64,000 nucleotides of DNA, from assembly GCA_020629715.1 (NCBI GenBank), contig JAHDCU010000001.1, positions 558,001-622,000 on the forward strand, read 5' to 3'. Under the pieces are notes generated by a model. That model was given only the letters and a program-made list of their open reading frames with translations, was not told the DNA's origin and searched no databases. Both the position numbers and the translations under genes were made by a program. Within the stretch, counting starts at the first letter, position 1; each line of letters begins with the position of its first letter. This DNA comes from Saprospiraceae bacterium (GTDB lineage Bacteria > Bacteroidota > Bacteroidia > Chitinophagales > Saprospiraceae). Positions 1 to 64,000 of this stretch are shown here, piece after piece.

Positions 1-2
1 AT

Positions 3-95
3 CAATCAGAAGGATTTATGAGAGGTGTAAAAGCTGGGCAGACCGCTAAAGTGGGATGTTGGATCGGTGAAACCGTTAAAGTTAGATACAAGTAA
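3..95 (+). CDS. C-terminal end of a TPR-lipoprotein paralogue (partial)
   Basis: The window opens inside a gene. The frame starting at base 3 is open and ends with TAA at 93-95. Its last residues (KVGCWIGETVKVRYK) closely resemble the last residues of the next gene (FKVRCWINETTTVRTAD), so this is very probably the tail of a tandem paralogue of the lipoprotein at 171-1628. A strong hairpin terminator follows at 112-146. Only about 30 residues are visible, so function can only be taken from the neighbour. Confidence 0.6.
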   Translation, partial: QSEGFMRGVKAGQTAKVGCWIGETVKVRYK

Positions 96-111
96 TTAGA
101 AAATATTTTAT

Positions 112-146
112 AAAAAGCCGCTTTCTCACCAAAGCGGCTTTTTTTT
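112..146 (+). terminator. Rho-independent terminator
   Basis: An AAAAAGCCGCTTT arm and its complement AAAGCGGCTTTTT enclose a 6-nt loop and run into eight T. It ends the transcript of the partial gene at the left edge. Confidence 0.85.
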
Positions 147-170
147 GCATCTTATTGAAAAGCTTTAATT

Positions 171-1628
171 ATGAAAAACTTCCTCACATATATCCTACTC
201 GCCCTTATCTGCTTTAGCTGTGGTGGACCCAAGCTAGCTGAGAAAATAAACTCAAATGCACCAGATATCAATACCACAGAGATTGATCCGGTTGAAGTCA
301 GCATCAATAAATCTAATTGTATGGTGATATCAGAACTTAGCTATCCACTACGTGATGATATAGAAACAGCATATGTGATCTATCGAGATTTCGTAAAGGC
401 CAAAGAATATGAAGAAGCACTACCCATTTGGAAAAAAGCATTTTATAATGCTCCTAGCGCGAATGGTAAAATCAAATACCAATTTGATGATGGAGTCGCA
501 ATTTATAAAGCCCTTCATGCTGCAACCGAGGATAATACTCTAAAGCAAAATTATCAGGATACTATCATGAGCATTTATGATAAACGTATTGAATGCTATC
601 CTGAAGATAGAGCCTATGTAATAGAGCGCAAGGCATTTGATTACTATTATAGCTTTTATACGAGTACCACTCCACGAGATATCACCACTCTTTTTGAAAC
701 AGCGATAGATATGAAAGGAGAAAAAGCTGATTATTTTATCATCAATCCTTTTACCAAATTGATCTATGATGGATTTATTGATGGATCTGTAGATACTGTG
801 GAGGCACAAACATATGTGACCAAACTATGGGATGCTATAGAATACGGTAATAATAACTGCAAGGGTAAAGAATGTGAAGCCTGGAAAATTATTAATGCAT
901 ATGCCCCTGCCAGACTTGAAGCGCTAGAAGGTGTCGATGGATTCTATGATTGTGACTACTACAGCAAAAAATACATTCCTGTATTTCAAGCAGATAGTAC
1001 AAATTGTGAAACAATCAACCTAGTTTATAGACGACTTGTCAGAGGAGATTGTGACTTCTCTAGTACGGACCTTGCCTCCGTTAAATATGCAAAAGACAAT
1101 ACCTGCTATACTCCGCCACCAGCACCTGGAGAACTAAGACAGGCCTATGATGCATATAATGCTGGAAACTATACTAAGGCCATAGATCACTTTGAAAATT
1201 ATGTAAACAATAGTGATGACCCTGAGAAGAAAGCCAAGTTTTTATTAGTCATCGCAAAAATATACTATGGTGATATCAAAAACTTTCCTAAGGCTAGAAA
1301 CTATGCTCGTCAAGCCGCAGAACAAAAACCAGCATGGGGCGAGCCCTTTATTTTAATCGGAAAACTATATGCTTCTAGTGGGCCATTATGTGGTCCAGGT
1401 ACAGGTTGGGATAGTCAAATCGTGACTTGGCCAGCTATAGATAAATTTGAATATGCCAAAAAAATAGATCCTTCTGTAAGTACTGAGGCTAATAAATGGA
1501 TTGCAACATACAAACAATATATGCCTTCTAAAGAGGATGTATTTTTTAGACCAGATGTGAAAGTTGGAGGAAGCTTTAAAGTACGGTGCTGGATCAATGA
1601 AACTACTACTGTCAGAACAGCGGATTAG
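171..1628 (+). CDS. TPR-repeat surface lipoprotein
   Basis: This 485-residue protein starts with a lipoprotein signal peptide: Met-Lys, a hydrophobic stretch, and a lipobox ending at Cys17 (CFSCGG). It should be an anchored envelope lipoprotein. The body is helical. TPR-like units are visible around residues 70-110 (EALPIWKKAFYNAP) and 325-405 (AYNAGNYTKAIDHFENYV, then an ARNYARQAAEQKP unit). Several Cys in residues 220-320 may form disulfides. The C-terminal 25 residues (about 460-485) form a short beta-rich tail that resembles the end of the gene just upstream, so the two are likely tandem duplicates. No catalytic motif is visible; scaffolding or envelope assembly is inference. Confidence 0.7.
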   Translation: MKNFLTYILLALICFSCGGPKLAEKINSNAPDINTTEIDPVEVSINKSNCMVISELSYPLRDDIETAYVIYRDFVKAKEYEEALPIWKKAFYNAPSANGKIKYQFDDGVAIYKALHAATEDNTLKQNYQDTIMSIYDKRIECYPEDRAYVIERKAFDYYYSFYTSTTPRDITTLFETAIDMKGEKADYFIINPFTKLIYDGFIDGSVDTVEAQTYVTKLWDAIEYGNNNCKGKECEAWKIINAYAPARLEALEGVDGFYDCDYYSKKYIPVFQADSTNCETINLVYRRLVRGDCDFSSTDLASVKYAKDNTCYTPPPAPGELRQAYDAYNAGNYTKAIDHFENYVNNSDDPEKKAKFLLVIAKIYYGDIKNFPKARNYARQAAEQKPAWGEPFILIGKLYASSGPLCGPGTGWDSQIVTWPAIDKFEYAKKIDPSVSTEANKWIATYKQYMPSKEDVFFRPDVKVGGSFKVRCWINETTTVRTAD

Positions 1629-1672
1629 TTAATGTCTATAGATATTTGTCCTATTTTATTTAATTTGGGACT

Positions 1673-1957
1673 ATGATGGACTTTCGTACGGATAAAAGCA
1701 GTTGGGTACTTGTAGTGCTTATGATGATCATATCATATTTTCTCAATCCATTTGTATTACCCGATGGCTGGGGAATAAGCAACTTAGCCATGATGATATT
1801 ACAAATCATCGCCTATCCAATACTCAGTATTGCTATAGCCTGTATACCTGTAGTGGTTGTATGCTTTATTGTGAAGCTTATTCCAGATATTGATTATTCT
1901 ATACGGGTAGCATTTGTTTTTATGTTAGCCACTTTGATTTTTCAACTTAGCACCTAG
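1673..1957 (+). CDS. Small integral membrane protein, unknown function
   Basis: A 94-residue protein with about three hydrophobic segments (roughly residues 10-28, 33-60 and 70-92) and few charges. It starts at ATGATG, 44 bp after the lipoprotein gene, and is followed after 37 bp by the M48 protease on the same strand, so the three could be co-transcribed. I do not recognise a family. Confidence 0.55.
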   Translation: MMDFRTDKSSWVLVVLMMIISYFLNPFVLPDGWGISNLAMMILQIIAYPILSIAIACIPVVVVCFIVKLIPDIDYSIRVAFVFMLATLIFQLST

Positions 1958-1994
1958 AGACATCAGTCATTGATCAAAAGTATAATACAAAATC

Positions 1995-2837
1995 ATGTAC
2001 AGAAGACGTAACTCTAATCCATATGGCGGTATTCCTCAACAGCGTAGAGGTAGATCTGCTGGTACAGGTAGATTCAAAATATTTTTGATCATAGGTCTTG
2101 TGATGGCTGGATATCATACCATAAAGTATCTAGGGTCAACACAAGAAAATCCCGTCACTGGTGAAATGCAACGTATCTCTTGGACTATGGATGAAGAGAT
2201 AGCCCTTGGCCTACAATCAGCTCCTCAAATGGTACAACAGCATGGTGGACTACATCCCGATCAACGAGCACAGCAAATGGTAGATGATGTGGGTAAAAAA
2301 TTAGTAAGATCAACAGTAGCTGGCACCTCTCCTTATCCTTTTGATTTTCATCTATTGAATGATGACCGAACTGTAAATGCATTTGCATTACCAGGCGGAC
2401 AATGTTTTATTACGTCTGCTCTGTATAACAGGCTTGAAAATATTGACCAATTAGCTGGAGTATTAGGCCATGAGATAGGGCATGTGCTCCATCGACATAG
2501 TGCCGTACGTATGCAACGAGGCACCTTTATACAAGGTCTGATCAATAGTGTAATGATCGGTAGTGGCGGAGATATGTCTATGGCTCAAGTGGCCAATGTG
2601 ATAGGTCAGATGGGTAGTATGAAATATGGTCGTGATCAAGAACTTGAATCTGATGACTGGGGAGTAAGACTCATGATGGAATCAGGATATAATCCTGAGG
2701 AGCTCATCGGTGTCATGGATATACTAGAAGAAGCAAGTGGAGGATCGAGAGGAAATGATTTCAATAGTAGCCACCCATCTCCAGAAAATAGACGTGAACA
2801 AATCAGAGAGGCTATCAAGAAGTACAGTAAGTCCTAA
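1995..2837 (+). CDS. M48-family zinc metalloprotease (periplasmic, membrane-anchored)
   Basis: This 280-residue protein has a basic N-terminus, one transmembrane segment (about residues 28-46), and an M48 peptidase domain. The zinc site is visible as HEIGH at residues 159-163 with a third ligand in ELESD at 216-220. The conserved NAFALPGGQ strand (about 125) before the helix is also typical of the BepA/LoiP-like group, which degrades or refolds outer-membrane proteins. There is no TPR extension, so it is the short LoiP-like form. The 3' end is 3 bp from the next gene, suggesting co-transcription. Confidence 0.85.
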   Translation: MYRRRNSNPYGGIPQQRRGRSAGTGRFKIFLIIGLVMAGYHTIKYLGSTQENPVTGEMQRISWTMDEEIALGLQSAPQMVQQHGGLHPDQRAQQMVDDVGKKLVRSTVAGTSPYPFDFHLLNDDRTVNAFALPGGQCFITSALYNRLENIDQLAGVLGHEIGHVLHRHSAVRMQRGTFIQGLINSVMIGSGGDMSMAQVANVIGQMGSMKYGRDQELESDDWGVRLMMESGYNPEELIGVMDILEEASGGSRGNDFNSSHPSPENRREQIREAIKKYSKS

Positions 2838-2840
2838 ATA

Positions 2841-3386
2841 TTGAAATTCAACAACTTAAGGTTTGAAACATCTCGATTGCTTCTCAGGCCTACAGGAGAC
2901 CAAGATGCAGGCTTTATTCTAGAGTTACTTAATAGTCCTGGTTGGATCAAGTATATAGGTGATCGAAATATACACTCCATTGAACAGGCCAAAGCATACA
3001 TTGAGGAAAGAATGACCCCTCAACTATATCGTTTAGGTTATGGAAACTTTACGTTAATTTCTAAAGACAGTAAGCAGCCCTTAGGTACATGCGGACTCTA
3101 TGATAGAGATGGACTAGATGGTGTCGATATCGGTTTTGCGTTGTTACCACAATACCATTGCAAAGGCTATGCGTATGAGGCTTCACAAAAGATACTGAAC
3201 CTAGCTTGGGAGCAGTTTGGATTATCTATAGTAAGAGCTATTACTACTGATAATAACTATGCCTCTCAGTCCCTCATCGAAAAGCTAGGCATGAAGTTTA
3301 TAGAAAAAATTACGCTACCTAATGATCCCGAGCAGCTCCGCCTCTACGAAATAGCTAAACCTTCAACAGTCCAACAAATAGAATAA
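2841..3386 (+). CDS. GNAT-family N-acetyltransferase (RimJ/RimL type)
   Basis: A 181-residue GNAT acetyltransferase. It opens with a strand reading ETSRLLLRPTGDQDAG, typical of RimJ/RimL-like enzymes, and has the acetyl-CoA-binding strand-loop near VDIGFALLPQYHCKGYA (about residues 95-112) and the closing NYASQSLIEKLGMKF motif (about 140-155). The start is a TTG three bases after the protease stop; no ATG lies nearby and this start keeps the conserved first strand. The acceptor substrate cannot be told from sequence. Confidence 0.8.
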   Translation: MKFNNLRFETSRLLLRPTGDQDAGFILELLNSPGWIKYIGDRNIHSIEQAKAYIEERMTPQLYRLGYGNFTLISKDSKQPLGTCGLYDRDGLDGVDIGFALLPQYHCKGYAYEASQKILNLAWEQFGLSIVRAITTDNNYASQSLIEKLGMKFIEKITLPNDPEQLRLYEIAKPSTVQQIE

Positions 3387-3393
3387 TAAAGTT

Positions 3394-3891
3394 CTAATGG
3401 GATATGATTGATTCTAGACGCTTATAGATCTTATATGCAGCAGGGCATACCTGAGTATTCGCAGTATTTAACTTTGGTCTTTTAAAATAATCCTCTTCAT
3501 CAGTATGAGGAAATCTGCGACAAGCATCAGGTCGTAATTCATACACATTACATGTACCATTTGTATGTAAAAAATGGCATGGAACTTTATTGAAACTTTG
3601 CTCTCCATTAAAATCCTCCAGTATATATTTTCGAATAAATGCCTTTTTAGAAATACCCAAATGAGCTGAAAGTCTTTTGATATCACTCGGCGTAATCAAA
3701 GGTGGAGAGCTATTACAGCAATTGTGGCAAGATATACAATCTGTATTCTCAAATACCGCTTGATGGATGTTTGCAACTCCAATTTCATGATATCTATCTT
3801 TTCCCAACTGTTTCCAATGATACAATCGATGCATTATTTCCTTGTGCTCTGATTTAGCCGAAGCTAGCGTTTTTTTATGATCAGTATCCAT
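3394..3891 (-). CDS. YkgJ-type cysteine-cluster (CxxCxxCC) protein
   Basis: A 165-residue protein with the CxxCxxCC signature CISCHNCC (about residues 54-61) and further Cys at CHFLHTNGTCNVYELRPDACRRFP (about 104-128) and near the C-terminus (VCPAAY). This is the zinc/iron-chelating family PF03692 (YkgJ, UPF0153). Biochemical role is unsettled for the family; metal binding is expected. It is convergent with the acetyltransferase gene, leaving only 7 bp between stops. Confidence 0.8.
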   Translation of the reverse strand: MDTDHKKTLASAKSEHKEIMHRLYHWKQLGKDRYHEIGVANIHQAVFENTDCISCHNCCNSSPPLITPSDIKRLSAHLGISKKAFIRKYILEDFNGEQSFNKVPCHFLHTNGTCNVYELRPDACRRFPHTDEEDYFKRPKLNTANTQVCPAAYKIYKRLESIISH

Positions 3892-3916
3892 TAAGAATAT
3901 TGTCTTGAAACTTAAT

Positions 3917-5464
3917 CTAATCCATAATTAATACCCTGTGTGAAGTATGTACTCCGTACTCATCGACAAGCTCTAAAAAATACATTCCATCATCATAAGC
4001 ACTCACGTCTATGGTCAAGGATGAATTATTCAAAGATGGTATAATATCGACCTCTGCTCCAGTTAAGGAATATAGCTTTACGCTAGAGAGATTAACCTTA
4101 TCATCTAGATTTATATTGATAATATTTGAACTTGGATTTGGAAATATTTCGATACTCCTAGATGACAAGTCCCCACTATGAGATACGTCCGAGGTTACAA
4201 AACTTCCTTCCAGTGACCAGTCTCCACAAAACTCTGTATGACCAAAAGGCATCACTCTCCAATAATATTGCTCATCAATATCCAACACAGGCAAGACCAC
4301 TGCATCATCACTTACGATAGTATCGAGAATAGTAAGAAATCCTCCCGATGCCAGATTTACTTGTACCAAATAATGAGTCGCATTTTCGGCACTTGACCAA
4401 TCTAATTCTATTTCTCTATAATATACCGATTGATCATCTAGAGGATACTCAGGGACTGACCCTTGATTTGTAAGAAAACCTGGAGAATCTTGATTTTCTA
4501 AAAGCTCTGATTTTTCGTCTATCAAGTTAGCTTTCATAGCTCCAATCTGCTCTTCTGAAAATCTGGAAGCACATATATCATTAGCATAAGACATAATAAG
4601 CGTAGCATCACTATAAAATTTTGCTCCAGTTGGATCAGTTTGCTCAGTATTGCTCAATCCTGTTGAGGTGTCACATGGCCATCTCGACCGTAAATAATCA
4701 GCCTTCGTATCACAGAAACCATCCGCCGCGATAGCACAATTGGATCCATCTAATAACTCGACGATAGCCGTATCTATAATCATGGTATCTAGTATCAGCG
4801 TATCCTTAAAAAAGGTATAGTCATACAAGACATACTCTGGAGCAGGATCATCATAACTATGAGGAATGGTACCATCATGCCCTATTCCACCCTCCCATCC
4901 TAAAAATGGATGTGGCAAGGATAGCGCATGACCAATTTCATGTGCCCACGTATGGTCACTAGGATCCATACAATTTTGTGATAGCGCAATACCCGCATAT
5001 GGAAGATTATAACCACAGTTGCCTGCCGGATTACTTACGATATAATTATTGAGCGTATTTTCGATATTATTTGCAAACATCATCTCAGCACCTTGCACTA
5101 CATTTTCATGTTCATTCCATTTACTACTATTGATATAATGTATCGGCCCTTCGATATAAAATTGTATCTCGGCATCTATAAAGTCTTCATTGAGGGTACA
5201 TAGTGCTTTTTGCAATTGCGTTTCTCCATAAAATGCCGAGCCATCGTCATTACCTACAAAATGTATAGAAATAGGAACATATAATGTCACATTTGATCTG
5301 GTTTCAAATGCCTGAGGCTGTGCCTGATATTTTTTGAGCCAATCAGATCGATAAGAATGAGTGCCACAATCATGTTGTGCCTGAATGACAGGTAGATTAA
5401 ATCCCAAGACAAGGATCAATTCTATAATTCCAAAAGTGCTGAATAATGTAATACAACGTTTCAT
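3917..5464 (-). CDS. T9SS-secreted M43-like metalloprotease
   Basis: This 515-residue protein has an N-terminal signal peptide (cleavage near residues 27-30) and a metzincin catalytic domain with HEIGHALSLPH at residues 175-185, giving three His ligands and the catalytic Glu. A Met-turn (LIMSYAND) follows about 110 residues later. This arrangement fits the pappalysin-type M43 family. A fibronectin-type III-like region (about 330-420) leads to a C-terminal domain of about 75 residues with IFPNPSSN and GMYFLELVD, the type A sorting signal of T9SS. It should be exported across the outer membrane and anchored or released. An unusual insert at about 225-245 is rich in Asp/Thr/Ile. It is divergent from the DUF2807 gene. 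Confidence 0.88.
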   Translation of the reverse strand: MKRCITLFSTFGIIELILVLGFNLPVIQAQHDCGTHSYRSDWLKKYQAQPQAFETRSNVTLYVPISIHFVGNDDGSAFYGETQLQKALCTLNEDFIDAEIQFYIEGPIHYINSSKWNEHENVVQGAEMMFANNIENTLNNYIVSNPAGNCGYNLPYAGIALSQNCMDPSDHTWAHEIGHALSLPHPFLGWEGGIGHDGTIPHSYDDPAPEYVLYDYTFFKDTLILDTMIIDTAIVELLDGSNCAIAADGFCDTKADYLRSRWPCDTSTGLSNTEQTDPTGAKFYSDATLIMSYANDICASRFSEEQIGAMKANLIDEKSELLENQDSPGFLTNQGSVPEYPLDDQSVYYREIELDWSSAENATHYLVQVNLASGGFLTILDTIVSDDAVVLPVLDIDEQYYWRVMPFGHTEFCGDWSLEGSFVTSDVSHSGDLSSRSIEIFPNPSSNIININLDDKVNLSSVKLYSLTGAEVDIIPSLNNSSLTIDVSAYDDGMYFLELVDEYGVHTSHRVLIMD

Positions 5465-5562
5465 ATTGTAAAATAGTCAATACCGCACTAAATCAATATT
5501 AGAAAGCTCATTTTTCCTTAGAATTAAACTCTCACTTATTTTGTAACATCAAATAAAATATG

Positions 5563-5578
5563 AACCTATTCATAGGTT
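5563..5578. promoter_or_regulatory. Candidate operator palindrome
   Basis: AACCTAT-TC-ATAGGTT is a perfect 7-bp inverted repeat in the 222-bp divergent region between the secreted protease and the DUF2807 gene. The 11-mer CTCATTTTTCC also occurs twice there, at 5507 and 5584. No regulator can be assigned. Confidence 0.3.
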
Positions 5579-5686
5579 GAAAACTCATTTTTCCGTTATA
5601 TAATTACATGCCATGCAACCATAGCCAATTTATTGTCGTCTTATTTATTATAGACACTTAAACCAATAAACTTAAAATACCAAACT

Positions 5687-6373
5687 ATGAATCAAATCAA
5701 ATCAGTGTTATCCTTAATATTCCTATTCTCTAGTCTCATTCTGATAGGTCAAAGTAGAAACTTCAATGATTTTAGTGGAATAAAAGTCTCAGGCAATCTT
5801 AAAGTCGAGCTGGTCAATTCAGATCAAAATATGGTCGAAATAGAGATGATAAAAGGTGATATAGAAAACATCATCACCGAAGTCAAAGGAGATGTACTTC
5901 ACCTCAAAGTAAAACAAAAATGGGGTTGGGGTAATAAAACAAAAGCTAGCATTGTCTTATATCACGATGGAGTAAATCAAATAGATGCCTCTGCTGGTGC
6001 AACGCTTAAAAGCGTAGATCACATAAATAGCACTGAACTAGACATAGATGTCAGCTCGGGAGCAACGGCAAAAGTAGCGGTAGAATGTTCTAAATTGAAA
6101 GTAAATGTTAGCTCAGGAGCTACTGCTAAACTATCAGGACATTGTAAAGAACAATATATCGATGTGAGCTCTGGCGCCACTTATAAAGCAACCTCATTGG
6201 CATCAGATAACGTAGATGTAGACGCTAGCTCGGGAGCAAGTGCCAAAGTATGGGCTACTAAATCGATCACTGCTAATGCAAGTAGTGGCGGGAGTATCAA
6301 GTATAAAGGCGAACCCGAAAATACTAAACTAGATGCGGGGAAGTATTCTGGAGGGAGTATAAGGAAGATGTAA
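5687..6373 (+). CDS. DUF2807 (head-GIN) beta-helix-like envelope protein
   Basis: A 228-residue protein with a cleavable signal peptide (cleavage near residue 22). It matches the Bacteroidota DUF2807 family (PF10988): FSGIKVSGNLKVELVNSDQ at about residues 28-46, then repeating strands ending in DVSSGAT. The SSGA(T/S) motif or a near variant recurs about every 20 residues from residue 100 to the end, consistent with a right-handed beta-helix with the SSGAT turn stacked. It is expected in the periplasm or on the outer membrane. Function of the family is unproven. Confidence 0.8.
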   Translation: MNQIKSVLSLIFLFSSLILIGQSRNFNDFSGIKVSGNLKVELVNSDQNMVEIEMIKGDIENIITEVKGDVLHLKVKQKWGWGNKTKASIVLYHDGVNQIDASAGATLKSVDHINSTELDIDVSSGATAKVAVECSKLKVNVSSGATAKLSGHCKEQYIDVSSGATYKATSLASDNVDVDASSGASAKVWATKSITANASSGGSIKYKGEPENTKLDAGKYSGGSIRKM

Positions 6374-6398
6374 TTGTCTAATTTATAAATTCTATGAC

Positions 6399-6434
6399 AA
6401 AGGGGCAATCATATTAATTATGATTGCCCCTTTT
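6399..6434. terminator. Bidirectional terminator
   Basis: AAAGGGGCAATCATA and its complement TATGATTGCCCCTTT form a 15-bp stem with a 5-nt loop between the convergent DUF2807 gene and iscA. T-runs in both directions suggest it serves both. Confidence 0.8.
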
Positions 6435-6460
6435 ATAATTTTTACTTGTATTTAATTTCT

Positions 6461-6787
6461 CTACACAGCAAAGCTCTCACCACATCCACAAGTCCGGCTC
6501 GCATTAGGGTTATTGAAGTAAAAACCTTTACCATCAAGGCCACCTGTAAACTCCAAGGTCGTGTTACATAGATAAAGAAAGCTCTTTAGATCAGTGACTA
6601 CTTTGATATCATTATCCTCAAAAACTTGATCGTTTTCTTGAGCGCTATTATCAAAATCCATAGAATAACTCAGACCAGAACATCCACCACTTGTCACAGA
6701 AACTCTTACGAAGTAGTTATCATCCAATGACTTGGCAGTCATGAGTTCAGTAATTTTCGCTTTGGCACTATCAGCTACAAAAAGCAT
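6461..6787 (-). CDS. iscA: A-type iron-sulfur carrier protein (IscA/SufA/HesB)
   Basis: A 108-residue protein with the three conserved cysteines of A-type Fe-S carriers: Cys36 in GGCSGLSY and Cys100/Cys102 in the terminal TCGCGESF. It receives clusters from the scaffold and passes them to apo-proteins. It is the last gene of the iscS-iscU-iscA operon and begins one base after the iscU stop, which suggests coupled translation. Confidence 0.93.
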   Translation of the reverse strand: MLFVADSAKAKITELMTAKSLDDNYFVRVSVTSGGCSGLSYSMDFDNSAQENDQVFEDNDIKVVTDLKSFLYLCNTTLEFTGGLDGKGFYFNNPNASRTCGCGESFAV

Positions 6788-6788
6788 C

Positions 6789-7172
6789 CTACTTATTCTT
6801 TTCTTTATAATCGGCTATAGCGCTTTTGATAGCATCTTCTGCCAATACACTACAGTGTATTTTTACTGGTGGTAATGCCAACTCTTCTACAATATCCATA
6901 TTATCAATGGCCTCTGCCTGATCTAGGGTTTTTCCTTTCAGCCATTCGGTTGCGAGCGAAGATGAGGCGATTGCAGATCCACATCCAAAAGTTTTAAATT
7001 TCGCATCATTGATTTTACCAGTAGCTTCATCCACTTCTATCTGCAATCTCATGACATCACCACATTCTGGTGCTCCAACTAGACCTGTGCCCACGTTTTT
7101 ACTTGACTTATCAAGCGTTCCTACATTCTTAGGATGCTTAAAATGTTCTATTACTTTTTCTGAATATGCCAT
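6789..7172 (-). CDS. iscU: Iron-sulfur cluster scaffold IscU
   Basis: A 127-residue scaffold protein. The three cluster-ligating cysteines are Cys37 (APECGD), Cys64 (TFGCGSA) and Cys107 (IHCSVLAEDAI), with the conserved Asp39. The HscA-binding motif LPPVK (99-103) is intact, although no hscA/hscB gene is in the window. It lies 70 bp downstream of iscS on the same strand. Confidence 0.95.
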   Translation of the reverse strand: MAYSEKVIEHFKHPKNVGTLDKSSKNVGTGLVGAPECGDVMRLQIEVDEATGKINDAKFKTFGCGSAIASSSLATEWLKGKTLDQAEAIDNMDIVEELALPPVKIHCSVLAEDAIKSAIADYKEKNK

Positions 7173-7242
7173 TTTTGTAATTGCTTTTATTATTCAAATT
7201 TATAACACAATGGACCAATACTTGGTTCCTTGTCTATTTATT

Positions 7243-8466
7243 TTAGTGTTCTGACCACTCAACAGCGTCTAGATCTACACCTTCCTTATACATTTCCCAT
7301 ATTGGGCTTAAATTTCTCATATGTTGCACTCCATTAGTTAGTGCATCTATGGCATAGTCTACATCTTCTTCTTTGGTAAATCTACCAAGACTGAAACGAA
7401 TAGAACTATGTGCTAAGTCATCTCCTAAGCCCAAAGCAATCAGAACATAAGATGGTTCCAAACTTGCCGATGTACAAGCTGATCCTGATGACACAGCAAT
7501 ATTTTGATTGAAAGTCATCATAAGTCCTTCACCTTCAACATGCTTGAAACTAAGGTTGGTCACATGAGGCATTCTATGCTCTACGCTTCCGTTGATATAC
7601 ACTTCTTCAAGATTCTCCATTAGAGCTTTCTCTAGCTTATCTCTAAGTTTTGAAAGTCTCTCATTATCACTATGCATTTCTTTCGCAGCGATTTCAGCCG
7701 CTTTACCAAGACCTACTATTCCAGGTACATTGAGTGTTCCTGATCTCATTCCTCTTTCATGACCACCGCCGTCCATCTGGGCAGTCACCTTTACTCTAGG
7801 ATTTTTTCTATTTACAAACAGAGCGCCTACACCTTTTGGACCATACATTTTATGTCCTGTAAAGGCCATTAAATGCACTCCTGTTTCTTTAGGATTTACT
7901 GGAATCTTACCTACAGCCTGCGTTGCATCACTCATAAATAATACCCCATGCTTGGCGCATATCTCACCAATCTCCTTCATCGGTTGTATCACTCCCGTTT
8001 CGTTATTAGCCCACATCACACTGACTAATATAGTCCTATCTGTAATCGCTGCCTCTAGCTCGTTTAGATCAACGAGGCCTTCTCTATTGACATCTAGATA
8101 AGTGACTTGTCCTCCTAGTTTTTCGACCTTTTTACAAGCATCTAATACTGCTTTATGCTCCGTTTTTAGCGTGATGATATGATTCCCCTTACGTGCATAC
8201 ATTTCAAATACACCTTTGATCGCAAGGTTATCAGACTCCGTAGCACCAGATGTGAATATAATTTCTTTACTATCTACTGATAATAAATTGGCTATTTGCT
8301 CTCTGGCGTAGTCCACTGCTTCTTCCGCTTTCCAACCGAAAGGGTGATTTCTACTAGCTGCATTACCAGGGATCTCATGAAAGAACGGCAACATGGCGTC
8401 TACTACTCGTGGATCAGTGGGCGTAGTGGCATTGTTGTCTAGATATATTAATCTCTCTTTACTCAT
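7243..8466 (-). CDS. iscS: Cysteine desulfurase IscS
   Basis: A 407-residue class V aminotransferase-fold enzyme that takes sulfur from cysteine. The PLP lysine is Lys206 in [11 protein letters not shown] and the catalytic persulfide cysteine is Cys331 in [10 protein letters not shown], which has the long flexible loop of the IscS/NifS group I. It is the first gene of the isc operon. Neither an IscR regulator nor ferredoxin/chaperone genes are present, so this is the reduced isc set. A possible -7 element (TATTTTTG on the minus strand, 8496-8503) lies 30 bp upstream. Confidence 0.95.
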
Positions 8467-8855
8467 TGCTCAGTTTTTATTGGGCTTTAAGACTGCAAAA
8501 ATAACAGTAAGTTTGACAATATGTTCGGCATGATGCAACTTAATCTAGAGTTCTCCTCGTTATGGGTAAGATCTAGAAAACGGTGGCTTCGCGAGATCCA
8601 GAAAATGCATTGATTGCGAGTTAATGATTATCAATCTTTTGAAGCCACCAAATCTTATTAATTTGAGTAGGATATATACAAGAAAAGACGCTTTATTCTT
8701 TAATTCAATGCTAATGGCTTGATTAGATCTTATTTAACCAAAATAGACCAAAACCAATCTGGTTGTTAAAGAAATATCAAATTCATACAATTGATTATTA
8801 ATATATTATACATTTGCTAAATAATTAATATTTAAAAATTAGAAACATTAACAAT
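8467..8855. other. Divergent intergenic region, iscS / M23 peptidase
   Basis: These 389 bp hold no convincing ORF. An inverted repeat GGTGGCTTC (8582-8590) / GAAGCCACC (8641-8649) brackets 50 nt. The right half is very AT-rich and contains TACATTTG at 8809-8816, matching the Bacteroidota -7 box TAnnTTTG, with TTG at 8791 as a weak -33 (15-nt spacer, short of the usual 19). Promoter calls here are tentative. Confidence 0.4.
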
Positions 8856-10541
8856 TTGTTTTTAACTGATAATACTAGGCTAAAGGCCTTACATTTTGCT
8901 ATTCTTTTGTTGTCATTGATGATGGTACAAGACTTGGTGGCTCAAGGAGATTATTTCATCTCACCTGTGGATCATAAATTGGTGCTTGCAGGTTCATTTG
9001 GTGAACTCCGAGGAAATCATTTTCATAGCGGCATAGATATAAAAAGTTCGAACGGTAGTTCAGGCGACACCATCAGAGCGGCTGCCAGTGGAAAAGTATC
9101 AAGAATCAAAATCGAATATGGTGGGTATGGTAGGGCACTATATATCGATCATCCTAATGGATTGACCACCGTATATGCGCATGTCAAAAAATTTAATGCA
9201 AAAATTGAGGCATATTTATTGAGCCAACAGCGTAATGCTCAATCTTACAGATTAGATATTTCATTGGATACCATGATCATTGCTGTCAAACAAGGTGAAT
9301 TTATCGCTCTGATGGGAAATGAAGGAAGATCATACGGACCACACTTACACTTTGAGATTAGAAATACCATATCCGAAAAACCAATCAATCCTTTTTTACA
9401 CAATATAAAACCCAGAGATAGCAAAGCACCAGTTATATCTCACTTATACATCAATAGCCTAGATCCTGATGGCCAGATCCTAGAGAGAGCTGCGATATCT
9501 AAGCGGCAAGATAGCATAAGCATAGGAGCATGGAGAGTTGGTTTGGCATTTAATGGACATGATAGTATGGATGGTGCATCTAATAAAAATGGTATTCATT
9601 CGATCAAAGTTTTTGTAGATGATAAGCTTGCCTACCAAGCGGCGCTAGATAGCTTTTCATTCGACGAAAGCAGCCAAATAAAAGGTATAACGGACTATCA
9701 ATTTAAAAAAGATAAAAATATTACTCTCTATCAATGCTATGTACTACCTAATGTAGACATATCTATAATCAGAAACCATAAGAGGAACAAAGGTATTATT
9801 CCTCTTTACAAAGATAAGTATCAAAAGGTCACCTTGGTCCTGGAAGATTATGAGAAAAATACTACCTCTCGAAATATCTGGATCAAAAGAAGCGAGAATA
9901 TGAAAGAAATAAGCTCTAAACCATATAATATATTACTTCACTACGATCAAGAAAATCTAATCTCCACTCCAAGTTTTCAACTCAAAATCCCTCAAAAAGC
10001 ACTGATCAAAAAAGAAAGAATCCAATACACTTTTAACCAAGATCCCATTAATCTAGAACAAAATAACCTGGAGATTGGTAAAAATAATATACCGCTACTC
10101 AAGTATGCTTCATTGACCATGAGTATACCTCTTTCATTTCGCGAAATAGATAAAATCATTCTCGTCAATAGCGATAAAGGGGTAAGTTATGGCGGTGAAA
10201 TAGAAGATCACGTCCTTAGTTGTCGTATTGATGAATTTGGATCTTATCATCTAGCATTGGATACAATAGCTCCAACTATTTTAACCCTAAAGAAAAATAC
10301 TTGGCGCAAAAATGAACTGATCAAACTCAAACTAAGCGACAACTACCCCACTAAGGGCATCGCAAGATCTATAGACTATGATTGTTATATCAATGATATA
10401 TGGGTACCAGGTGCTTATAAAAGTATGACACAGATACTCAAGATAGATCTTGGTCAATTGAAACTCAAAAAATCAAATCAATTACGAATAGTGGCCACAG
10501 ATGACAGAGATAATACCACTGAGCGGATTATAAGTTTTTGA
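8856..10541 (+). CDS. M23-family peptidase (LytM-type endopeptidase)
   Basis: A 561-residue exported protein: signal peptide to about residue 30, then an M23 domain with the zinc motifs HSGID (His57-Asp61) and HLHFE (His163, His165). This domain cuts peptide cross-links in peptidoglycan. The remaining 350 residues are a beta-rich, Lys-rich region of unknown role, ending in an Ig-like strand pattern. The start is TTG; no ATG exists before the hydrophobic core, so a non-ATG start seems real. M23 proteins with this architecture are common in Bacteroidota cell-wall remodelling. Confidence 0.85.
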   Translation: MFLTDNTRLKALHFAILLLSLMMVQDLVAQGDYFISPVDHKLVLAGSFGELRGNHFHSGIDIKSSNGSSGDTIRAAASGKVSRIKIEYGGYGRALYIDHPNGLTTVYAHVKKFNAKIEAYLLSQQRNAQSYRLDISLDTMIIAVKQGEFIALMGNEGRSYGPHLHFEIRNTISEKPINPFLHNIKPRDSKAPVISHLYINSLDPDGQILERAAISKRQDSISIGAWRVGLAFNGHDSMDGASNKNGIHSIKVFVDDKLAYQAALDSFSFDESSQIKGITDYQFKKDKNITLYQCYVLPNVDISIIRNHKRNKGIIPLYKDKYQKVTLVLEDYEKNTTSRNIWIKRSENMKEISSKPYNILLHYDQENLISTPSFQLKIPQKALIKKERIQYTFNQDPINLEQNNLEIGKNNIPLLKYASLTMSIPLSFREIDKIILVNSDKGVSYGGEIEDHVLSCRIDEFGSYHLALDTIAPTILTLKKNTWRKNELIKLKLSDNYPTKGIARSIDYDCYINDIWVPGAYKSMTQILKIDLGQLKLKKSNQLRIVATDDRDNTTERIISF

Positions 10542-10596
10542 TTATTGAACATATCCTAGACATGTACGTTTCCATAGTAATTTAAAGCAAACCACT

Positions 10597-11067
10597 ATGG
10601 GTATATCACATCTAAAAGTTGGAGACAAAGTTCCTCATTTCTCTGCACAAGATCAGAACGAAAAGGAAGTCACTAATAAAACCTTAGAAGGGTCTAAATA
10701 CGTATTATTTTTTTATCCGAAAGATGATTCTCCTGGTTGTACAAAGGAGGCCTGTAGTATAAGAGACAAATATAGAACGTTCGAAAAAAACGATATCAAA
10801 ATTTTTGGAGTAAGCCCAGATAATGTTAAAAAGCACAACAAATTCATTGAAAAATATGAATTCCAATATGATTTATTAGCAGATACTGAAAAAGAGGTTA
10901 TCCATGCATTCGGCGTATGGGGTCCTAAAAAATTTATGGGTAGAGAAATTATAGGTGTTCACAGAACCACATTTGTTGTAAATGAGACAGGGACAATTAT
11001 CTCTATCATCGATAAAGTAAAAACCAAGGAACATGCCGATCAATTGATCAACGAACTTGGTCTATAA
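10597..11067 (+). CDS. bcp: Thioredoxin-dependent peroxiredoxin (BCP/PrxQ)
   Basis: A 156-residue AhpC/TSA-fold peroxidase. The peroxidatic cysteine is Cys48 in DDSPGCTKEAC and the resolving Cys53 lies five residues later, the PrxQ/BCP arrangement. It reduces hydrogen peroxide and organic peroxides with thioredoxin. Its 3' end overlaps the convergent gene at 11048 by 20 bp. Upstream, TTG-N17-TACGTTTC (ending near 10571) resembles a promoter with one mismatch. Confidence 0.93.
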   Translation: MGISHLKVGDKVPHFSAQDQNEKEVTNKTLEGSKYVLFFYPKDDSPGCTKEACSIRDKYRTFEKNDIKIFGVSPDNVKKHNKFIEKYEFQYDLLADTEKEVIHAFGVWGPKKFMGREIIGVHRTTFVVNETGTIISIIDKVKTKEHADQLINELGL

Positions 11068-11644
11068 TGTATTCATGATAAAATACTAAGAATGAAGAAA
11101 ACAAAGGAAGAGCAAAATTCTCTATGAAGTCTTCATATACTTCTTCTTCATACTCAAGATAAACATCAGCATACTGATCAAAGCGATCTCCATAATAATG
11201 GATGATCGCTTTTTTATTATTTGATAATGTCCATCCCTCCTTACTTCTACGATTTTTCCGCAAGGTATAAGTAATTCCATCATGCTGCAGCGACCATTGA
11301 GAATAATCGCCTCTCCATTTGAGCCTTGCAGTGATCAAGCTACCCTCATAATTGATTTGCCATAGATCATCTTTTTCTCTCCACTTTCTTCTTATCTCAC
11401 CATCCCCATAATCATCCGTACGGATATCCCATAAATAAAGATCATCGATCGCTACAGAGTTGAGCTCTAGAGATATTTTGGGATCATCTTCATCCTCTTG
11501 ATCATCTGTATAGATATCCCAGGAAAAAGGGTCATCACTATATTTTTGATGAAAATCAGAAATCACCTGAGCATAAAGTGACCACTGAAAAAGTAAATTA
11601 AATAATATAATTATGCTAAAACGGTAGATCATCAAAATCCGCAT
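11048..11644 (-). CDS. Secreted protein, Asp/Trp-rich, unknown function
   Basis: The open frame extends further upstream, but the signal peptide (MIYRFS, then a hydrophobic core ending ...LYAQ) identifies an ATG at 11644 or 11632 as the start, giving about 194-198 residues. The mature part has alternating hydrophobic and charged beta-strand-like segments and two related stretches (SWDIYTDDQED and LWDIRTDDYGD), so it may contain an internal duplication. It starts inside the 3' end of the DUF3127 gene (overlap 16-29 bp). I do not recognise a family. Confidence 0.55.
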   Translation of the reverse strand: MRILMIYRFSIIILFNLLFQWSLYAQVISDFHQKYSDDPFSWDIYTDDQEDEDDPKISLELNSVAIDDLYLWDIRTDDYGDGEIRRKWREKDDLWQINYEGSLITARLKWRGDYSQWSLQHDGITYTLRKNRRSKEGWTLSNNKKAIIHYYGDRFDQYADVYLEYEEEVYEDFIENFALPLFSSFLVFYHEYIIDQVR

Positions 11645-11993
11645 TGGTAGTAGAGTCTGTAGAGTCTGCAGCTGGGTACTCTTGAGATGGAAAATCACTG
11701 CCGCCAGCCTCGGGAGCCTTAGCTTCTGCACTTACTGCCTCTACTCTCCAAGCATTGAGATTAGTGAAATATTTTTCATTCCATTCTCGACCTCTTAGAT
11801 CAAAATACACCTTGATCATATCGCCCGTATTGACTTCATCTACGATCTGACAACGATCCTGAGTAAGCTGAAACTTAACATATTGTGGGTACTGACCTTC
11901 TGTTTCTATCACAAACTCTCGAGCTTGGAATGTTTCAGTTTTCTTTTCGGTATCAAATATTTTATGAACTTTTCCTTCTATTTCGAATGACAT
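11616..11993 (-). CDS. DUF3127 single-stranded-DNA-binding-like protein
   Basis: A 125-residue protein of the Bacteroidota DUF3127 family (PF11325): a 90-residue beta-rich domain (MSFEIEGKVHKIFDTEKKT onward) with an OB-fold-like pattern, a low-complexity Ala/Ser/Thr/Asp linker (about 90-115), and the C-terminal tip DFDDLPF. That acidic tip resembles the DDDIPF tail by which SSB recruits partner proteins. A role in nucleic-acid binding is inference from this layout. Confidence 0.75.
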   Translation of the reverse strand: MSFEIEGKVHKIFDTEKKTETFQAREFVIETEGQYPQYVKFQLTQDRCQIVDEVNTGDMIKVYFDLRGREWNEKYFTNLNAWRVEAVSAEAKAPEAGGSDFPSQEYPAADSTDSTTNADFDDLPF

Positions 11994-12022
11994 GCTTTGT
12001 GCTTTTCTAGTTTTTTGTAAAA

Positions 12023-13489
12023 TTAATATGCTTTAGCAAATAGTACTCTACCTGCTGAAGGCTTTCCAGTAAGGATACAAGATCCCGCCTCTTCTTTAAA
12101 ATCATTAGGTATACATCGTATAGTAGCCTTTGTCATCTCTTTTATCTTAAGTTCAGACTCTGAAGTACCATCCCAATGCGCTGATACGAAGCCACCTTTC
12201 TCATCTAAAGTACCTTTAAAGTCGTCCATACTATCGACTTCGGTGGTATGCTCTGTACGATAGTCTTTTGCTTTTTGGAGAAGTCCATTTTGAATCTCTA
12301 CTAGTAATTGCTCAACATATCTATCTACTCCAGCTATTTCTATCGAAGTTTTTTCTTTAGTATCTCTCCTGGCTACTTCTATGGTACCATTTGCCAGATC
12401 TCGTTTTCCGAGGCCCAATCTCACTGGTACTCCTTCTAACTCATATTGTGCAAATTTAAACCCTGGTCTCTTTTTAGCATCTTTATCGATTTTGACCCGT
12501 ATCCCTCTTGCCTTAAGCGCCGCAGCGATCTCATCAGCTTTTTCCATGATCTCGGGTAGAGGCTTTGGTATAGGTACGATGACTACCTGTGTAGGTGCAA
12601 GTCGTGGCGGTATTACAAGACCATCATCATCGGAGTGACTCATCACGAGACCGCCAACGAGACGAGTTGATACTCCCCAGGAGGTAGCCCATACATGCTC
12701 TTCTTTATTATTTTCATTCAAAAACTTAACATCAAAAGCTTTGGCAAAATTCTGACCTAAAAAGTGAGAAGTTCCTGCCTGCAGTGCTTTACCATCTTGC
12801 ATTAGAGCTTCTATGGTAAAAGTCTCTTCTGCACCTGCAAATCTCTCATTGGCAGATTTTGCTCCCTTGATGACTGGCATAGCCATATAATCTTCTGCAA
12901 ATCTTGCATAGACTTCATGTATAAGCCTTGCTTCTGCTAATGCTTCATCTCGTGTAGCATGGGCGGTATGACCTTCCTGCCATAAAAATTCTGCGGTACG
13001 CAAAAATGGTCGAGTCCTCATTTCCCACCGTACCACATTGGCCCATTGGTTGATTAAAAGTGGTAGATCTCTATAGGACTGAATCCAATCTTTATACGTA
13101 TTCCAAATGATAGTTTCGCTAGTAGGTCGTACAATAAGCTCTTCTTCTAGCTTTGCAGAAGGGTCTACTACTACACCACTTCCATCTGGGTTATTCATCA
13201 ATCTATGATGTGTCACCACGGCGCATTCTTTAGCAAAACCCTCTACGTGATCAGCTTCCTTACTCAAAAAACTCTTAGGTATAAAAAGTGGAAAATAAGC
13301 ATTGACATGTCCAGTATCTTTGAACATAGAGTCTAATTGGGATTTCATATTTTCCCAAATAGCAAATCCTAATGGTTTTATAACCATACATCCACGTACA
13401 GCTGAGTGATCTGCCAATCCCGCCTTTCTGACGATATCATTATACCACTGACTATAATTTTCTTCACGAGTGGTTATTGCTTTAGCCAT
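12023..13489 (-). CDS. proS: Prolyl-tRNA synthetase, archaeal/eukaryote-type
   Basis: A 488-residue class IIa synthetase without the bacterial editing insertion. Class II motifs are visible: motif 2 in [20 protein letters not shown] and the motif 3 region in [16 protein letters not shown], followed by an anticodon-binding domain (about 290-390) and the C-terminal zinc/ProRS-C domain typical of the short archaeal-type (ProS type 3) enzyme. A downstream Cys pair is weak. This form is normal in Bacteroidota. Confidence 0.95.
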
Positions 13490-13807
13490 TTTTATATTTT
13501 TTACTTTAGATATGCCTTCATATACTTAACAGCACATCATCACAATTTTTCCTCAAAGATCTGTTACACAGGTAGTTTTGAAGAAATATTTAGCCATTTT
13601 TAGTTAAAAATGCGCTAAGATCTGTAAAAATAGAACCATTAATTCAGAGATTACGTCTAAGTAGCAAAGGTTTTAAAGTAAACCTTAAGAATATTAACAA
13701 GTCCAAAAGACATAATTAAATTCTTCTTAACCAATTAACCGATTGATTTTTAATAACTTGAGAATAATAAAGATTCTGTTTTGATTGCGACTTTAAAACA
13801 TATCACT
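13490..13807. other. Divergent intergenic region upstream of proS
   Basis: These 318 bp between proS and the acidic/basic secreted protein are AT-rich and hold no convincing gene. An open frame at 13406-13603 on the plus strand is antisense to the proS 5' end and has no protein-like features. No box matching TAnnTTTG is well placed for either gene. Confidence 0.4.
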
Positions 13808-14926
13808 ATGAAAAAATTAAAATTCACATGGCTAAGTTTAGCATTCTTGTCGATGCTTCTAAGCACCAGTATGACAGCTCAGTATGATGATCACTATTAT
13901 GATGCAGATGAGTTTAACTCATATGATTATGATGACAATGATTATTATGACGAAGACTTTGATGATTACGATGATTATGATAGTGAGTTTGATGATGACT
14001 ATTATACATACTACGATGAGTTTGACGTAAACTATGCCACGAGAATGAGAAGATTCTCTAGAGTCAATAGATGGGCAGCTAGAGGTTACTATGATCCATT
14101 TTTTGTAAATGCTTGGAATGATCCATATTTTGTAAATAACAGCTTTGCATTTGCAAGTTTTGGCAATCCATACTTCGGAGTATCTATCGGAAGACCTATC
14201 TGGGTAAGACCTTTCAATAGGTACAACAGATGGAATCGATGGAACAACAGATGGAGTAACTGGGGTAACCCTTACTGGGGATATACTACCACATTTGTCT
14301 CTAACGGATGGGCTGGAGGAGCTTATGCATCAGGTTGTCCTGGTTTCATCGGGAACAATACAGTTATTATCAATAATAACCGAGCTGGCAACAATGTAGG
14401 TAGTGTAAACGGAACCTATTTCGGTAGTCGAAGCTTTGGAAATGTTGTAAACCCAAACCGTGGAGATCGAAACTCAATACGTAACAATTCTGTAAGAGGT
14501 GACCGAAGAGTAGCTTTAGGATCTAGAGCAGCTCGATCTACAACAGAAAGAGCAAGTGTAGGTGCTACAAGATCAAACCGAAGTGTACGAGGTACTACAT
14601 CTAGAAGTACAAACTCAAGATCTGCGGTAACACGATCAGGAAACAGTAGAACAGATGCTAGATCATCCACCCGATCAAATAGGTCCAATAGATCAATAAG
14701 GTCTAGTAGAACTTCAAGAAGTAACTCAAGTGTAAGATCTAACAGTAGTAATAGATCAAATAGATCTTATAACACAGGGTCTTCGTCTCGAAGAAATAAC
14801 AGATCTTCAGCAAGATCTTCTTCAAGAAAAAACAACAGCAGTTCTTTCAGATCAAACAGTAGATCATCTTCTAGATCATCAGGATCATCACGATCTAGCA
14901 GGTCATCACGAAGAGGAGGTGAATAA
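13808..14926 (+). CDS. Charge-segregated low-complexity secreted protein
   Basis: The ATG at 13808 begins a clean signal peptide (cleavage near residue 24), so the frame upstream is not used; the product is 372 residues. Three zones follow: an Asp/Tyr-rich acidic block (about 25-75, very few basic residues), an aromatic/Asn/Trp-rich middle (about 80-200, with WNRWNNRWSNWGN), and a Ser/Arg/Asn-rich basic tail (about 215-372) with dozens of RS/SR/NR steps. The acidic head and strongly basic tail suggest a sticky or self-associating envelope or matrix protein; this is inference. No enzyme motif is seen. Confidence 0.7.
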   Translation: MKKLKFTWLSLAFLSMLLSTSMTAQYDDHYYDADEFNSYDYDDNDYYDEDFDDYDDYDSEFDDDYYTYYDEFDVNYATRMRRFSRVNRWAARGYYDPFFVNAWNDPYFVNNSFAFASFGNPYFGVSIGRPIWVRPFNRYNRWNRWNNRWSNWGNPYWGYTTTFVSNGWAGGAYASGCPGFIGNNTVIINNNRAGNNVGSVNGTYFGSRSFGNVVNPNRGDRNSIRNNSVRGDRRVALGSRAARSTTERASVGATRSNRSVRGTTSRSTNSRSAVTRSGNSRTDARSSTRSNRSNRSIRSSRTSRSNSSVRSNSSNRSNRSYNTGSSSRRNNRSSARSSSRKNNSSSFRSNSRSSSRSSGSSRSSRSSRRGGE

Positions 14927-14953
14927 ATACCTCTACTAATTACTAAAAAATCA

Positions 14954-14988
14954 GGTGGATATTGAACTCTTTAATATCCACCTTTTTT
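14954..14988 (+). terminator. Rho-independent terminator
   Basis: GGTGGATATT pairs with AATATCCACC across a 9-nt loop, followed by six T. It lies between the low-complexity protein and the true start of the porin gene, which argues against the longer GTG-start version of the porin frame. Confidence 0.8.
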
Positions 14989-15011
14989 ATACAACTAGTT
15001 ATCAACTTCCT

Positions 15012-16502
15012 ATGAAACCTAGATATATTTTATTTTCTATCACTCTACTTTCGATTTCATTAGTCAGTCATGCTCAGACCGTTACCGATGCTCTTCGATA
15101 TAGTCAATTCAATAATGGTTTATCTACAGCGAGAATGTCTTCTTTAGCAGGGGCATTTGGGGCCATGGGAGAAGATATTGGAGGTATAAGCATTAATCCT
15201 GCTGGATTAGCATCATTCAGACGTTCAGAGTTTTCGTTCTCTCCAAACTATAATTTTAATAACTCAGAAGCGAATCTTATCAACGGCCCTAGCATAGATG
15301 ATTCAAATAGCCAGTTTGGCCTCGGAAATATAGGTGTAGTATTCGCTAATCAACCCATTGCCTCCGCATTCACGACGAGCAACTGGAGTATTGCAATTAA
15401 TAAACGAGCAATTTTTTCTCAAGATTTTCGAATAGCCGGTAGCAATCAAGGATCGATCACTGATAGATGGGCGGCAAGGGCATTTGGTTTGCTCCCCTCA
15501 GAACTGGATAACTTCGAAGCAGGTCCTGCCTGGGATGTATTTGCATTATATGATCGAGATGGAGACACTTACCTTACAGATTTTGATAACTATGACGGAA
15601 ATGTACCAAAGTCAGAAACAACCACTCGTCGAGGCCGAATCAATGAATTGAGTTTTGGATGGGCAGGAAATATAAATCGCAAGTTTAGTATCGGTGCTAA
15701 TATTGGTATACCGATAATGAGCTATGAGACGACTAAAACATACCGCGAATCTGATGACCTGCAGGAAATTGATTTTTTCGATCGGCTTTCGTATACAGAA
15801 TACATAAGTACCTCTGGAGCGGGTATTAATGCTAAACTAGGCATTCAATACGTAGGGCTACAAAACTTCAGATTAGGAGCAGCAGTGCATACACCTACGG
15901 TATATGGTTTGAGTGATAACTTTTTTACCAATATTGATTACACCTACACTGATGCCAATGGAGTGGAGTCTAATACATCCAGAAGTCCTGATGGTAACTT
16001 TGACTATAGAATGACTACACCTTGGACCTATATTGCAAGTGCTGGTTTTATTTATAAGCTTGGGGCTATCCGTGGTTTTATCAATGCTGATGTTGAATTT
16101 ATTGATTATTCATACAACTCATTTAACCTGACGAGTAGTGATCGCAGTAGTGATGCAGATGCTGAGTTCGAAACTCAACTAAACGGACAGATTGAAGATG
16201 AGTTGAACAATGTCATGAATATCAGATTAGGTACAGAACTAGGGTATCATGCTCTAAGGTTTCGAGCAGGTATATCTTTAGATGAGTCTCCATATACTGA
16301 TGAGTCGGTTGATGATAATCTTACTGTAGGCCTAGGTATAGGTATCGAAAAAAGAAGCTTCTCTTTTGATCTAGGACTACAATCTCGTCAGCAAAATGAG
16401 GAATACTATTTATATCAAGTCAATGCTCAAGATAACAGTCAGCAAGTAGATCTTTCCAGTAATATTACAGATCTTACAGCTACATTGGCATTTAGGTTTT
16501 AA
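15012..16502 (+). CDS. FadL/OmpP1/TodX-family outer-membrane porin
   Basis: A 496-residue outer-membrane protein with signal peptide (MKPRYILFS..., cleavage near residue 22). The N-terminus of the mature protein (ARMSSLAGAFGAMGEDIGGISINPAGLASF) is the FadL/TodX hatch pattern seen in PorV-like and FadL-like barrels. The rest is alternating amphipathic strands with a final aromatic residue (ALAFRF), as needed for barrel insertion. FadL-family porins take up hydrophobic compounds; substrate is unknown. Start chosen at ATG 15012 because the upstream GTG lies inside a terminator stem. Confidence 0.85.
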   Translation: MKPRYILFSITLLSISLVSHAQTVTDALRYSQFNNGLSTARMSSLAGAFGAMGEDIGGISINPAGLASFRRSEFSFSPNYNFNNSEANLINGPSIDDSNSQFGLGNIGVVFANQPIASAFTTSNWSIAINKRAIFSQDFRIAGSNQGSITDRWAARAFGLLPSELDNFEAGPAWDVFALYDRDGDTYLTDFDNYDGNVPKSETTTRRGRINELSFGWAGNINRKFSIGANIGIPIMSYETTKTYRESDDLQEIDFFDRLSYTEYISTSGAGINAKLGIQYVGLQNFRLGAAVHTPTVYGLSDNFFTNIDYTYTDANGVESNTSRSPDGNFDYRMTTPWTYIASAGFIYKLGAIRGFINADVEFIDYSYNSFNLTSSDRSSDADAEFETQLNGQIEDELNNVMNIRLGTELGYHALRFRAGISLDESPYTDESVDDNLTVGLGIGIEKRSFSFDLGLQSRQQNEEYYLYQVNAQDNSQQVDLSSNITDLTATLAFRF

Positions 16503-16523
16503 ACCTATCTTGCCAAACACTTT

Positions 16524-17525
16524 TCAATCTATAGCAGATCTGATATTTCTTAATGCACGTAGAGATTCTCTGGTCTTTGGAAAAATCAATTTTCTATGCT
16601 CTTTCAATTGATCAACAATAGTTTTGATAAATTTCCATTGATCTTTGATAATCTTATAGTTTCCCATCATGGTAGAATTGGGGTCGTAGATATGTAATGG
16701 TTCTGACTTTAGACCATTGAGTTCCATAATCTTGAAGTTACCTTGTCGTAGATCTTCTAGGGAGTTAGCCTTACAATCAATTCTGAAAAAGTGTAGCTCT
16801 TTGGAATCTTCATAAAACCTATTCATAGCTGCTAATAACCTCTTGTCTATCTCATGCTGGAGACTATAAAACTTCGATCCTCGAGAATAATTACCGATAC
16901 GATGTAATACATATTTTTCAGCTACTGAAGGGATGTAATTAAGATCAGAGGCTAATTCTTCTTTCAGTAATTCTTTATCAATAAATGGGTTATTGTATTG
17001 ATCTATAAGCTGCTCAACTGTTGAAGATCCATCACCCTCCACAAATGGATATTTTTTTTCAATAAATGAGCTAACCTCTCCAGTATCGGAGTAAGGTAAT
17101 CGTCTATATAAAATTGAATATTCACATGTATAATCAACATACTCCTGTGCCAACCACTCTTTTGAAAAATCGATGTCATCTAAAACGCTAAAAAGTTGGT
17201 CTCTATTTTTGATAACATGTACATCATGACCTTTAAACCCAATATTGGGCTTAAGTACAAAAGGGTAATAGAGCTTCGGCTGCTCAATAATTTCTATAAG
17301 TTGGTTACTAGAATTGACCAAATATGATTGTATTAGATACCTATCATGTACCAAATTATAAACGTCACTCTTAGCATCATCTAACATACCTCCGAAAGGA
17401 ATACCAGCATTGCAAACACTGAAGTAGGCTATATTCTTAAACTGAATAGCCTGCAAAAGGTAATGGACCAATGACTGATAGTAGTAATGCTTACTTATCC
17501 AATATCCACGGTCAAATATTTTCAC
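16524..17525 (-). CDS. ATP-grasp-fold ligase-like protein
   Basis: A 333-residue protein with an ATP-grasp signature: a lysine strand in FVLKPNIGFKGHDV (about residues 90-103), a second strand LAQEYVDYTCEYSILYRR, and the metal-binding end FFRIDCKANSLEDL...FKIMELNGLKSEPLHIYDP (about 248-285), which carries the Asp, Glu and Asn ligands. The last part resembles D-Ala-D-Ala-ligase-like enzymes. Substrate is unknown. It starts 2 bp after the gcvP stop, so it is probably translated with gcvP. Confidence 0.7.
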   Translation of the reverse strand: MKIFDRGYWISKHYYYQSLVHYLLQAIQFKNIAYFSVCNAGIPFGGMLDDAKSDVYNLVHDRYLIQSYLVNSSNQLIEIIEQPKLYYPFVLKPNIGFKGHDVHVIKNRDQLFSVLDDIDFSKEWLAQEYVDYTCEYSILYRRLPYSDTGEVSSFIEKKYPFVEGDGSSTVEQLIDQYNNPFIDKELLKEELASDLNYIPSVAEKYVLHRIGNYSRGSKFYSLQHEIDKRLLAAMNRFYEDSKELHFFRIDCKANSLEDLRQGNFKIMELNGLKSEPLHIYDPNSTMMGNYKIIKDQWKFIKTIVDQLKEHRKLIFPKTRESLRALRNIRSAID

Positions 17526-17527
17526 AA

Positions 17528-20398
17528 TTAGCTCACTTCATCGGTCATATAAGACTCGATAGGAGGACAGGTACATACTAGGTTACGATCACCATATGCA
17601 TTATCCACTCGGGCTACAGTAGGCCAAAATTTCTTACCCTCTTTCAGATAAGCAATCGGGAATGCCGCTTGCTCACGAGTATATTCATAATGCCACTGAT
17701 CACTGCATATCTCTGCCATTGTATGAGGGGCATTGCTCAGGACATTATTCTCTGCAGGTGCATCACCTGTAGCGATAGCATCGATTTCCTTTTTGATACT
17801 AAGCATAGCATCACAAAAGTGATCCAGTTCATCTTTATCTTCTGACTCCGTAGGTTCGATCATGATCGTACCCGGCACTGGAAACGACATCGTAGGGGCA
17901 TGAAACCCATAATCGATCAGGCGTTTTGCAACATCTTCAGATCCTATATTTAGAGGTTTATACATCCGCAGGTCAATAATCAACTCATGCGCTGATCTTC
18001 CATTTTCGCCAACATAAAGTACAGAGAAGTCATTCTCCAATTTCGATTTGATGTAATTGGCATTTAATATAGCATATCTAGAAGCATCCGTTACTCCCTG
18101 AGCACCAAGCATTTTGATATATGCATAAGATATCAGTAATATGCTAGCACTTCCCCATGGGGCAGCGGATACAGCTCTATTAGCATTGTCTTTGTGAAAA
18201 TGGCCTGGCAAAAATGGTTTTAATTTATCATTGCAGCATATAGGTCCCATACCAGGCCCGCCACCTCCATGCGGAATAGCAAAAGTCTTGTGCAGATTGA
18301 GATGACATACATCCGCTCCTATACGTGCAGGACTCGTAAGTCCTACTTGTGCATTCATATTTGCTCCATCCATATAGACCATCCCGCCATGCTTATGTAC
18401 GAGGTTACATATCTCTTGGATGGCGGTCTCAAATACGCCGTGAGTCGAGGGATATGTAACCATGAGTGCCGCTAAATTGTCACTATGAACAGTTACTTTT
18501 TCTTTTAAATCATCTACATCAATATTACCTGCTTCATCGCATTTAACAATGACGACTTTCATACCCATCATAACAGCACTAGCTGGATTAGTCCCATGTG
18601 CTGAAGAGGGTATCAATGCAATATTTCTATGATGATCTCCATTGTTTTCATGGTACGCCTTGATAACTAACAATCCTGAAAACTCTCCCTGTGCTCCACT
18701 ATTTGGTTGTAAACTACAAGCCGTAAATCCAGTAATTTTACAGAGATCTTCTTCTAGTTCTTTAAATACCTGCAGGTATCCTTGACATTGATCAAGAGGA
18801 GCAAAAGGGTGTAAAGCTCCAAACTCAGCGAAACTTACAGGCATCAATTCAGTCGCCGCATTGAGCTTCATCGTACAACTACCTAATGCAATCATAGCAT
18901 GTACTAAGGATAAATCTTTATTTTCGAGACTCTTGATGTATCTCATCATTTTCGTCTCCGTACGATGCTGACTGAAAACGGGATGACTCATGAAGTCTGT
19001 AGATCGTTGTAATTGTGGTGGGACTTGTAGCGTTGTTATTTCTTCTGCTACTTGAGATTCTTTGCCCAGCGCCTTGGTAAAAATCTCTAATACATGCTGA
19101 ATATCTTTTTCATCATGCGTCTCATCAATACTTATAGAAACGTAATCTTGCCCATAGTGAAAATTAGTCTCATGAGAAAGTGCAGTCTTTTTTAAGTTTT
19201 CGAGAGAGTCTGTATCAAGCTGCACTGTAATCGTATCGAAAAAAGAATCCTCCCTCAAAGTAGCACCCATTTTAATCAGTGTAGTCGCCAATAATTGAGC
19301 ATATCTGTGTATACGAGTTGCTATTTCTATAAGACCATCTTTACCATGGTAACATGCATACATCCCAGCCATGATAGCCAATAAAGCCTGTGCTGTACAA
19401 ATATTAGATGTCGCTTTTTCTCTTTTGATATGTTGCTCTCTCGTCTGCAAGGCCATACGCAAAGCTGGATTACCATGACGATCTACTGAGATACCGATAA
19501 CTCTACCTGGTATCTGTCTTTTGTAATCCTCTTTAGTAGCAAAATAAGCGGCATGTGGCCCACCAAATCCCATAGGAATGCCTAGACGCTGAGTAGTGCC
19601 GTAGACGGCATCCGCACCCCACTTTCCAGGTGCTTCTAACAGAGATAAACTCAAAATATCTGCACTTACTCCAACTAATAATCCATGATTATGAGCTGAT
19701 TGACAGAAACCTCTATAGTCCTCTACTGCTCCATATGTATTAGGGTACTGCAATAGGGCTGCAAAGAAAGTGTCATCTAATACTATCGTTTTCCAATCTC
19801 CAATTACGATTTCTAAATCCAAGGGATAGGCTCTCGTCGTGACTACATCAATCGTTTGCTGCAATACACCTTGATCTATAAAAATCTTTTTCGCAGGATT
19901 CTTCTTTCGCTTTTTGTTGACAATGCCATAAAACATGCTCATCGCCTCGGCTGCCGCGGTGGCTTCATCTAATAAGGAAGCATTGGCCAAAGGCATTCCA
20001 GTAAGATCAGCCACCATAGTCTGAAAATTGAGTAGAGCCTCGAGCCTTCCTTGTGCAATCTCTGCCTGATATGGTGTATACTGAGTATACCAGCCTGGAT
20101 TTTCAAAAATATTCCTCAGGATCACAGATGGAGTAATCGTACCATAATATCCTTGCCCTATGAAGTTTTTATAAAGCACATTTTTAGCTGCAATCTGTTT
20201 GATATTATTTAAATATTCAAACTCTGAAAGAGCTGGACTTAGATCAAGATCTTGATTCAATTTAATAGTCTGTGGAACGGTCTCATCTATAAGTTGATCG
20301 AGACTATTTACCCCAATTTCGTCAAGCATCATGGAAAGCTCTTTATTGTTGATCCCTAGATGTCGAGAAGCAAAAGAGCGAGTTGAAAATGTTGCCAT
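17528..20398 (-). CDS. gcvP: Glycine dehydrogenase (decarboxylating), P-protein
   Basis: A 956-residue single-chain P-protein of the glycine cleavage system, with two related halves (about 1-440 and 460-956). The PLP lysine is Lys704 in LNLHKTFAIPHGGGGPG. It decarboxylates glycine and passes the aminomethyl group to the lipoyl arm of GcvH, which is encoded 7 kb away at 27133. No gcvT is in the window. A 15-bp palindrome sits 61-75 bp upstream. Confidence 0.97.
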   Translation of the reverse strand: MATFSTRSFASRHLGINNKELSMMLDEIGVNSLDQLIDETVPQTIKLNQDLDLSPALSEFEYLNNIKQIAAKNVLYKNFIGQGYYGTITPSVILRNIFENPGWYTQYTPYQAEIAQGRLEALLNFQTMVADLTGMPLANASLLDEATAAAEAMSMFYGIVNKKRKKNPAKKIFIDQGVLQQTIDVVTTRAYPLDLEIVIGDWKTIVLDDTFFAALLQYPNTYGAVEDYRGFCQSAHNHGLLVGVSADILSLSLLEAPGKWGADAVYGTTQRLGIPMGFGGPHAAYFATKEDYKRQIPGRVIGISVDRHGNPALRMALQTREQHIKREKATSNICTAQALLAIMAGMYACYHGKDGLIEIATRIHRYAQLLATTLIKMGATLREDSFFDTITVQLDTDSLENLKKTALSHETNFHYGQDYVSISIDETHDEKDIQHVLEIFTKALGKESQVAEEITTLQVPPQLQRSTDFMSHPVFSQHRTETKMMRYIKSLENKDLSLVHAMIALGSCTMKLNAATELMPVSFAEFGALHPFAPLDQCQGYLQVFKELEEDLCKITGFTACSLQPNSGAQGEFSGLLVIKAYHENNGDHHRNIALIPSSAHGTNPASAVMMGMKVVIVKCDEAGNIDVDDLKEKVTVHSDNLAALMVTYPSTHGVFETAIQEICNLVHKHGGMVYMDGANMNAQVGLTSPARIGADVCHLNLHKTFAIPHGGGGPGMGPICCNDKLKPFLPGHFHKDNANRAVSAAPWGSASILLISYAYIKMLGAQGVTDASRYAILNANYIKSKLENDFSVLYVGENGRSAHELIIDLRMYKPLNIGSEDVAKRLIDYGFHAPTMSFPVPGTIMIEPTESEDKDELDHFCDAMLSIKKEIDAIATGDAPAENNVLSNAPHTMAEICSDQWHYEYTREQAAFPIAYLKEGKKFWPTVARVDNAYGDRNLVCTCPPIESYMTDEVS

Positions 20399-20458
20399 AT
20401 TATGGTTCTAATTTGGAGTAAAATTATGTATAATAAAATTGTATATATGCACGAGATT

Positions 20459-20473
20459 TCCACATAATGTGGA
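20459..20473. promoter_or_regulatory. Candidate operator upstream of gcvP
   Basis: TCCACAT-A-ATGTGGA is a perfect 7-bp inverted repeat 61 bp upstream of the gcvP start. Its place in a 108-bp gap between the M50 gene and gcvP makes it a candidate regulator site; an mRNA hairpin is the alternative. Confidence 0.3.
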
Positions 20474-20506
20474 TTGAATCAAGTACATAATGCAGCGAAT
20501 CTAAGT

Positions 20507-21601
20507 CTAATGATTGTTTATAAATTTTCCAAGTATATCTCTATCAACAATACCTAATACTTTACCTTGTTCATCTAAAACCTGAGCAATTACTTTACCT
20601 TGTTTTTTGAAGATTTCAAAAAGCTCTAACGCAGATAAATTACCTGAGACTGATGTCCATGCCGTGCTCATATATTGACCAAGTTTTTTATCGAGTTCTT
20701 CTTTGGTTTGAATAGCTTTTTGGATATAATACTCGGGCAAAGCTCCAGCAACATGATCTAAAGAATTATATATGAGAAAGTTACGTTGTAATCCTTGATG
20801 ATATCGCTCTACAGCCATCGCAACTGTATCACCTATATGTAAACGAACCACCTCTTTTTGCACTAATGACTTGATCAAAGTCTTATTAAGTCGATGTTCT
20901 TGTCCAAGTTGTTTCATCTCATTACCAGCAGAGAAAAAAATGAATATCCCAATTATAGGCAAAGTTGTAGAGCCAATATAAACTCCCGCAATTACGAACA
21001 GTACAGCCATTATCTTTCCAATTGTTACTGCAATTCGAGTACTCTTTTTCCTACCTATCATGAGTGCTATAGTCGCTCGTAATATGCGTCCACCATCCAT
21101 TGGAAAAGCAGGAATCAGATTAAATAAAAAGAGTGCAACATTGGTGATCATGATTATTCTAAGAACCTCATTGGGATTGTTTATTTCAGATACTGCTGCG
21201 CTGGAGGGTAAAAAGCCTATGCCATAAAGTATAACTAAGAGTATGGAAAATAGGATAGCGAGAACAATATTGACGAGCGGACCTGCGATGGTTATCCATA
21301 ATTCATGCTTTGCATTTTTAGGAAATTTTTCCAATCTAGCAACTCCGCCTATCGGCGATAATATGATATCCCTAGTTGAGTAACCCAAAAATCTTGCAGT
21401 AAGTGCATGACCATATTCATGAAGAAGGACACTGCCGAAAACACCAATAACTAATATGGTAAACCACAGCACATTATCCCAAGCATATCCACTAGGCGCT
21501 GTCTGAAAAGCAATAAAAGGAATCAACAAGAATATCGTCCAATGAAGACGTACGGGTATATCAAATAATCGACCGATAAGAAAACTTCTACCCAAATTCA
21601 T
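20507..21601 (-). CDS. Site-2-protease-type M50 metallopeptidase with CBS domains
   Basis: A 364-residue integral membrane protease. The zinc motif HEYGH is at residues 61-65 within a transmembrane helix, and the second active-site motif NLIPAFPMDGGR lies in a later helix (about 160-172). About five to six TM segments occupy residues 10-225. The C-terminal third (about 240-364) is a CBS-domain pair, as in the sporulation-factor SpoIVFB-like CBS subgroup, which usually binds adenosine nucleotides. It is 17 bp after the acyl-CoA dehydrogenase stop. Confidence 0.88.
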   Translation of the reverse strand: MNLGRSFLIGRLFDIPVRLHWTIFLLIPFIAFQTAPSGYAWDNVLWFTILVIGVFGSVLLHEYGHALTARFLGYSTRDIILSPIGGVARLEKFPKNAKHELWITIAGPLVNIVLAILFSILLVILYGIGFLPSSAAVSEINNPNEVLRIIMITNVALFLFNLIPAFPMDGGRILRATIALMIGRKKSTRIAVTIGKIMAVLFVIAGVYIGSTTLPIIGIFIFFSAGNEMKQLGQEHRLNKTLIKSLVQKEVVRLHIGDTVAMAVERYHQGLQRNFLIYNSLDHVAGALPEYYIQKAIQTKEELDKKLGQYMSTAWTSVSGNLSALELFEIFKKQGKVIAQVLDEQGKVLGIVDRDILGKFINNH

Positions 21602-21618
21602 AACTTAAAAGTCGTATC

Positions 21619-22788
21619 TTATTTTGAAAGTATGGTCTCGTAGAGCTTTCCTTTCAAAATATTTCTTGAAATAACTACTTTCTGGATCTCAGAAGTACCC
21701 TCGTAGATCTGTGTAATCTTTGCATCACGCATGAGTCGCTCTACATGATACTCTTTTACAAAGCCATATCCACCATGTATCTGTACGGCTTCCACTGTAT
21801 GTTTCATGGCAGTTTCTGCCGCATATAATTTAGCCATACTACTAGCACCAGCATAATCCTCACCTTGATCTTTTAGCCATGCTGCACGATAGACTAATAA
21901 CCTCGCGGCCTCAATCTCTGTTGCCATATCCGCTAACTTAAAGGCTATAGCCTGATGCTTCGATATTGCTTTTCCAAAAGCTTCTCTTTCCTTAGAATAC
22001 TTCACTGCTAGCTCATATGCTCCAGCTGCAATTCCCAAGGCTTGTGCAGCGATACCGATACGTCCTCCAGAAAGTGTTTTCATAGCAAACTTGAATCCAA
22101 AACCATCTTCACCAATTCTATTTTCTTTGGGGATTTTGACGTCATTATAAAGTATCGTATGTGTATCAGAACTTCTGATACCTAACTTATCTTCTTTGGC
22201 ACCGATCTCCACTCCTTCCCAAGTAGCATCCACGATGAATGCGTTGATACCTCTATGCCCTTTTTCAGCATCTGTCTGTGCTATGACGAGATGTATACGA
22301 CTAGAGCCTCCATTTGTTATCCAGTTTTTGGTACCATTGAGTAGATAGTGGTCTCCCATATCTATTGCCGTCGTACGTTGGCTTGTCGCATCTGATCCAG
22401 CCTCTGGTTCTGATAGACAAAATGCTCCAATCCATTCGCCAGTAGCAATTTTTGTTAAATATTTCTGTTTCTGTTCTTCAGTACCATATGTCTCAAGCCC
22501 CCAGCAGACTAATGAATTATTTACAGACATAATCACAGAGCAAGAATTATCCACCTTACTTAATTCTTCTATAGCCAGCACATAGGACATCGTATCCATA
22601 TCTCCGCCACCATATTGAGAAGAAGTCATCATGCCCATGAAACCCATCTCTGACATCTTCTTGACTTGATCAGTTGGGTACTTCATATCTCGATCGCGAT
22701 CTATCACTCCTGGTAAAAGTTCCTGCTGTGCAAACTCTCTCGCCGCTTCTTGTACTGCTAATTGTTCTTCTGTCAAGTCAAAAGTCAT
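21619..22788 (-). CDS. Acyl-CoA dehydrogenase (short/medium-chain type)
   Basis: A 389-residue FAD enzyme of fatty-acid beta-oxidation. Visible landmarks are GAFCLSEPEAGSDA (FAD/substrate region, about 125-140), LNGTKNWITNGG, and IYEGTSEIQKVVISRNIL near residue 365, where the Glu is the catalytic base in the short-chain (butyryl-CoA) type. It lies in a tight minus-strand group with DUF4286 (2 bp upstream) and the M50 protease. Confidence 0.93.
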   Translation of the reverse strand: MTFDLTEEQLAVQEAAREFAQQELLPGVIDRDRDMKYPTDQVKKMSEMGFMGMMTSSQYGGGDMDTMSYVLAIEELSKVDNSCSVIMSVNNSLVCWGLETYGTEEQKQKYLTKIATGEWIGAFCLSEPEAGSDATSQRTTAIDMGDHYLLNGTKNWITNGGSSRIHLVIAQTDAEKGHRGINAFIVDATWEGVEIGAKEDKLGIRSSDTHTILYNDVKIPKENRIGEDGFGFKFAMKTLSGGRIGIAAQALGIAAGAYELAVKYSKEREAFGKAISKHQAIAFKLADMATEIEAARLLVYRAAWLKDQGEDYAGASSMAKLYAAETAMKHTVEAVQIHGGYGFVKEYHVERLMRDAKITQIYEGTSEIQKVVISRNILKGKLYETILSK

Positions 22789-22790
22789 AA

Positions 22791-23123
22791 CTATGATTGT
22801 TTTATATTTTTATACTCGATTACCTCCATAAGCGAAGCATAACTTACTGCTTTCTCTCCACAGGTCGATCTCATATTTTTTTCTATTTCTGGATGAAAGG
22901 CAGTCGCAAATTTTTGGAAAGATCCTAAACCATCACAAACAAATTGGATCGCATAGTTAACTCCATCCCTTTGATCTCCACCGATCAATCTATTGATACT
23001 ATATCCAGTAAAAATTTTGGTAGACATATGCGCCTTGATAAAATATTGATTTACCCAATTAGACCATTCTTCAAAGAATGATTGCTCTATATTGAACGTA
23101 ATATTATACCGTACTGGATTCAT
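22791..23123 (-). CDS. DUF4286-family protein
   Basis: A 110-residue soluble protein matching the Bacteroidota DUF4286 family: N-terminal YNITFNIEQSFFEEW, a central YAIQFVC strand and a C-terminal helix. It looks like a ferredoxin-like dimeric alpha-beta barrel. It precedes the acyl-CoA dehydrogenase by 2 bp. A -7-like box (CAAAGATA on the plus strand at 23164-23171, i.e. TATCTTTG) lies about 40 bp upstream. Function unknown. Confidence 0.7.
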   Translation of the reverse strand: MNPVRYNITFNIEQSFFEEWSNWVNQYFIKAHMSTKIFTGYSINRLIGGDQRDGVNYAIQFVCDGLGSFQKFATAFHPEIEKNMRSTCGEKAVSYASLMEVIEYKNIKQS

Positions 23124-23388
23124 TTCTAATTAAACTCAAACGGAGTATTTTTGATCTCCCAATCAAAGATAAATTCGCTTTTTCTGGTAATACTTTGATT
23201 ACTTCAAGGAATGATAAAAACTCAATAGAAGTTTCATAAACTATCTAATTGTACTAGTCCGAGTACATCAAGACAAACCATTACCTACATTTCTAGATAC
23301 AAATCCGTTTCTAACTATTGTTTTTTGACAATATGTGGTAAGAAAGAGTTGTCAAATAGAATCTAAAGTTTAGTGTCTAGAAGAGAAG

Positions 23389-25212
23389 CTACTGCACATC
23401 GTCACCACGTAAAATCCTATATCGTTTACGGCTTTCTATAGCTAAAGAGGAGTCGGAGTACTCCAAAAAGAGTTTCTCATAGAGGGTTTTGGCCTGATCT
23501 AAATTTTCAAATCTTTTTTCTTCCAATTCTGCTAATTCGAAAAGTGCATTATCTGCTCTGATTTCTTCAGGAAACTTCTCTATGATATATTCGTATTGGC
23601 TTTTAGCTTCTTCGTACTTACGTTGCTTTTTATAAAGTTGTGCTTTTACATATGCCACATCATCTAGCAAGCTATGATCTGGGAATACCTGGCCAATAGA
23701 GTCTAATTTTGAGAATGACTCTTCATATTTATTCTGAAAACTTAATAATTCAGCATTTGCGAATAGTCGTAATGGTACATCTGTAGTATCTAGCCCCATA
23801 TTATCCATAATAAACACCGACTGATCTATAGCGTCATTAGATATCAATCTACTCGTTGCTGACTTCAATACGTCATACTGAGCCTGTGCCCACTCAAAAT
23901 CTCCATTAAAAAATGATAATCTTGCATTTCTATATCTAGCCTCTTCTCCTACCTCCTGCTCTTTGAATGCTTTATCAACTTGTGAGTATAAGAGGCTAGC
24001 ATCCCAGATATTAGAGTTCATCAAATAGTAGTCGCCTAGTTGTAATTTACACTCAGCTAATAATTTTTCCTGAAGTCTATTTTCAAAAGATAGCACCTCA
24101 TTTAAAATTTCTATACCTCTTGACAAATTATCACCTTGTACAACTAAAAACTCTGCATAGTCCATCATGATAGTGGCTGTCTGCCAATTGCTACCATAAT
24201 CTACCAAGCAAGCTTGATGTATAGAATCTATAGTTGTCAATTGTGCCTGATCCTCGCTACCATCATCTATCCACTGAGCTATAAGACTATTGAGCTGATT
24301 GCGCTTAGCATCCAAATGAATACGAGAATTACGCGGTGTATTCTCTAATAAATATTCATAGGCTTGTAATGCGGTACTATAGTCCTTATCATTCTGTGCT
24401 GTCAGCCCAAGTCTGTAGATGTTATTTCCTTGATCATCCTGTTTGACATACATTGCTTTCGCTTGCCGTAGTGCTTTACGATAATCTTTACTCTGTATGA
24501 ATACCCATTGCAATAGTTCCGTATATATGGGCATCTCTGGATACTCTTGAATCTTAGCATACAGCTGCTTTTTGAGCTCAGGGTAATCTTCTTCATCGAG
24601 TACTCGTTGAAAATTGACCTTTAGGCTTTGCGTTCGGTTTCCTACATTCTGGGCATAATTCAGATATTCTTCAATCATCTTATCTTTCTGACCAAGTCGA
24701 TAGTATAGATTGGCTTTATAATAAGCAAAAGCATATTCTCGATCCAAAATTTTCTCCCCTTCTTCGTAAACACGTATAGCAAGATCAAATTTTCCTAATT
24801 CTCTTAGCGCTTGAGCTGTGTTGATAACGCCAGTCTGTCGTTGGGGGAGATTCTTGATGGTATTAGCATATTGTTCTTCTGCGGCTTTGGTTTCACCTTT
24901 TCGCTCCAGTAGATTACCCAGTGAAATATAAAGACTTACATCTGCATTAGGAGATTTTAGCTCTTCTCTTATTTCTTTCTCCGCCTTATCGTATTCACTA
25001 AGCGCCAAAAGACAATCAATGTACTTTCTAAAGTAAGCGAATGCACCATTTCTTTCCTCATAGATACTCTTGTAGAGTGACCCAGCTTTTTCATATTCAC
25101 CTGAGGCATAGTAATGATTAGCCAACGATGGTTTTTGCTTTTGAGCAAAAGCAGGCATAGTCATAATAGAAGCAAACAGAATGATAAAAACTATAGCATA
25201 ATTCCATTTCAT
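23389..25212 (-). CDS. Periplasmic TPR-repeat protein
   Basis: A 607-residue protein with a signal peptide (cleaved near residue 24, ...AFAQ) followed by near-continuous helical repeats. TPR-like units are seen at the start (YYASGEYEKAGSLYKSIYEE) and end (KKQRKYEEAKSQYEYIIEKFPEE). Such proteins scaffold envelope complexes in Bacteroidota. No other domain is visible. Gene-free flanks of 265 bp upstream and 70 bp downstream contain nothing recognisable. Confidence 0.8.
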   Translation of the reverse strand: MKWNYAIVFIILFASIMTMPAFAQKQKPSLANHYYASGEYEKAGSLYKSIYEERNGAFAYFRKYIDCLLALSEYDKAEKEIREELKSPNADVSLYISLGNLLERKGETKAAEEQYANTIKNLPQRQTGVINTAQALRELGKFDLAIRVYEEGEKILDREYAFAYYKANLYYRLGQKDKMIEEYLNYAQNVGNRTQSLKVNFQRVLDEEDYPELKKQLYAKIQEYPEMPIYTELLQWVFIQSKDYRKALRQAKAMYVKQDDQGNNIYRLGLTAQNDKDYSTALQAYEYLLENTPRNSRIHLDAKRNQLNSLIAQWIDDGSEDQAQLTTIDSIHQACLVDYGSNWQTATIMMDYAEFLVVQGDNLSRGIEILNEVLSFENRLQEKLLAECKLQLGDYYLMNSNIWDASLLYSQVDKAFKEQEVGEEARYRNARLSFFNGDFEWAQAQYDVLKSATSRLISNDAIDQSVFIMDNMGLDTTDVPLRLFANAELLSFQNKYEESFSKLDSIGQVFPDHSLLDDVAYVKAQLYKKQRKYEEAKSQYEYIIEKFPEEIRADNALFELAELEEKRFENLDQAKTLYEKLFLEYSDSSLAIESRKRYRILRGDDVQ

Positions 25213-25283
25213 AGTACTAAAATAACGAATCTATAACGGTAAAGTTATACCAAGACTAATGGTTTTAACTGAGTTACTAATTG

Positions 25284-25700
25284 TCAGTCTTTATTATCTA
25301 TTTTAAAGCGAATCGGAATAGTATAATAACAATAAATTGTTTTACCTCTTTGTCTTCCAGGAGTCCAAAAATCTTCCATCTCATTCATGGATTCTATCAC
25401 TTCTATAGCTGCTTCTCCACAACCCATTCCTATATCGCGAGAGATATTTACATCTTCTATAAAACCATCATCAGCAACCACAAATTGCAAAACTACAGTC
25501 CCTTCTAACCCATTTTCCCTAGCTTCCTTTGGGTACTTCAAATTTTTATAGATGTATTTCAGAAATTTCATCTCGGCACATCTTGCTTTCTCTGGATTTG
25601 AATCAAGATGCTCACATCCTGGAAATCGAGGCATCTGCTCTACTCGTTTAAATATCTCCTGTGCAACAATTGAACTACTAAATGTGAGTACAAAAAACAC
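25284..25700 (-). CDS. TonB C-terminal-domain protein with disrupted signal peptide
   Basis: About 138 residues are open from a GTG at 25700. Most of it is a TonB_C domain (about residues 20-135) nearly the same as the C-terminus of the TonB at 25814: both have IFKRVEQMPRFPGCE, GTVVLQFVV and WTPG(R/K)QRG. The frame starts inside a hydrophobic signal sequence. An ATG at 25732-25730 followed by six A is out of frame by one; a seventh A would give MKKSVVVALLYVFFVL..., an ideal signal peptide. Either a 1-nt deletion, a sequencing error or slippage at the A-tract is involved. If exported it would be periplasmic without its own membrane anchor. Confidence 0.65.
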   Translation of the reverse strand: MFFVLTFSSSIVAQEIFKRVEQMPRFPGCEHLDSNPEKARCAEMKFLKYIYKNLKYPKEARENGLEGTVVLQFVVADDGFIEDVNISRDIGMGCGEAAIEVIESMNEMEDFWTPGRQRGKTIYCYYTIPIRFKIDNKD

Positions 25701-25753
25701 GTATAAAAGGGCTACAACAACACTTTTTTCATTTTAAAAATTTTTATAATTAC

Positions 25754-25792
25754 ATAAAAAAAGGCCAATCAATAGATATTGATTGACCTTTG
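25754..25792 (-). terminator. Rho-independent terminator of the tonB transcript
   Basis: On the minus strand AAGGTCAATCAATA pairs with TATTGATTGGCCTT (one G-T or mismatch) and is followed by seven T. It separates tonB from the downstream TonB-domain paralogue. Confidence 0.75.
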
Positions 25793-25813
25793 TATATTTT
25801 GATGAATACAATA

Positions 25814-26731
25814 CTATCCTTCAAGTTTGAATCTCACTGGTAGCGTATAGAATACCTTTACGGCACGTCCACGTTGCTTTCCTGGAGTCCATTTCTCTGG
25901 CATATTATTCATAGATTCGATCACTTTTCTTGCAGCCTCTCCACAACCAGCACCGATATCCCTTGCGAGAGTCACATCGTCTACTGATCCGTCTTTATCG
26001 ACGACGAACTGGAGTACTACAGTACCCTCAACACCATTTTCTCTGGCGATTGCAGGGTATTTCAAATTCTTATACAGATACTTCAAAAGTTTTTCTTCTG
26101 CACATTTAGCCTTTTCCTTTTCACTTCCCTCATTTTCACAACCTGGGAATCTAGGCATCTGCTCCACTCTCTTGAAGATCTCTTCCTCTTCTGGTGGTGG
26201 TGGAGGAGGTGGTGGTGGAGGTGGTGGTGCATCTTCTACCGGCTCAGGTAGGTCTTCGATCACCGTCTCATCTTCTACCGTTTGATCCTCAAATACAGGC
26301 TCTTCCTCTTCCTCTATTTCCTCTTCTGGCACCTCTTCGATCACCGGTGGTGGTGGCGGTGGTGGTGGTGGAGGCGGCTCTGCTGTCCGTGGCGGTTCTA
26401 TTTCAATTTCTTCATCTAGCTCCAAAGCATTGTCTGGAATAAAAATTTCTTCCTCATAAGTAGTCCAAGACATAGCTGCCAATACTAAAAATAAAGAAGC
26501 AACCAATCCATATCTTAAGAACGGACCAGATAGAGAAAACGCATTGACTTCTGGATACTTGCTTCTAGAATCTAGTGTCTGTAAGCCAGTATTACCTGCA
26601 TACTTTTCAGATAGACCAGATGCATTTCTAAACTTCATCTTGAAGAAAATGATCAGACCTACTGTTATGAGTATTAAGAGCCCGAGGGAACCTAACACCA
26701 TAGGAGTAGTAAACTCTAAATTTGATAACAT
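25814..26731 (-). CDS. tonB: TonB energy transducer, two-TM poly-proline type
   Basis: A 305-residue inner-membrane protein. TM segments lie at about residues 11-30 and 72-89. Two poly-proline runs (119-129 and 169-180) separated by Glu-rich linkers form the periplasm-spanning rod, and residues 185-305 are the TonB C-terminal domain that contacts TonB boxes of outer-membrane receptors. The first TM and cytoplasmic loop are extra compared with E. coli TonB. It begins 3 bp after the vanZ-like gene. Two Cys in GCENEGSEKEKAKC may form a disulfide. Confidence 0.9.
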   Translation of the reverse strand: MLSNLEFTTPMVLGSLGLLILITVGLIIFFKMKFRNASGLSEKYAGNTGLQTLDSRSKYPEVNAFSLSGPFLRYGLVASLFLVLAAMSWTTYEEEIFIPDNALELDEEIEIEPPRTAEPPPPPPPPPPPVIEEVPEEEIEEEEEPVFEDQTVEDETVIEDLPEPVEDAPPPPPPPPPPPPEEEEIFKRVEQMPRFPGCENEGSEKEKAKCAEEKLLKYLYKNLKYPAIARENGVEGTVVLQFVVDKDGSVDDVTLARDIGAGCGEAARKVIESMNNMPEKWTPGKQRGRAVKVFYTLPVRFKLEG

Positions 26732-26734
26732 AAA

Positions 26735-27091
26735 TTATTTTTTAAATCGATTGTAAGCAATGAAACCTATCATTGCACCGCTAATATTAGCAATTATATC
26801 AAGAATCTCAAAACTACGGTTTGTCAAATTTGAAAATTGTAGAATTTCTATCAAGAAGCCGTAAGCAATACAAAATAGCAGTACTCGGTACTCATGTTTA
26901 CGCATAGCATTCAAGCCTATGAAGGTCAGCGACATATACATGATAAAATGTATTACTTTATCGCTTCCGTAAAATTTAAAAAAATTTACACTGTTGACCG
27001 TATTACCATCCACAAGAGATCCATAGGTTATTACAGAAATGCAAACCAGAAATAAGACTTTATACACCCATGCATTCACAAGCTTAAACAT
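26735..27091 (-). CDS. VanZ-like family membrane protein
   Basis: A 118-residue protein with four hydrophobic segments and the VanZ-like motifs DKVIHFIMYMSL (about 44-55) and FEILDIIANISGAMIG (about 94-109). Family members are widespread and their function is mostly unknown. It sits between gcvH (41 bp) and tonB (3 bp) on the same strand. Confidence 0.8.
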   Translation of the reverse strand: MFKLVNAWVYKVLFLVCISVITYGSLVDGNTVNSVNFFKFYGSDKVIHFIMYMSLTFIGLNAMRKHEYRVLLFCIAYGFLIEILQFSNLTNRSFEILDIIANISGAMIGFIAYNRFKK

Positions 27092-27132
27092 AAGATGCAG
27101 TTCTTATTGAAAATGGTGTATGGAAATTATTT

Positions 27133-27522
27133 TTATGAAATTAATTCGGCGTATGCCTCAGAAGTTAGGAGTCCTTCAATTTGATCTTTATTAGTAATTA
27201 GGATTTTCACGATCCAACCTTTGCCGTAAGGGTCTTCATTGATAGCACCAGGATTGTCCACCTCATCTTCATTTAATTCATCGTTAAATTCAAGTACCTT
27301 TCCATCTATCGGCATAAACAGATCAGATGTGGTCTTTACGGCTTCGACAGTACCAAATACATCGCCTTCACTAACTTCATCGCCTAGGGTGTCCACTTCG
27401 ACGTAAACTAACTCTCCTAATTCTGATTGGGCAAAATCTGTAATGCCAACGTAAGCAAAGTTATCTTCAACTCTAACCCATTCGTGGTCTTTCGTATAAC
27501 GGAGTTCGCTTGGAATATTCAT
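27133..27522 (-). CDS. gcvH: Glycine cleavage system H protein
   Basis: A 129-residue lipoyl carrier. The lipoylation lysine is Lys63 in GTVEAVKTTSDLFMP. It shuttles the aminomethyl group between the P-protein (gcvP, 17528) and T-protein of glycine cleavage. It is 49 bp downstream of citrate synthase and 41 bp upstream of the vanZ-like gene. Confidence 0.96.
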   Translation of the reverse strand: MNIPSELRYTKDHEWVRVEDNFAYVGITDFAQSELGELVYVEVDTLGDEVSEGDVFGTVEAVKTTSDLFMPIDGKVLEFNDELNEDEVDNPGAINEDPYGKGWIVKILITNKDQIEGLLTSEAYAELIS

Positions 27523-27571
27523 ACCCTAAAGTCTATTGTTGGTTTTTATAAAAAAATTTGGGTTCTTATTA

Positions 27572-28870
27572 TTAAACTAGTGCTTTCATTGCCTTGTAAG
27601 TCATTGACTTCGGTCTCTCTAGAGGGAATCCTAGTGCTCTAGACCAACACAGTGCTGAAAGTACTCCCAATGCTCTGGAGACTCCAAATAGTACGGTATA
27701 ATAACTATACTCTTTAAGTCCGTAATGTACTAACAATGCTCCTGAATGAGCATCTACATTTGGCCAAGGATTTTTGACCTTTCCTAATGCTCCTAATACT
27801 CTTGGCACAATGTTGAATAGCTGCCATACAATATTTACGTAGTCATCATCTTTGATATACTCTTCTGCAAAGACTTTTTGTGCCGTAAATCTTGGATCAG
27901 GTTTACGTAACACAGCATGGCCGTATCCTGGGATTACCCGTCCTGAGGCTAAGGTATCGTTGATATATTTTTCAATGGCTTCATCCGTAGGCTTTGTAGT
28001 TCCAAGACTATCTACCATAGCGAATATCCACTTGATTACTTCTTGATTGGCTAGTCCATGTAGGGGACCAGCTAGAGAATTCATACCAGCGGCAAAAGAT
28101 AAGTACGCATCACTCAAAGTACTACCTACAAGATGTACTGTATGTGCCGATGCATTACCACCCTCATGATCAGCATGAATCGTGAGATATAATCTCATTA
28201 AACTTTTGAAATCAGCGTCTTCTATACCCAACATATGTGCATAATTAGCAGACCAGTCTTGGTCCTTTACTGGGGCGATATGCTTATCATTATGATATAC
28301 GCGTCTATATATATATGCTGCTATTCTTGGCAGCTTAGCGATCAGATTCATCGAATCCTCATATGTTGCATCCCAATAATCATTCTTATTAAGGCCTTCT
28401 GCATATTTTTTAGAAAAAATACTTTCTGTCTGCAATGCACTTGCTGCAATACTAAACTGTGCCATCGGATGTGTAACTTTTGGCAAAGCATCTAACGCAT
28501 CGAACACATATTGTGGGACATCACTTCTTTTTTCCCATTCAGCAGATAACCATTTCACCTCTTCCTGAGAAGGAATTTCATCTACGAGCATCAACCAGAA
28601 AAGTCCTTCCGGTAGTGGTTCCTTCCCGCCATCTACTTTTGGCAATTTCTCCTTCAATTCAGGAATTGAATAACCTCTAAAACGAATTCCCTCCTCTGCA
28701 TCTAACTGAGAGGTTTCCCATATCATACTTTTCACTCCTCTCATACCTCCGAAAACTTGTGAAAGCTTCACCTCATCCACGACCTTATGTCCGTGCTCTT
28801 TACTAAATGCTTTCATTTCACTTTTTAGGGCTGCTGCCTTCTCCGCAAATTTTTTCTTTAATGGGTCCAT
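27572..28870 (-). CDS. gltA: Citrate synthase, eukaryote-like type
   Basis: A 432-residue citrate synthase, condensing oxaloacetate and acetyl-CoA. The catalytic His is in the PGYGHAVLRKPDPRF segment and the catalytic Asp in NVDAHSGALL. The N-terminal extension and the FRGYSIPELKEKLPK segment follow the mitochondrial/eukaryote-like type rather than the E. coli type II enzyme; this form is common in Bacteroidota. It heads a run with gcvH, vanZ and tonB. Confidence 0.95.
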   Translation of the reverse strand: MDPLKKKFAEKAAALKSEMKAFSKEHGHKVVDEVKLSQVFGGMRGVKSMIWETSQLDAEEGIRFRGYSIPELKEKLPKVDGGKEPLPEGLFWLMLVDEIPSQEEVKWLSAEWEKRSDVPQYVFDALDALPKVTHPMAQFSIAASALQTESIFSKKYAEGLNKNDYWDATYEDSMNLIAKLPRIAAYIYRRVYHNDKHIAPVKDQDWSANYAHMLGIEDADFKSLMRLYLTIHADHEGGNASAHTVHLVGSTLSDAYLSFAAGMNSLAGPLHGLANQEVIKWIFAMVDSLGTTKPTDEAIEKYINDTLASGRVIPGYGHAVLRKPDPRFTAQKVFAEEYIKDDDYVNIVWQLFNIVPRVLGALGKVKNPWPNVDAHSGALLVHYGLKEYSYYTVLFGVSRALGVLSALCWSRALGFPLERPKSMTYKAMKALV

Positions 28871-29121
28871 GGTGTCTAGATATCTTTATTCTATAATGGT
28901 TTTCTTATCCTTATGGTTTATCACCTTCAATACTTATTATTTAACCTCAAGATGTAAATCGCAGTCATCAAATAAGTACACATTACATTAGAATACGAAT
29001 TATTGTTTGCCTTACTACTGATATATCAATTTTACTCTCGTAATTTGCCACAATAATACTAAGCATATTGCATAAAATTCACTGTTTGAAGAATTTTGAC
29101 AAAATCAATTGACCACAACAT

Positions 29122-29697
29122 ATGATCCTTATAGAAGACATACTGGTGAATGAAGATATAGTGAGCGAAAACTTCAAATGCAACCTCAATGTATGTAAGG
29201 GCGCCTGTTGTATAGCAGGAGATTATGGTGCACCATTAGATAAAGAAGAACTTAAGCAGATAAAGAGTTACGTGCAAGTAATCTGGCCTTACTTGTCGGA
29301 GAGATCGAAGAATCTTTTAGAGCTACAGGGATACTCGAGATATTTCGATGCTGCTAAGCTAGAAGGTACACCATTACATGAGGACGGTGCTTGTGTCTAT
29401 CTTATAAAGGATGAAAAAGGTTGGAACCGCTGTGCATTTGAATATGCCAATGAAAAAGGAGAATTAGATTTTAAAAAACCAAAAAGTTGTCATCTCTATC
29501 CAATACGTGTACAAAAAGATAACTTAACGAATTTCAGGACTTTAAGTTATAATCGCTGGGAAATCTGCAGCGCAGCTTGTGACTTAGGCTTGAAAGAGCA
29601 GGTCCCGCTTTACCAATTTTTAAAGGAAGCGATTATCAAATCTTTTGGAGAAGAATTTTTTGAGGCACTTGATGCTGCTGCCAAAAGAGATCAATAA
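29122..29697 (+). CDS. DUF3109-family cysteine-rich protein
   Basis: A 191-residue protein of the DUF3109 family. Cysteines cluster as CNLNVCKGACC (about residues 20-30), then AC/RC around 90-105, SCHLYP (about 132) and CSAACDLG (about 153-158), so it probably binds zinc or an Fe-S centre, like the related YkgJ family. It is divergent from citrate synthase across 251 bp that hold no other gene. No function is proven. Confidence 0.75.
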   Translation: MILIEDILVNEDIVSENFKCNLNVCKGACCIAGDYGAPLDKEELKQIKSYVQVIWPYLSERSKNLLELQGYSRYFDAAKLEGTPLHEDGACVYLIKDEKGWNRCAFEYANEKGELDFKKPKSCHLYPIRVQKDNLTNFRTLSYNRWEICSAACDLGLKEQVPLYQFLKEAIIKSFGEEFFEALDAAAKRDQ

Positions 29698-29795
29698 CAG
29701 ATAAATTTATTCTATAGAATTTAGATGTTTTGGACAATCATTATACACAGAGCTTTCAGCTGGCATACATTATAATGCAATCGGAAAGTCAATTA

Positions 29796-29826
29796 TTTGA
29801 AAACTTCGCTAAAGCTGCTACCTTTG
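29796..29826 (+). promoter_or_regulatory. Bacteroidota-type promoter of the PpiD-like gene
   Basis: TTTG at 29796-29799, a 19-nt spacer, and TACCTTTG at 29819-29826 match the Bacteroidota -33/-7 consensus exactly (TTTG-N19-TAnnTTTG). Transcription should start about 7 bp further on, leaving roughly a 55-nt leader before the ATG at 29890. Confidence 0.75.
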
Positions 29827-29889
29827 CACGGCTTTAGAGGAGCTGGTCATGTATAGCTCGCTCATTATATAAAATAAGACATCAAAATA

Positions 29890-32004
29890 ATGGCTTTAAT
29901 AGGTAAAATCAGACAGAACTTTTGGTTTGTATTAATCCTGCTAGGATTTGCATTACTTGCATTTATCCTCATGGATATGACTAGTGCAAATAACAGAGGC
30001 GGAGTAAGTATCTCAGCTGGGTCTATCAATGGTAAGGAAATTGATATGAGAGACTTCCAAAGAACCCAAAGTATTCTTTACAGTGGTTCTGGGGCAGATC
30101 AAGGAGCAATTAAAAATGCAGTTTGGGATTATTTTGTAGAAGATGCTATCATAACGGAAGAAGCCGAGGGATTAGGATTGTCTGTACCAACGCAGGAACT
30201 CATGGATCTACAATTCGGAGCAAATCCTAGTCCAATTATCAGACAAAATTTTGCTGATCGTGCAACTGGACAGATAAACAGACAAGTGCTGAATACTTAC
30301 AAAACTGCAATAGAGGAAGGGACCTTTGACAATGAACAACAAAGACAGTTCTGGAAGCAACAAGAAAATCAAATCGTAAAGACAAGATTACAAGAGAAGT
30401 TAAATGCAATGGTATCAAAAGCCATGTATACTCCAACTTGGATGGTAAAAGAAAACTACAAGCATAATAATCTAACTGCAGATGTAGCAATGGTTAAAAT
30501 TCCTTTTTCAGCGGGTGGTGACGTAGATGTCACAGATGCTGATGTATCGAGTTATATAGCCGATCATGCGTCTGAGTATGAGATCAAAGAAGAAACGAGA
30601 GTTGGAGAATATATTGTTTTTGATATCACTGCTACGGCTGCGGACTCCGCTGTTCACTTAAATACTGCTACCGAATTGGCAGCTCAATTCAAGAACAGTC
30701 AAAATGATAGTATTTTTGCGATATCTAACGGAGGATCTTATGTAAATTACTACTACAAAACAGAAGAGTTACCAGCATCTATACAAGATCAAATTGCTTC
30801 TATGGAAGTAGGTGATGTATATGGGCCATACCAAGAAAATGGAGCTTACAACACTTTTAAACTATCTGATAAAGCTATCGTACCTGATTCAGTAAAGGCA
30901 AGTCATATACTAAGAAATGTAGACCCAACTAATCCAACTAGCCTAATCGAAGCAAATAATCTTATTGACAGTCTGAAAACTCAGCTTGAAGCTGGCAACG
31001 GAAATTTTGCAGAGCTTGCCACTGCTAATAGTCAAGATCCTGGAAGTGCAGCAAAAGGAGGTGATCTAGGATATTTTGTACAAGGGACTATGGTTCCTGG
31101 ATTTAAGGATGCTTGTTTTTACTATGGTAAGGAAGGTAATTACTATAAGGTGCAAACTCAGTTTGGAATTCACTTGATTTACATAGAAGATCAAAAGTTT
31201 TTAAATAGAGAACCTAAATTTAAATTAGGTTTCACTAGAACTGCTATCAAACCAACTGAAGGAACACAAGAGGCTGTGAATACAAGAGTAGCAGACTTAG
31301 TAGGAGAAAATAGAGACTTAGCATCTTTAAAAGAAGCTATAGCTAGCGATGCTACACTCTCGACTGTAACCACAACTGAACTAAAACAATCAGACTACAT
31401 CATCGGTAATCTTGGTGGAGGTATCACCAGCGAAAATATAGTATCTTGGTTATTTGATGGCGATAATAATGTAGGTGATGTCTCTCCAGAAGTATACAAC
31501 TATCAAAATCCGCAAGAATATTATTACAACAAAGCAGTTGCTGTAGGATTAAAAGCGATATACCCAGCTGGCTTACCTAAAGGCGAAAGAGCTATGAATC
31601 TGGTAGAGACTAAGGTAGCCAACATGTTGAAAGGAGAAGCAATAGCAGCTAAAATAAGCTCAACAGATCTTGCTTCAATCGCATCAAGTTTCAATACCAC
31701 TGTAGATACGATTAAAAATCTAAAAATGATCACTGCCAGTCCTGACGCCTTAAATGGTGCTCCAAGTGCTGTAGCTGCAGCCTATGCTCAAAATGATGGT
31801 GACGTTTCTAAACCAATCATCGGAGAAGATGGCGTATACTTAGTAAAGACCATTACTAAGTATGCAGCTCCAGATGCAACTAACATACCTCAACTAAGAT
31901 CAGTACAAAGCACTGCTGCAAGATCACAAGTCAACTTCCAACTCATACAAGCATTGAAAGAAGGAGCTGACATAGAAGATGAAAGATTTGCTAATGGCCT
32001 CTAG
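29890..32004 (+). CDS. PpiD/SurA-like peptidyl-prolyl isomerase, membrane-anchored
   Basis: A 704-residue foldase with one N-terminal membrane anchor (about residues 13-33), a SurA_N_3-type chaperone domain, and a parvulin rotamase domain at about residues 334-438 (VKASHILRNVDP...FAELATANSQDPGSAAKGGDLGYFV...FGIHLIYIED). The large C-terminal half is helical. It should help fold outer-membrane proteins in the periplasm. A canonical promoter (29796) and a terminator (32030) enclose it, so it is a single-gene unit. Confidence 0.9.
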   Translation: MALIGKIRQNFWFVLILLGFALLAFILMDMTSANNRGGVSISAGSINGKEIDMRDFQRTQSILYSGSGADQGAIKNAVWDYFVEDAIITEEAEGLGLSVPTQELMDLQFGANPSPIIRQNFADRATGQINRQVLNTYKTAIEEGTFDNEQQRQFWKQQENQIVKTRLQEKLNAMVSKAMYTPTWMVKENYKHNNLTADVAMVKIPFSAGGDVDVTDADVSSYIADHASEYEIKEETRVGEYIVFDITATAADSAVHLNTATELAAQFKNSQNDSIFAISNGGSYVNYYYKTEELPASIQDQIASMEVGDVYGPYQENGAYNTFKLSDKAIVPDSVKASHILRNVDPTNPTSLIEANNLIDSLKTQLEAGNGNFAELATANSQDPGSAAKGGDLGYFVQGTMVPGFKDACFYYGKEGNYYKVQTQFGIHLIYIEDQKFLNREPKFKLGFTRTAIKPTEGTQEAVNTRVADLVGENRDLASLKEAIASDATLSTVTTTELKQSDYIIGNLGGGITSENIVSWLFDGDNNVGDVSPEVYNYQNPQEYYYNKAVAVGLKAIYPAGLPKGERAMNLVETKVANMLKGEAIAAKISSTDLASIASSFNTTVDTIKNLKMITASPDALNGAPSAVAAAYAQNDGDVSKPIIGEDGVYLVKTITKYAAPDATNIPQLRSVQSTAARSQVNFQLIQALKEGADIEDERFANGL

Positions 32005-32029
32005 CCGTTTTTAACTTAAGTATATAACT

Positions 32030-32067
32030 AGGCCTAATTTCGCATTTTTCGAGATTAGGCCTTTTTT
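32030..32067 (+). terminator. Rho-independent terminator
   Basis: AGGCCTAAT pairs with ATTAGGCCT; inner TTCG/CGAG bases extend the stem; six T follow. It ends the PpiD-like transcript. Confidence 0.85.
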
Positions 32068-32114
32068 ATTTATATCATTTACAATTGGTTAAAGCATCTC
32101 ACCGTTATACACCT

Positions 32115-32741
32115 ATGTTTTCAAAAGCACTCATATATAGCCTTTTATTGTTGTGTCTCTGTAGTTGTCAAGATAGTTTGCAAAAGGTAGAGATATACAA
32201 TGAAAATAATCAACTAGACAGCATGTACTACGTTGATACTAAAAATCAGAAACAAGGACTTTTATACAAATATTATGCTGATAATAGTATCTCACTTCAA
32301 GAAGAGTATACCGATGGGGTAAAACATGGACAGCGCATATTATTTCACCCAAATGGGAAAAAAGAAATCGTAGCGCAATATGTAAACGGTAATATAGATG
32401 GTCCCTATAAGGAATATGATAAACAAGGAAATCTACATATCGAAACGCAATATGTGGAAGGAGTATTGGCAGGAACCTTCAAGAAATACTATCCCACTGG
32501 AAAGCTGCAAGAAGAAGTAAGCTTTGAAAACAATGAAGAAAACGGTCCATTTAAAGAATATTACGATAATGGCCAGCTACAATGGGAAGGGAATTTTCTC
32601 AACGGAGACAATGAGATAGGATTACTTATCGAATACTCAGAAAAAGGAGATACCTTGAAAAAAATGTGGTGCGATAGTATGTCGCTTTGCAGAACATTTT
32701 GGTCTTTAGAAAAAGGAAAAATATTAGATATTGAAATCTAA
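32115..32741 (+). CDS. MORN-repeat (YwqK-like) lipoprotein
   Basis: The ATG at 32115 gives 208 residues with a lipoprotein signal (LLCLCSCQD, lipid-modified Cys at about residue 19); the longer TTG-start frame would spoil this. The body is five or six MORN_2/YwqK-type repeats of about 22 residues, each of the form G-x-(Y/F)-K-x-Y-x-x-x-G-x-L-x-x-E. Proteins of this kind are often labelled antitoxins by homology to YwqK, but a structural envelope role is as likely. Its end overlaps the start of porQ by 11 bp. Confidence 0.78.
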   Translation: MFSKALIYSLLLLCLCSCQDSLQKVEIYNENNQLDSMYYVDTKNQKQGLLYKYYADNSISLQEEYTDGVKHGQRILFHPNGKKEIVAQYVNGNIDGPYKEYDKQGNLHIETQYVEGVLAGTFKKYYPTGKLQEEVSFENNEENGPFKEYYDNGQLQWEGNFLNGDNEIGLLIEYSEKGDTLKKMWCDSMSLCRTFWSLEKGKILDIEI

Positions 32742-33786
32742 ATATACACTTACCATTTTTGTCTCGTTTCTCATTCATACCCTGTATGCTCAGGTAAGTG
32801 GAGGAAGACATATTTATGAGTTTTTAAACTCTCCCTCCTCCGCAAGAATTAATGCGCTAGGAGGAACACTTTTAGGACTCCAAGATCGTGATGTAGCTAC
32901 TGCAATACTCAATCCCGCCGGTCTCAACTCGGAGATGCATAGGCAGATACATTTTAGCCATAACTTCAACTTTGCCGGAATATCTAATGGCACTTTTAAT
33001 TATGGACATTCTTTAGATTCTCTGGGATTAACACTACACGGTGGGATTCAATATATAAACTATGGCGACTTCATTGCATCCGATATAATCGGAAATCAAC
33101 AAGGTACGTTTAGCGGTGCCGAATATGCCCTAGTGGTCGGAGCGAGTAGAAAGATCAACGATCGTATCTATGCCGGAATCAATACAAAACTCATATTATC
33201 CAATTTTGAAAGTTATAGTTCTACCGGTATTGCATTCGACCTATCTACCATGTATGTAAATCCAGAGAATAACACTACATGGAGTTTACTTTTTAGGTCA
33301 TTGGGTTCACAACTTAGCACATATAATGATCAACGGGAAGCACTACCTCTAGACATACAAATAGCAGTCACCAAGAAGCTAACTCACCTACCTTTTAGAT
33401 GGTCGATTACCGCACATCAACTTCAACAATGGAGTATCCGATATGATGATCCAGATCAAGTAGCTGAAACAAATTTATTTGGTGAAACGGAAGAAGATAG
33501 TGAACTCGGAAATGCTATTGATAATTTCTTTAGACATATGATTTTTTCAGGAGAGTTTCTTCTCGGTAAAAGTGAAAACCTAAAGATCAGATTTGCATAT
33601 AATCATCTCCGTAGACAGGAATTGAAAGTATCTGAATTCAGAAGTTTTGGAGGTTTTTCACTAGGGTTTGGCATCAAGATCAGGAGATTTTCATTTGACT
33701 ATGGGGTCGGGTATCATCATCTCGCAGGTAGTACTAACCAAATAAGTATTTCTACTAATCTATCAGAATTTAGTAAGAAAATATAG
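32731..33786 (+). CDS. porQ: Type IX secretion system protein PorQ
   Basis: A 351-residue FadL-like outer-membrane beta-barrel with signal peptide (cleavage near residue 21, ...LYAQ). The mature start, GGRHIYEFLNSPSSARINALGGTLLGLQDRD...NPAGLN, is the PorQ signature. In Porphyromonas PorQ works with the sortase complex PorU-PorV-PorZ that anchors T9SS cargo; here the candidate cargo in the window is the protease at 3917. Start is TTG at 32731, overlapping the previous gene. Confidence 0.85.
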   Translation: MKSKYTLTIFVSFLIHTLYAQVSGGRHIYEFLNSPSSARINALGGTLLGLQDRDVATAILNPAGLNSEMHRQIHFSHNFNFAGISNGTFNYGHSLDSLGLTLHGGIQYINYGDFIASDIIGNQQGTFSGAEYALVVGASRKINDRIYAGINTKLILSNFESYSSTGIAFDLSTMYVNPENNTTWSLLFRSLGSQLSTYNDQREALPLDIQIAVTKKLTHLPFRWSITAHQLQQWSIRYDDPDQVAETNLFGETEEDSELGNAIDNFFRHMIFSGEFLLGKSENLKIRFAYNHLRRQELKVSEFRSFGGFSLGFGIKIRRFSFDYGVGYHHLAGSTNQISISTNLSEFSKKI

Positions 33787-33920
33787 CACTGCGTAAAAAT
33801 CACTCAATTGTAAAGTTGTTCTTTCGAAGCTCTCCTCAGCAAAGCACTATAATCTTGAATTTATCCCACGGCTAGAACTTGAAATAAAGTCCTATATTTA
33901 CTTTAGTACTATTTACAATC

Positions 33921-34847
33921 ATGATCCAACTAAACATTCAAGATGAGTCTTCAAGGCTCAAGGCCGTGGTACTTGGTGATGCCAGTAGCAACGGCCCAGC
34001 ACCGACAATAGATAAAGCATATGACCCTAAGTCGAAGGAACACATACTAGCAGGGACATATCCAACGAACGAAAATATGTTGCTTGAGATGGAAGCTTTC
34101 AAGCAAGTATTAGAAAAACATGATGTAAAGGTTTATCGTCCTGAAACACTCGAAAACTACAATCAGATATTTTCTAGAGATATAGCTTTCGTTATTGATG
34201 ACTGTATTGTATTGTCTAATATACTCCCAGAACGAGAGCGAGAAATAGAGGCTATCCAATATATCTTAGATAAAGTTGATGAAGAAAACATCATCATACC
34301 ACCCGAAGAGGTTCATGTGGAAGGTGGTGATGTGATGGTCTGGAATGAGTTTTTATTCGTTGGAACATATACAGGACTCGATTATCCTGATTATAAAACA
34401 GCAAGGACTAATGAGCATGCTGTAAAATTTTTAGAAAAAACCTTTCCAAATAAAATAGTCAAGAGTTTCGAACTTAGAAAATCCAATGAGAATGCTAGAG
34501 AAAATGCACTTCATTTGGATTGTTGTTTTCAGCCTTTAGGTAAAGATCTTGCTATACTGCATCCTAATGGATTTTTAGTAGAAGAAGAATATCAATGGTT
34601 GCATGATTATTTTGGAGCAGGGAACGTTTTCATCATCGATAAAGAGGAGATGTATCATATGAACTCTAACATCTTTTCCATTGCACCAGATGTGGTCGTT
34701 TCAGAGCGAAATTTCACAAGACTAAATGCATGGATGCGATCCAAGGGCATTACTGTAGAGGAAATACCTTATGCAGAAATAGCAAAGCAAGAAGGACTAC
34801 TCAGATGCTCTACTCTACCTCTATATAGAGAACCCAAAACTATCTGA
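33921..34847 (+). CDS. Arginine deiminase/DDAH-superfamily hydrolase
   Basis: A 308-residue guanidine-modifying enzyme (beta/alpha propeller fold). Catalytic features are FSRDIAFVIDD, VEGGDVMVW (about residues 131-139), ALHLDCCF with the catalytic His (about 197) and LLRCSTLPL with the nucleophile Cys296. Substrate may be arginine or a methylated arginine. It starts 134 bp after porQ and is 8 bp before ctlX, with which it shares the superfamily but little sequence. Upstream, TTG-N17-TACTTTAG (one mismatch) may be a promoter. Confidence 0.82.
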   Translation: MIQLNIQDESSRLKAVVLGDASSNGPAPTIDKAYDPKSKEHILAGTYPTNENMLLEMEAFKQVLEKHDVKVYRPETLENYNQIFSRDIAFVIDDCIVLSNILPEREREIEAIQYILDKVDEENIIIPPEEVHVEGGDVMVWNEFLFVGTYTGLDYPDYKTARTNEHAVKFLEKTFPNKIVKSFELRKSNENARENALHLDCCFQPLGKDLAILHPNGFLVEEEYQWLHDYFGAGNVFIIDKEEMYHMNSNIFSIAPDVVVSERNFTRLNAWMRSKGITVEEIPYAEIAKQEGLLRCSTLPLYREPKTI

Positions 34848-34855
34848 TCGAACTA

Positions 34856-35788
34856 ATGAAACAAGCAACTAATACCATCCTCATGGTAAGGCCGATTGGC
34901 TTTAGAATGAATGAGGAGACGGCTATCAATAATTACTTTCAACAAGATATATCAGCCGCTAATACTGAGATAAATAGAAAAGCTCAATTAGAGTTTGACA
35001 CATTTGCTGAAAAACTTAGAGATCACGGAGTTGAAGTAATAGTGGTGAGTGACACCAATGATCATGATACCCCAGATTCGATATTCCCTAATAATTGGGT
35101 TTCATTTCATGATGATGGTACCGTGGGCTTATACCCAATGTATGCCGAAAACCGAAGAACCGAACGTCGTCAAGATATCATCGATACGCTTATTTCACAA
35201 GGTTATCTTGTCAAGAATACAAAAGACTATACTCACTACGAAGCTCAAAATAAATTTCTAGAAGGAACAGGAAGCATCATCATTGATCGAGCTAACCAAA
35301 AAGCATATTGTGCTCTTTCTGGTCGAGCCGATGAAGGATTATTTAAAGTTTTCTGTAAAGATTTTGGTTTAAAACCTATAGTATTTACGTCATATCAACA
35401 AGAGGGTGATCAACGTCTGGCTATCTATCATACCAATGTCATGATGTGCCTAGGCGTAAAGCTTGCTGTGATATGTTTAGATACCATTGATGACGTTTCC
35501 GAACGAGAAAATGTAGTACAAAACCTCCAGGAAGATTATGATGACATCCTTGAAATCACAGAAGCACAAGTACATCAATTCGCTGGTAATATGCTACAAG
35601 TAAAAGGCAAGCAAGATGAATTATATCTTGTAATGAGCTCCTCAGCATACCGATCTTTAACAGCAGATCAAATACAAATAATAGAAAAGAGCTCAACAAT
35701 CATACATAGTGATCTAGAAACCATAGAAACCTGTGGTGGTGGATCTGCAAGATGTATGATGGCAGAAGTATTTTTACCAAAATCATAG
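34856..35788 (+). CDS. ctlX: Citrulline hydrolase CtlX-like protein
   Basis: A 310-residue guanidine-modifying-fold protein matching CtlX: N-terminal ILMVRPIGFRMNEETAINNYFQQ, PDSIFPNNWVSFH, FLEGTGSIIID, and catalytic Cys300 in SARCMMAEVFLP. The family hydrolyses citrulline to ornithine. It lies between the arginine deiminase-like gene (8 bp) and proC (54 bp). Confidence 0.85.
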   Translation: MKQATNTILMVRPIGFRMNEETAINNYFQQDISAANTEINRKAQLEFDTFAEKLRDHGVEVIVVSDTNDHDTPDSIFPNNWVSFHDDGTVGLYPMYAENRRTERRQDIIDTLISQGYLVKNTKDYTHYEAQNKFLEGTGSIIIDRANQKAYCALSGRADEGLFKVFCKDFGLKPIVFTSYQQEGDQRLAIYHTNVMMCLGVKLAVICLDTIDDVSERENVVQNLQEDYDDILEITEAQVHQFAGNMLQVKGKQDELYLVMSSSAYRSLTADQIQIIEKSSTIIHSDLETIETCGGGSARCMMAEVFLPKS

Positions 35789-35842
35789 GCAGCTAAGATT
35801 AATGGATTGGATTATCTTTATGAATTAAATTGAAAATAGGTC

Positions 35843-36643
35843 ATGAAGATTCTTGTCATCGGTGGTGGAAATATGGGACTTACATTTGCTCAAGGATTTC
35901 TCAAATCAAAGATTGTCACTCCAGACAATATGCTTATCCTTGAAAAATCAGCAAAAAAAGCAGATCAACTTAAAGAGCTTAATATTGGGACCGTACATGG
36001 TGAACCGGGATCTTGGATTCAAGCATGCGATTTGATCATTCTTGCCGTAAAACCTCAGGATATCCAAAAGCTGTTTGATACTATCAAAGACTACATTGGA
36101 GATCAACAAGTAGTGCTATCCATTATGGCAGGTGTTACGATTGATAAAATCAAAAAGGGACTGAATATCATCAAAGTCATCCGTGCTATGCCCAATCTTC
36201 CTGCTCAAGTAGGTATAGGTATGACAGCCTTTACTTCATCTGATGAAGTGACACGTATAGAGCTCGTCATGGTACAAAATCTGCTTAATGCAACGGGTAA
36301 AACCATCTACGTAGATCACGAAAATGATATAGATGCGTCCACTGCGATCTCAGGATCAGGACCAGCTTATGTCTTCTACTTTATGCAGGGTCTAATAGAA
36401 CAAGCCAAAAATCTAGGCTTTTCTCAGTCTGAAGCAGAGCTATTGACCTATCAAACTTTCAAAGGAGCAGTAGAACTTTACAATAAACATAACTATACCT
36501 GTGATGAGTGGATCAAAAAGGTAAGTTCACGAGGTGGTACTACTGAGGCAGCCTTTGAAGTATTTAATAAAGAGTCGATCAACGAATTATTCAAGCAAGG
36601 GGTGAATAGAGCCTATGAGCGCAGTAAGGAGTTAAGTGAGTAG
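35843..36643 (+). CDS. proC: Pyrroline-5-carboxylate reductase
   Basis: A 266-residue NAD(P)-binding reductase with the Rossmann loop GGGNMG (residues 7-12) and the family signature SGSGPAYVFYFMQGLIEQAKNLG (about 172-195). It makes proline from pyrroline-5-carboxylate. Being downstream of arginine deiminase-like and citrulline hydrolase genes, it may draw on ornithine-derived precursor; an ornithine aminotransferase is not in the window. Confidence 0.95.
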   Translation: MKILVIGGGNMGLTFAQGFLKSKIVTPDNMLILEKSAKKADQLKELNIGTVHGEPGSWIQACDLIILAVKPQDIQKLFDTIKDYIGDQQVVLSIMAGVTIDKIKKGLNIIKVIRAMPNLPAQVGIGMTAFTSSDEVTRIELVMVQNLLNATGKTIYVDHENDIDASTAISGSGPAYVFYFMQGLIEQAKNLGFSQSEAELLTYQTFKGAVELYNKHNYTCDEWIKKVSSRGGTTEAAFEVFNKESINELFKQGVNRAYERSKELSE

Positions 36644-36822
36644 TTTTTATTCGACATCGCGAGTTCTCGACAACTCGATTTAGCGACTTAGAGCGGCTTA
36701 TTTCATAATAGAATATTTAATCCATCCTGTCAGCCTAACCGAATTGAAAATATTGATAGCTGGATAGGATGTGCTTTCTAATTACTCAAATAATAATTTT
36801 ACCACATCTTAGATTCGCGAAC

Positions 36823-36849
36823 TCTCGAAATCGCAATATCTCGAAATCG
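36823..36849. repeat. Direct repeat upstream of glyS
   Basis: TCTCGAAATCG occurs at 36823-36833 and again at 36839-36849, starts 16 bp apart, immediately ahead of the glyS -33 box. Related CTCGA/CGCGAG words occur at 36656-36690. Possible operator or remnant of a dispersed repeat. Confidence 0.35.
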
Positions 36850-36858
36850 AGACTTCAA

Positions 36859-36890
36859 TTTGTCATCATCACTTAGTTAAGTTACTTTTG
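36859..36890 (+). promoter_or_regulatory. Bacteroidota-type promoter of glyS
   Basis: TTTG at 36859-36862, 20 nt, then TACTTTTG at 36883-36890, matching TTTG-N19/20-TAnnTTTG. The start codon is at 36918, so the leader is about 20 nt. Confidence 0.75.
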
Positions 36891-36917
36891 CCACTTCTTT
36901 AGAAAAAGTCAATAAAT

Positions 36918-38435
36918 ATGGATTTTAAGCAGATTATTTCTCATTGTAAAGAATATGGTTTCATCTTTCAATCATCGGAGATTTATGATGGTCTCAGTGC
37001 CGTATATGATTATGGTCCTAATGGTGTAGAGCTTAAAAACAATATCAAATCATTTTGGTGGAAAAGCATGGTGCAAATGCATCATAATATAGTCGGTCTT
37101 GACTCAGCAATATTCATGCATCCAAAGACTTGGAAAGCTTCAGGACACGTAGATGCATTCAATGATCCTCTCATCGATAATAAGGACTCCAAAAAGAGAT
37201 ATAGAGCTGATGTATTGATTGAAGAATTTATCGCCAAAGTAGAAGGAAAACTAAACAAAGAAATCACTAAAGCCAGAAAACGTTTTGGTGATAGCTTTGA
37301 TGAAGCGCAATACCGAGCTACCAATGGCCGAGTGATGGGCTATCAAGAAAAAATGGATCGTATCGCTGAGCGATTAGGTACTGCTATGACAGATGGTAAC
37401 CTTGAAGATATCAAAGCTCTGATCGAAGAGCTTGAAATCGCATGTCCAGTCAGTGGTTCTAAAAACTGGACCGATGTGAGACAGTTTAATCTCATGTTCA
37501 ATACTCAACTAGGCAATATTGCTGGAGAAGAAGGTAAGCTGTACTTGCGTCCAGAGACAGCACAAGGTATATTTGTTAATTTCTTAAATGTACAGAAATC
37601 TACCCGTCAGAAAATACCTTTTGGTATAGCACAGATTGGTAAAGCTTTTAGAAATGAGATCGTCGCTCGACAATTCATTTTCCGTATGCGAGAATTTGAG
37701 CAGATGGAAATGCAGTTTTTCGTTCGTCCTGGTGAAGAAATGAAATACTACGAATACTGGAAAGAGACCAGAATGAAATGGCATCAGTCTATCGGTACAC
37801 CAGCTGAGAAACTCCGTTTTCACGATCATGATAATCTTGCGCATTATGCTAATGCAGCAGTAGATATTCAATATGATTTTCCATTTGGATTTAAGGAGCT
37901 AGAAGGTATACACAGCCGTACAGATTTTGACCTTAGTCAGCATCAAGAACTTTCTGGTAAGAAACTTCAGTATTTCGATCCTGAACTCAATGAAAACTAT
38001 GTACCCTATGTAGTAGAGACTTCAATCGGATGCGACCGTATGTTTTTAGCTGCCATTAGTAATGCATTGCAAGAAGAAACAGTACCTGACGCGAAAGGAA
38101 ATGAATCTACTCGTACAGTACTCAAACTACATCCAGCCATTGCACCAGTCAAATGTGCCGTACTTCCACTATTGAAAAATAAGGAAGAACTAACCAAAGC
38201 GGCAACTGATGTATACGATCAGCTAAAGCCTCATTTCCTGACGCAGTATGATGATAAAGATGCAATTGGAAGACGCTATCGTAGACAAGATGCGTTAGGT
38301 ACACCATACTGCATTACGGTGGACTTTGATACACTAGAGGATGGTACTGTTACCATTCGAGACAGAGATAGTCTAAAACAAGACCGTATTAAAATAGAAG
38401 ACTTAAAGTCAACGATTGCGGGTAAACTTGCTTAA
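36918..38435 (+). CDS. glyS: Glycyl-tRNA synthetase, homodimeric (archaeal/eukaryote-type)
   Basis: A 505-residue class II synthetase of the alpha2 type. The insertion between motif 1 and 2 includes PETAQGIFVNFLNV, and motif 2 is GKAFRNEIVARQFIFRMREFEQMEMQFF. The anticodon-binding domain occupies about residues 400-505. It is the single-chain type, not the alpha2beta2 GlyQS type. A canonical promoter precedes it. Confidence 0.96.
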   Translation: MDFKQIISHCKEYGFIFQSSEIYDGLSAVYDYGPNGVELKNNIKSFWWKSMVQMHHNIVGLDSAIFMHPKTWKASGHVDAFNDPLIDNKDSKKRYRADVLIEEFIAKVEGKLNKEITKARKRFGDSFDEAQYRATNGRVMGYQEKMDRIAERLGTAMTDGNLEDIKALIEELEIACPVSGSKNWTDVRQFNLMFNTQLGNIAGEEGKLYLRPETAQGIFVNFLNVQKSTRQKIPFGIAQIGKAFRNEIVARQFIFRMREFEQMEMQFFVRPGEEMKYYEYWKETRMKWHQSIGTPAEKLRFHDHDNLAHYANAAVDIQYDFPFGFKELEGIHSRTDFDLSQHQELSGKKLQYFDPELNENYVPYVVETSIGCDRMFLAAISNALQEETVPDAKGNESTRTVLKLHPAIAPVKCAVLPLLKNKEELTKAATDVYDQLKPHFLTQYDDKDAIGRRYRRQDALGTPYCITVDFDTLEDGTVTIRDRDSLKQDRIKIEDLKSTIAGKLA

Positions 38436-38442
38436 TCATGAT

Positions 38443-39093
38443 ATGAAGCGAAATCCAACAATATTACTTCTACTCATTTGTACTTGCTTACTGTGCCATG
38501 TGCAGCTCAAAAGTCAAAGCGATGACCATATATCTTGGACCTCTATTTCACTGAGCAAGAATATTAATAATGACTGGACCGCAATCATAAAACCTATAAC
38601 TCGTAGAAACAACAACCTCAAGGACTATCAAAACACCTCTATTGATTACTTACTTAGGAGAAAAGTCTCCAAGATGTGGTCTGCTCAAATGATTGGTAGG
38701 ACATGGTTTATGCCGAATGCTGGTAATCGTCAGTTTATCTGGTTTGATGCTTTACAAACCTTAAGTCTAGGTAAGGACTTTTTAATGAAAAATCGATTTC
38801 GCTATCACTTGGCATTAAATATCTACGATCGTATTGATCCTGATTTTATCCGATGGGATGCACAATTCACCTTCAATAAGCCATGGAGAGTAGTTCCATA
38901 CATCAGCCTAGAAACATGGTTTAGAACAGAAGGATTCAATGAAATCCAACGGACCAGATACATTGCAGGATTCAATGCAAAATTAACAGATCGGCTCGGA
39001 TTATCAGCCCAATATTGGCGACAGCAAGAGTATAGAGGCAGCCTACTCAATGATGTCAATATCTGGGTGGTCAACCTGGGCTATAAACTATGA
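38443..39093 (+). CDS. DUF2490-family outer-membrane beta-barrel protein
   Basis: The ATG at 38443 gives 216 residues with a signal peptide; the mature part is beta-rich with repeated W/Y-ended strands (KMWSAQMIGRTWF, RYIAGFNAKLTDRLGLSAQYWR) and ends in a strand finishing Leu, like an 8-12-strand barrel. This resembles DUF2490. It follows glyS closely and overlaps the convergent gene at 39088 by 6 bp. Confidence 0.68.
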   Translation: MKRNPTILLLLICTCLLCHVQLKSQSDDHISWTSISLSKNINNDWTAIIKPITRRNNNLKDYQNTSIDYLLRRKVSKMWSAQMIGRTWFMPNAGNRQFIWFDALQTLSLGKDFLMKNRFRYHLALNIYDRIDPDFIRWDAQFTFNKPWRVVPYISLETWFRTEGFNEIQRTRYIAGFNAKLTDRLGLSAQYWRQQEYRGSLLNDVNIWVVNLGYKL

Positions 39094-39783
39094 TTTTTTA
39101 GCATACTTCCGTTTCATCAACCTGATGATAATCACACCTATCACTGTAGGTAATATCCATGGAATGATCATCACGTAGCCATCGAGGTGCAGCATATTTC
39201 TACCCCCAAACGCTAAAAAAGCTGTGTATGCTGCGATACCTGATACCACCATACCGCTCAGATGCTCGATCAACCAATTACTTTCTCGTCTGATCTTAGC
39301 TAAGGATTTGAATATTTCCAATGATCCTGGAAACCCAATGCCTGAAAAAATATACATAAGCATCGATTCTTCACTTGATGGCAACTGAAGACCGTAAAAG
39401 ACAAGACCAAAAGCACCCAAGAATAATAGGTAGTTACTAATACGTCGGAAAGTCCAATAGATCGAACTAAACTCCTTTTTATTTCTTAAAATGAGATATC
39501 CATGCCATAAGGGATAACCGCTTAGGACCGTGAGATAACCCAAAAAAGCTGCGCTTGGATAATTCCCTAGACATAGATTATTGATACAGAGTAAGCCGGC
39601 AGATACCAACGTTATAGTCATAAGTACTACATACCAAAAACCCACTTTATTATGAATTTTAGATCCTTTCTTGGTTAACACTGGTATCCAAAAAAGTATA
39701 AGACTAATAGATCCCGCTATGATGTGTAAGGGTAATAAAATGCTGTGAATCGCTTGCATATTGTAAGTATTTGACCCAAACAT
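39088..39783 (-). CDS. Multi-pass membrane protein (DUF2306-like)
   Basis: A 231-residue protein with about seven hydrophobic segments. The N-terminus (LLPLHIIAGSISLILFW, then KIHNKVGFWYV) carries the paired histidines seen in DUF2306-like proteins, suggestive of heme or metal binding within the membrane. The ATG at 39759 (MQAIHSILL) is a plausible alternative start. It is downstream of the LytTR regulator gene, and the gap between them holds four 20-bp-spaced repeats, so it is the likely LytTR target. Confidence 0.65.
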   Translation of the reverse strand: MFGSNTYNMQAIHSILLPLHIIAGSISLILFWIPVLTKKGSKIHNKVGFWYVVLMTITLVSAGLLCINNLCLGNYPSAAFLGYLTVLSGYPLWHGYLILRNKKEFSSIYWTFRRISNYLLFLGAFGLVFYGLQLPSSEESMLMYIFSGIGFPGSLEIFKSLAKIRRESNWLIEHLSGMVVSGIAAYTAFLAFGGRNMLHLDGYVMIIPWILPTVIGVIIIRLMKRKYAKKS

Positions 39784-39821
39784 AAGTGGGTTATGCGAAG
39801 CATCATAATTACTGGTATCAG

Positions 39822-39888
39822 TGTCAAGCTAAATGGACGAATATCAAGGTAAAGTGCTATATGGCAAGACTTTGGGACGAATGTCAAG
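39822..39888 (-). promoter_or_regulatory. Four direct repeats at exact 20-bp spacing
   Basis: The word TGTCAAG or a one-to-two-base variant starts at 39822, 39842, 39862 and 39882. Copies at 39842 and 39882 lie within 14-mers (GGACGAATnTCAAG) matching at 13 of 14. Read on the minus strand the unit is CTTGACATTCGTCC-like. It occupies the whole 100-bp gap upstream of the membrane gene and touches the stop of the LytTR gene. Tandem sites two helix turns apart are how LytTR domains bind DNA. Confidence 0.6.
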
Positions 39889-40726
39889 CAAGTTTTTGTC
39901 TTATCACAGGTATATATTTACGAGATACTGGGATAAGATCAGCAGCAGTATCTAGCTTAAGACGAAGCCCTTGAGCATTACCTGAAACCTCCTCAATTTT
40001 ACCCGTATTTATGATAAAAGATCGATGACATCTAATTATATCCTTATCACATATCTCAATTTCAAGATTTTTAAAAACCTGTCGAAATTTGCATTGCTGT
40101 AATGAATTCTCTTTTGAATAAGATATGGTTACATAATTATGCTGAGCTTCTGCATATAAGAAGTCTTCACTCGAAATTTCCAAAGCAATACCCCCTTCAG
40201 CATCCTTAATCTTTAAGATCCTATCCTGTCTGGTAATATGAGGTATGATTAAGTCTTTAGATATATTTTCATATCTAAGTCTATTCCTAACTACTCTGAT
40301 GCTTCCTATGAAAATCAATGGAAAAATACTGAGTAAAAATGTCGAAAATAGCATCGAAACAAACCCTATTACGCCTCCCAGATCACGATATAGCATCTTG
40401 ATATAAACGTAGTTGGCAATAGCAATCACTAATATAGTCGCTAATGTAGAAAGCAGCCATTTCCAAAATATCCAGCTATCTAGATCTTCACGAATCCCAA
40501 GAGCACCTGTTACTACCTTAATAAATATGATAACTAGAAAAGTAATCAACCCAAATCCAAGGCATACCACCCAAGTCTCGTGGCCTGCATTTTCGAGATT
40601 GAATGGTTTAAAGACATACAAGAAAGAAGCAATGAATGCTCCAATCAATAAAGCACTCTTCCATTTATCCGTATCCTGAGAATCTGGAAATGGTTGGTTG
40701 AGGAATTGAATCAATTGGGATAACAT
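39884..40726 (-). CDS. Membrane-anchored LytTR transcriptional regulator
   Basis: A 280-residue protein with four TM segments (about 23-40, 51-73, 86-109, 118-141) and a C-terminal LytTR DNA-binding domain (about 180-280: EDFLYAEAQHNYVTISY, KFRQVFKNLEIEI, RCHRSFIINTGKIEEV, IPVSRKYIPVIRQKL). There is no receiver domain, so the signal is sensed directly or by partners in the membrane. An 8-bp tandem repeat lies 140-207 bp upstream, and candidate operator repeats lie at its 3' end. Confidence 0.88.
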   Translation of the reverse strand: MLSQLIQFLNQPFPDSQDTDKWKSALLIGAFIASFLYVFKPFNLENAGHETWVVCLGFGLITFLVIIFIKVVTGALGIREDLDSWIFWKWLLSTLATILVIAIANYVYIKMLYRDLGGVIGFVSMLFSTFLLSIFPLIFIGSIRVVRNRLRYENISKDLIIPHITRQDRILKIKDAEGGIALEISSEDFLYAEAQHNYVTISYSKENSLQQCKFRQVFKNLEIEICDKDIIRCHRSFIINTGKIEEVSGNAQGLRLKLDTAADLIPVSRKYIPVIRQKLA

Positions 40727-40865
40727 ACTCTAATGTAATGATTTAGATGATCTTTGACTCTAGAGGCGTGGATGTTAGATGTTAGATTAGTTACAAATCT
40801 CCAAATGGATTGAAAGACCGCCATGTTCGATTTCTCATATCTGTGGTTGCCATGAATCCTTGACT

Positions 40866-40933
40866 CCCTGTAACCCCCCGTAACCCTGTTACCCTGTAAC
40901 CCTGTAACCCTGTAACCCTGTAACCCTGTAACC
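40866..40933. repeat. Octanucleotide tandem repeat (CCCTGTAA)n
   Basis: Five perfect, back-to-back CCCTGTAA units run from 40892 to 40931, preceded by degenerate units CCCTGTTA, CCCCGTAA and another CCCTGTAA. The array is between the photolyase stop (40945) and the LytTR start (40726). Such microsatellites change copy number by slippage and could alter spacing in the LytTR promoter. Confidence 0.85.
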
Positions 40934-40944
40934 GAATATACCCA

Positions 40945-42399
40945 TCACACCACCCTATTCGGCACTGTATGCTTTTTTAAAATACGATACGACTCTTTTT
41001 TGACTTTGGGATGTTTTCTATGACTCCATATTTTGTCTCTAGCAGCTCTACCTGCTTCCTCTAGATTGAGTATGGGTCGATAATAATCCCTGTCCAAATC
41101 AAAATCATACATCTGCTGTTCCATGGGAGTCATAAGATGAGGCTCATGAATAAACTCCATCGGTATAGCTTGTAACTCTGGCACCCATTTTTTAATAAAT
41201 ATACCTTGGGGGTCATGATCTTGTGATTGCTTTACAGGGTTATACATTCTCACGGTATTGATTCCTGTAACTCCTGCCTGCATTTGCACTTGCGGGTAAT
41301 GGATACCTGGTTCGAAATCCAAGAATTGTCTGCCTAACCAAACTGCTCCCTCTTTCCAATGCTGCCACATATGATGCGTTAAAAAAGAGATCAACATAGC
41401 CCTCATTCTAAAATTAATCCAACCTGTAGCAATGACACATCGCATATTGGCATCAACCATAGGGAATCCTGTTTTACCAAACCTCCAAGCATCAAATGCT
41501 TCTCGATCATCAGATTTTGCTAACGCATCGTATCCTGTATTTACATTTTCAAACTCCATTCGGTCTTCCATCTCAAACTTCTGGATAAAGTGGCAATGCC
41601 AACGTAATCTTGCAGAAAAGAAATTAAGCTGTTTACGATTTTCGCCTGCTTTCTGCGCTTGATAAACTTGCCTCATACTTAGGTTTCCATAAGCTATGTA
41701 AGGACTCAATCGACTGCACGACTTTCTACTTTGGGTAGGTTTAGATATATGATACGAATAAGATTTACTACGTTCTTTGACAAAAGAATCCAAGTATCGT
41801 TGTGCCATAAAGATTCCACCAATTTGTCTATCAGATAATAGATTATTGACCTGAGGTAAATCAGCCTCATACCCATTAATCTTAAGCTCAGCTAGTCTTA
41901 TTCCTAACTGCTGTATGCTACATATATAGGTGTTTTGAGCCATATAAGTGTACCAAGCTTTGCGCCAGTCTTTTCTATTTCGTCTGCCTCGGTGTATCCC
42001 ATTACTTTGATATTCTAGCCACTTTACTTTGTTTTGTTTGCACCATTTAGCAACAAGTTTATCGCGATCATAAGTTACTTTAAGCCCAGTTTCTTCATGA
42101 CTCATTATTGATTTGATCATAAACTGGCTCTTCAAAGTTGAAAATACATTGATCACCTCATCGGTATAGATATGAACTTTGCCTCCATAAGGTATTAGTA
42201 TCTGATTAATATCGCGTAAAGACTCTATTACAAACTGTGTATGACGATCATCCCAGTGTGGATCGCTCATAATGGATGGCTCGAAACAATACAATAATAA
42301 AAACGGAATATCGCTTTTCATCGCTTCATGAATAGCTTGATGATCTTGAAAACGAAGATCCCTTTTTAGCCATACTATATTGATAGGAGTTTTTGTCAA
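40945..42399 (-). CDS. Photolyase/cryptochrome-family flavoprotein
   Basis: A 484-residue protein with the N-terminal alpha/beta domain ([18 protein letters not shown]) and a C-terminal FAD domain including [43 protein letters not shown] and the [11 protein letters not shown]...[19 protein letters not shown] segment. The last differs from the classic class I CPD photolyase (which reads as a DAQPY/F version), so it belongs to a divergent bacterial cryptochrome/photolyase branch; DNA-repair activity is likely but not certain. Confidence 0.85.
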
Positions 42400-42577
42400 T
42401 ATTACTTTTTAAAATGAAAATCACATTTCTACTTGAACACTATATCACGGCTAGTACTCTATCATGCAACACTAAAATTACAGTCGTTAACTAAGCTATA
42501 ATCTTTTTATCAAAATCACGAGCACTTATAGGAAGTATAATAGTCATATCGTACTAGAGAAACCCAACGAAGTTTAA

Positions 42578-45226
42578 TTAAAAATCTATTCTCCAACTTA
42601 TATTGATGGTTCGAGCTAAGAGGTCAGCCTCATTTCCGATAACACTATTAAAGGGAAGATCATCGCTATTGGTAAAAGTAGATACTACATTTTGAACGTA
42701 CTCCACATTGTTTCTATTGAGGGTATTGAATACTCCTAGAGATATACTGTGTTGTGAAGATTTATAGCTAAAAGATCTAGCGATGCTAAGATCTAAACGA
42801 TAGTAGTTGGGCAGATATCTAAATCTCGTATCTTTTGATTGATCACTGATATTATCATTTTTGCCGATACGTCTTACGTCCGTATACGGTCTTCCACTGG
42901 TAAAGACTATGTTAGAACCAAAGCTCCAATCTGACAGGCTTATCGAATTAATAAATTTGAGTTGATGCCTTCGATCATCTTCGGTTGGTAAATAATTGTT
43001 CCGATCTATTTCTTTATACCGATGCACTACCTCGCTCAATGTGTAAGCAAGCTGTCCTTGATACTTTCTATAATTTAAACTAAACATGACATCCATACCT
43101 TGACTGAGTCCTTCTCCTACAAATAGTTGGTATTGTTGAGCCTCATTTTCTTCATTGGGTTTTGCTGGATTGATCGCTGCAAACTCCAGAGCACCATTTA
43201 TGTCTTTTCTATAAAGCTCTATGTCTAACGACCACAAGCGCCCTGAGTATCCACCACCTATCATATAATTATCTGAACTGAGTACAGGAATACTTTGATC
43301 ACCCGCATAGATCCACATACTATTGGTCTCTCCTTGGTATTCATAGTACAATTTCCTGATAAACTGCTGTGTTTTAGTCCAAGCTCCTTTGAGGTAAATA
43401 CCTGATGAAAACATATAATTAAGAAATCCCCTCGGAGACATATAATACGCATCCATTCCAGAATAATATAGCTGCTTGATACCTAGTCCAGCGGTAAATC
43501 CATCTGCGATCTGCCATGATACTTGTCCATATGTATTCCACTCAAAAGGATCGTCGGAACCAGCAAAAGCTATCGATTTGTTTTCTAAAAACTCAAAACT
43601 TATATCGTAAATCTTGAAACTTGACCCTAATGAAAATTTAAAGTTCCCGTAATCTAGACGAAAGTCTGCCTGCATACCTGAATCTTGAAGCTCATTATCT
43701 TGATCAGTTTCAAAATTTCGATCTTCTGGTGTTTCATTACCCCCTGATGATAGCATTTTCACTTTTCTAATGCTGAGATCTATATTTTGATTTTGCTGAA
43801 AGAATGAATTATAAGCACTTAAACTCGCAGAAAAATTATCAGAGGGATAGAAATTATAGTTTATTCCTAGAGCACTGCTGCCCCAAGACTCGTCATTATT
43901 AGCTGTTAGCCGTAGAGATTTGTCTTTATCTTCTCTTATGGTGCTAGAATAGATATTAGATAACTGATCATGGCTCCTAAAGTAATTGAGTTCGATGCTA
44001 TGAGCGGTCCTAAAATCATATCTCAACTTTGCGTTGGTATCATAAAACCTAAACTCGGGACTACTATTTAAATTACTCACATTAGAGGCAAGCGATTGTA
44101 CGAGCAACTCTCCCGATGAGCGTTCACCTATGGTATTAAATTGTGAGTTAGATACATTGTGATGCGTCCTACGGCCTGCAAAATCAAGCGATAAACCATC
44201 AGATAGTTTTGTTGATAATACAACTCCTGTAGTCAATAAATTAGCATTGAGTTTAAGCTTATGATCTGCAGTGTCTTTAGCGTCCCGCTTTATATCTACA
44301 AGACCCGATATCTTACAATCATACTGTATAGGTGATAGATTTTTGTACACATCGACTTGATTAAAATAATCAACATTGAAAACACCAAAGACACCATAGT
44401 AGTGATTATTGTAATAGATAGGCATTCCATCCATTACGATTTGTGTTTCATCCGTATTACCACCTCTTATTTTGATCTCTGTATTACTATCATCCGCCGC
44501 GTAGATGCCTGGTAGCATTTGTAGTTGTCGATTTAAATCTGTACCTGATAGAGATGAAGTAATCCCTTGTAGGAGCTTATTATCAATCTTTATAGCTTGA
44601 CCCGATATAGCTGCTTTGACCAGTCCTTCTTTATCTTTTATAATGATTTCCTCTAATCGTGGAGTACCTTTTGATAGTTGAACAACAATAGGCTTAGTAT
44701 CAAGATCTTCGATTTTATATCGTTCTGGTTGCAAGCCTACATAATCAATAACTAGATATTGCGACCTATGTGAATTGGGGATTTCTAATTCGAATATTCC
44801 GTTTCTGTTACTATAAGTACCTATAGTTGTATTCTCGATATACACAGCTGCATACTCTAAATAGGATGATTCTCCTTTGAGGCTTACCTGCCCTTTTAAA
44901 ACTAGATGTTCATCTGCTAGCTCAGCACTAGATACTTCCTGCCGAAGTAAGATATCTTTTTCGTGATACACATACTCGATTTGTTTGGTCTCAAGAAACT
45001 GGAGCACTTCCTCTATCGAATCAAACGAATCATTTATACTTACTCGTTGAAGACGCAATGATGTCGCTGGGTACGAAAAACGAACACCAAAGTTGTTTTC
45101 TATAGACTCAACAAACTCGTCAAGACCACAATTATTGCACGAAAATGTCATCTCATCTCCGATCACTTGCTGAGCGGATGCACTAGAGCATATTGTAAAA
45201 ATAGCTAATATGATGAGTTGCTTCAA
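42578..45226 (-). CDS. TonB-dependent receptor with STN and carboxypeptidase-D-like domains
   Basis: An 882-residue outer-membrane receptor. After the signal peptide (about 1-19) comes an STN domain (about 25-95; FSCNNCGLDEFVESIENNF) that signals to FecR, a CarboxypepD_reg-like beta-sandwich (about 110-190), a plug (about 205-320; LPGIYAADDSNTEIKIRGGNTDETQIVMDGMPIY) and a barrel ending ISWRIDF. The STN-plus-FecR-plus-sigma arrangement is that of FecA-like transducers. Ligand is unknown. The operon's sigma gene is interrupted (46939). Confidence 0.92.
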   Translation of the reverse strand: MKQLIILAIFTICSSASAQQVIGDEMTFSCNNCGLDEFVESIENNFGVRFSYPATSLRLQRVSINDSFDSIEEVLQFLETKQIEYVYHEKDILLRQEVSSAELADEHLVLKGQVSLKGESSYLEYAAVYIENTTIGTYSNRNGIFELEIPNSHRSQYLVIDYVGLQPERYKIEDLDTKPIVVQLSKGTPRLEEIIIKDKEGLVKAAISGQAIKIDNKLLQGITSSLSGTDLNRQLQMLPGIYAADDSNTEIKIRGGNTDETQIVMDGMPIYYNNHYYGVFGVFNVDYFNQVDVYKNLSPIQYDCKISGLVDIKRDAKDTADHKLKLNANLLTTGVVLSTKLSDGLSLDFAGRRTHHNVSNSQFNTIGERSSGELLVQSLASNVSNLNSSPEFRFYDTNAKLRYDFRTAHSIELNYFRSHDQLSNIYSSTIREDKDKSLRLTANNDESWGSSALGINYNFYPSDNFSASLSAYNSFFQQNQNIDLSIRKVKMLSSGGNETPEDRNFETDQDNELQDSGMQADFRLDYGNFKFSLGSSFKIYDISFEFLENKSIAFAGSDDPFEWNTYGQVSWQIADGFTAGLGIKQLYYSGMDAYYMSPRGFLNYMFSSGIYLKGAWTKTQQFIRKLYYEYQGETNSMWIYAGDQSIPVLSSDNYMIGGGYSGRLWSLDIELYRKDINGALEFAAINPAKPNEENEAQQYQLFVGEGLSQGMDVMFSLNYRKYQGQLAYTLSEVVHRYKEIDRNNYLPTEDDRRHQLKFINSISLSDWSFGSNIVFTSGRPYTDVRRIGKNDNISDQSKDTRFRYLPNYYRLDLSIARSFSYKSSQHSISLGVFNTLNRNNVEYVQNVVSTFTNSDDLPFNSVIGNEADLLARTINISWRIDF

Positions 45227-45268
45227 AGTGTCGATATATTCTTTTTAGAAATACGAAAGATTTTGTCA

Positions 45269-46243
45269 CTACCTTATGATAATGCTATCATTCCGCTCAT
45301 AATATTCCAAGTTTAACGGCCATAAGACAGCTTTTAGCGCGATGTCTTTATCCTTTTTATTGAATTGCCCGGTATATCGCATGGTATCGTATTGAATGGG
45401 AAGCTCAATATTGACTTTCCAAACTCGCTCTATATCTTGGAGTACATAACTTAACAACTTATCCTGATAGTGGTATTCACCAAATCGCCAAGATCCTCTA
45501 GCCTGTTGATTTTGAATATCAGACTGGGTAGTTACTTTATGATCTATGGCATAGAGCGTCATACCTGGAGTAAGTAATACAATAGTATCCTCAGTAGAGA
45601 CTCTTACTTTACCCGTCTCACAACTCACTTCTAATCTCTGATTTCTAGCATACACATTGAAGGTAGTACCTAATACACTGACCTCTCCATAGTCAGTCTC
45701 GACTACAAAGGATGCTCCTTTTTCAACATCAAAAAATGCTTCACCGTCAAGCTCTACTCGCTTATCATCAGACCAACCTGCCTTTTTATATTGGAATATA
45801 GTATTCGCATTGCTATATACTTCTGATCCATCAGGTAGTTCCGTCACGGTCGTGGCACTTGCATACGTTTTAACAACCTTATAATCTGTATTGAATACCG
45901 TGAAATATAACACCAATGCAATCATTGCAGCTGCCATATAAGGTATGGTTCTGCTGTAGATGCTCTTTGACTTAGGTATATCAGTCTCTGATATTATTGC
46001 CTCCCAGATCTTTTCCTGTGCATCTTTGGGTTTTGGTAAATCGTCAAACTTGAGGTTTAGGATAAGTGCTTGAGCTTCTTCAACCGAAGATCGTTTTTCT
46101 GGATGATCCTTTAAAAAAGACTCCCAAATCGCTGAATGACTATTATCACCTCTAGTCCATGCAATAAATGACTCATCCGCTACAAAATCTGTGATCGTAT
46201 ATTGTAAATATTTATCCATCCATTCAGTAATTAAATAGTTCAT
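45269..46243 (-). CDS. fecR: FecR-family anti-sigma factor
   Basis: A 324-residue membrane regulator: a cytoplasmic N-terminal part (about 1-95), one TM segment (about 104-120), a FecR domain (about 125-215; TELPDGSEVYSNANTIFQY, GEAFFDVEKG, VSVLGTTFNVYA) and a C-terminal DUF4974/STN-like end (about 245-324). It should pass the receptor's signal to the sigma factor. It overlaps the metalloprotease lipoprotein gene by 20 bp and starts the pair with the receptor. Confidence 0.9.
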   Translation of the reverse strand: MNYLITEWMDKYLQYTITDFVADESFIAWTRGDNSHSAIWESFLKDHPEKRSSVEEAQALILNLKFDDLPKPKDAQEKIWEAIISETDIPKSKSIYSRTIPYMAAAMIALVLYFTVFNTDYKVVKTYASATTVTELPDGSEVYSNANTIFQYKKAGWSDDKRVELDGEAFFDVEKGASFVVETDYGEVSVLGTTFNVYARNQRLEVSCETGKVRVSTEDTIVLLTPGMTLYAIDHKVTTQSDIQNQQARGSWRFGEYHYQDKLLSYVLQDIERVWKVNIELPIQYDTMRYTGQFNKKDKDIALKAVLWPLNLEYYERNDSIIIR

Positions 46244-46682
46244 CTAAAAGTTGTAGCCGAGTATTCTCAGCATACTGCAAGATACAGCCCTGCTCCCCAC
46301 TCTGCATTATACTTGTACATACGCCAGATTCGTCTGCATTATTATCATGAGATCTGCCTAGAACACAATGACCAAGCTCATGAAATACAAGATATTCCTT
46401 TTGAAAAGCATCTAAATTATTCCATCTGATCCGATCTATAACCACCTCATGATCACCACTGGCGTATGATCTACACTGACCCACGACACCTGCTCCTTCG
46501 ATATCTATGATGAATCCACTTACTTGAGCTAGTTCCTCTGTAATATCGACATGTCGTAATGCCGCCTCGTATTCGAATGCTTGGAAGTAAGATTCCAACT
46601 CAGCATCGAGAAAATATTCAAAAGCGTCTTCACAGCTAAAGAGCGTGATACTAATGGTGAAAATTATAATAAGCTTCTTCAT
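46224..46682 (-). CDS. Lipoprotein with metzincin-like HExxH zinc motif
   Basis: A 152-residue lipoprotein (lipobox Cys at residue 17, LFSCED). Zinc-protease features are HELGHCVLGRSH (about residues 101-112) and a likely Met-turn CTSIMQSG (about 122-129). His-to-third-His spacing is one residue longer than in classical HEXXHXXGXXH metzincins. It sits between the split sigma factor and fecR and overlaps fecR by 20 bp, so it is co-translated with the signalling operon. A role in cutting FecR or the receptor is inference. Confidence 0.7.
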   Translation of the reverse strand: MKKLIIIFTISITLFSCEDAFEYFLDAELESYFQAFEYEAALRHVDITEELAQVSGFIIDIEGAGVVGQCRSYASGDHEVVIDRIRWNNLDAFQKEYLVFHELGHCVLGRSHDNNADESGVCTSIMQSGEQGCILQYAENTRLQLLDELFNY

Positions 46683-46707
46683 GGTAACTTTTTATCATAT
46701 AAGTAGC

Positions 46708-46923
46708 TCATCGCCAGTATGTACTCAAAAAATATATAAAAATTAATATGATCGATAAACTCGAGCTTAAACTCTTAAGTGCTCTAGATACAAGATTGCG
46801 AGCGGACTGGTAATTGAGGTCCATGATTTCAGAAATTTCATCGTAAGAAAGATTGCTGTAATACTTAAGATATAAAATCTCCTTTTGACGACTAGAGAGC
46901 TTTGAAAATCCACGATTTAGCAT
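46708..46923 (-). CDS. ECF sigma factor, region 4 fragment
   Basis: A 71-residue ORF holding sigma-70 region 4 (LSSRQKEILYLKYYSNLSYDEISEIMDLNYQSARNLVSRALKSL), the -35-recognition helix-turn-helix. It is in the same frame as the region 2 ORF at 46939-47304, separated only by a TAA and five sense codons. Joined, the two give about 198 residues, the normal FecI-like length. The tail is hydrophobic (about 52-70). It could start from its own ATG. Confidence 0.7.
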   Translation of the reverse strand: MLNRGFSKLSSRQKEILYLKYYSNLSYDEISEIMDLNYQSARNLVSRALKSLSSSLSIILIFIYFLSTYWR

Positions 46924-46938
46924 GGCTGTATTTTCATT

Positions 46939-47304
46939 TTAAGACTCGCTAGCTACTATCAGCTCATCTATGGATAACTCCGCCTCAAAATGGTATTCTT
47001 TTAATTCCGTTGCTGATTCTTTCCTAGACTTCTTTATGTTCCTTATCAGTTTTCTTTTGAGACTCACATACAGATAAGGTCGGATATGAGTAGTATGAGA
47101 TAGACGCTTTCGTCGGTTCCATATTTCTACAAACAAGTCTTGAATAGCATCTGAAACTTGACTATGATCTGGCGAGATACGTAATCCAAAATCATACAAA
47201 AAATCAAAATGACTCCTGTAGATAAATTCTAGGGCCGAACGACTACCAGACTGTAGGTCTTTCCATATATACTCATCTTCTTGATTAGAATATTTAATAC
47301 TCAT
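46939..47304 (-). CDS. ECF sigma factor, region 2 fragment (in-frame stop)
   Basis: A 121-residue ORF with sigma-70 region 2 (SRSALEFIYRSHFDFLYDFGLRI, VSDAIQDLFVEIWNRRKRL), which melts the promoter -10. It ends at an in-frame TAA (46939-46941) in the linker between regions 2 and 4; region 4 continues in the same frame. It heads a FecI/FecR/receptor operon. It is either a nonsense-interrupted gene, a read-through site, or a two-part sigma factor. Confidence 0.72.
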   Translation of the reverse strand: MSIKYSNQEDEYIWKDLQSGSRSALEFIYRSHFDFLYDFGLRISPDHSQVSDAIQDLFVEIWNRRKRLSHTTHIRPYLYVSLKRKLIRNIKKSRKESATELKEYHFEAELSIDELIVASES

Positions 47305-47491
47305 CGTACTCTAAGATATTAGAATCTGCAGGTAAACCACATAAACTATACGGCTATGTAAGGGTCCAAAAATCTTTTTTTAAAAAAATTTAATTTTCCC
47401 TGAGTACGAAATAGTGCTTTGGTGCTTATGAGAGTATATGAGGAGCAAAAGAGCTTTCACATATGTATCGTAAAAACTAAAACCCTTAATT

Positions 47492-48157
47492 ATGTTATCC
47501 ATGAAAAATGTAAAATTATTATTCTCTACACTTCTATTAATTTGTACGGTATTTCTGACATCATGTGACAAAGAAAACGAGGTCGTAGATACAGAAAACT
47601 TTGTTGACTCTAGCATCGAACGATTGCAAGCCAAGGCGTTTGGTAAGAAGACATGTCTTGAACTCATCTTTCCAGTGTCTGTAAACTTTATAGATGGTTC
47701 CACGGTAGAAGCTGATAGCTACGAATCCCTACGCGAAGAAATTATAAATTGGTTTACGACCAATGAAGTTGAAAAAACTAAGGAGAATAAACCTACTCTC
47801 GTATATCCTATTCAGGTACTGAATGAAGAAGGGGAAATCATAGACGTGGCAAGCCAAGAAGAGCTTAAAGAGTTAAGATCAGAATGCCCAAAATTCGGAA
47901 AAGGTAAAGGATTTTCTTGTTTCGATTTAGTCTTTCCAATCCAAGTTGACCTAGGAGGTGAAATCAACGCATTTGAAGATAAGGAGAGTCTCAAAGAAGC
48001 TGTAAAAACATATAAAATGGAAGCAGGTGATAATGCGGAAAGACCTAGCCTTGTTTTCCCCATAACCATTGAATATGAGGATGGAACCACCGCTTCCATA
48101 GAATCAAAAGAAGAGTTGAAAGCTGCTAAGCAAGCTTGTAGAGATGACGAAGGCTAG
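47492..48157 (+). CDS. Lipoprotein with four internal FP-repeats
   Basis: A 221-residue lipoprotein (lipid Cys25; the ATG at 47501 gives a slightly shorter, equally good signal). The mature protein has four related units of about 32 residues (about 55-88, 101-132, 143-174, 185-216) of the form LxFP(V/I)xVxxxxGxxxxxxSxEELK, arranged as two Cys-flanked pairs. I do not recognise the family. It is divergent from the split sigma operon (187 bp apart). Confidence 0.7.
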   Translation: MLSMKNVKLLFSTLLLICTVFLTSCDKENEVVDTENFVDSSIERLQAKAFGKKTCLELIFPVSVNFIDGSTVEADSYESLREEIINWFTTNEVEKTKENKPTLVYPIQVLNEEGEIIDVASQEELKELRSECPKFGKGKGFSCFDLVFPIQVDLGGEINAFEDKESLKEAVKTYKMEAGDNAERPSLVFPITIEYEDGTTASIESKEELKAAKQACRDDEG

Positions 48158-48193
48158 TCATTGATTATCTCAAAACACCCAGATTTTTTCATA

Positions 48194-48230
48194 AGTCCGT
48201 ACAAGCGTTATCGTTTGTGCGGATTTTTTA
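48194..48230 (+). terminator. Rho-independent terminator
   Basis: TCCGTACAAGCG pairs with CGTTTGTGCGGA (two G-T pairs), 4-nt loop, then six T. It ends the lipoprotein transcript. Confidence 0.75.
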
Positions 48231-48246
48231 TGTCTATGAGCATTAA

Positions 48247-48480
48247 TATACTACCAAAGATCATCCTAGAGGCTTCAATGCAGGAAGTACAAATACTAGT
48301 AAAATCTAAAGTAGTGCTCCGTTCAGTGGTAAGAATACTTTAAAAACTAGTTTGGTAAAATTCAAAGTATGGGTTTACATTGATGAGTCTTACGACTATC
48401 AAAAGCAGACCTATGACAAATCATTTAATTTCATTGATATCGTCTGTTCGGAAGGCGATTTATTCATTGTACTCAAGTAG
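48247..48480 (+). pseudogene. Possible remnant of a decayed coding region
   Basis: One frame reads DHPRGFNAGSTNTSKI, a TAA (48307), then about 56 codons including KFKVWVYIDESYDYQK and FIDIVCSEGDLFIVLK before TAG at 48478. It looks protein-like but has a stop and no clear start, so it may be a gene fragment. Chance is possible. Confidence 0.25.
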
Positions 48481-49004
48481 ATAGTGTTATTCAAGCTATC
48501 CGTCTTTATCATTACGACCAAATGGCTAAGCGATTTTAAGGATTCGTGAAGATGACTGCATATCCTTGTTGTAATTCAAATGAAATTCTTAAAAGCAATT
48601 CTTATAGCTATCCGATGAAGCAAAGAAGATAAACTCAAAACACGTATATCAATAATGCTTATTCTTTTTTTCAATTGATATCAAAAATAACACCAGGGAA
48701 GGTAGGTATCATCATATAAAAAGCTAAGACAGTCGTATATATCTATAATCTAGATATACAATCATTACCCTGAAATGCAAAAAGTAAAAACTATGGTCCT
48801 AAAAATCAAAAAACGAAATAAGGGCTCAAAACCTTCAAACAACCCGCGAAAACTAACTGTTTTTCATCATACAGCTATTATAAGCATAATTTAAATCGAT
48901 AACGAGTGACTAGAGCGTTTCAAATCTATGATTAAACCAAATTAAAGCTTTTACATCGTAGATGAATAAATTCACTGCATGTACTCCTTCTGCAAGCGAA
49001 ATAT
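48481..49004. other. Gene-free stretch
   Basis: About 520 bp in which I see no convincing ORF, RNA gene or repeat; composition is AT-rich. With the remnant to its left it makes the longest gene-poor area of the window. Confidence 0.5.
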
Positions 49005-49039
49005 TAAAAAAAGCCTACCTCAAGTGAGGTAGGCTTTTT
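49005..49039. terminator. Strong bidirectional terminator
   Basis: AAAAAGCCTACCTCA and TGAGGTAGGCTTTTT form a perfect 15-bp stem with a 2-nt loop and T-runs on both strands, 60 bp beyond the haloperoxidase stop. Confidence 0.88.
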
Positions 49040-49101
49040 GATTTTACATTGTTCTATAAAATGTATTTAAGGCAACCCTTTCGGATCTCTCTTATAGCTT
49101 T

Positions 49102-50508
49102 TTACCGTTCTAGATCGTATTCGTTGATAGCATCTGAAATTTCATATCCTAACCGAAGACCCTCAGCACAATCTATACGAATGTGTACCCCTAGCGGGAT
49201 TCTTGAAAAAGCATTTTCCTCAGCCATATCTTCAAATGTTTTAAATTTCCGTGGTCTACTTCTAAACTCAGTCCGACCTTCATGAGATCTGTCAGTAAAA
49301 TTTGCCTCGCTACCATAAGCATCTATAAATACCCCTGCTGCTGCAGATGCAAAAGATGAGTGCCCTGATGGGTATCCTGGAAATGTAGGATTTGGCCATG
49401 GTATCAATCTATATAGATTAGTCTGGTACGACTCATCTATAAAGTCCTGGATGTATACACTTGGTCTCATCACCATATGCTCATACTTATATTTCCATGT
49501 AGCCACTGCTGCATCATTGAGGCTAAATCCTAGTTTTAGATTTAAGACTAGCGTCTCTTCGAGATCATTTCTAAATTTTTTGACTAATTGATTAGATATC
49601 GAAAACTGCCTCATTGGAGGACTAAACATCAGACCTTCGACATCATCACTCCAAAATTCTGCTATCCATAATTGCTCATTATCTTCGTCTCTAGCGGTAT
49701 TATTTTCAGTATATACTTCAAGCATTTCGCCGTAGTATGGACTATTAGGGTCTTCACTATAAGCTATTGGGGCAACTGTGGTGGTCTCATCAGTGCTTAC
49801 GATAAATGTTCTAACATTTCCCCAATACGGAAACAAGGCTCTTTCTGGCTCCGCTGAGAACGTCCAATATCCGTCTCCTGTAGGAGGTATATATGAAGTC
49901 GGCTGTGGATCCAATATTTGCTTTTCACCTTCTGCATCCGTGGCTGCATATGCTATGACTTGATTAGCCACGTAGTCACCCCATTCTATAGATTCTTCCA
50001 CCCTTGATTCCGATACATTTCTACTTAATCTTTCTAATTTACTTGTTTCTAATTCAGCTATTCTAGCTCGTTGGTCCTCTGGTAGATTTAGTATAAAATG
50101 ATCAATAGTGGAGGCATACGCAGCATTAAGGGCTATTTTATAATCTATCCGATCAGCCTTAAGCTCTGTATCGATCTCTAGGCCGTTGAGATACCCTACA
50201 TTTGAGATATGATTAAGCATCGCTGGTTGTGCTGTTTCGTAAGCCGCGAGATTAATATATGCAAGAGATCGAGCAGTCGAATTTGGCCGCATCCCCGCCG
50301 CATACTGATCAATAGAAACCAAGAGATCAATCCAATCGGTAGAAATATCATTATCTCGAGACAATCCATTGCCCTGTCCATTGGATCCGCCACCTCTTTC
50401 GAGTACTGAATTTTCCGTTTCTACGAGCTCACTATCCTCCGAACAAGATTGAATTATCAAAAAAGAAGAAAAAAGCAAAATCAAAAATCCTAATTTTTTA
50501 ATTGTCAT
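49102..50508 (-). CDS. Vanadium-dependent haloperoxidase-like lipoprotein (PAP2 fold)
   Basis: A 468-residue protein with a lipoprotein signal (IIQSCSED, Cys at about residue 22), then the haloperoxidase/PAP2 superfamily fold. Active-site signatures are YPSGHSSFASA with His383 and SRIPLGVHIRIDCAEG with the vanadate-binding His442; upstream helices form the usual bundle. Such enzymes oxidise halides with hydrogen peroxide, but acid-phosphatase activity is possible. It is divergent from the Crp/Fnr gene. Confidence 0.85.
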   Translation of the reverse strand: MTIKKLGFLILLFSSFLIIQSCSEDSELVETENSVLERGGGSNGQGNGLSRDNDISTDWIDLLVSIDQYAAGMRPNSTARSLAYINLAAYETAQPAMLNHISNVGYLNGLEIDTELKADRIDYKIALNAAYASTIDHFILNLPEDQRARIAELETSKLERLSRNVSESRVEESIEWGDYVANQVIAYAATDAEGEKQILDPQPTSYIPPTGDGYWTFSAEPERALFPYWGNVRTFIVSTDETTTVAPIAYSEDPNSPYYGEMLEVYTENNTARDEDNEQLWIAEFWSDDVEGLMFSPPMRQFSISNQLVKKFRNDLEETLVLNLKLGFSLNDAAVATWKYKYEHMVMRPSVYIQDFIDESYQTNLYRLIPWPNPTFPGYPSGHSSFASAAAGVFIDAYGSEANFTDRSHEGRTEFRSRPRKFKTFEDMAEENAFSRIPLGVHIRIDCAEGLRLGYEISDAINEYDLER

Positions 50509-50590
50509 AATAACATAGTTTTATACGTAAATAAATAAGAGAGTCCATTCCTCTCTTTAGGATACTGGGGTTGAAAAATTGATCATTTTT

Positions 50591-50604
50591 GAATCGGCCG
50601 ATTC
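50591..50604. promoter_or_regulatory. Perfect 14-bp palindrome
   Basis: GAATCGGCCGATTC is fully self-complementary and lies 83 bp upstream of the haloperoxidase start, in the divergent region shared with the Crp/Fnr gene. Confidence 0.35.
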
Positions 50605-50641
50605 CTGTTACAAATCATTAGATTATTTGCATCATATACCG

Positions 50642-50666
50642 CTATAAGCACCGACTTATAGTTTTG
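50642..50666 (+). promoter_or_regulatory. Crp/Fnr-like inverted repeat overlapping a -7 box
   Basis: CTATAAG-N6-CTTATAG (50642-50661) has the arm-spacer layout of Crp/Fnr sites (6-nt centre). TAGTTTTG at 50659-50666 fits the Bacteroidota -7 box and overlaps the right arm. A matching -33 is not seen at the right distance. The layout fits autorepression. Confidence 0.4.
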
Positions 50667-50761
50667 TACTCATTTTTTTAGAAAAAATATTTTTCTTTTT
50701 TAGGGGTATACAATATCTCAATCATCTAAAGAATGATTATACAGTGCAAAAAGAGAAGATT

Positions 50762-51445
50762 ATGATACATGCTACCAAATTTTTGATGCTTAAAGAATTT
50801 TCAGTTTTAGGTATCCTTAGTGAAAAAAGTCTCAATGAACTAGCTTCTAAAGTCTCCCACGAACGCTACATCAAAGGGGAGTATGTATATGAGCAAGGAG
50901 CTGCAATTGAGTATGTTTATATGGTGGAAAAAGGCCACGTCAAGCTAGGCTATCAGTCTGATGAAGACAAGGTGCTAATCAAAAATATCGTGTATGATCA
51001 CGAGATTTTTGGGGAAAATATATTTACCCAAGCAACACAGCGTAATGAATTTGTACAATGTATGTCTCCGACTAGTATTTTCAAGATACCGACTGCGTAT
51101 TTCAAAAACTTAGTGCTGACTGAACCTGAGTTTGCTAATAAGATAATACAGTTGACTATGGAGCGGCTACGCCACCTCGAAGATCGAGTGCATAATTTTG
51201 TATTCAAAAAAGCGAAACGTCGGATCATGGATTTCATTATCCGTACTGGAGAATTACGCGGTGTACAGATTGGATTAGATGAGTGCTTGATCAACCATGG
51301 AATGTCCCATAAAGAAATTGCCTTTTTAACAGATACTTCTAGACAGACTGTAGCACGGGTTTTAGGAGAATTAAAAAGGGAAAATATAATTCATTTTAGT
51401 ACTCGTAAACCTGGTAAAATATTGATCAGAAATATGAGTGCTTGA
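50762..51445 (+). CDS. Crp/Fnr-family transcriptional regulator
   Basis: A 227-residue regulator: cyclic-nucleotide-binding beta-roll (about 10-130, with YVYEQGAAIEYVYMVEKGHVKLGY) and a C-terminal helix-turn-helix (about 170-222; MSHKEIAFLTDTSRQTVARVLGELKREN). ATG at 50762 is preceded by AGAGAAG seven bases upstream, a better start than the GTG at 50744. The four-Cys [Fe-S] cluster of Fnr is absent. It is divergent from the haloperoxidase. Confidence 0.88.
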   Translation: MIHATKFLMLKEFSVLGILSEKSLNELASKVSHERYIKGEYVYEQGAAIEYVYMVEKGHVKLGYQSDEDKVLIKNIVYDHEIFGENIFTQATQRNEFVQCMSPTSIFKIPTAYFKNLVLTEPEFANKIIQLTMERLRHLEDRVHNFVFKKAKRRIMDFIIRTGELRGVQIGLDECLINHGMSHKEIAFLTDTSRQTVARVLGELKRENIIHFSTRKPGKILIRNMSA

Positions 51446-51486
51446 TTGAGTATTGGTTTTTTCAGTATGTTAATGATTAATTGATT

Positions 51487-51524
51487 AGAGGTATTTCTTC
51501 ATGAGAGATACCTCTTTTTTTTAA
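51487..51524 (+). terminator. Rho-independent terminator
   Basis: AGAGGTATTTCT pairs with GAGAGATACCTCT around a short loop and is followed by eight T. It ends the Crp/Fnr transcript. Confidence 0.8.
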
Positions 51525-51698
51525 CATAAAGTTTTGGAGAATTTGCATGTGCAGCTTGGTCATTTTTTAAACCGCAGAGAACCTCCGCCATAGGCAAGAC
51601 TAACAAGAACACAGAGTTTTCTTATACTTCTTTTAGAAATTAAAGAGCAAGAGAATTAGGTAATAAATTGACATTACGCCATTAATTCAATTAATTAA

Positions 51699-51723
51699 GG
51701 CACTGATATATCTGTGTAACCCA
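51699..51723 (+). repeat. Left terminal inverted repeat of the transposon
   Basis: 25 bp, begins GGCACTGATATATC and ends GTAACCCA; an exact reverse complement is at 55160-55184. Confidence 0.9.
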
Positions 51724-51952
51724 AGAGATATATTGAATTAACAATTTGATCCATAAAAATATTAAAGATATCTTTGTAATAACAAAAGCCCCGACTACTT
51801 CGCTAATGAGACGTTTCAATCGAGGTAATTGTACAAATGAATCTATAAGGAAATGAGCCTTAATATGACATTTGATCTTTTGAATTTAAGTCTTGTATCG
51901 CACTAAGTTTTCATGTAACACTTAGATCAAGACTTTGGAGTATCCAATCGCT

Positions 51953-52063
51953 TTAGCAACTTTTTTTTGGCATACTCCTACCGTGTTTTGGCACTTTTAC
52001 CGTTTTCCCTTTACGCTTATACGTATAAGGTTCAACGAAGTGCCACTTGCGTTTTTTACTCAT
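51953..52063 (-). CDS. 36-residue basic protein, passenger gene
   Basis: A 36-residue ORF (ATG at 52063, TAA at 51953) beginning MSKKRKWHFVEPYTYKRKGK and ending PKKSC. It is very basic (about 15 Lys/Arg/His) with an aromatic patch. Its length and codon use look coding, and it lies in the same strand and cluster as the other minus-strand passengers. Function unknown; nucleic-acid binding is inference from charge. Confidence 0.4.
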   Translation of the reverse strand: MSKKRKWHFVEPYTYKRKGKTVKVPKHGRSMPKKSC

Positions 52064-52130
52064 TATTTATTTAATGGTTAAAAGTCAAAAAATAGGAACG
52101 TAACGCAGTCCTTTATTCCGCGAAGTGGGA

Positions 52131-52232
52131 TTACCTAAGTCTTCTCACTCGTACTGTAGTTTGAGTTCTTACCGTTGTTCTAATAGTAGTTCGAACTCTA
52201 ACAGGTTTAGTTTTAAGTCTAATAACTCTCAT
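52131..52232 (-). CDS. 33-residue Arg/Thr-rich protein, passenger gene
   Basis: A 33-residue ORF (ATG at 52232, TAA at 52131) dominated by Arg, Thr and Val, with repeated VR-TT steps (VRVRTTIRTTVRTQTTVRVRR). It is positively charged and likely beta-strand-forming. It begins 57 bp after the terminator that follows the coiled-coil gene. It is too short for confident calling and no family is recognised. Confidence 0.35.
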   Translation of the reverse strand: MRVIRLKTKPVRVRTTIRTTVRTQTTVRVRRLR

Positions 52233-52288
52233 TTTTGATAGTTTATAGATTAATGAATCCAGAATTAAGGAACGTCTGGTTTCGACCT

Positions 52289-52320
52289 TAAAAGACCATA
52301 GTTGCAGCTATGGTCTTTTA
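52289..52320. terminator. Bidirectional terminator in the transposon
   Basis: TAAAAGACCATAG pairs perfectly with CTATGGTCTTTTA over a 6-nt loop. The stop codon of the coiled-coil gene (52318-52320) is inside the stem's end. It separates the coiled-coil gene from the two tiny basic ORFs. Confidence 0.75.
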
Positions 52321-52809
52321 TTGATATTTTTCTAGTGGCATTCCATCTGAATCAAACCATTCTTTTAATCCGTATTTCCATTCTGCTCCTTCATACTCTT
52401 GGTATCTTTTAAAAAGTACACTTTTTTTTGCCTTTACACTTATTGTTGCAGAGAGAGTACTATAAAATGATCTGCGATTTGATGAGTCCTCTAGTTTCTC
52501 ATCAAATTCTGAGATATAATTCACAATTTGCTTTATTGATTGAGTTCTTCCAGCTACTTCTAAAGCCCACAAAGTCTTTTTTGTATTAGCCCATTCAGGA
52601 TTATATTGAGGATGCTCTTTCTTTTTTGAAGAATCAAAAGTTATGCTCTCGATCTTGGAATTAATTTCAGAAATCCTTTTGTTGATCATAGTTTTTTCAT
52701 CCTCTAGCTCCTTTATTTTTGAATTATAGGAAACTATTCGATTTTCTAGGTCATTCAAATTCAATACTAAACTTTGACTTTCTTTGAATAATTCTAAGAC
52801 ATTGATCAT
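52318..52809 (-). CDS. Coiled-coil protein, passenger gene
   Basis: The ATG at 52809 gives 163 residues; the longer open frame uses TTG inside an RNA hairpin and is unlikely. Residues about 5-65 form a heptad-patterned coiled coil (LNDLENRIVSYNSKIKELEDE, then MINKRISEINSKIES). The C-terminal half is globular, with WALEVAGRTQSIKQIVNYISEF and KYGLKEWF. No known domain was recognised. It is preceded by a two-hairpin RNA element and followed by a terminator. Confidence 0.65.
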   Translation of the reverse strand: MINVLELFKESQSLVLNLNDLENRIVSYNSKIKELEDEKTMINKRISEINSKIESITFDSSKKKEHPQYNPEWANTKKTLWALEVAGRTQSIKQIVNYISEFDEKLEDSSNRRSFYSTLSATISVKAKKSVLFKRYQEYEGAEWKYGLKEWFDSDGMPLEKYQ

Positions 52810-52841
52810 ATGATATATTTTTTGTATCTTTATGACTAAAT

Positions 52842-52928
52842 AAAAAAGGCTGTTACGGCTACGTTTAGACGCAACAGCTGAAAGTGTAAAGTGCAAATTA
52901 CGTTTGGCGATGGAGTTTGCACTTTTTT
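52842..52928 (-). ncRNA. Two-hairpin RNA element or attenuator
   Basis: On the minus strand, AAAGTGCAAA and TTTGCACTTT pair across an 18-nt loop (52888-52925), then GCTGTTGCG and CGTAACAGC (one G-T pair) pair across 12 nt (52849-52878 with flanks), followed by six T (52842-52847). Both loops contain AAACGTA. This looks like a small RNA or a leader terminator in front of the coiled-coil gene (52809). On the plus strand the outer hairpin also ends in a T-run (52922-52928). Confidence 0.45.
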
Positions 52929-53003
52929 TATACCCTATTTTAGGTATTATTCATATAAAGATACCCTTTAAAATCGAACCAGTCAAATTAAAGACACATA
53001 ATT

Positions 53004-53049
53004 GTCTGTAATATTTTTAAAGACTAATAAATAAAATACATTACAGACA
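53004..53049. promoter_or_regulatory. Inverted repeat upstream of the transposase
   Basis: TGTCTGTAAT pairs with ATTACAGACA (10 bp) across 27 nt. A second, ATAAGA-N4-TCTTAT, lies at 53122-53137, 27 bp before the transposase ATG. Both may be operators controlling transposition. Confidence 0.35.
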
Positions 53050-53163
53050 GTCATAAAAGATGACATACTCTCACAAACGTGGGCATAGAAAAAAGGAATA
53101 GTTATATAAAATTGCATAATAATAAGATATGTCTTATATTTATAGTGTCAAAACATTGATACT

Positions 53164-54105
53164 ATGTGTAACAAGAAAAACATTAGAGACTTTGATAGCT
53201 TATTTGAACTCATATCATATTTCGACACAGAAGAGAAGTGTATTGACCATTTAATCAAGTGGAGATGGAATGGGGAACCGTCATGTCCTTACTGTTCATC
53301 TAAGAAAGTAAACGAGTTAAAGGGTAAGACTAAGCGGTTTAAATGTTATGGATGCAGAAAGCAATTTGGGGTTAGAGTTGGTACTATTTTTCATGATAGT
53401 AAATTAAGCCTTAGAAAGTGGTTCTTAGCAATATTCATCTTTACTGCACATAAAAGAGGCGTTAGTTCTCACCAGTTATCGAGAGACTTAAAGATTACTC
53501 AAAAGACTGCTTGGTTTGTTTTGCATAGAATTAGAGAAGTATTCAAAGCTGAAAAGCCTGTATTATTTGGTGAAGTAGAAATAGATGAAACTTACATAGG
53601 CGGTAAAGAGAAAAACAAACATGCTAACAAGAGAACACCTAAAACACAAGGGCGATCAACTAAGACTAAAACGCCTGTAGTTGGAATTATTCAAAGAGGT
53701 GGTAAAGTTGTAGCGTTACCAGTAAAAAAAGTAAATTCTAAGGCTATTCAGTCTTTAGTAGATTCTACAGTAACAAACGACACAAAGATTTATACTGATA
53801 CTTTTACTCCTTACAGAGCTTTAGATAAGAAATACGAAAGAGAAGTAGTAAATCATGGTGCTGGCGAATACGTAAGAGGTGCAGCCCATACAAACAACAT
53901 CGAAAACTTTTGGTCTCATTGCAAAAGAACAATTGTTGGAACTTACTTTAAGATAGACGAGCATCATTTAGCATCTTATGTAAATGAATTTGCTTACAGA
54001 TATAATAACCGTAATTTAACGGACGGATCAAGATTTGATATAACATTAGCGAATGCAGAAAAAAGACTCACATACAAACGACTCATTGCTAGAAAACTTG
54101 CGTAA
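53164..54105 (+). CDS. IS1595-family (ISXO2-like) DDE transposase
   Basis: A 313-residue transposase. An N-terminal zinc ribbon has CPYC (about residue 41) and CYGC (about 61), then a helix-turn-helix (SHQLSRDLKITQKTAWFVLHRIRE), then the catalytic domain. The acidic residues are Asp141 (EIDETYIGG), Asp212 (KIYTDTF) and Glu247 (NNIENFWSHCKR). It is intact, so transposition competence is possible. Its last 53 bases overlap the next gene in another frame. Confidence 0.95.
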   Translation: MCNKKNIRDFDSLFELISYFDTEEKCIDHLIKWRWNGEPSCPYCSSKKVNELKGKTKRFKCYGCRKQFGVRVGTIFHDSKLSLRKWFLAIFIFTAHKRGVSSHQLSRDLKITQKTAWFVLHRIREVFKAEKPVLFGEVEIDETYIGGKEKNKHANKRTPKTQGRSTKTKTPVVGIIQRGGKVVALPVKKVNSKAIQSLVDSTVTNDTKIYTDTFTPYRALDKKYEREVVNHGAGEYVRGAAHTNNIENFWSHCKRTIVGTYFKIDEHHLASYVNEFAYRYNNRNLTDGSRFDITLANAEKRLTYKRLIARKLA

Positions 54106-54349
54106 GCAATACCCAAACGATCTAAAACTAGATGGTGGATTTAATAAGGAATTAGATAAAGCCATCATTGAAAAGAAGACCATTAGGCAAATCAAAAAAG
54201 AGCTAGGTATTACAAATAGTGATCTAGCTCGTATGTTTGGTTATAAAAATGAAGTATCATACAATAACGCCAAAGAGGGTAAGAAACGGCTTGAACGTGG
54301 TATTGAAGAGTTATATGAGTTAATAGTTAACAAACTTGATTTAATCTAG
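54053..54349 (+). CDS. Small HTH-like protein overlapping the transposase 3' end
   Basis: A 98-residue protein in the +1 frame relative to the transposase; it starts 53 bp before the transposase stop. Its centre (IRQIKKELGITNSDLARMFGYKNEVSYNNAKEG, about residues 44-76) resembles a helix-turn-helix with a Cro/XRE-like set. It could regulate transposase or passenger expression. It ends 23 bp into the convergent gene at 54327. Confidence 0.6.
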   Translation: MQKKDSHTNDSLLENLRKQYPNDLKLDGGFNKELDKAIIEKKTIRQIKKELGITNSDLARMFGYKNEVSYNNAKEGKKRLERGIEELYELIVNKLDLI

Positions 54350-54659
54350 CAATCTCATATTGAACTGCTTCTAATACGCCTTCGGTTGTCCCTTCAATTT
54401 TTGATAATGTACAACTTACGTTGCCCGTTTGATGATGTTGGGGCTTTTGTCTTTGATTAAAAAAGTCTTCACTATCTGAAAAACCACAGTTATTGTAAAG
54501 TCCGTCAATGTGATCATCTGATACACCGACCATAATGAAATATTCTCTTAACAGTATGTAGTCTGATTTTTGTGCATTATTAGAAATTATCTTATCACAA
54601 ACATTTTTCAAGTCCTTCATGTACTCCAATAAAGCATCTTGTTTAGTTGTCTTATCCAT
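54327..54659 (-). CDS. Small soluble passenger protein, unknown function
   Basis: A 110-residue protein, helical at both ends, with an internal QKPQHHQTGNVSC segment. No family is recognised. It follows the membrane protein gene by one base on the same strand (TGA, one base, ATG), so the two are probably coupled. It overlaps the convergent HTH gene by 23 bp. Confidence 0.55.
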   Translation of the reverse strand: MDKTTKQDALLEYMKDLKNVCDKIISNNAQKSDYILLREYFIMVGVSDDHIDGLYNNCGFSDSEDFFNQRQKPQHHQTGNVSCTLSKIEGTTEGVLEAVQYEIARLNQVC

Positions 54660-54660
54660 A

Positions 54661-55101
54661 TCAATTAATTTTAGAATAATGCTTTACTATATCATTTACT
54701 TTAAGTTCGCCTAATCCTAATAACGTATTATGCTTAGCTTTAATTCCCTCTACTAAGTCAGATGCTTGACTTTCAAGTTCTTCAATTCGATCTTTATACG
54801 TTTTAAAGTTATCATTTATTTCCTCTATTGCAGTTGATTTTGCAATATTCTGTTGTTTCCAAGTTAGAAATAGTATTACTGCTATAATTAAACCACCGTA
54901 TACGGGTATAGTTCTTTGCATTACAGTAACCATTCCTTCTAATCGCGACATTTTGATCAATAAAGCATCGTATTCCGTATCATTTTGACAAATCAAAGCA
55001 TAATCAACACTGGTTAAGGGATTAATCTGGCAACAAGACCAGTAGAATACAAAACCTATTACAAGAATTAAAATCAAAATAAGAATACGCTGCAACCACA
55101 T
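54661..55101 (-). CDS. Two-TM coiled-coil passenger protein
   Basis: A 146-residue membrane protein with TM segments at about residues 4-24 and 63-81, Cys residues in the first TM end (SCCQIN), and a coiled-coil tail (about 88-125, STAIEEINDNFKTYKDRIEELESQ). It is the first gene of a minus-strand pair at the right end of the transposon. A 20-bp palindrome covers its candidate -7 box. Function unknown. Confidence 0.6.
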   Translation of the reverse strand: MWLQRILILILILVIGFVFYWSCCQINPLTSVDYALICQNDTEYDALLIKMSRLEGMVTVMQRTIPVYGGLIIAVILFLTWKQQNIAKSTAIEEINDNFKTYKDRIEELESQASDLVEGIKAKHNTLLGLGELKVNDIVKHYSKIN

Positions 55102-55113
55102 CTAATGAAATCT

Positions 55114-55133
55114 TTAACTTTAGTCAAAGTTAA
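55114..55133 (-). promoter_or_regulatory. Palindrome over candidate -7 of the passenger pair
   Basis: TTAACTTT-AGTC-AAAGTTAA, perfect 8-bp arms. The minus-strand -7 candidate TAACTTTG (55125-55132) lies inside the right arm. A repressor bound here would block the promoter; the small HTH protein at 54053 is a candidate. Confidence 0.45.
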
Positions 55134-55159
55134 GTAATTATATATTATCATTAACCCAC

Positions 55160-55184
55160 TGGGTTACACAGATATATCAGTGCC
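55160..55184 (-). repeat. Right terminal inverted repeat of the transposon
   Basis: Exact reverse complement of 51699-51723; flanked outside by TTAATTAA (55185-55192), as is the left end. Confidence 0.9.
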
Positions 55185-55223
55185 TTAATTAATATCTAAT
55201 CATTATTCATTAATAACTTGGGG

Positions 55224-55805
55224 CTACACAATAATCTGACCTTCCTCTTTATTTCCATAGGTTTTATGAATTCCCGTATGGAAACGATAACCTGAGTACC
55301 AAGCAAGTACTGCATCGTATTGATGCCAATTCTGGATCGTTTCAACTCTATAAGGAAGCATAGCTTGTAGCACATTCACCGCATCCAGATTAAATTTCAC
55401 CTTTTTGCCGTAGTGAGCCGCAATTGAATCTGTTTGCCGGACTAGTGCCCCTGGATAAGTTTCATAAAATGTGACATCATATTTTCTCCATAACTGTGTT
55501 GAAAGTCGAATTGCCCTCGCCGTCAGTCCACCCAAAAACATGGGCGACATTGCTCCTAGTTCTCGATCACAGGGTCTGTAAAAGTATGAATCCCCTTCTT
55601 TTGAGATCAAAGATAACGGCAATGATAGTGGAGCATCTATAAATACAATCTCAGGTTGTCGTTCACTGAAAAAGTTGGATATAAAAGCATCCGCATCCTT
55701 TTTCTTATCAGATTGTACAAGCTTCAAAATTTGATTATCTAGATAACAAATAGCCGTAGTGCCGGCCATCTTAGAACCATAATCAATACCTATCCATGAT
55801 GACAT
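55224..55805 (-). CDS. DUF429-like protein (RNase H-fold)
   Basis: A 193-residue protein: IGIDYGSKMAGTTAI at the start, VFIDAPLSLP (about residues 54-63), RPCDRELGA...GLTARAIRLS and FYETYPGAL. This pattern matches DUF429 (PF04250), predicted RNase H-like nuclease fold with acidic residues at Asp8 and Asp57. The transposon is inserted just 32 bp past its stop, so its terminator may have been displaced. Its start codon overlaps the SDR stop by one base. Confidence 0.75.
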   Translation of the reverse strand: MSSWIGIDYGSKMAGTTAICYLDNQILKLVQSDKKKDADAFISNFFSERQPEIVFIDAPLSLPLSLISKEGDSYFYRPCDRELGAMSPMFLGGLTARAIRLSTQLWRKYDVTFYETYPGALVRQTDSIAAHYGKKVKFNLDAVNVLQAMLPYRVETIQNWHQYDAVLAWYSGYRFHTGIHKTYGNKEEGQIIV

Positions 55806-56488
55806 TATACTCTAACGCTTGACATACCCCCGTCTACGCTAATGACCTGACCAGTGATCCAAGTAGCTTCCTCACTCAATAAAAATTTGCACATAGCGGC
55901 AATATCTTTGGCCTCCCCTACTCGCTTTAGCGGATGTCGTTTTGCACTTGCTTCTTTACGCTCTTCACTATTTAAAATCTTAGAAGCCAAAGGAGTGTCT
56001 ACCAGCGATGGAGCAATACAATTGACTCTTATCTTGGGTGCAAACTCTGCAGCTAGCGATCGAGTAAGTCCTTCGAGAGCCCCCTTGGCTGATGATATAG
56101 AACTATGAAATGGCATCCCTTGCTGAACAGCGACCGTACTGAAAAATACAACAGATGGATTTTCCGATTTTTTAAGCCCTTTAAGACATTGTTTCAGAGT
56201 TTGTACGGCACCAAAAAAATTGATTTCCATCTCTTCTCTAAATTGCTCCATTCTCATGGACCGGAAAGGCTTCAAGCTTATAGTTCCTGGACAATATATA
56301 AACCCATCAATGGACTCAGGAAGTGAATGAATATCTCCTGCAGTCATGACGTCATATACTTCATGCTCTCCAGCACTAGATGCAGTACGAGACAAGCCTA
56401 GAACATGGTGACCTTCCCTGACCAATTGCTCCGCAAGCTGAGCGCCAATACCAGAACTAGCTCCAACGATTATATAATTTTTAGCCAT
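55805..56488 (-). CDS. SDR-family oxidoreductase lacking the catalytic Tyr
   Basis: A 227-residue short-chain dehydrogenase/reductase. The cofactor loop GASSGIGAQLAEQL and the C-terminal ITGQVISVDGG end are intact. The active site usually reads Y-x3-K; here FHSSISSAKGALEGL has Ile four residues before Lys, so the Tyr is missing. The rest of the family signature (SLAAEFAPKIRVNCIAPS) is kept. This suggests a subfamily with altered or no redox activity. It overlaps the DUF6435 gene by 8 bp. Confidence 0.8.
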   Translation of the reverse strand: MAKNYIIVGASSGIGAQLAEQLVREGHHVLGLSRTASSAGEHEVYDVMTAGDIHSLPESIDGFIYCPGTISLKPFRSMRMEQFREEMEINFFGAVQTLKQCLKGLKKSENPSVVFFSTVAVQQGMPFHSSISSAKGALEGLTRSLAAEFAPKIRVNCIAPSLVDTPLASKILNSEERKEASAKRHPLKRVGEAKDIAAMCKFLLSEEATWITGQVISVDGGMSSVRV

Positions 56489-56660
56489 TTTGAGCAGCTT
56501 TTAGTTCATCGATTTTTTTCAAAATTCCTTCTGATCTATCTATCACTCTGGCGTATTCCTTGAGATCACCTGATCGTTGGACATGCATGGCATGCTCCAT
56601 GATCTCGCGATACTCTTTTTCTAGTTTCTTGATAGGGTCTTTTTTGAATAGTCCAAACAT
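56481..56660 (-). CDS. DUF6435-family small protein
   Basis: A 59-residue protein (ATG at 56660; an in-frame ATG lies at 56681) beginning MFGLFKKDPIKKLEKEYREI and continuing with EHAMHVQRSGDLKEYARV, matching DUF6435. It forms two basic helices. It overlaps the SDR gene start by 8 bp and is likely in the same transcript. Function unknown. Confidence 0.7.
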   Translation of the reverse strand: MFGLFKKDPIKKLEKEYREIMEHAMHVQRSGDLKEYARVIDRSEGILKKIDELKAAQNG

Positions 56661-56761
56661 GTTCTTATTATTTATACTCATAACACTTGCTTGAACTATT
56701 AGTTGATTAAACCTTACACATGAGAATACAAAATTTCTAACCTAAGCATTTATGAATTCGT

Positions 56762-56803
56762 TAAAAAAGTTAGGAACCACTCCTTATGTAAATAGTTCCT
56801 AAC
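56762..56803 (-). terminator. Rho-independent terminator
   Basis: On the minus strand GTTAGGAAC pairs with GTTCCTAAC over 17 nt, followed by six T. It ends the transcript of the gene at 56817. Confidence 0.65.
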
Positions 56804-56816
56804 TTACATTATAATG

Positions 56817-57221
56817 CTAATCGTTTACACATTTTAAACCCAGATACTTTCTTCTGAATAATGTAATACCTAGAAAATAAATGAATCCTAAAACTATTGC
56901 GATGTACTTAAAAAGAGGGTTTTCAACAAAAAATGAAAGGAAAAGTAAAATAAGTGCTAAATAACACGATAAAGCTATATACTCATTTACTCTTACGTCA
57001 AAGCTGACTTCATCTTTCGAAGTAAAATTAAGATTAAAAACATCGGAAGAACACCAATCTACCTCCGCCTTTATAAGAGAATTTTTAAGAGAATTTTCGT
57101 CTACCAAAATTTCTATAGTTTGGTTGTAACCAATCTTCTTTTTAACACCATTAACTGAAATTTCATAATTGCGAATAAGGTCAAAAGGAATACCAACTCT
57201 ATTAACTACTATTTTTCTCAT
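56817..57221 (-). CDS. Membrane protein with N-terminal soluble part, unknown function
   Basis: A 134-residue protein: about 80 soluble residues with strand-like segments, then two TM segments (about 85-104 and 108-125) and a short basic end. It starts one base after the lipoprotein gene at 57223, so translation is likely coupled. No family recognised; the pair may work together. Confidence 0.55.
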   Translation of the reverse strand: MRKIVVNRVGIPFDLIRNYEISVNGVKKKIGYNQTIEILVDENSLKNSLIKAEVDWCSSDVFNLNFTSKDEVSFDVRVNEYIALSCYLALILLFLSFFVENPLFKYIAIVLGFIYFLGITLFRRKYLGLKCVND

Positions 57222-57222
57222 T

Positions 57223-57957
57223 TTAGTTAAGATTTTTCCAAAAATACCATGTGTGGTATGCGGTAGCTATTCCTTGAAGAGCAACTTGATCATCTTCAAA
57301 AGAATTTTCAGCTATACTGATCTTCTCCAAAAGATTTACCTCATCAGCTGCTTTGAAGGAATTTTCCAATTCTGAGTATAAATTTTTATGCTCATTAGGA
57401 ATTGAAATTCGTTCCCCACTATTTATCCTATCCATAGTAGTCACAATTGCATTTTTGAAACTATCTGAAAAATGAAATTCGTTAAACCTCTCTCTACTTT
57501 TTAAATCGTTTATCATAAAGTCATAATATTCTTCTGAAGTATTTAAGTTGCTTCGATTCAGAATTAATTTATGTAACAGCTCATTGTGTAAGACTCCAAT
57601 CGAATTAAAAGAATTTGATTCTCTGTCTAAAGAGTAAATTGTATTTAATGAATCAACATATCCAGAATTATCAGCATGAGAAATTTTATTTTGAGCATTA
57701 TACTCTCGTACAGATCTGTAAGCGCCCACGACTGCACCTCCTACGGCAGCACCCATAGGACCCGCAACTGCTCCACCAACTCCACCTCCTTCCAACATAC
57801 CTAATAAGTCTTCAGAAATACACCACCAGCAAGAACGAAAATCTAACTCATTGTCCGATTGATCAATTATATCTTCAACTTGAGGAAATTCAGCTTCGTC
57901 CTCATTACAACTAAATAGAACAACTACAGAGATTAATAACAATAAAAAATATTTCAT
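57223..57957 (-). CDS. Lipoprotein with glycine-zipper segment
   Basis: A 244-residue lipoprotein (Cys17 in LLFSCNEDE). Residues 43-46 are CWWC, a CxxC pair, and about 53-80 form a glycine-zipper-like stretch (MLEGGGVGGAVAGPMG then AAVGGAVVGAY) able to lie in a membrane. The C-terminal 160 residues are helical and acidic. Gly-zipper-bearing surface lipoproteins occur in bacteriocin-type or membrane-inserting proteins, but that is only suggested by pattern. Divergent from the LysR gene. Confidence 0.62.
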   Translation of the reverse strand: MKYFLLLLISVVVLFSCNEDEAEFPQVEDIIDQSDNELDFRSCWWCISEDLLGMLEGGGVGGAVAGPMGAAVGGAVVGAYRSVREYNAQNKISHADNSGYVDSLNTIYSLDRESNSFNSIGVLHNELLHKLILNRSNLNTSEEYYDFMINDLKSRERFNEFHFSDSFKNAIVTTMDRINSGERISIPNEHKNLYSELENSFKAADEVNLLEKISIAENSFEDDQVALQGIATAYHTWYFWKNLN

Positions 57958-58017
57958 TTCTTAATTTTTGTGTTTACGCCTTAACCTTTTAAATGGGTGG
58001 TTAACACTTCATATGCG

Positions 58018-58036
58018 ATTACAATTATTATGTAAT
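58018..58036. promoter_or_regulatory. Inverted repeat, candidate LysR site 1
   Basis: ATTACA-N7-TGTAAT, a 19-bp inverted repeat that contains the T-N11-A core of LysR-type sites. It lies 61 bp upstream of the glycine-zipper lipoprotein start. Confidence 0.35.
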
Positions 58037-58109
58037 AAACCCAATGTTTCAGTTGCAACTTCTGAAGGCAAATCTAAGTAGTAATTTTCATTAATAAATT
58101 TTATATTTA

Positions 58110-58124
58110 TTATGTATAACATAA
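58110..58124. promoter_or_regulatory. Inverted repeat, candidate LysR site 2
   Basis: TTATGT-ATA-ACATAA, perfect 6-bp arms, 39 bp upstream of the LysR start; T-N11-A core present. Confidence 0.4.
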
Positions 58125-58162
58125 ATAATATTTATAGACATACTTAATAACCACAACAACTC

Positions 58163-59053
58163 ATGAATTTTACTCTTCAACAACTAATAATCTTTCTTAC
58201 TGTCTATCGACAAAAAAGCATTTCTAAAGCAGCAGAAATACTTTACCTAACACAACCCGCTATTTCCATACAAATGAAAAAATTTCAATCACAATTTAGC
58301 TTACCTCTTACGGAGGTAATCGGAAAAAAACTTCATTTCACGGACTTCGGCAAAAACATTGCCTACCTAGCTATGGATACAATTAATGCGGCTGAGCATA
58401 TCAAATACAAGTCCTATGAGTATAAAAATTTAACAGCTGGTGAACTAAAAATATCTTGCGCATCTACAGCTAAATACTTAATTCCTTACTTCCTTAAAGG
58501 CTTCTTGCATAAATATCCCAGCATCGATCTTTCCCTTGACGTCTCGAATAAAACACGTGTAATACAGAATCTTAAAGAAAATTTAATAGACTTTGCGATT
58601 GTCTCAGTAGCTCCCTTAGATTTAGAAATAGAGAAAGAGGGGCTTGTAGAAAATAAAATCTATCTAGTAAATAACAAACCAGATATAGATGAAGATGATC
58701 CTATAATTTTACGGGAAAATGGCTCTGCTACTAGAGCAGCAGCAGTTAAATACTTTAATTTGACTGGAAAGAGAAAACAACTTCAGCTAACTTCTAATGA
58801 AGCTGTAAAACAAGCCGTCTTAGCAGGACTAGGTTATTCCATTATACCCATAATAAGTATGAAAAATGAACTCTCATTAGGTCAACTTTTTATAATAAAA
58901 CGAGATGGATTACCAATTATTAATGACTGGAATATCATATGGAGAAAAGATAAAAAACTCACAGCCGTGGCTAGTGCTTTTTTAGAATACATAAAATCAG
59001 AGAAGAAAAGCATCACTACAAAACACTTCTCATGGTGGGAGGGCATTTGTTAA
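58163..59053 (+). CDS. LysR-family transcriptional regulator
   Basis: A 296-residue regulator: N-terminal winged helix-turn-helix (about 1-60; QQLIIFLTVYRQKSISKAAEILYLTQPAISIQMKKF) and a C-terminal substrate-binding domain (about 90-290) of CbbR/CysB type. It is divergent from the glycine-zipper lipoprotein pair, across a 205-bp region with two inverted repeats. LysR proteins usually regulate a divergent neighbour, so the lipoprotein pair is the best candidate target. Inducer unknown. Confidence 0.9.
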   Translation: MNFTLQQLIIFLTVYRQKSISKAAEILYLTQPAISIQMKKFQSQFSLPLTEVIGKKLHFTDFGKNIAYLAMDTINAAEHIKYKSYEYKNLTAGELKISCASTAKYLIPYFLKGFLHKYPSIDLSLDVSNKTRVIQNLKENLIDFAIVSVAPLDLEIEKEGLVENKIYLVNNKPDIDEDDPIILRENGSATRAAAVKYFNLTGKRKQLQLTSNEAVKQAVLAGLGYSIIPIISMKNELSLGQLFIIKRDGLPIINDWNIIWRKDKKLTAVASAFLEYIKSEKKSITTKHFSWWEGIC

Positions 59054-59085
59054 TTATATTTTTATTACCTGTAAAGTCGTTTTAC

Positions 59086-60843
59086 TTACCAATTATTACG
59101 CTTGCCGCGACCACCTTTATGACGCTTTTTACCTCGTCCGCTTTTCCCACCTTTTTTACCACCTCGACCCCCACTAGATGATTTAGACTTAGGTTGAGCG
59201 ACTTCAATTCTTACCTTAAGTCCTTTATAGGTGCATTTTGCAAATGCTTTGAGCGCAGCATCTTCAAACTTTCTATCTAATTCGAAAAAGCTAAAACCCT
59301 TAAGCAGTTCTATTTCACCTATTTCTACGCCTTTTTGAGGGAGCGTATTATTGATGAGATCCAGCATTGATTTAGGATTCATCTTATGGAGCTTACCAAG
59401 ATTGATAAAAAATCTAGTAAAGTCTACATCACTATCTCCACGTTTAGATCTGCGATCACGATCACGACCACCATCTTCATTTCTGCCTTTTTTATCTCTT
59501 CGATCTTTGACCGTACTTCGGTCATTGATATCCCGAGCACCTTTATAGTAGTCCAAAAAGCGATTGAACTCAATGGAAACAAACCTTTTAAGTATATCCT
59601 CTTGAGATAGTTCGCTTAGCTTTTCTTCTATTGCAGGCAAAAACTGTTTGATCTCGGCTTCGTTAACCTCCGTATTGACTACTTTATCGATATAATTAAA
59701 GAGTTGTTTCTCACAGATCTCCTTACCTGATGGTAGTTCTTTTTTGATAAAGTCCTTTCCTATCATTTTCTCAAAACCTCGGATTCTTGATAAGTCTCTA
59801 CGCTCCAAAATAGCGATCGAGGAACCACTCTTTCCTGCACGTCCTGTACGACCAGATCTATGGACATACACTTCTCTATCGTCAGGTAACTTGTAGTTGA
59901 TGACATGAGTGAGATCATTTACATCAAGTCCTCTTGCGGCTACGTCCGTTGCTACAAGTAATCGTAATTGACGTTTTCTAAACTTCTGCATGACGTAATC
60001 TCGCTGAGCTTGAGATAAATCTCCGTGAAGCGCATCAGAATTGTAGCCATCTTCTGTAAGCTTTGCTGCTATCTCTTTCGTCTCAGCACGAGTACGACAA
60101 AAAACTATACCATAGACCTGAGGATTCATATCCACGATTCGCTTGAGGGCATCATATCGGTCTCTATAGTGGACTTGATAGTAACTATGGTCTACGTTTT
60201 CGGCACTTATATTTTTCCTCCCGATAGTAACTTCTACTGGGTTGGAAAGATAGTTATCGGCTATTTTTTTTATCTCTCCAGCAAGTGTTGCTGAAAACAA
60301 TAAAGTCTTTTTATCATCAGGGGTTGTTTCCAAAATTTCATTTAGATCATCTTGAAAACCCATCGATAGCATTTCATCAGCCTCATCGAGCACCAACCAC
60401 TGCACATCGGATACATCTAATTTTTTTCTCTTGATGAGATCTAATGTTCGTCCTGGAGTACCTACTATGATTTGTGGCTTATTTCTTAGCCCTTTGATCT
60501 GATTAGTGATAGCTGTCCCACCGTATACAGAGAGCTGATCTATACCTTTAGAATACTTAGTAAATTTATCAATATCATTACCGATCTGTATACACAATTC
60601 TCTTGTAGGACTTAAGATTAGTGCCTGCGGTTTTTTGCTATGAGGCTCACAATGATGTAAAATCGGCAAACTAAATGCCGCTGTTTTTCCAGTACCTGTC
60701 TGAGCAAGTGCAATCATATCTTGAGGCTCATCCAGTAGATGCGTCAGTGACTGTACTTGTACGGGTGTGGGGGTCTCAAATCCAATTGCTTCAAGTGCTT
60801 TTTGAATATTAGGATTGAGATCAAAATCTTTAAATGATTGCAT
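59086..60843 (-). CDS. DEAD-box RNA helicase with DbpA-like domain
   Basis: A 585-residue DEAD-box helicase. Motifs: Walker A AQTGTGKT, PTRELCIQI, GTPGR, DEADEMLSMGF, SATLAGEI and HRSGRTGRAGK. A DbpA-type RNA-binding domain (about 470-550; FINLGKLHKMNPKSMLDLIN) and a Gly/Arg/Lys-rich tail (about 555-585) follow, giving RNA-clamping capacity as in DeaD/CsdA. Cold-adaptive or ribosome-assembly roles are typical of this group. Confidence 0.94.
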   Translation of the reverse strand: MQSFKDFDLNPNIQKALEAIGFETPTPVQVQSLTHLLDEPQDMIALAQTGTGKTAAFSLPILHHCEPHSKKPQALILSPTRELCIQIGNDIDKFTKYSKGIDQLSVYGGTAITNQIKGLRNKPQIIVGTPGRTLDLIKRKKLDVSDVQWLVLDEADEMLSMGFQDDLNEILETTPDDKKTLLFSATLAGEIKKIADNYLSNPVEVTIGRKNISAENVDHSYYQVHYRDRYDALKRIVDMNPQVYGIVFCRTRAETKEIAAKLTEDGYNSDALHGDLSQAQRDYVMQKFRKRQLRLLVATDVAARGLDVNDLTHVINYKLPDDREVYVHRSGRTGRAGKSGSSIAILERRDLSRIRGFEKMIGKDFIKKELPSGKEICEKQLFNYIDKVVNTEVNEAEIKQFLPAIEEKLSELSQEDILKRFVSIEFNRFLDYYKGARDINDRSTVKDRRDKKGRNEDGGRDRDRRSKRGDSDVDFTRFFINLGKLHKMNPKSMLDLINNTLPQKGVEIGEIELLKGFSFFELDRKFEDAALKAFAKCTYKGLKVRIEVAQPKSKSSSGGRGGKKGGKSGRGKKRHKGGRGKRNNW

Positions 60844-60984
60844 AAACTGTATTGTGCCGCAAAGGAACGCATATTTATTGGCTTGAAGTGCCTAATTTCA
60901 CTATATCACAAGGTGATTTACACTTATGGCTATAAAAATTTGCATCGCCGGGCAACATAAAGGCTTCAAAAAGCACAATTACTA

Positions 60985-61629
60985 TTGATAGGTGAACATT
61001 GCCAGCTTAAAGAAGTTAGGAATACACCAAATGATCATAAATTGAAGGCAAGTAACTTGACTGTAAAATCTACCGACTTAAAGCTAATATCAGCGATACT
61101 GGAAGGTAATCGAGCGGCCTTTAATGAACTATATAATCTGTACGCCAAAGACTTTTTCTTAACATGTCTCCGTTATGCTAAGAATAGAGCTGATGCTGAA
61201 GATTACCTACAAGACGCCTTTGTTACTTTATACAAAGACCTCAAACAGTTTGATAGTAGTAAGGCGACATTCAAAACTTGGGCTAGACGAGTAGTAGTGA
61301 ACGTATGCCTACAGAAAGTAAGAAAAAGTTCGTTTAAAGTGATCATAGAAGATATTCAAAATCTAGTGCATTCCCCTGCAGGCAATCATATAAATCCTTT
61401 AGAGGAGTTGAGTCTAAAAGAGATGACAGCACTTATTTCTAATTTACCGTCTGGATATAGAACAGTATTTAATATGCATGTCATCGACGGATTTAGTCAT
61501 CAGGAAATCGCAGAATATCTTAATATAACAGCTAGTACTTCAAGAACACAGCTAATGAAAGCCAAGAAGCTTTTAAAAAAACAAATGCAATCGAAAGAGA
61601 GCTATCTCGCTGTACCTCAATATGGATAA
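60985..61629 (+). CDS. ECF RNA polymerase sigma factor
   Basis: A sigma-70 of about 180-214 residues with region 2 (AFNELYNLYAKDFFLTCLRY, ADAEDYLQDAFVTLYKDL) and region 4 (YRTVFNMHVIDGFSHQEIAEYLNITASTSRTQL). No ATG start is available; TTG at 60985 or 61042/61057 are options, so the N-terminus is uncertain. It overlaps the next gene by 8 bp (ATGGATAA), so that gene is likely its anti-sigma partner or effector. Confidence 0.88.
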   Translation: MIGEHCQLKEVRNTPNDHKLKASNLTVKSTDLKLISAILEGNRAAFNELYNLYAKDFFLTCLRYAKNRADAEDYLQDAFVTLYKDLKQFDSSKATFKTWARRVVVNVCLQKVRKSSFKVIIEDIQNLVHSPAGNHINPLEELSLKEMTALISNLPSGYRTVFNMHVIDGFSHQEIAEYLNITASTSRTQLMKAKKLLKKQMQSKESYLAVPQYG

Positions 61630-63055
61630 GAATAACAACATATGGTTCGATAAATTTAATGAGCCAAAGCTCAGTAATGAGGATTGGTTAAATCCAAGCC
61701 CAGATATCTTAACGTCTATCAATGCCACTATCGACTTTGAACATGAAGAAAGAAAATCTAATTTTATTTGGTGGCTCTTAGCTAGCTTTTTTCTTCTTTC
61801 CATTCTTTCCTTGACTCTGTATTTGTACTCAAATAGGGAAAACTTGCCCGATGCACCAACTAGTCTGGTAGAAGATGAGGCTATAGCTACAATTCCTTTA
61901 GAGCAGACATTGTACATAAAACCTACTCAAGGAGACTTAGATAAAACCGAAGTGAAAACGAACGTAAATGAAGGTTTACCTGAAAAAATGCATACAGGCG
62001 AAAGCAATAAAATTTCGAATAAACAGTCTACTGAATATAAGAGCCCTTTAAGAAAGCATGAATCAGCTATAGCATTAATATCAAATAAAGAAATACTCGA
62101 TAATTCTCCAAGATATATATCTAATTCTAACAATAAGAAGAATGTGGCAGCACCATTGGATGTAGTCAATCATGAAGTACGAGTTACTGATATTGCTCCT
62201 TTAGAAAATTCAGTTTCGGCATTATCATATAAAGAAAGAGAGTTAGATATTAATGCTAATCCATACGTCGATGAAAAAAGTAATATCACGGCTAAGCAAA
62301 GTCACGGACTGGCTATCTTTACCAGCCTTATGGCAATGGATTACAAGCTTAGTGCTGACTATTCTTCAGATCTTAATCCTGCAGACTTCCATACCGACCG
62401 TGGCAATCAATGGGGCATTGGTGTAGCTTATACGTATGGTTTATCAAGCAAATTGAACTTTCATACAACAGTTGATTATTCTTCTCTGAATTCTATATCT
62501 GGTCACAAGTCGAGTATTAATTATCATGTACAAGAAGAGATCAATGGTCTCACTGAGACTCATACTGACCTGACAATGGCAACACCGTTAGGATTTATAG
62601 AAACAGACTTATTACTTCAAAGATCAAGCGACAGTAGCGGTGATATCATTAGTTCATCCGCTAATGTACATTCTGAACAAGTTGTACAGGCACTAGGCAT
62701 AGGCATAGGTTTAACGTATGATGTTCTTCAGATTTCTGATTACATATTATTTGTTGGGGCAGGAGTCAGAAGCAATATTATCCTTCAACTTTCTAATAAT
62801 TTGTTTGGCCTTGAATCTAATTCAAGTGATTACGCCATTTCATCTGGCAAGGTTATACAAAGTCAGACGAATCTAAACAACCAATTTTTACAGACCAATG
62901 CATTGATAGGTTTGAGGCGTTCTTTATCTGAGAGATTTGATCTTCAGTTTCAATATGAATACCGTAACGGTTTTAGTAATATCTATACTCAAGATAATTA
63001 CTCTTCGACGATCAATGCATATGGAGTCAATCTAGCCCTTATTTCCAAATTTTAG
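61622..63055 (+). CDS. TM-anchored protein with C-terminal beta-barrel-like domain
   Basis: A 477-residue protein: a short cytoplasmic N-terminus, one TM segment (about 48-70), a long Asn/Lys/Glu-rich linker (about 75-225) and a C-terminal region (about 228-477) with porin-like alternating strands (HGLAIFTSLMAMDYKL, WGIGVAYTYGLSSKLNFHTTVDY, QALGIGIGLTYDV, NAYGVNLALISKF). It overlaps the sigma gene by 8 bp. An inner-membrane anchor plus an outer-membrane-type barrel would span the envelope and could act as an anti-sigma sensor; that is inference. Confidence 0.65.
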   Translation: MDKNNNIWFDKFNEPKLSNEDWLNPSPDILTSINATIDFEHEERKSNFIWWLLASFFLLSILSLTLYLYSNRENLPDAPTSLVEDEAIATIPLEQTLYIKPTQGDLDKTEVKTNVNEGLPEKMHTGESNKISNKQSTEYKSPLRKHESAIALISNKEILDNSPRYISNSNNKKNVAAPLDVVNHEVRVTDIAPLENSVSALSYKERELDINANPYVDEKSNITAKQSHGLAIFTSLMAMDYKLSADYSSDLNPADFHTDRGNQWGIGVAYTYGLSSKLNFHTTVDYSSLNSISGHKSSINYHVQEEINGLTETHTDLTMATPLGFIETDLLLQRSSDSSGDIISSSANVHSEQVVQALGIGIGLTYDVLQISDYILFVGAGVRSNIILQLSNNLFGLESNSSDYAISSGKVIQSQTNLNNQFLQTNALIGLRRSLSERFDLQFQYEYRNGFSNIYTQDNYSSTINAYGVNLALISKF

Positions 63056-63223
63056 GTAAAAAAGCGTTTTGTTAAAACCATAATCGGAGTAAAGTTCTTA
63101 TTTTGGTATATTCTCCTGATTAACAGCTATTTTTCATACTTTAAAATTGATTTTTTATTTATACATTAGCAAAAATTAAACTCAGAGTTCATTTTTTGAG
63201 TTAACTAAGTAAAATGTACAATT

Positions 63224-64000
63224 ATGGCTAATTATATGAGTGTTGAGACGCTTAAGTTCTTAATGAACAATGTCCACGATCTCAACGAAGTCCTTAAAGC
63301 TGAACGTTACGCAGACTATGATGCTGAGAGCGTTGATATACTAGTAGATTCTATCAAGGATTGGGCTGATAAAGAATACTATCCATATTTCACTGAGATG
63401 GATGAAAAACCGGTAGTCTATAAGGATGGTAAAATCATAGTACATCCTCAGATTGGTAAAGTGATGAAACAAGCTGGTGAACAAGGCTTTTTAGGACCAA
63501 CATTTGACTACGAAGACGGAGGAACACAAATGCCCCACTTAGTGCAGGCTGGATTAAATCATATTTTGGAAGCAGCTAATAACAATATACCTGGTTACAT
63601 CGGTCTAACTAGTGGAGCTGCACAACTTATAGTCAACTTCGCAAGTCAGGAACTAAAAGATATGTTTGTACCCAAAATGCTTACCGGAGAATGGGGAGGT
63701 ACTATGGCCTTGACAGAACCACAAGCAGGAAGTTCTTTATCTGACATCGTTACATCAGCCAAACTTAACGATGATGGGACATACGCCATTGAAGGTCAGA
63801 AAATCTTTATATCAGGTGGTGATCATGAATACTGTGACAACTTTGTCCACCTTACGCTAGCTCGAATAGAGGGTGCTCCTGCTGGTACAAAAGGAATCTC
63901 ATTATTTGTTGTACCTAAACATCGACCTACCGCTGACGGTGGATTAGAATCTAATGATGTCATCACGGCCGGTGATTTCCAAAAACTTGGGCAGAGAGGT
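63224..64000 (+). CDS. Acyl-CoA dehydrogenase, long type (3' end missing)
   Basis: Open to the window edge: 259 residues from ATG 63224 (MANYMSVETLKFLMNNVHDL). The N-terminal helical domain of the large acyl-CoA dehydrogenase subgroup (usually about 600 residues) is followed by TMALTEPQAGSSLSDIVTSA and GQKIFISGGDHE, the FAD/substrate region. It is a distinct enzyme from the short one at 21619. No clear promoter in the 168-bp gap upstream. Confidence 0.85.
   Translation, partial: MANYMSVETLKFLMNNVHDLNEVLKAERYADYDAESVDILVDSIKDWADKEYYPYFTEMDEKPVVYKDGKIIVHPQIGKVMKQAGEQGFLGPTFDYEDGGTQMPHLVQAGLNHILEAANNNIPGYIGLTSGAAQLIVNFASQELKDMFVPKMLTGEWGGTMALTEPQAGSSLSDIVTSAKLNDDGTYAIEGQKIFISGGDHEYCDNFVHLTLARIEGAPAGTKGISLFVVPKHRPTADGGLESNDVITAGDFQKLGQRG

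Follow-up and report, generated by a model that had tools for sequence, protein, structure and literature searches.

The segment at 51699-55184 of the window (the whole 64,000-nucleotide stretch of DNA analyzed here) raises the question of which of its small genes serve transposition and which are cargo. This segment of a Saprospiraceae chromosome had been described in the initial annotation as a complete IS1595-family transposon with six passenger ORFs, together the best candidate for an undescribed system. The element spans 3486 bp and is bounded by inverted arms at 51690-51723 and 55160-55193 that are 34 nt long and 100% complementary, each arm comprising a 25-bp terminus, the 8-mer TTAATTAA, and one extra base. 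Because this target 8-mer is itself palindromic, the inverted repeat appears to be 34 nt long, whereas the true terminus is 25 bp. From left to right, the boundaries are an 8-bp target duplication copy (TTAATTAA, palindromic, 51691-51698), the left 25-bp terminal inverted repeat (GGCACTGATATATCTGTGTAACCCA, 51699-51723, plus strand), an exact 25-bp right terminal inverted repeat (55160-55184, minus strand), and the second 8-bp duplication copy (TTAATTAA, 55185-55192), as the initial annotation had it. At the local A+T content, the chance of finding two equal flanking 8-mers is an estimated ~4e-5. Between these ends, a gene at 53164-54105 (plus strand) encodes a 313-aa transposase with a zinc ribbon and a DDE domain, which matched the Pfam families DDE_Tnp_IS1595 (1.8e-40) and Zn_ribbon_IS1595 (4.5e-10) and the NCBIfam IS1595 family (1.2e-59). 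Its reading frame is whole, and D141, D212, and E247 occupy columns that are invariant across 60 aligned sequences, in agreement with the earlier reading of an intact ISXO2-like DDE enzyme. A hairpin with perfect arms and A/T tracts at 52289-52320 is terminator-like in either direction, with 1 such hairpin found versus 1.4 expected by chance; a 14-bp inverted pair (51782-51795 and 54437-54450) was judged to be due to chance, and an Rfam scan over the whole element gave no match.

A scan of the genome collection with the transposase returned 80 loci, ~45 of which have paired ends and identical 8-mers on both sides; this recurrence of the inverted repeats and the duplication bears out the description of a complete IS1595-family element with an 8-bp duplication. 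The ends of the relatives are of the type GGCA..TATA..TG.GTAAC (or GGGA..TATATAC), their elements are ~1.5 to 5.7 kb long, and their 8-mers are non-palindromic, whereas that of the window is palindromic. Cargo varies even among close relatives, as seen in 13 related elements with ORFs listed. In the nearest relatives, L014 and L015, the transposases are 84 and 81% identical to that of the window, the place to the left of the transposase is taken by a Bro-N gene and a coiled-coil protein, respectively, and other small genes lie on the right; in further elements, the cargo includes a DUF+PIN pair, a DUF3800 gene, or a type-I-like methylase. Based on these ~45 relatives with the same anatomy and different cargo, we classify the element as a transporter IS (tIS) of the IS1595 family. 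Elements of this kind are known, and passengers unrelated to transposition (here cc163, bas36, and the pair mem146 and p110) lie inside their ends. The family includes passenger-carrying tIS forms, e.g., tISCpe8 and MTnSag1/tISSag10 (Siguier 2009, cited in PMC5704250). As presented in that citing article, these elements resemble the window element in having an IS1595 transposase, inverted ends, and passengers inside the ends but carry resistance and/or mobilization genes, whereas in the window element, an HTH accessory gene overlaps the transposase gene and the cargo is uncharacterized. ISApl4, a single-gene IS1595 element of the IS1016 subgroup, shares the DDE signature and A+T-rich duplications of 8 bp (such as TTAATTTA) but is only 712 bp long, with one gene and 14-bp ends (PMC12561309).

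With regard to mobility as a unit, the element is absent from a sibling genome and single copy in its own. The 4.13-Mb, 15-contig assembly contains one copy of the element and one pair of ends, and no further copy of either was found in it. The flanking genes, for a Crp-type regulator and a DUF429-like protein, have 85.5% and 81% nucleotide identity, respectively, to their counterparts in a genome of the same genus (G001), where they are neighbors: the aligned flanks lie 115 bp apart, and the element is absent. This comparison, which the initial annotation had proposed as a check, supports that the element inserted recently, as had been suspected. Because the flanks nearest the ends are too diverged in G001 for a base-exact empty site, the argument for the duplication comes from the window itself and the family pattern. 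Searching plasmids with the whole element returned nothing beyond a 10% transposase match.

The six small ORFs that were reported beside the transposase are all present, and four of them stand as passengers, whereas two do not. The first of these two, hth98 (54053-54349, plus strand), shares 53 nt with the end of the transposase gene. This overlap is identical in L014 to L017, and hth98 homologues with overlaps of 26 to 35 nt are found in L013, L018, and L019; in the tree, all hth98-bearing transposases lie in one supported branch. The best DNA match in the searched relatives (in G034) covers the transposase-hth98 block alone (query positions 1422-2627, 76% identity). Given its overlap with the transposase gene and its retention alongside that gene in the nearest relatives, hth98 is an accessory gene and not cargo. 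In two elements, the hth98 homologue is split alike into two overlapping ORFs (L020:5905-6241 and L050:5888-6224), reflecting a frameshift site or, alternatively, two distinct proteins. The second ORF that does not stand, an Arg/Thr-rich 33-aa ORF (52131-52232, minus strand), is probably not a gene, because no homologue was detected in searches that included Pfam, NCBIfam, and PHROGs.

In an AlphaFold model of hth98 (10 sequences, mean pLDDT 73), a confident HTH starts at about residue 41 (pLDDT 86-90), and the N-terminal 40 residues are weakly ordered with a short helix at residues 30 to 37. The HTH is Cro/C1-like; fold comparison gave weak hits of the Cro/MqsA/HipB kind, among them MqsA, HipB, and P22 c2, and the C-terminal half of the protein matched MqsA_antitoxin with an E value of 2.3e-4 and 21.7 bits versus a cutoff of 30. 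With a match below the cutoff and no toxin gene adjacent, hth98 is not assigned to the MqsA family. The likeness to MqsA/Cro-C1-type proteins lies in the C-terminal half, whereas hth98 differs from them in having no zinc domain, in its N-terminal tail with a motif described below, and in its overlap with the transposase gene.

Among the cargo genes, bas36 (51953-52063, minus strand) encodes a 36-aa basic peptide with relatives in the IS1595 element L020, in contig C12 of its own genome, and in G080; the family consists of 35- to 40-aa basic peptides with the pattern V..YT...GK.VKV..H.RS. Relatives outside IS1595 transposase loci, in L140 (own genome, C12:464766-464849) and L117, gave a weak PHROG match (phrog_21154, E 0.006). 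The cc163 protein (52318-52809, minus strand) has an N-terminal coiled coil and a C-terminal winged-helix-like part (YGLKEWFDSDG) and is 34% identical to a protein encoded in the IS1595 element L050, which alone among cc163-like proteins is statistically supported as a homologue. Proteins with a coiled coil and a winged-helix-like part are found beside IS1595 transposases in L015, L022, L023, and L050. The remaining two genes are paired: mem146 (54661-55101, minus strand) encodes a protein with two predicted membrane helices and a cytoplasmic coiled coil, and p110 (54327-54659, minus strand) encodes an all-helical soluble protein. Because their homologues are adjacent, in the same order and orientation, amid ordinary genes of another Saprospiraceae chromosome, mem146 and p110 are a two-gene cassette. 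Around this chromosomal pair, neither an IS1595 gene nor inverted ends that match were detected, and the pair occurs without cc163, bas36, or a transposase.

None of the passengers matched anything above the cutoffs in Pfam, NCBIfam, PADLOC, or PHROGs, and for anti-phage defense, PADLOC gave coiled-coil noise for cc163 and nothing for the others; with no curated family assignment, they are indeed undescribed. A mem146 profile detected the window alone beyond noise among 395 Bacteroidota genomes and nothing in plasmids. The p110 model (pLDDT 90) had no fold match in the PDB or a viral library, and a hint of EAD10 (14.5 bits versus a cutoff of 24.1, over 27 residues) was dropped because of this. 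Going by anatomy, our guess is that mem146 and p110 most likely form a membrane-anchored two-component module of the toxin/antitoxin or defense type, in which a coiled-coil protein with two transmembrane helices would be joined by a helical cytoplasmic partner. Under the suggestion of the initial annotation, the small ORFs would all belong to a single co-adapted system that is undescribed; their presence in one element and the absence of a curated family for any of them would agree with this. We consider such a single system highly improbable, as mem146 and p110 are found elsewhere without the other genes, relatives of cc163 and bas36 are present in other elements without the rest, and L014 and L015 have other genes at the corresponding places. 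In L025, L026, L027, L087, L336, and L338, the transposase gene is followed by a gene for a DUF protein and, in several of them, also by a PIN/VapC gene; this toxin-antitoxin-like cargo recurs in Bacteroidota and Alphaproteobacteria and lacks the hth98-type motif. In flavobacterial elements (L022, L023, and L030; L026 and L027), proteins of ~70 to 90 aa with the sequences LYTANxxNEVVLFxTNLK... or YVLLENKDVLGVFGSLK... recur beside the transposase.

The poorly ordered N-terminal part of hth98 contains a motif helix, GFNKELDKAI (residues 29 to 38), which lies outside the folded HTH in the AlphaFold model. Motif instances were found in other genes coupled to IS1595 transposases, i.e., genes whose start lies between −75 and +20 nt relative to the stop of the transposase gene: TFNKSLDKALKYNP in the KilA-N protein coupled to this genome's other IS1595 transposase, SFNKLLTQALNYDP in a P63C protein (L037), SFEELLTTAVRKIPP in a methylase (L051), TFEDMIAAALKP in a 46-aa protein (L035), and DFGEALARF in a 60-aa protein (L058). 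The other IS1595 transposase is the only one in the genome besides that of the window (L141:2792-4637; C4:402791-404636); the KilA-N gene overlaps it by 8 nt, its protein has the same kind of motif at the C-terminus (FNKSLDKALKYNP), and a search for clean element ends at this locus found none.

We described the motif by a profile of 17 columns from 22 training loci; because the instances used for training had been selected visually, the weight lies with the held-out sets. With the profile unchanged, 160 transposase loci from viral contigs were scored, 133 of which have a coupled ORF, using 300 composition shuffles per ORF for p values. At p≤0.01, 22/133 coupled ORFs had the motif (1.3 expected), and at p≤0.05, 40/133 (6.7 expected). 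With one ORF per 40%-identity cluster, the motif was found at p≤0.01 in 9/65 coupled ORFs versus 4/130 control ORFs from the same loci (Fisher p 0.007) and at p≤0.001 in 6/65 coupled ORFs versus 0/130 control ORFs; the 4/130 controls are somewhat above the nominal level. The stretch is present in all eight additional relatives of an alphaproteobacterial transposase, reaching p≤0.003 in six of them, and was found in 0/4 loci from another query. Among 13 plasmid loci, 6 have no coupled ORF, and the 7 with one include one clear instance (Methylocystis, p 0.001) and one borderline instance (Entomospira, p 0.09), with none in the rest; the motif is also absent from the DUF+PIN elements. A profile trained without the window's group gave p=0.0014 for hth98 of the window. 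A first, crude regular expression that matched 27/63 loci was superseded by this shuffle-tested profile. Based on the enrichment in the held-out sets and the many loci without the motif, we conclude that the motif is real and occurs above chance in genes coupled to many IS1595 transposases, without being universal.

The motif is joined to KilA-N (1.9e-22), P63C (down to 5e-33), Bro-N (4.9e-8), and RhuM (2.4e-67) domains, to N6/N4 (3.5e-39), C5 (5e-90), and D12 (1e-61) DNA methylases, and to the HTH of the window type. These phage-type proteins and methylases share gene position and motif with hth98 but have an unrelated main domain. Stand-alone proteins of 37 to 60 aa consist of little beyond the motif and a lysine/arginine-rich tail and matched no family in Pfam or NCBIfam. 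On the transposase tree, the joined domain switches at least 13 times, a count from labels in which L092 was marked as P63C in error (no Pfam match) and L046, L059, and L091 were given the labels of similar relatives that had been scanned. The higher the identity between two transposases, the more similar are their motifs (r 0.57), also between proteins with different joined domains (r=0.40, permutation p~0.0002); the motif of the window's branch is only weakly similar to that of the next-nearest branch, and the window's branch and the nearest peptide branch are likewise only weakly alike. Because the motif tracks the transposase while the joined domain changes, the transposase is a more likely partner for it than the joined domain. 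A Rosetta-stone search for the motif fused to a transposase C-terminus gave no convincing case.

Two other readings of the motif have to be weighed. Were hth98 and the other coupled genes ordinary passengers or transposase repressors, the motif could be a short, generic amphipathic helix of repeated origin or part of a dimer interface, with no docking function; a short, degenerate motif that many elements lack, the slight enrichment in controls, and an HTH resembling those of MqsA/Cro-type repressors would all fit. We regard this as rather doubtful, given the enrichment in held-out sets, the persistence of the motif with the transposase through changes of the joined domain, and the small stand-alone proteins. 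It is less probable still that the motif is a relic of one ancestral small gene behind the transposase that was later fused to different domains and kept by inheritance rather than contact. Such a history would account for motif similarity tracking the transposase tree; however, the motif is N-terminal in some proteins and C-terminal in others (L037, L141, L147, and L236), and because it occurs at either terminus, a simple fusion at one end is insufficient.

Altogether, we consider it reasonably probable that the locus is a recently inserted, complete IS1595 tIS with a two-gene transposition module, in which hth98 docks, and exchangeable cargo. The zinc-ribbon/DDE transposase would bind the 25-bp ends and insert the element, duplicating 8 bp of an A+T-rich target. 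The second gene of the module, hth98, is probably translated by coupling to the overlapping transposase gene and would provide a flexible tail with the short helical motif, followed by the DNA-binding HTH. The motif may dock hth98 onto the transposase or the transpososome, and the HTH may then contact DNA of the element or the target and thereby tune transposition or expression of the transposase. In relatives, the DNA-contacting half would have been exchanged for KilA-N, P63C, Bro-N, or RhuM domains, DNA methylases, or a basic tail, and cc163, bas36, and the mem146-p110 cassette would be exchangeable cargo. More tentatively, as a possibility that we rate short of probable, the proteins coupled to many IS1595 transposases in several phyla may combine a transposase-docking helix with an interchangeable DNA-contacting part and thereby tether DNA binding or methylation to the transpososome. 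In the IS1595 literature searched, which did not include Siguier 2009, we found no conserved coupled second gene or motif; the motif in these genes is new here, and an earlier description is possible.

If this model is correct, it would represent a modular accessory-factor strategy that is not known from insertion sequences and would explain why a methylase or KilA-N/Bro gene is frequently found directly behind an IS1595 transposase gene. If the motif docks onto the transposase, IS1595 elements would recruit DNA-binding or DNA-methylating partners via one interchangeable peptide. In tIS, true cargo would then be separable from the transposition machinery, both of which are lumped together as passengers in annotation.
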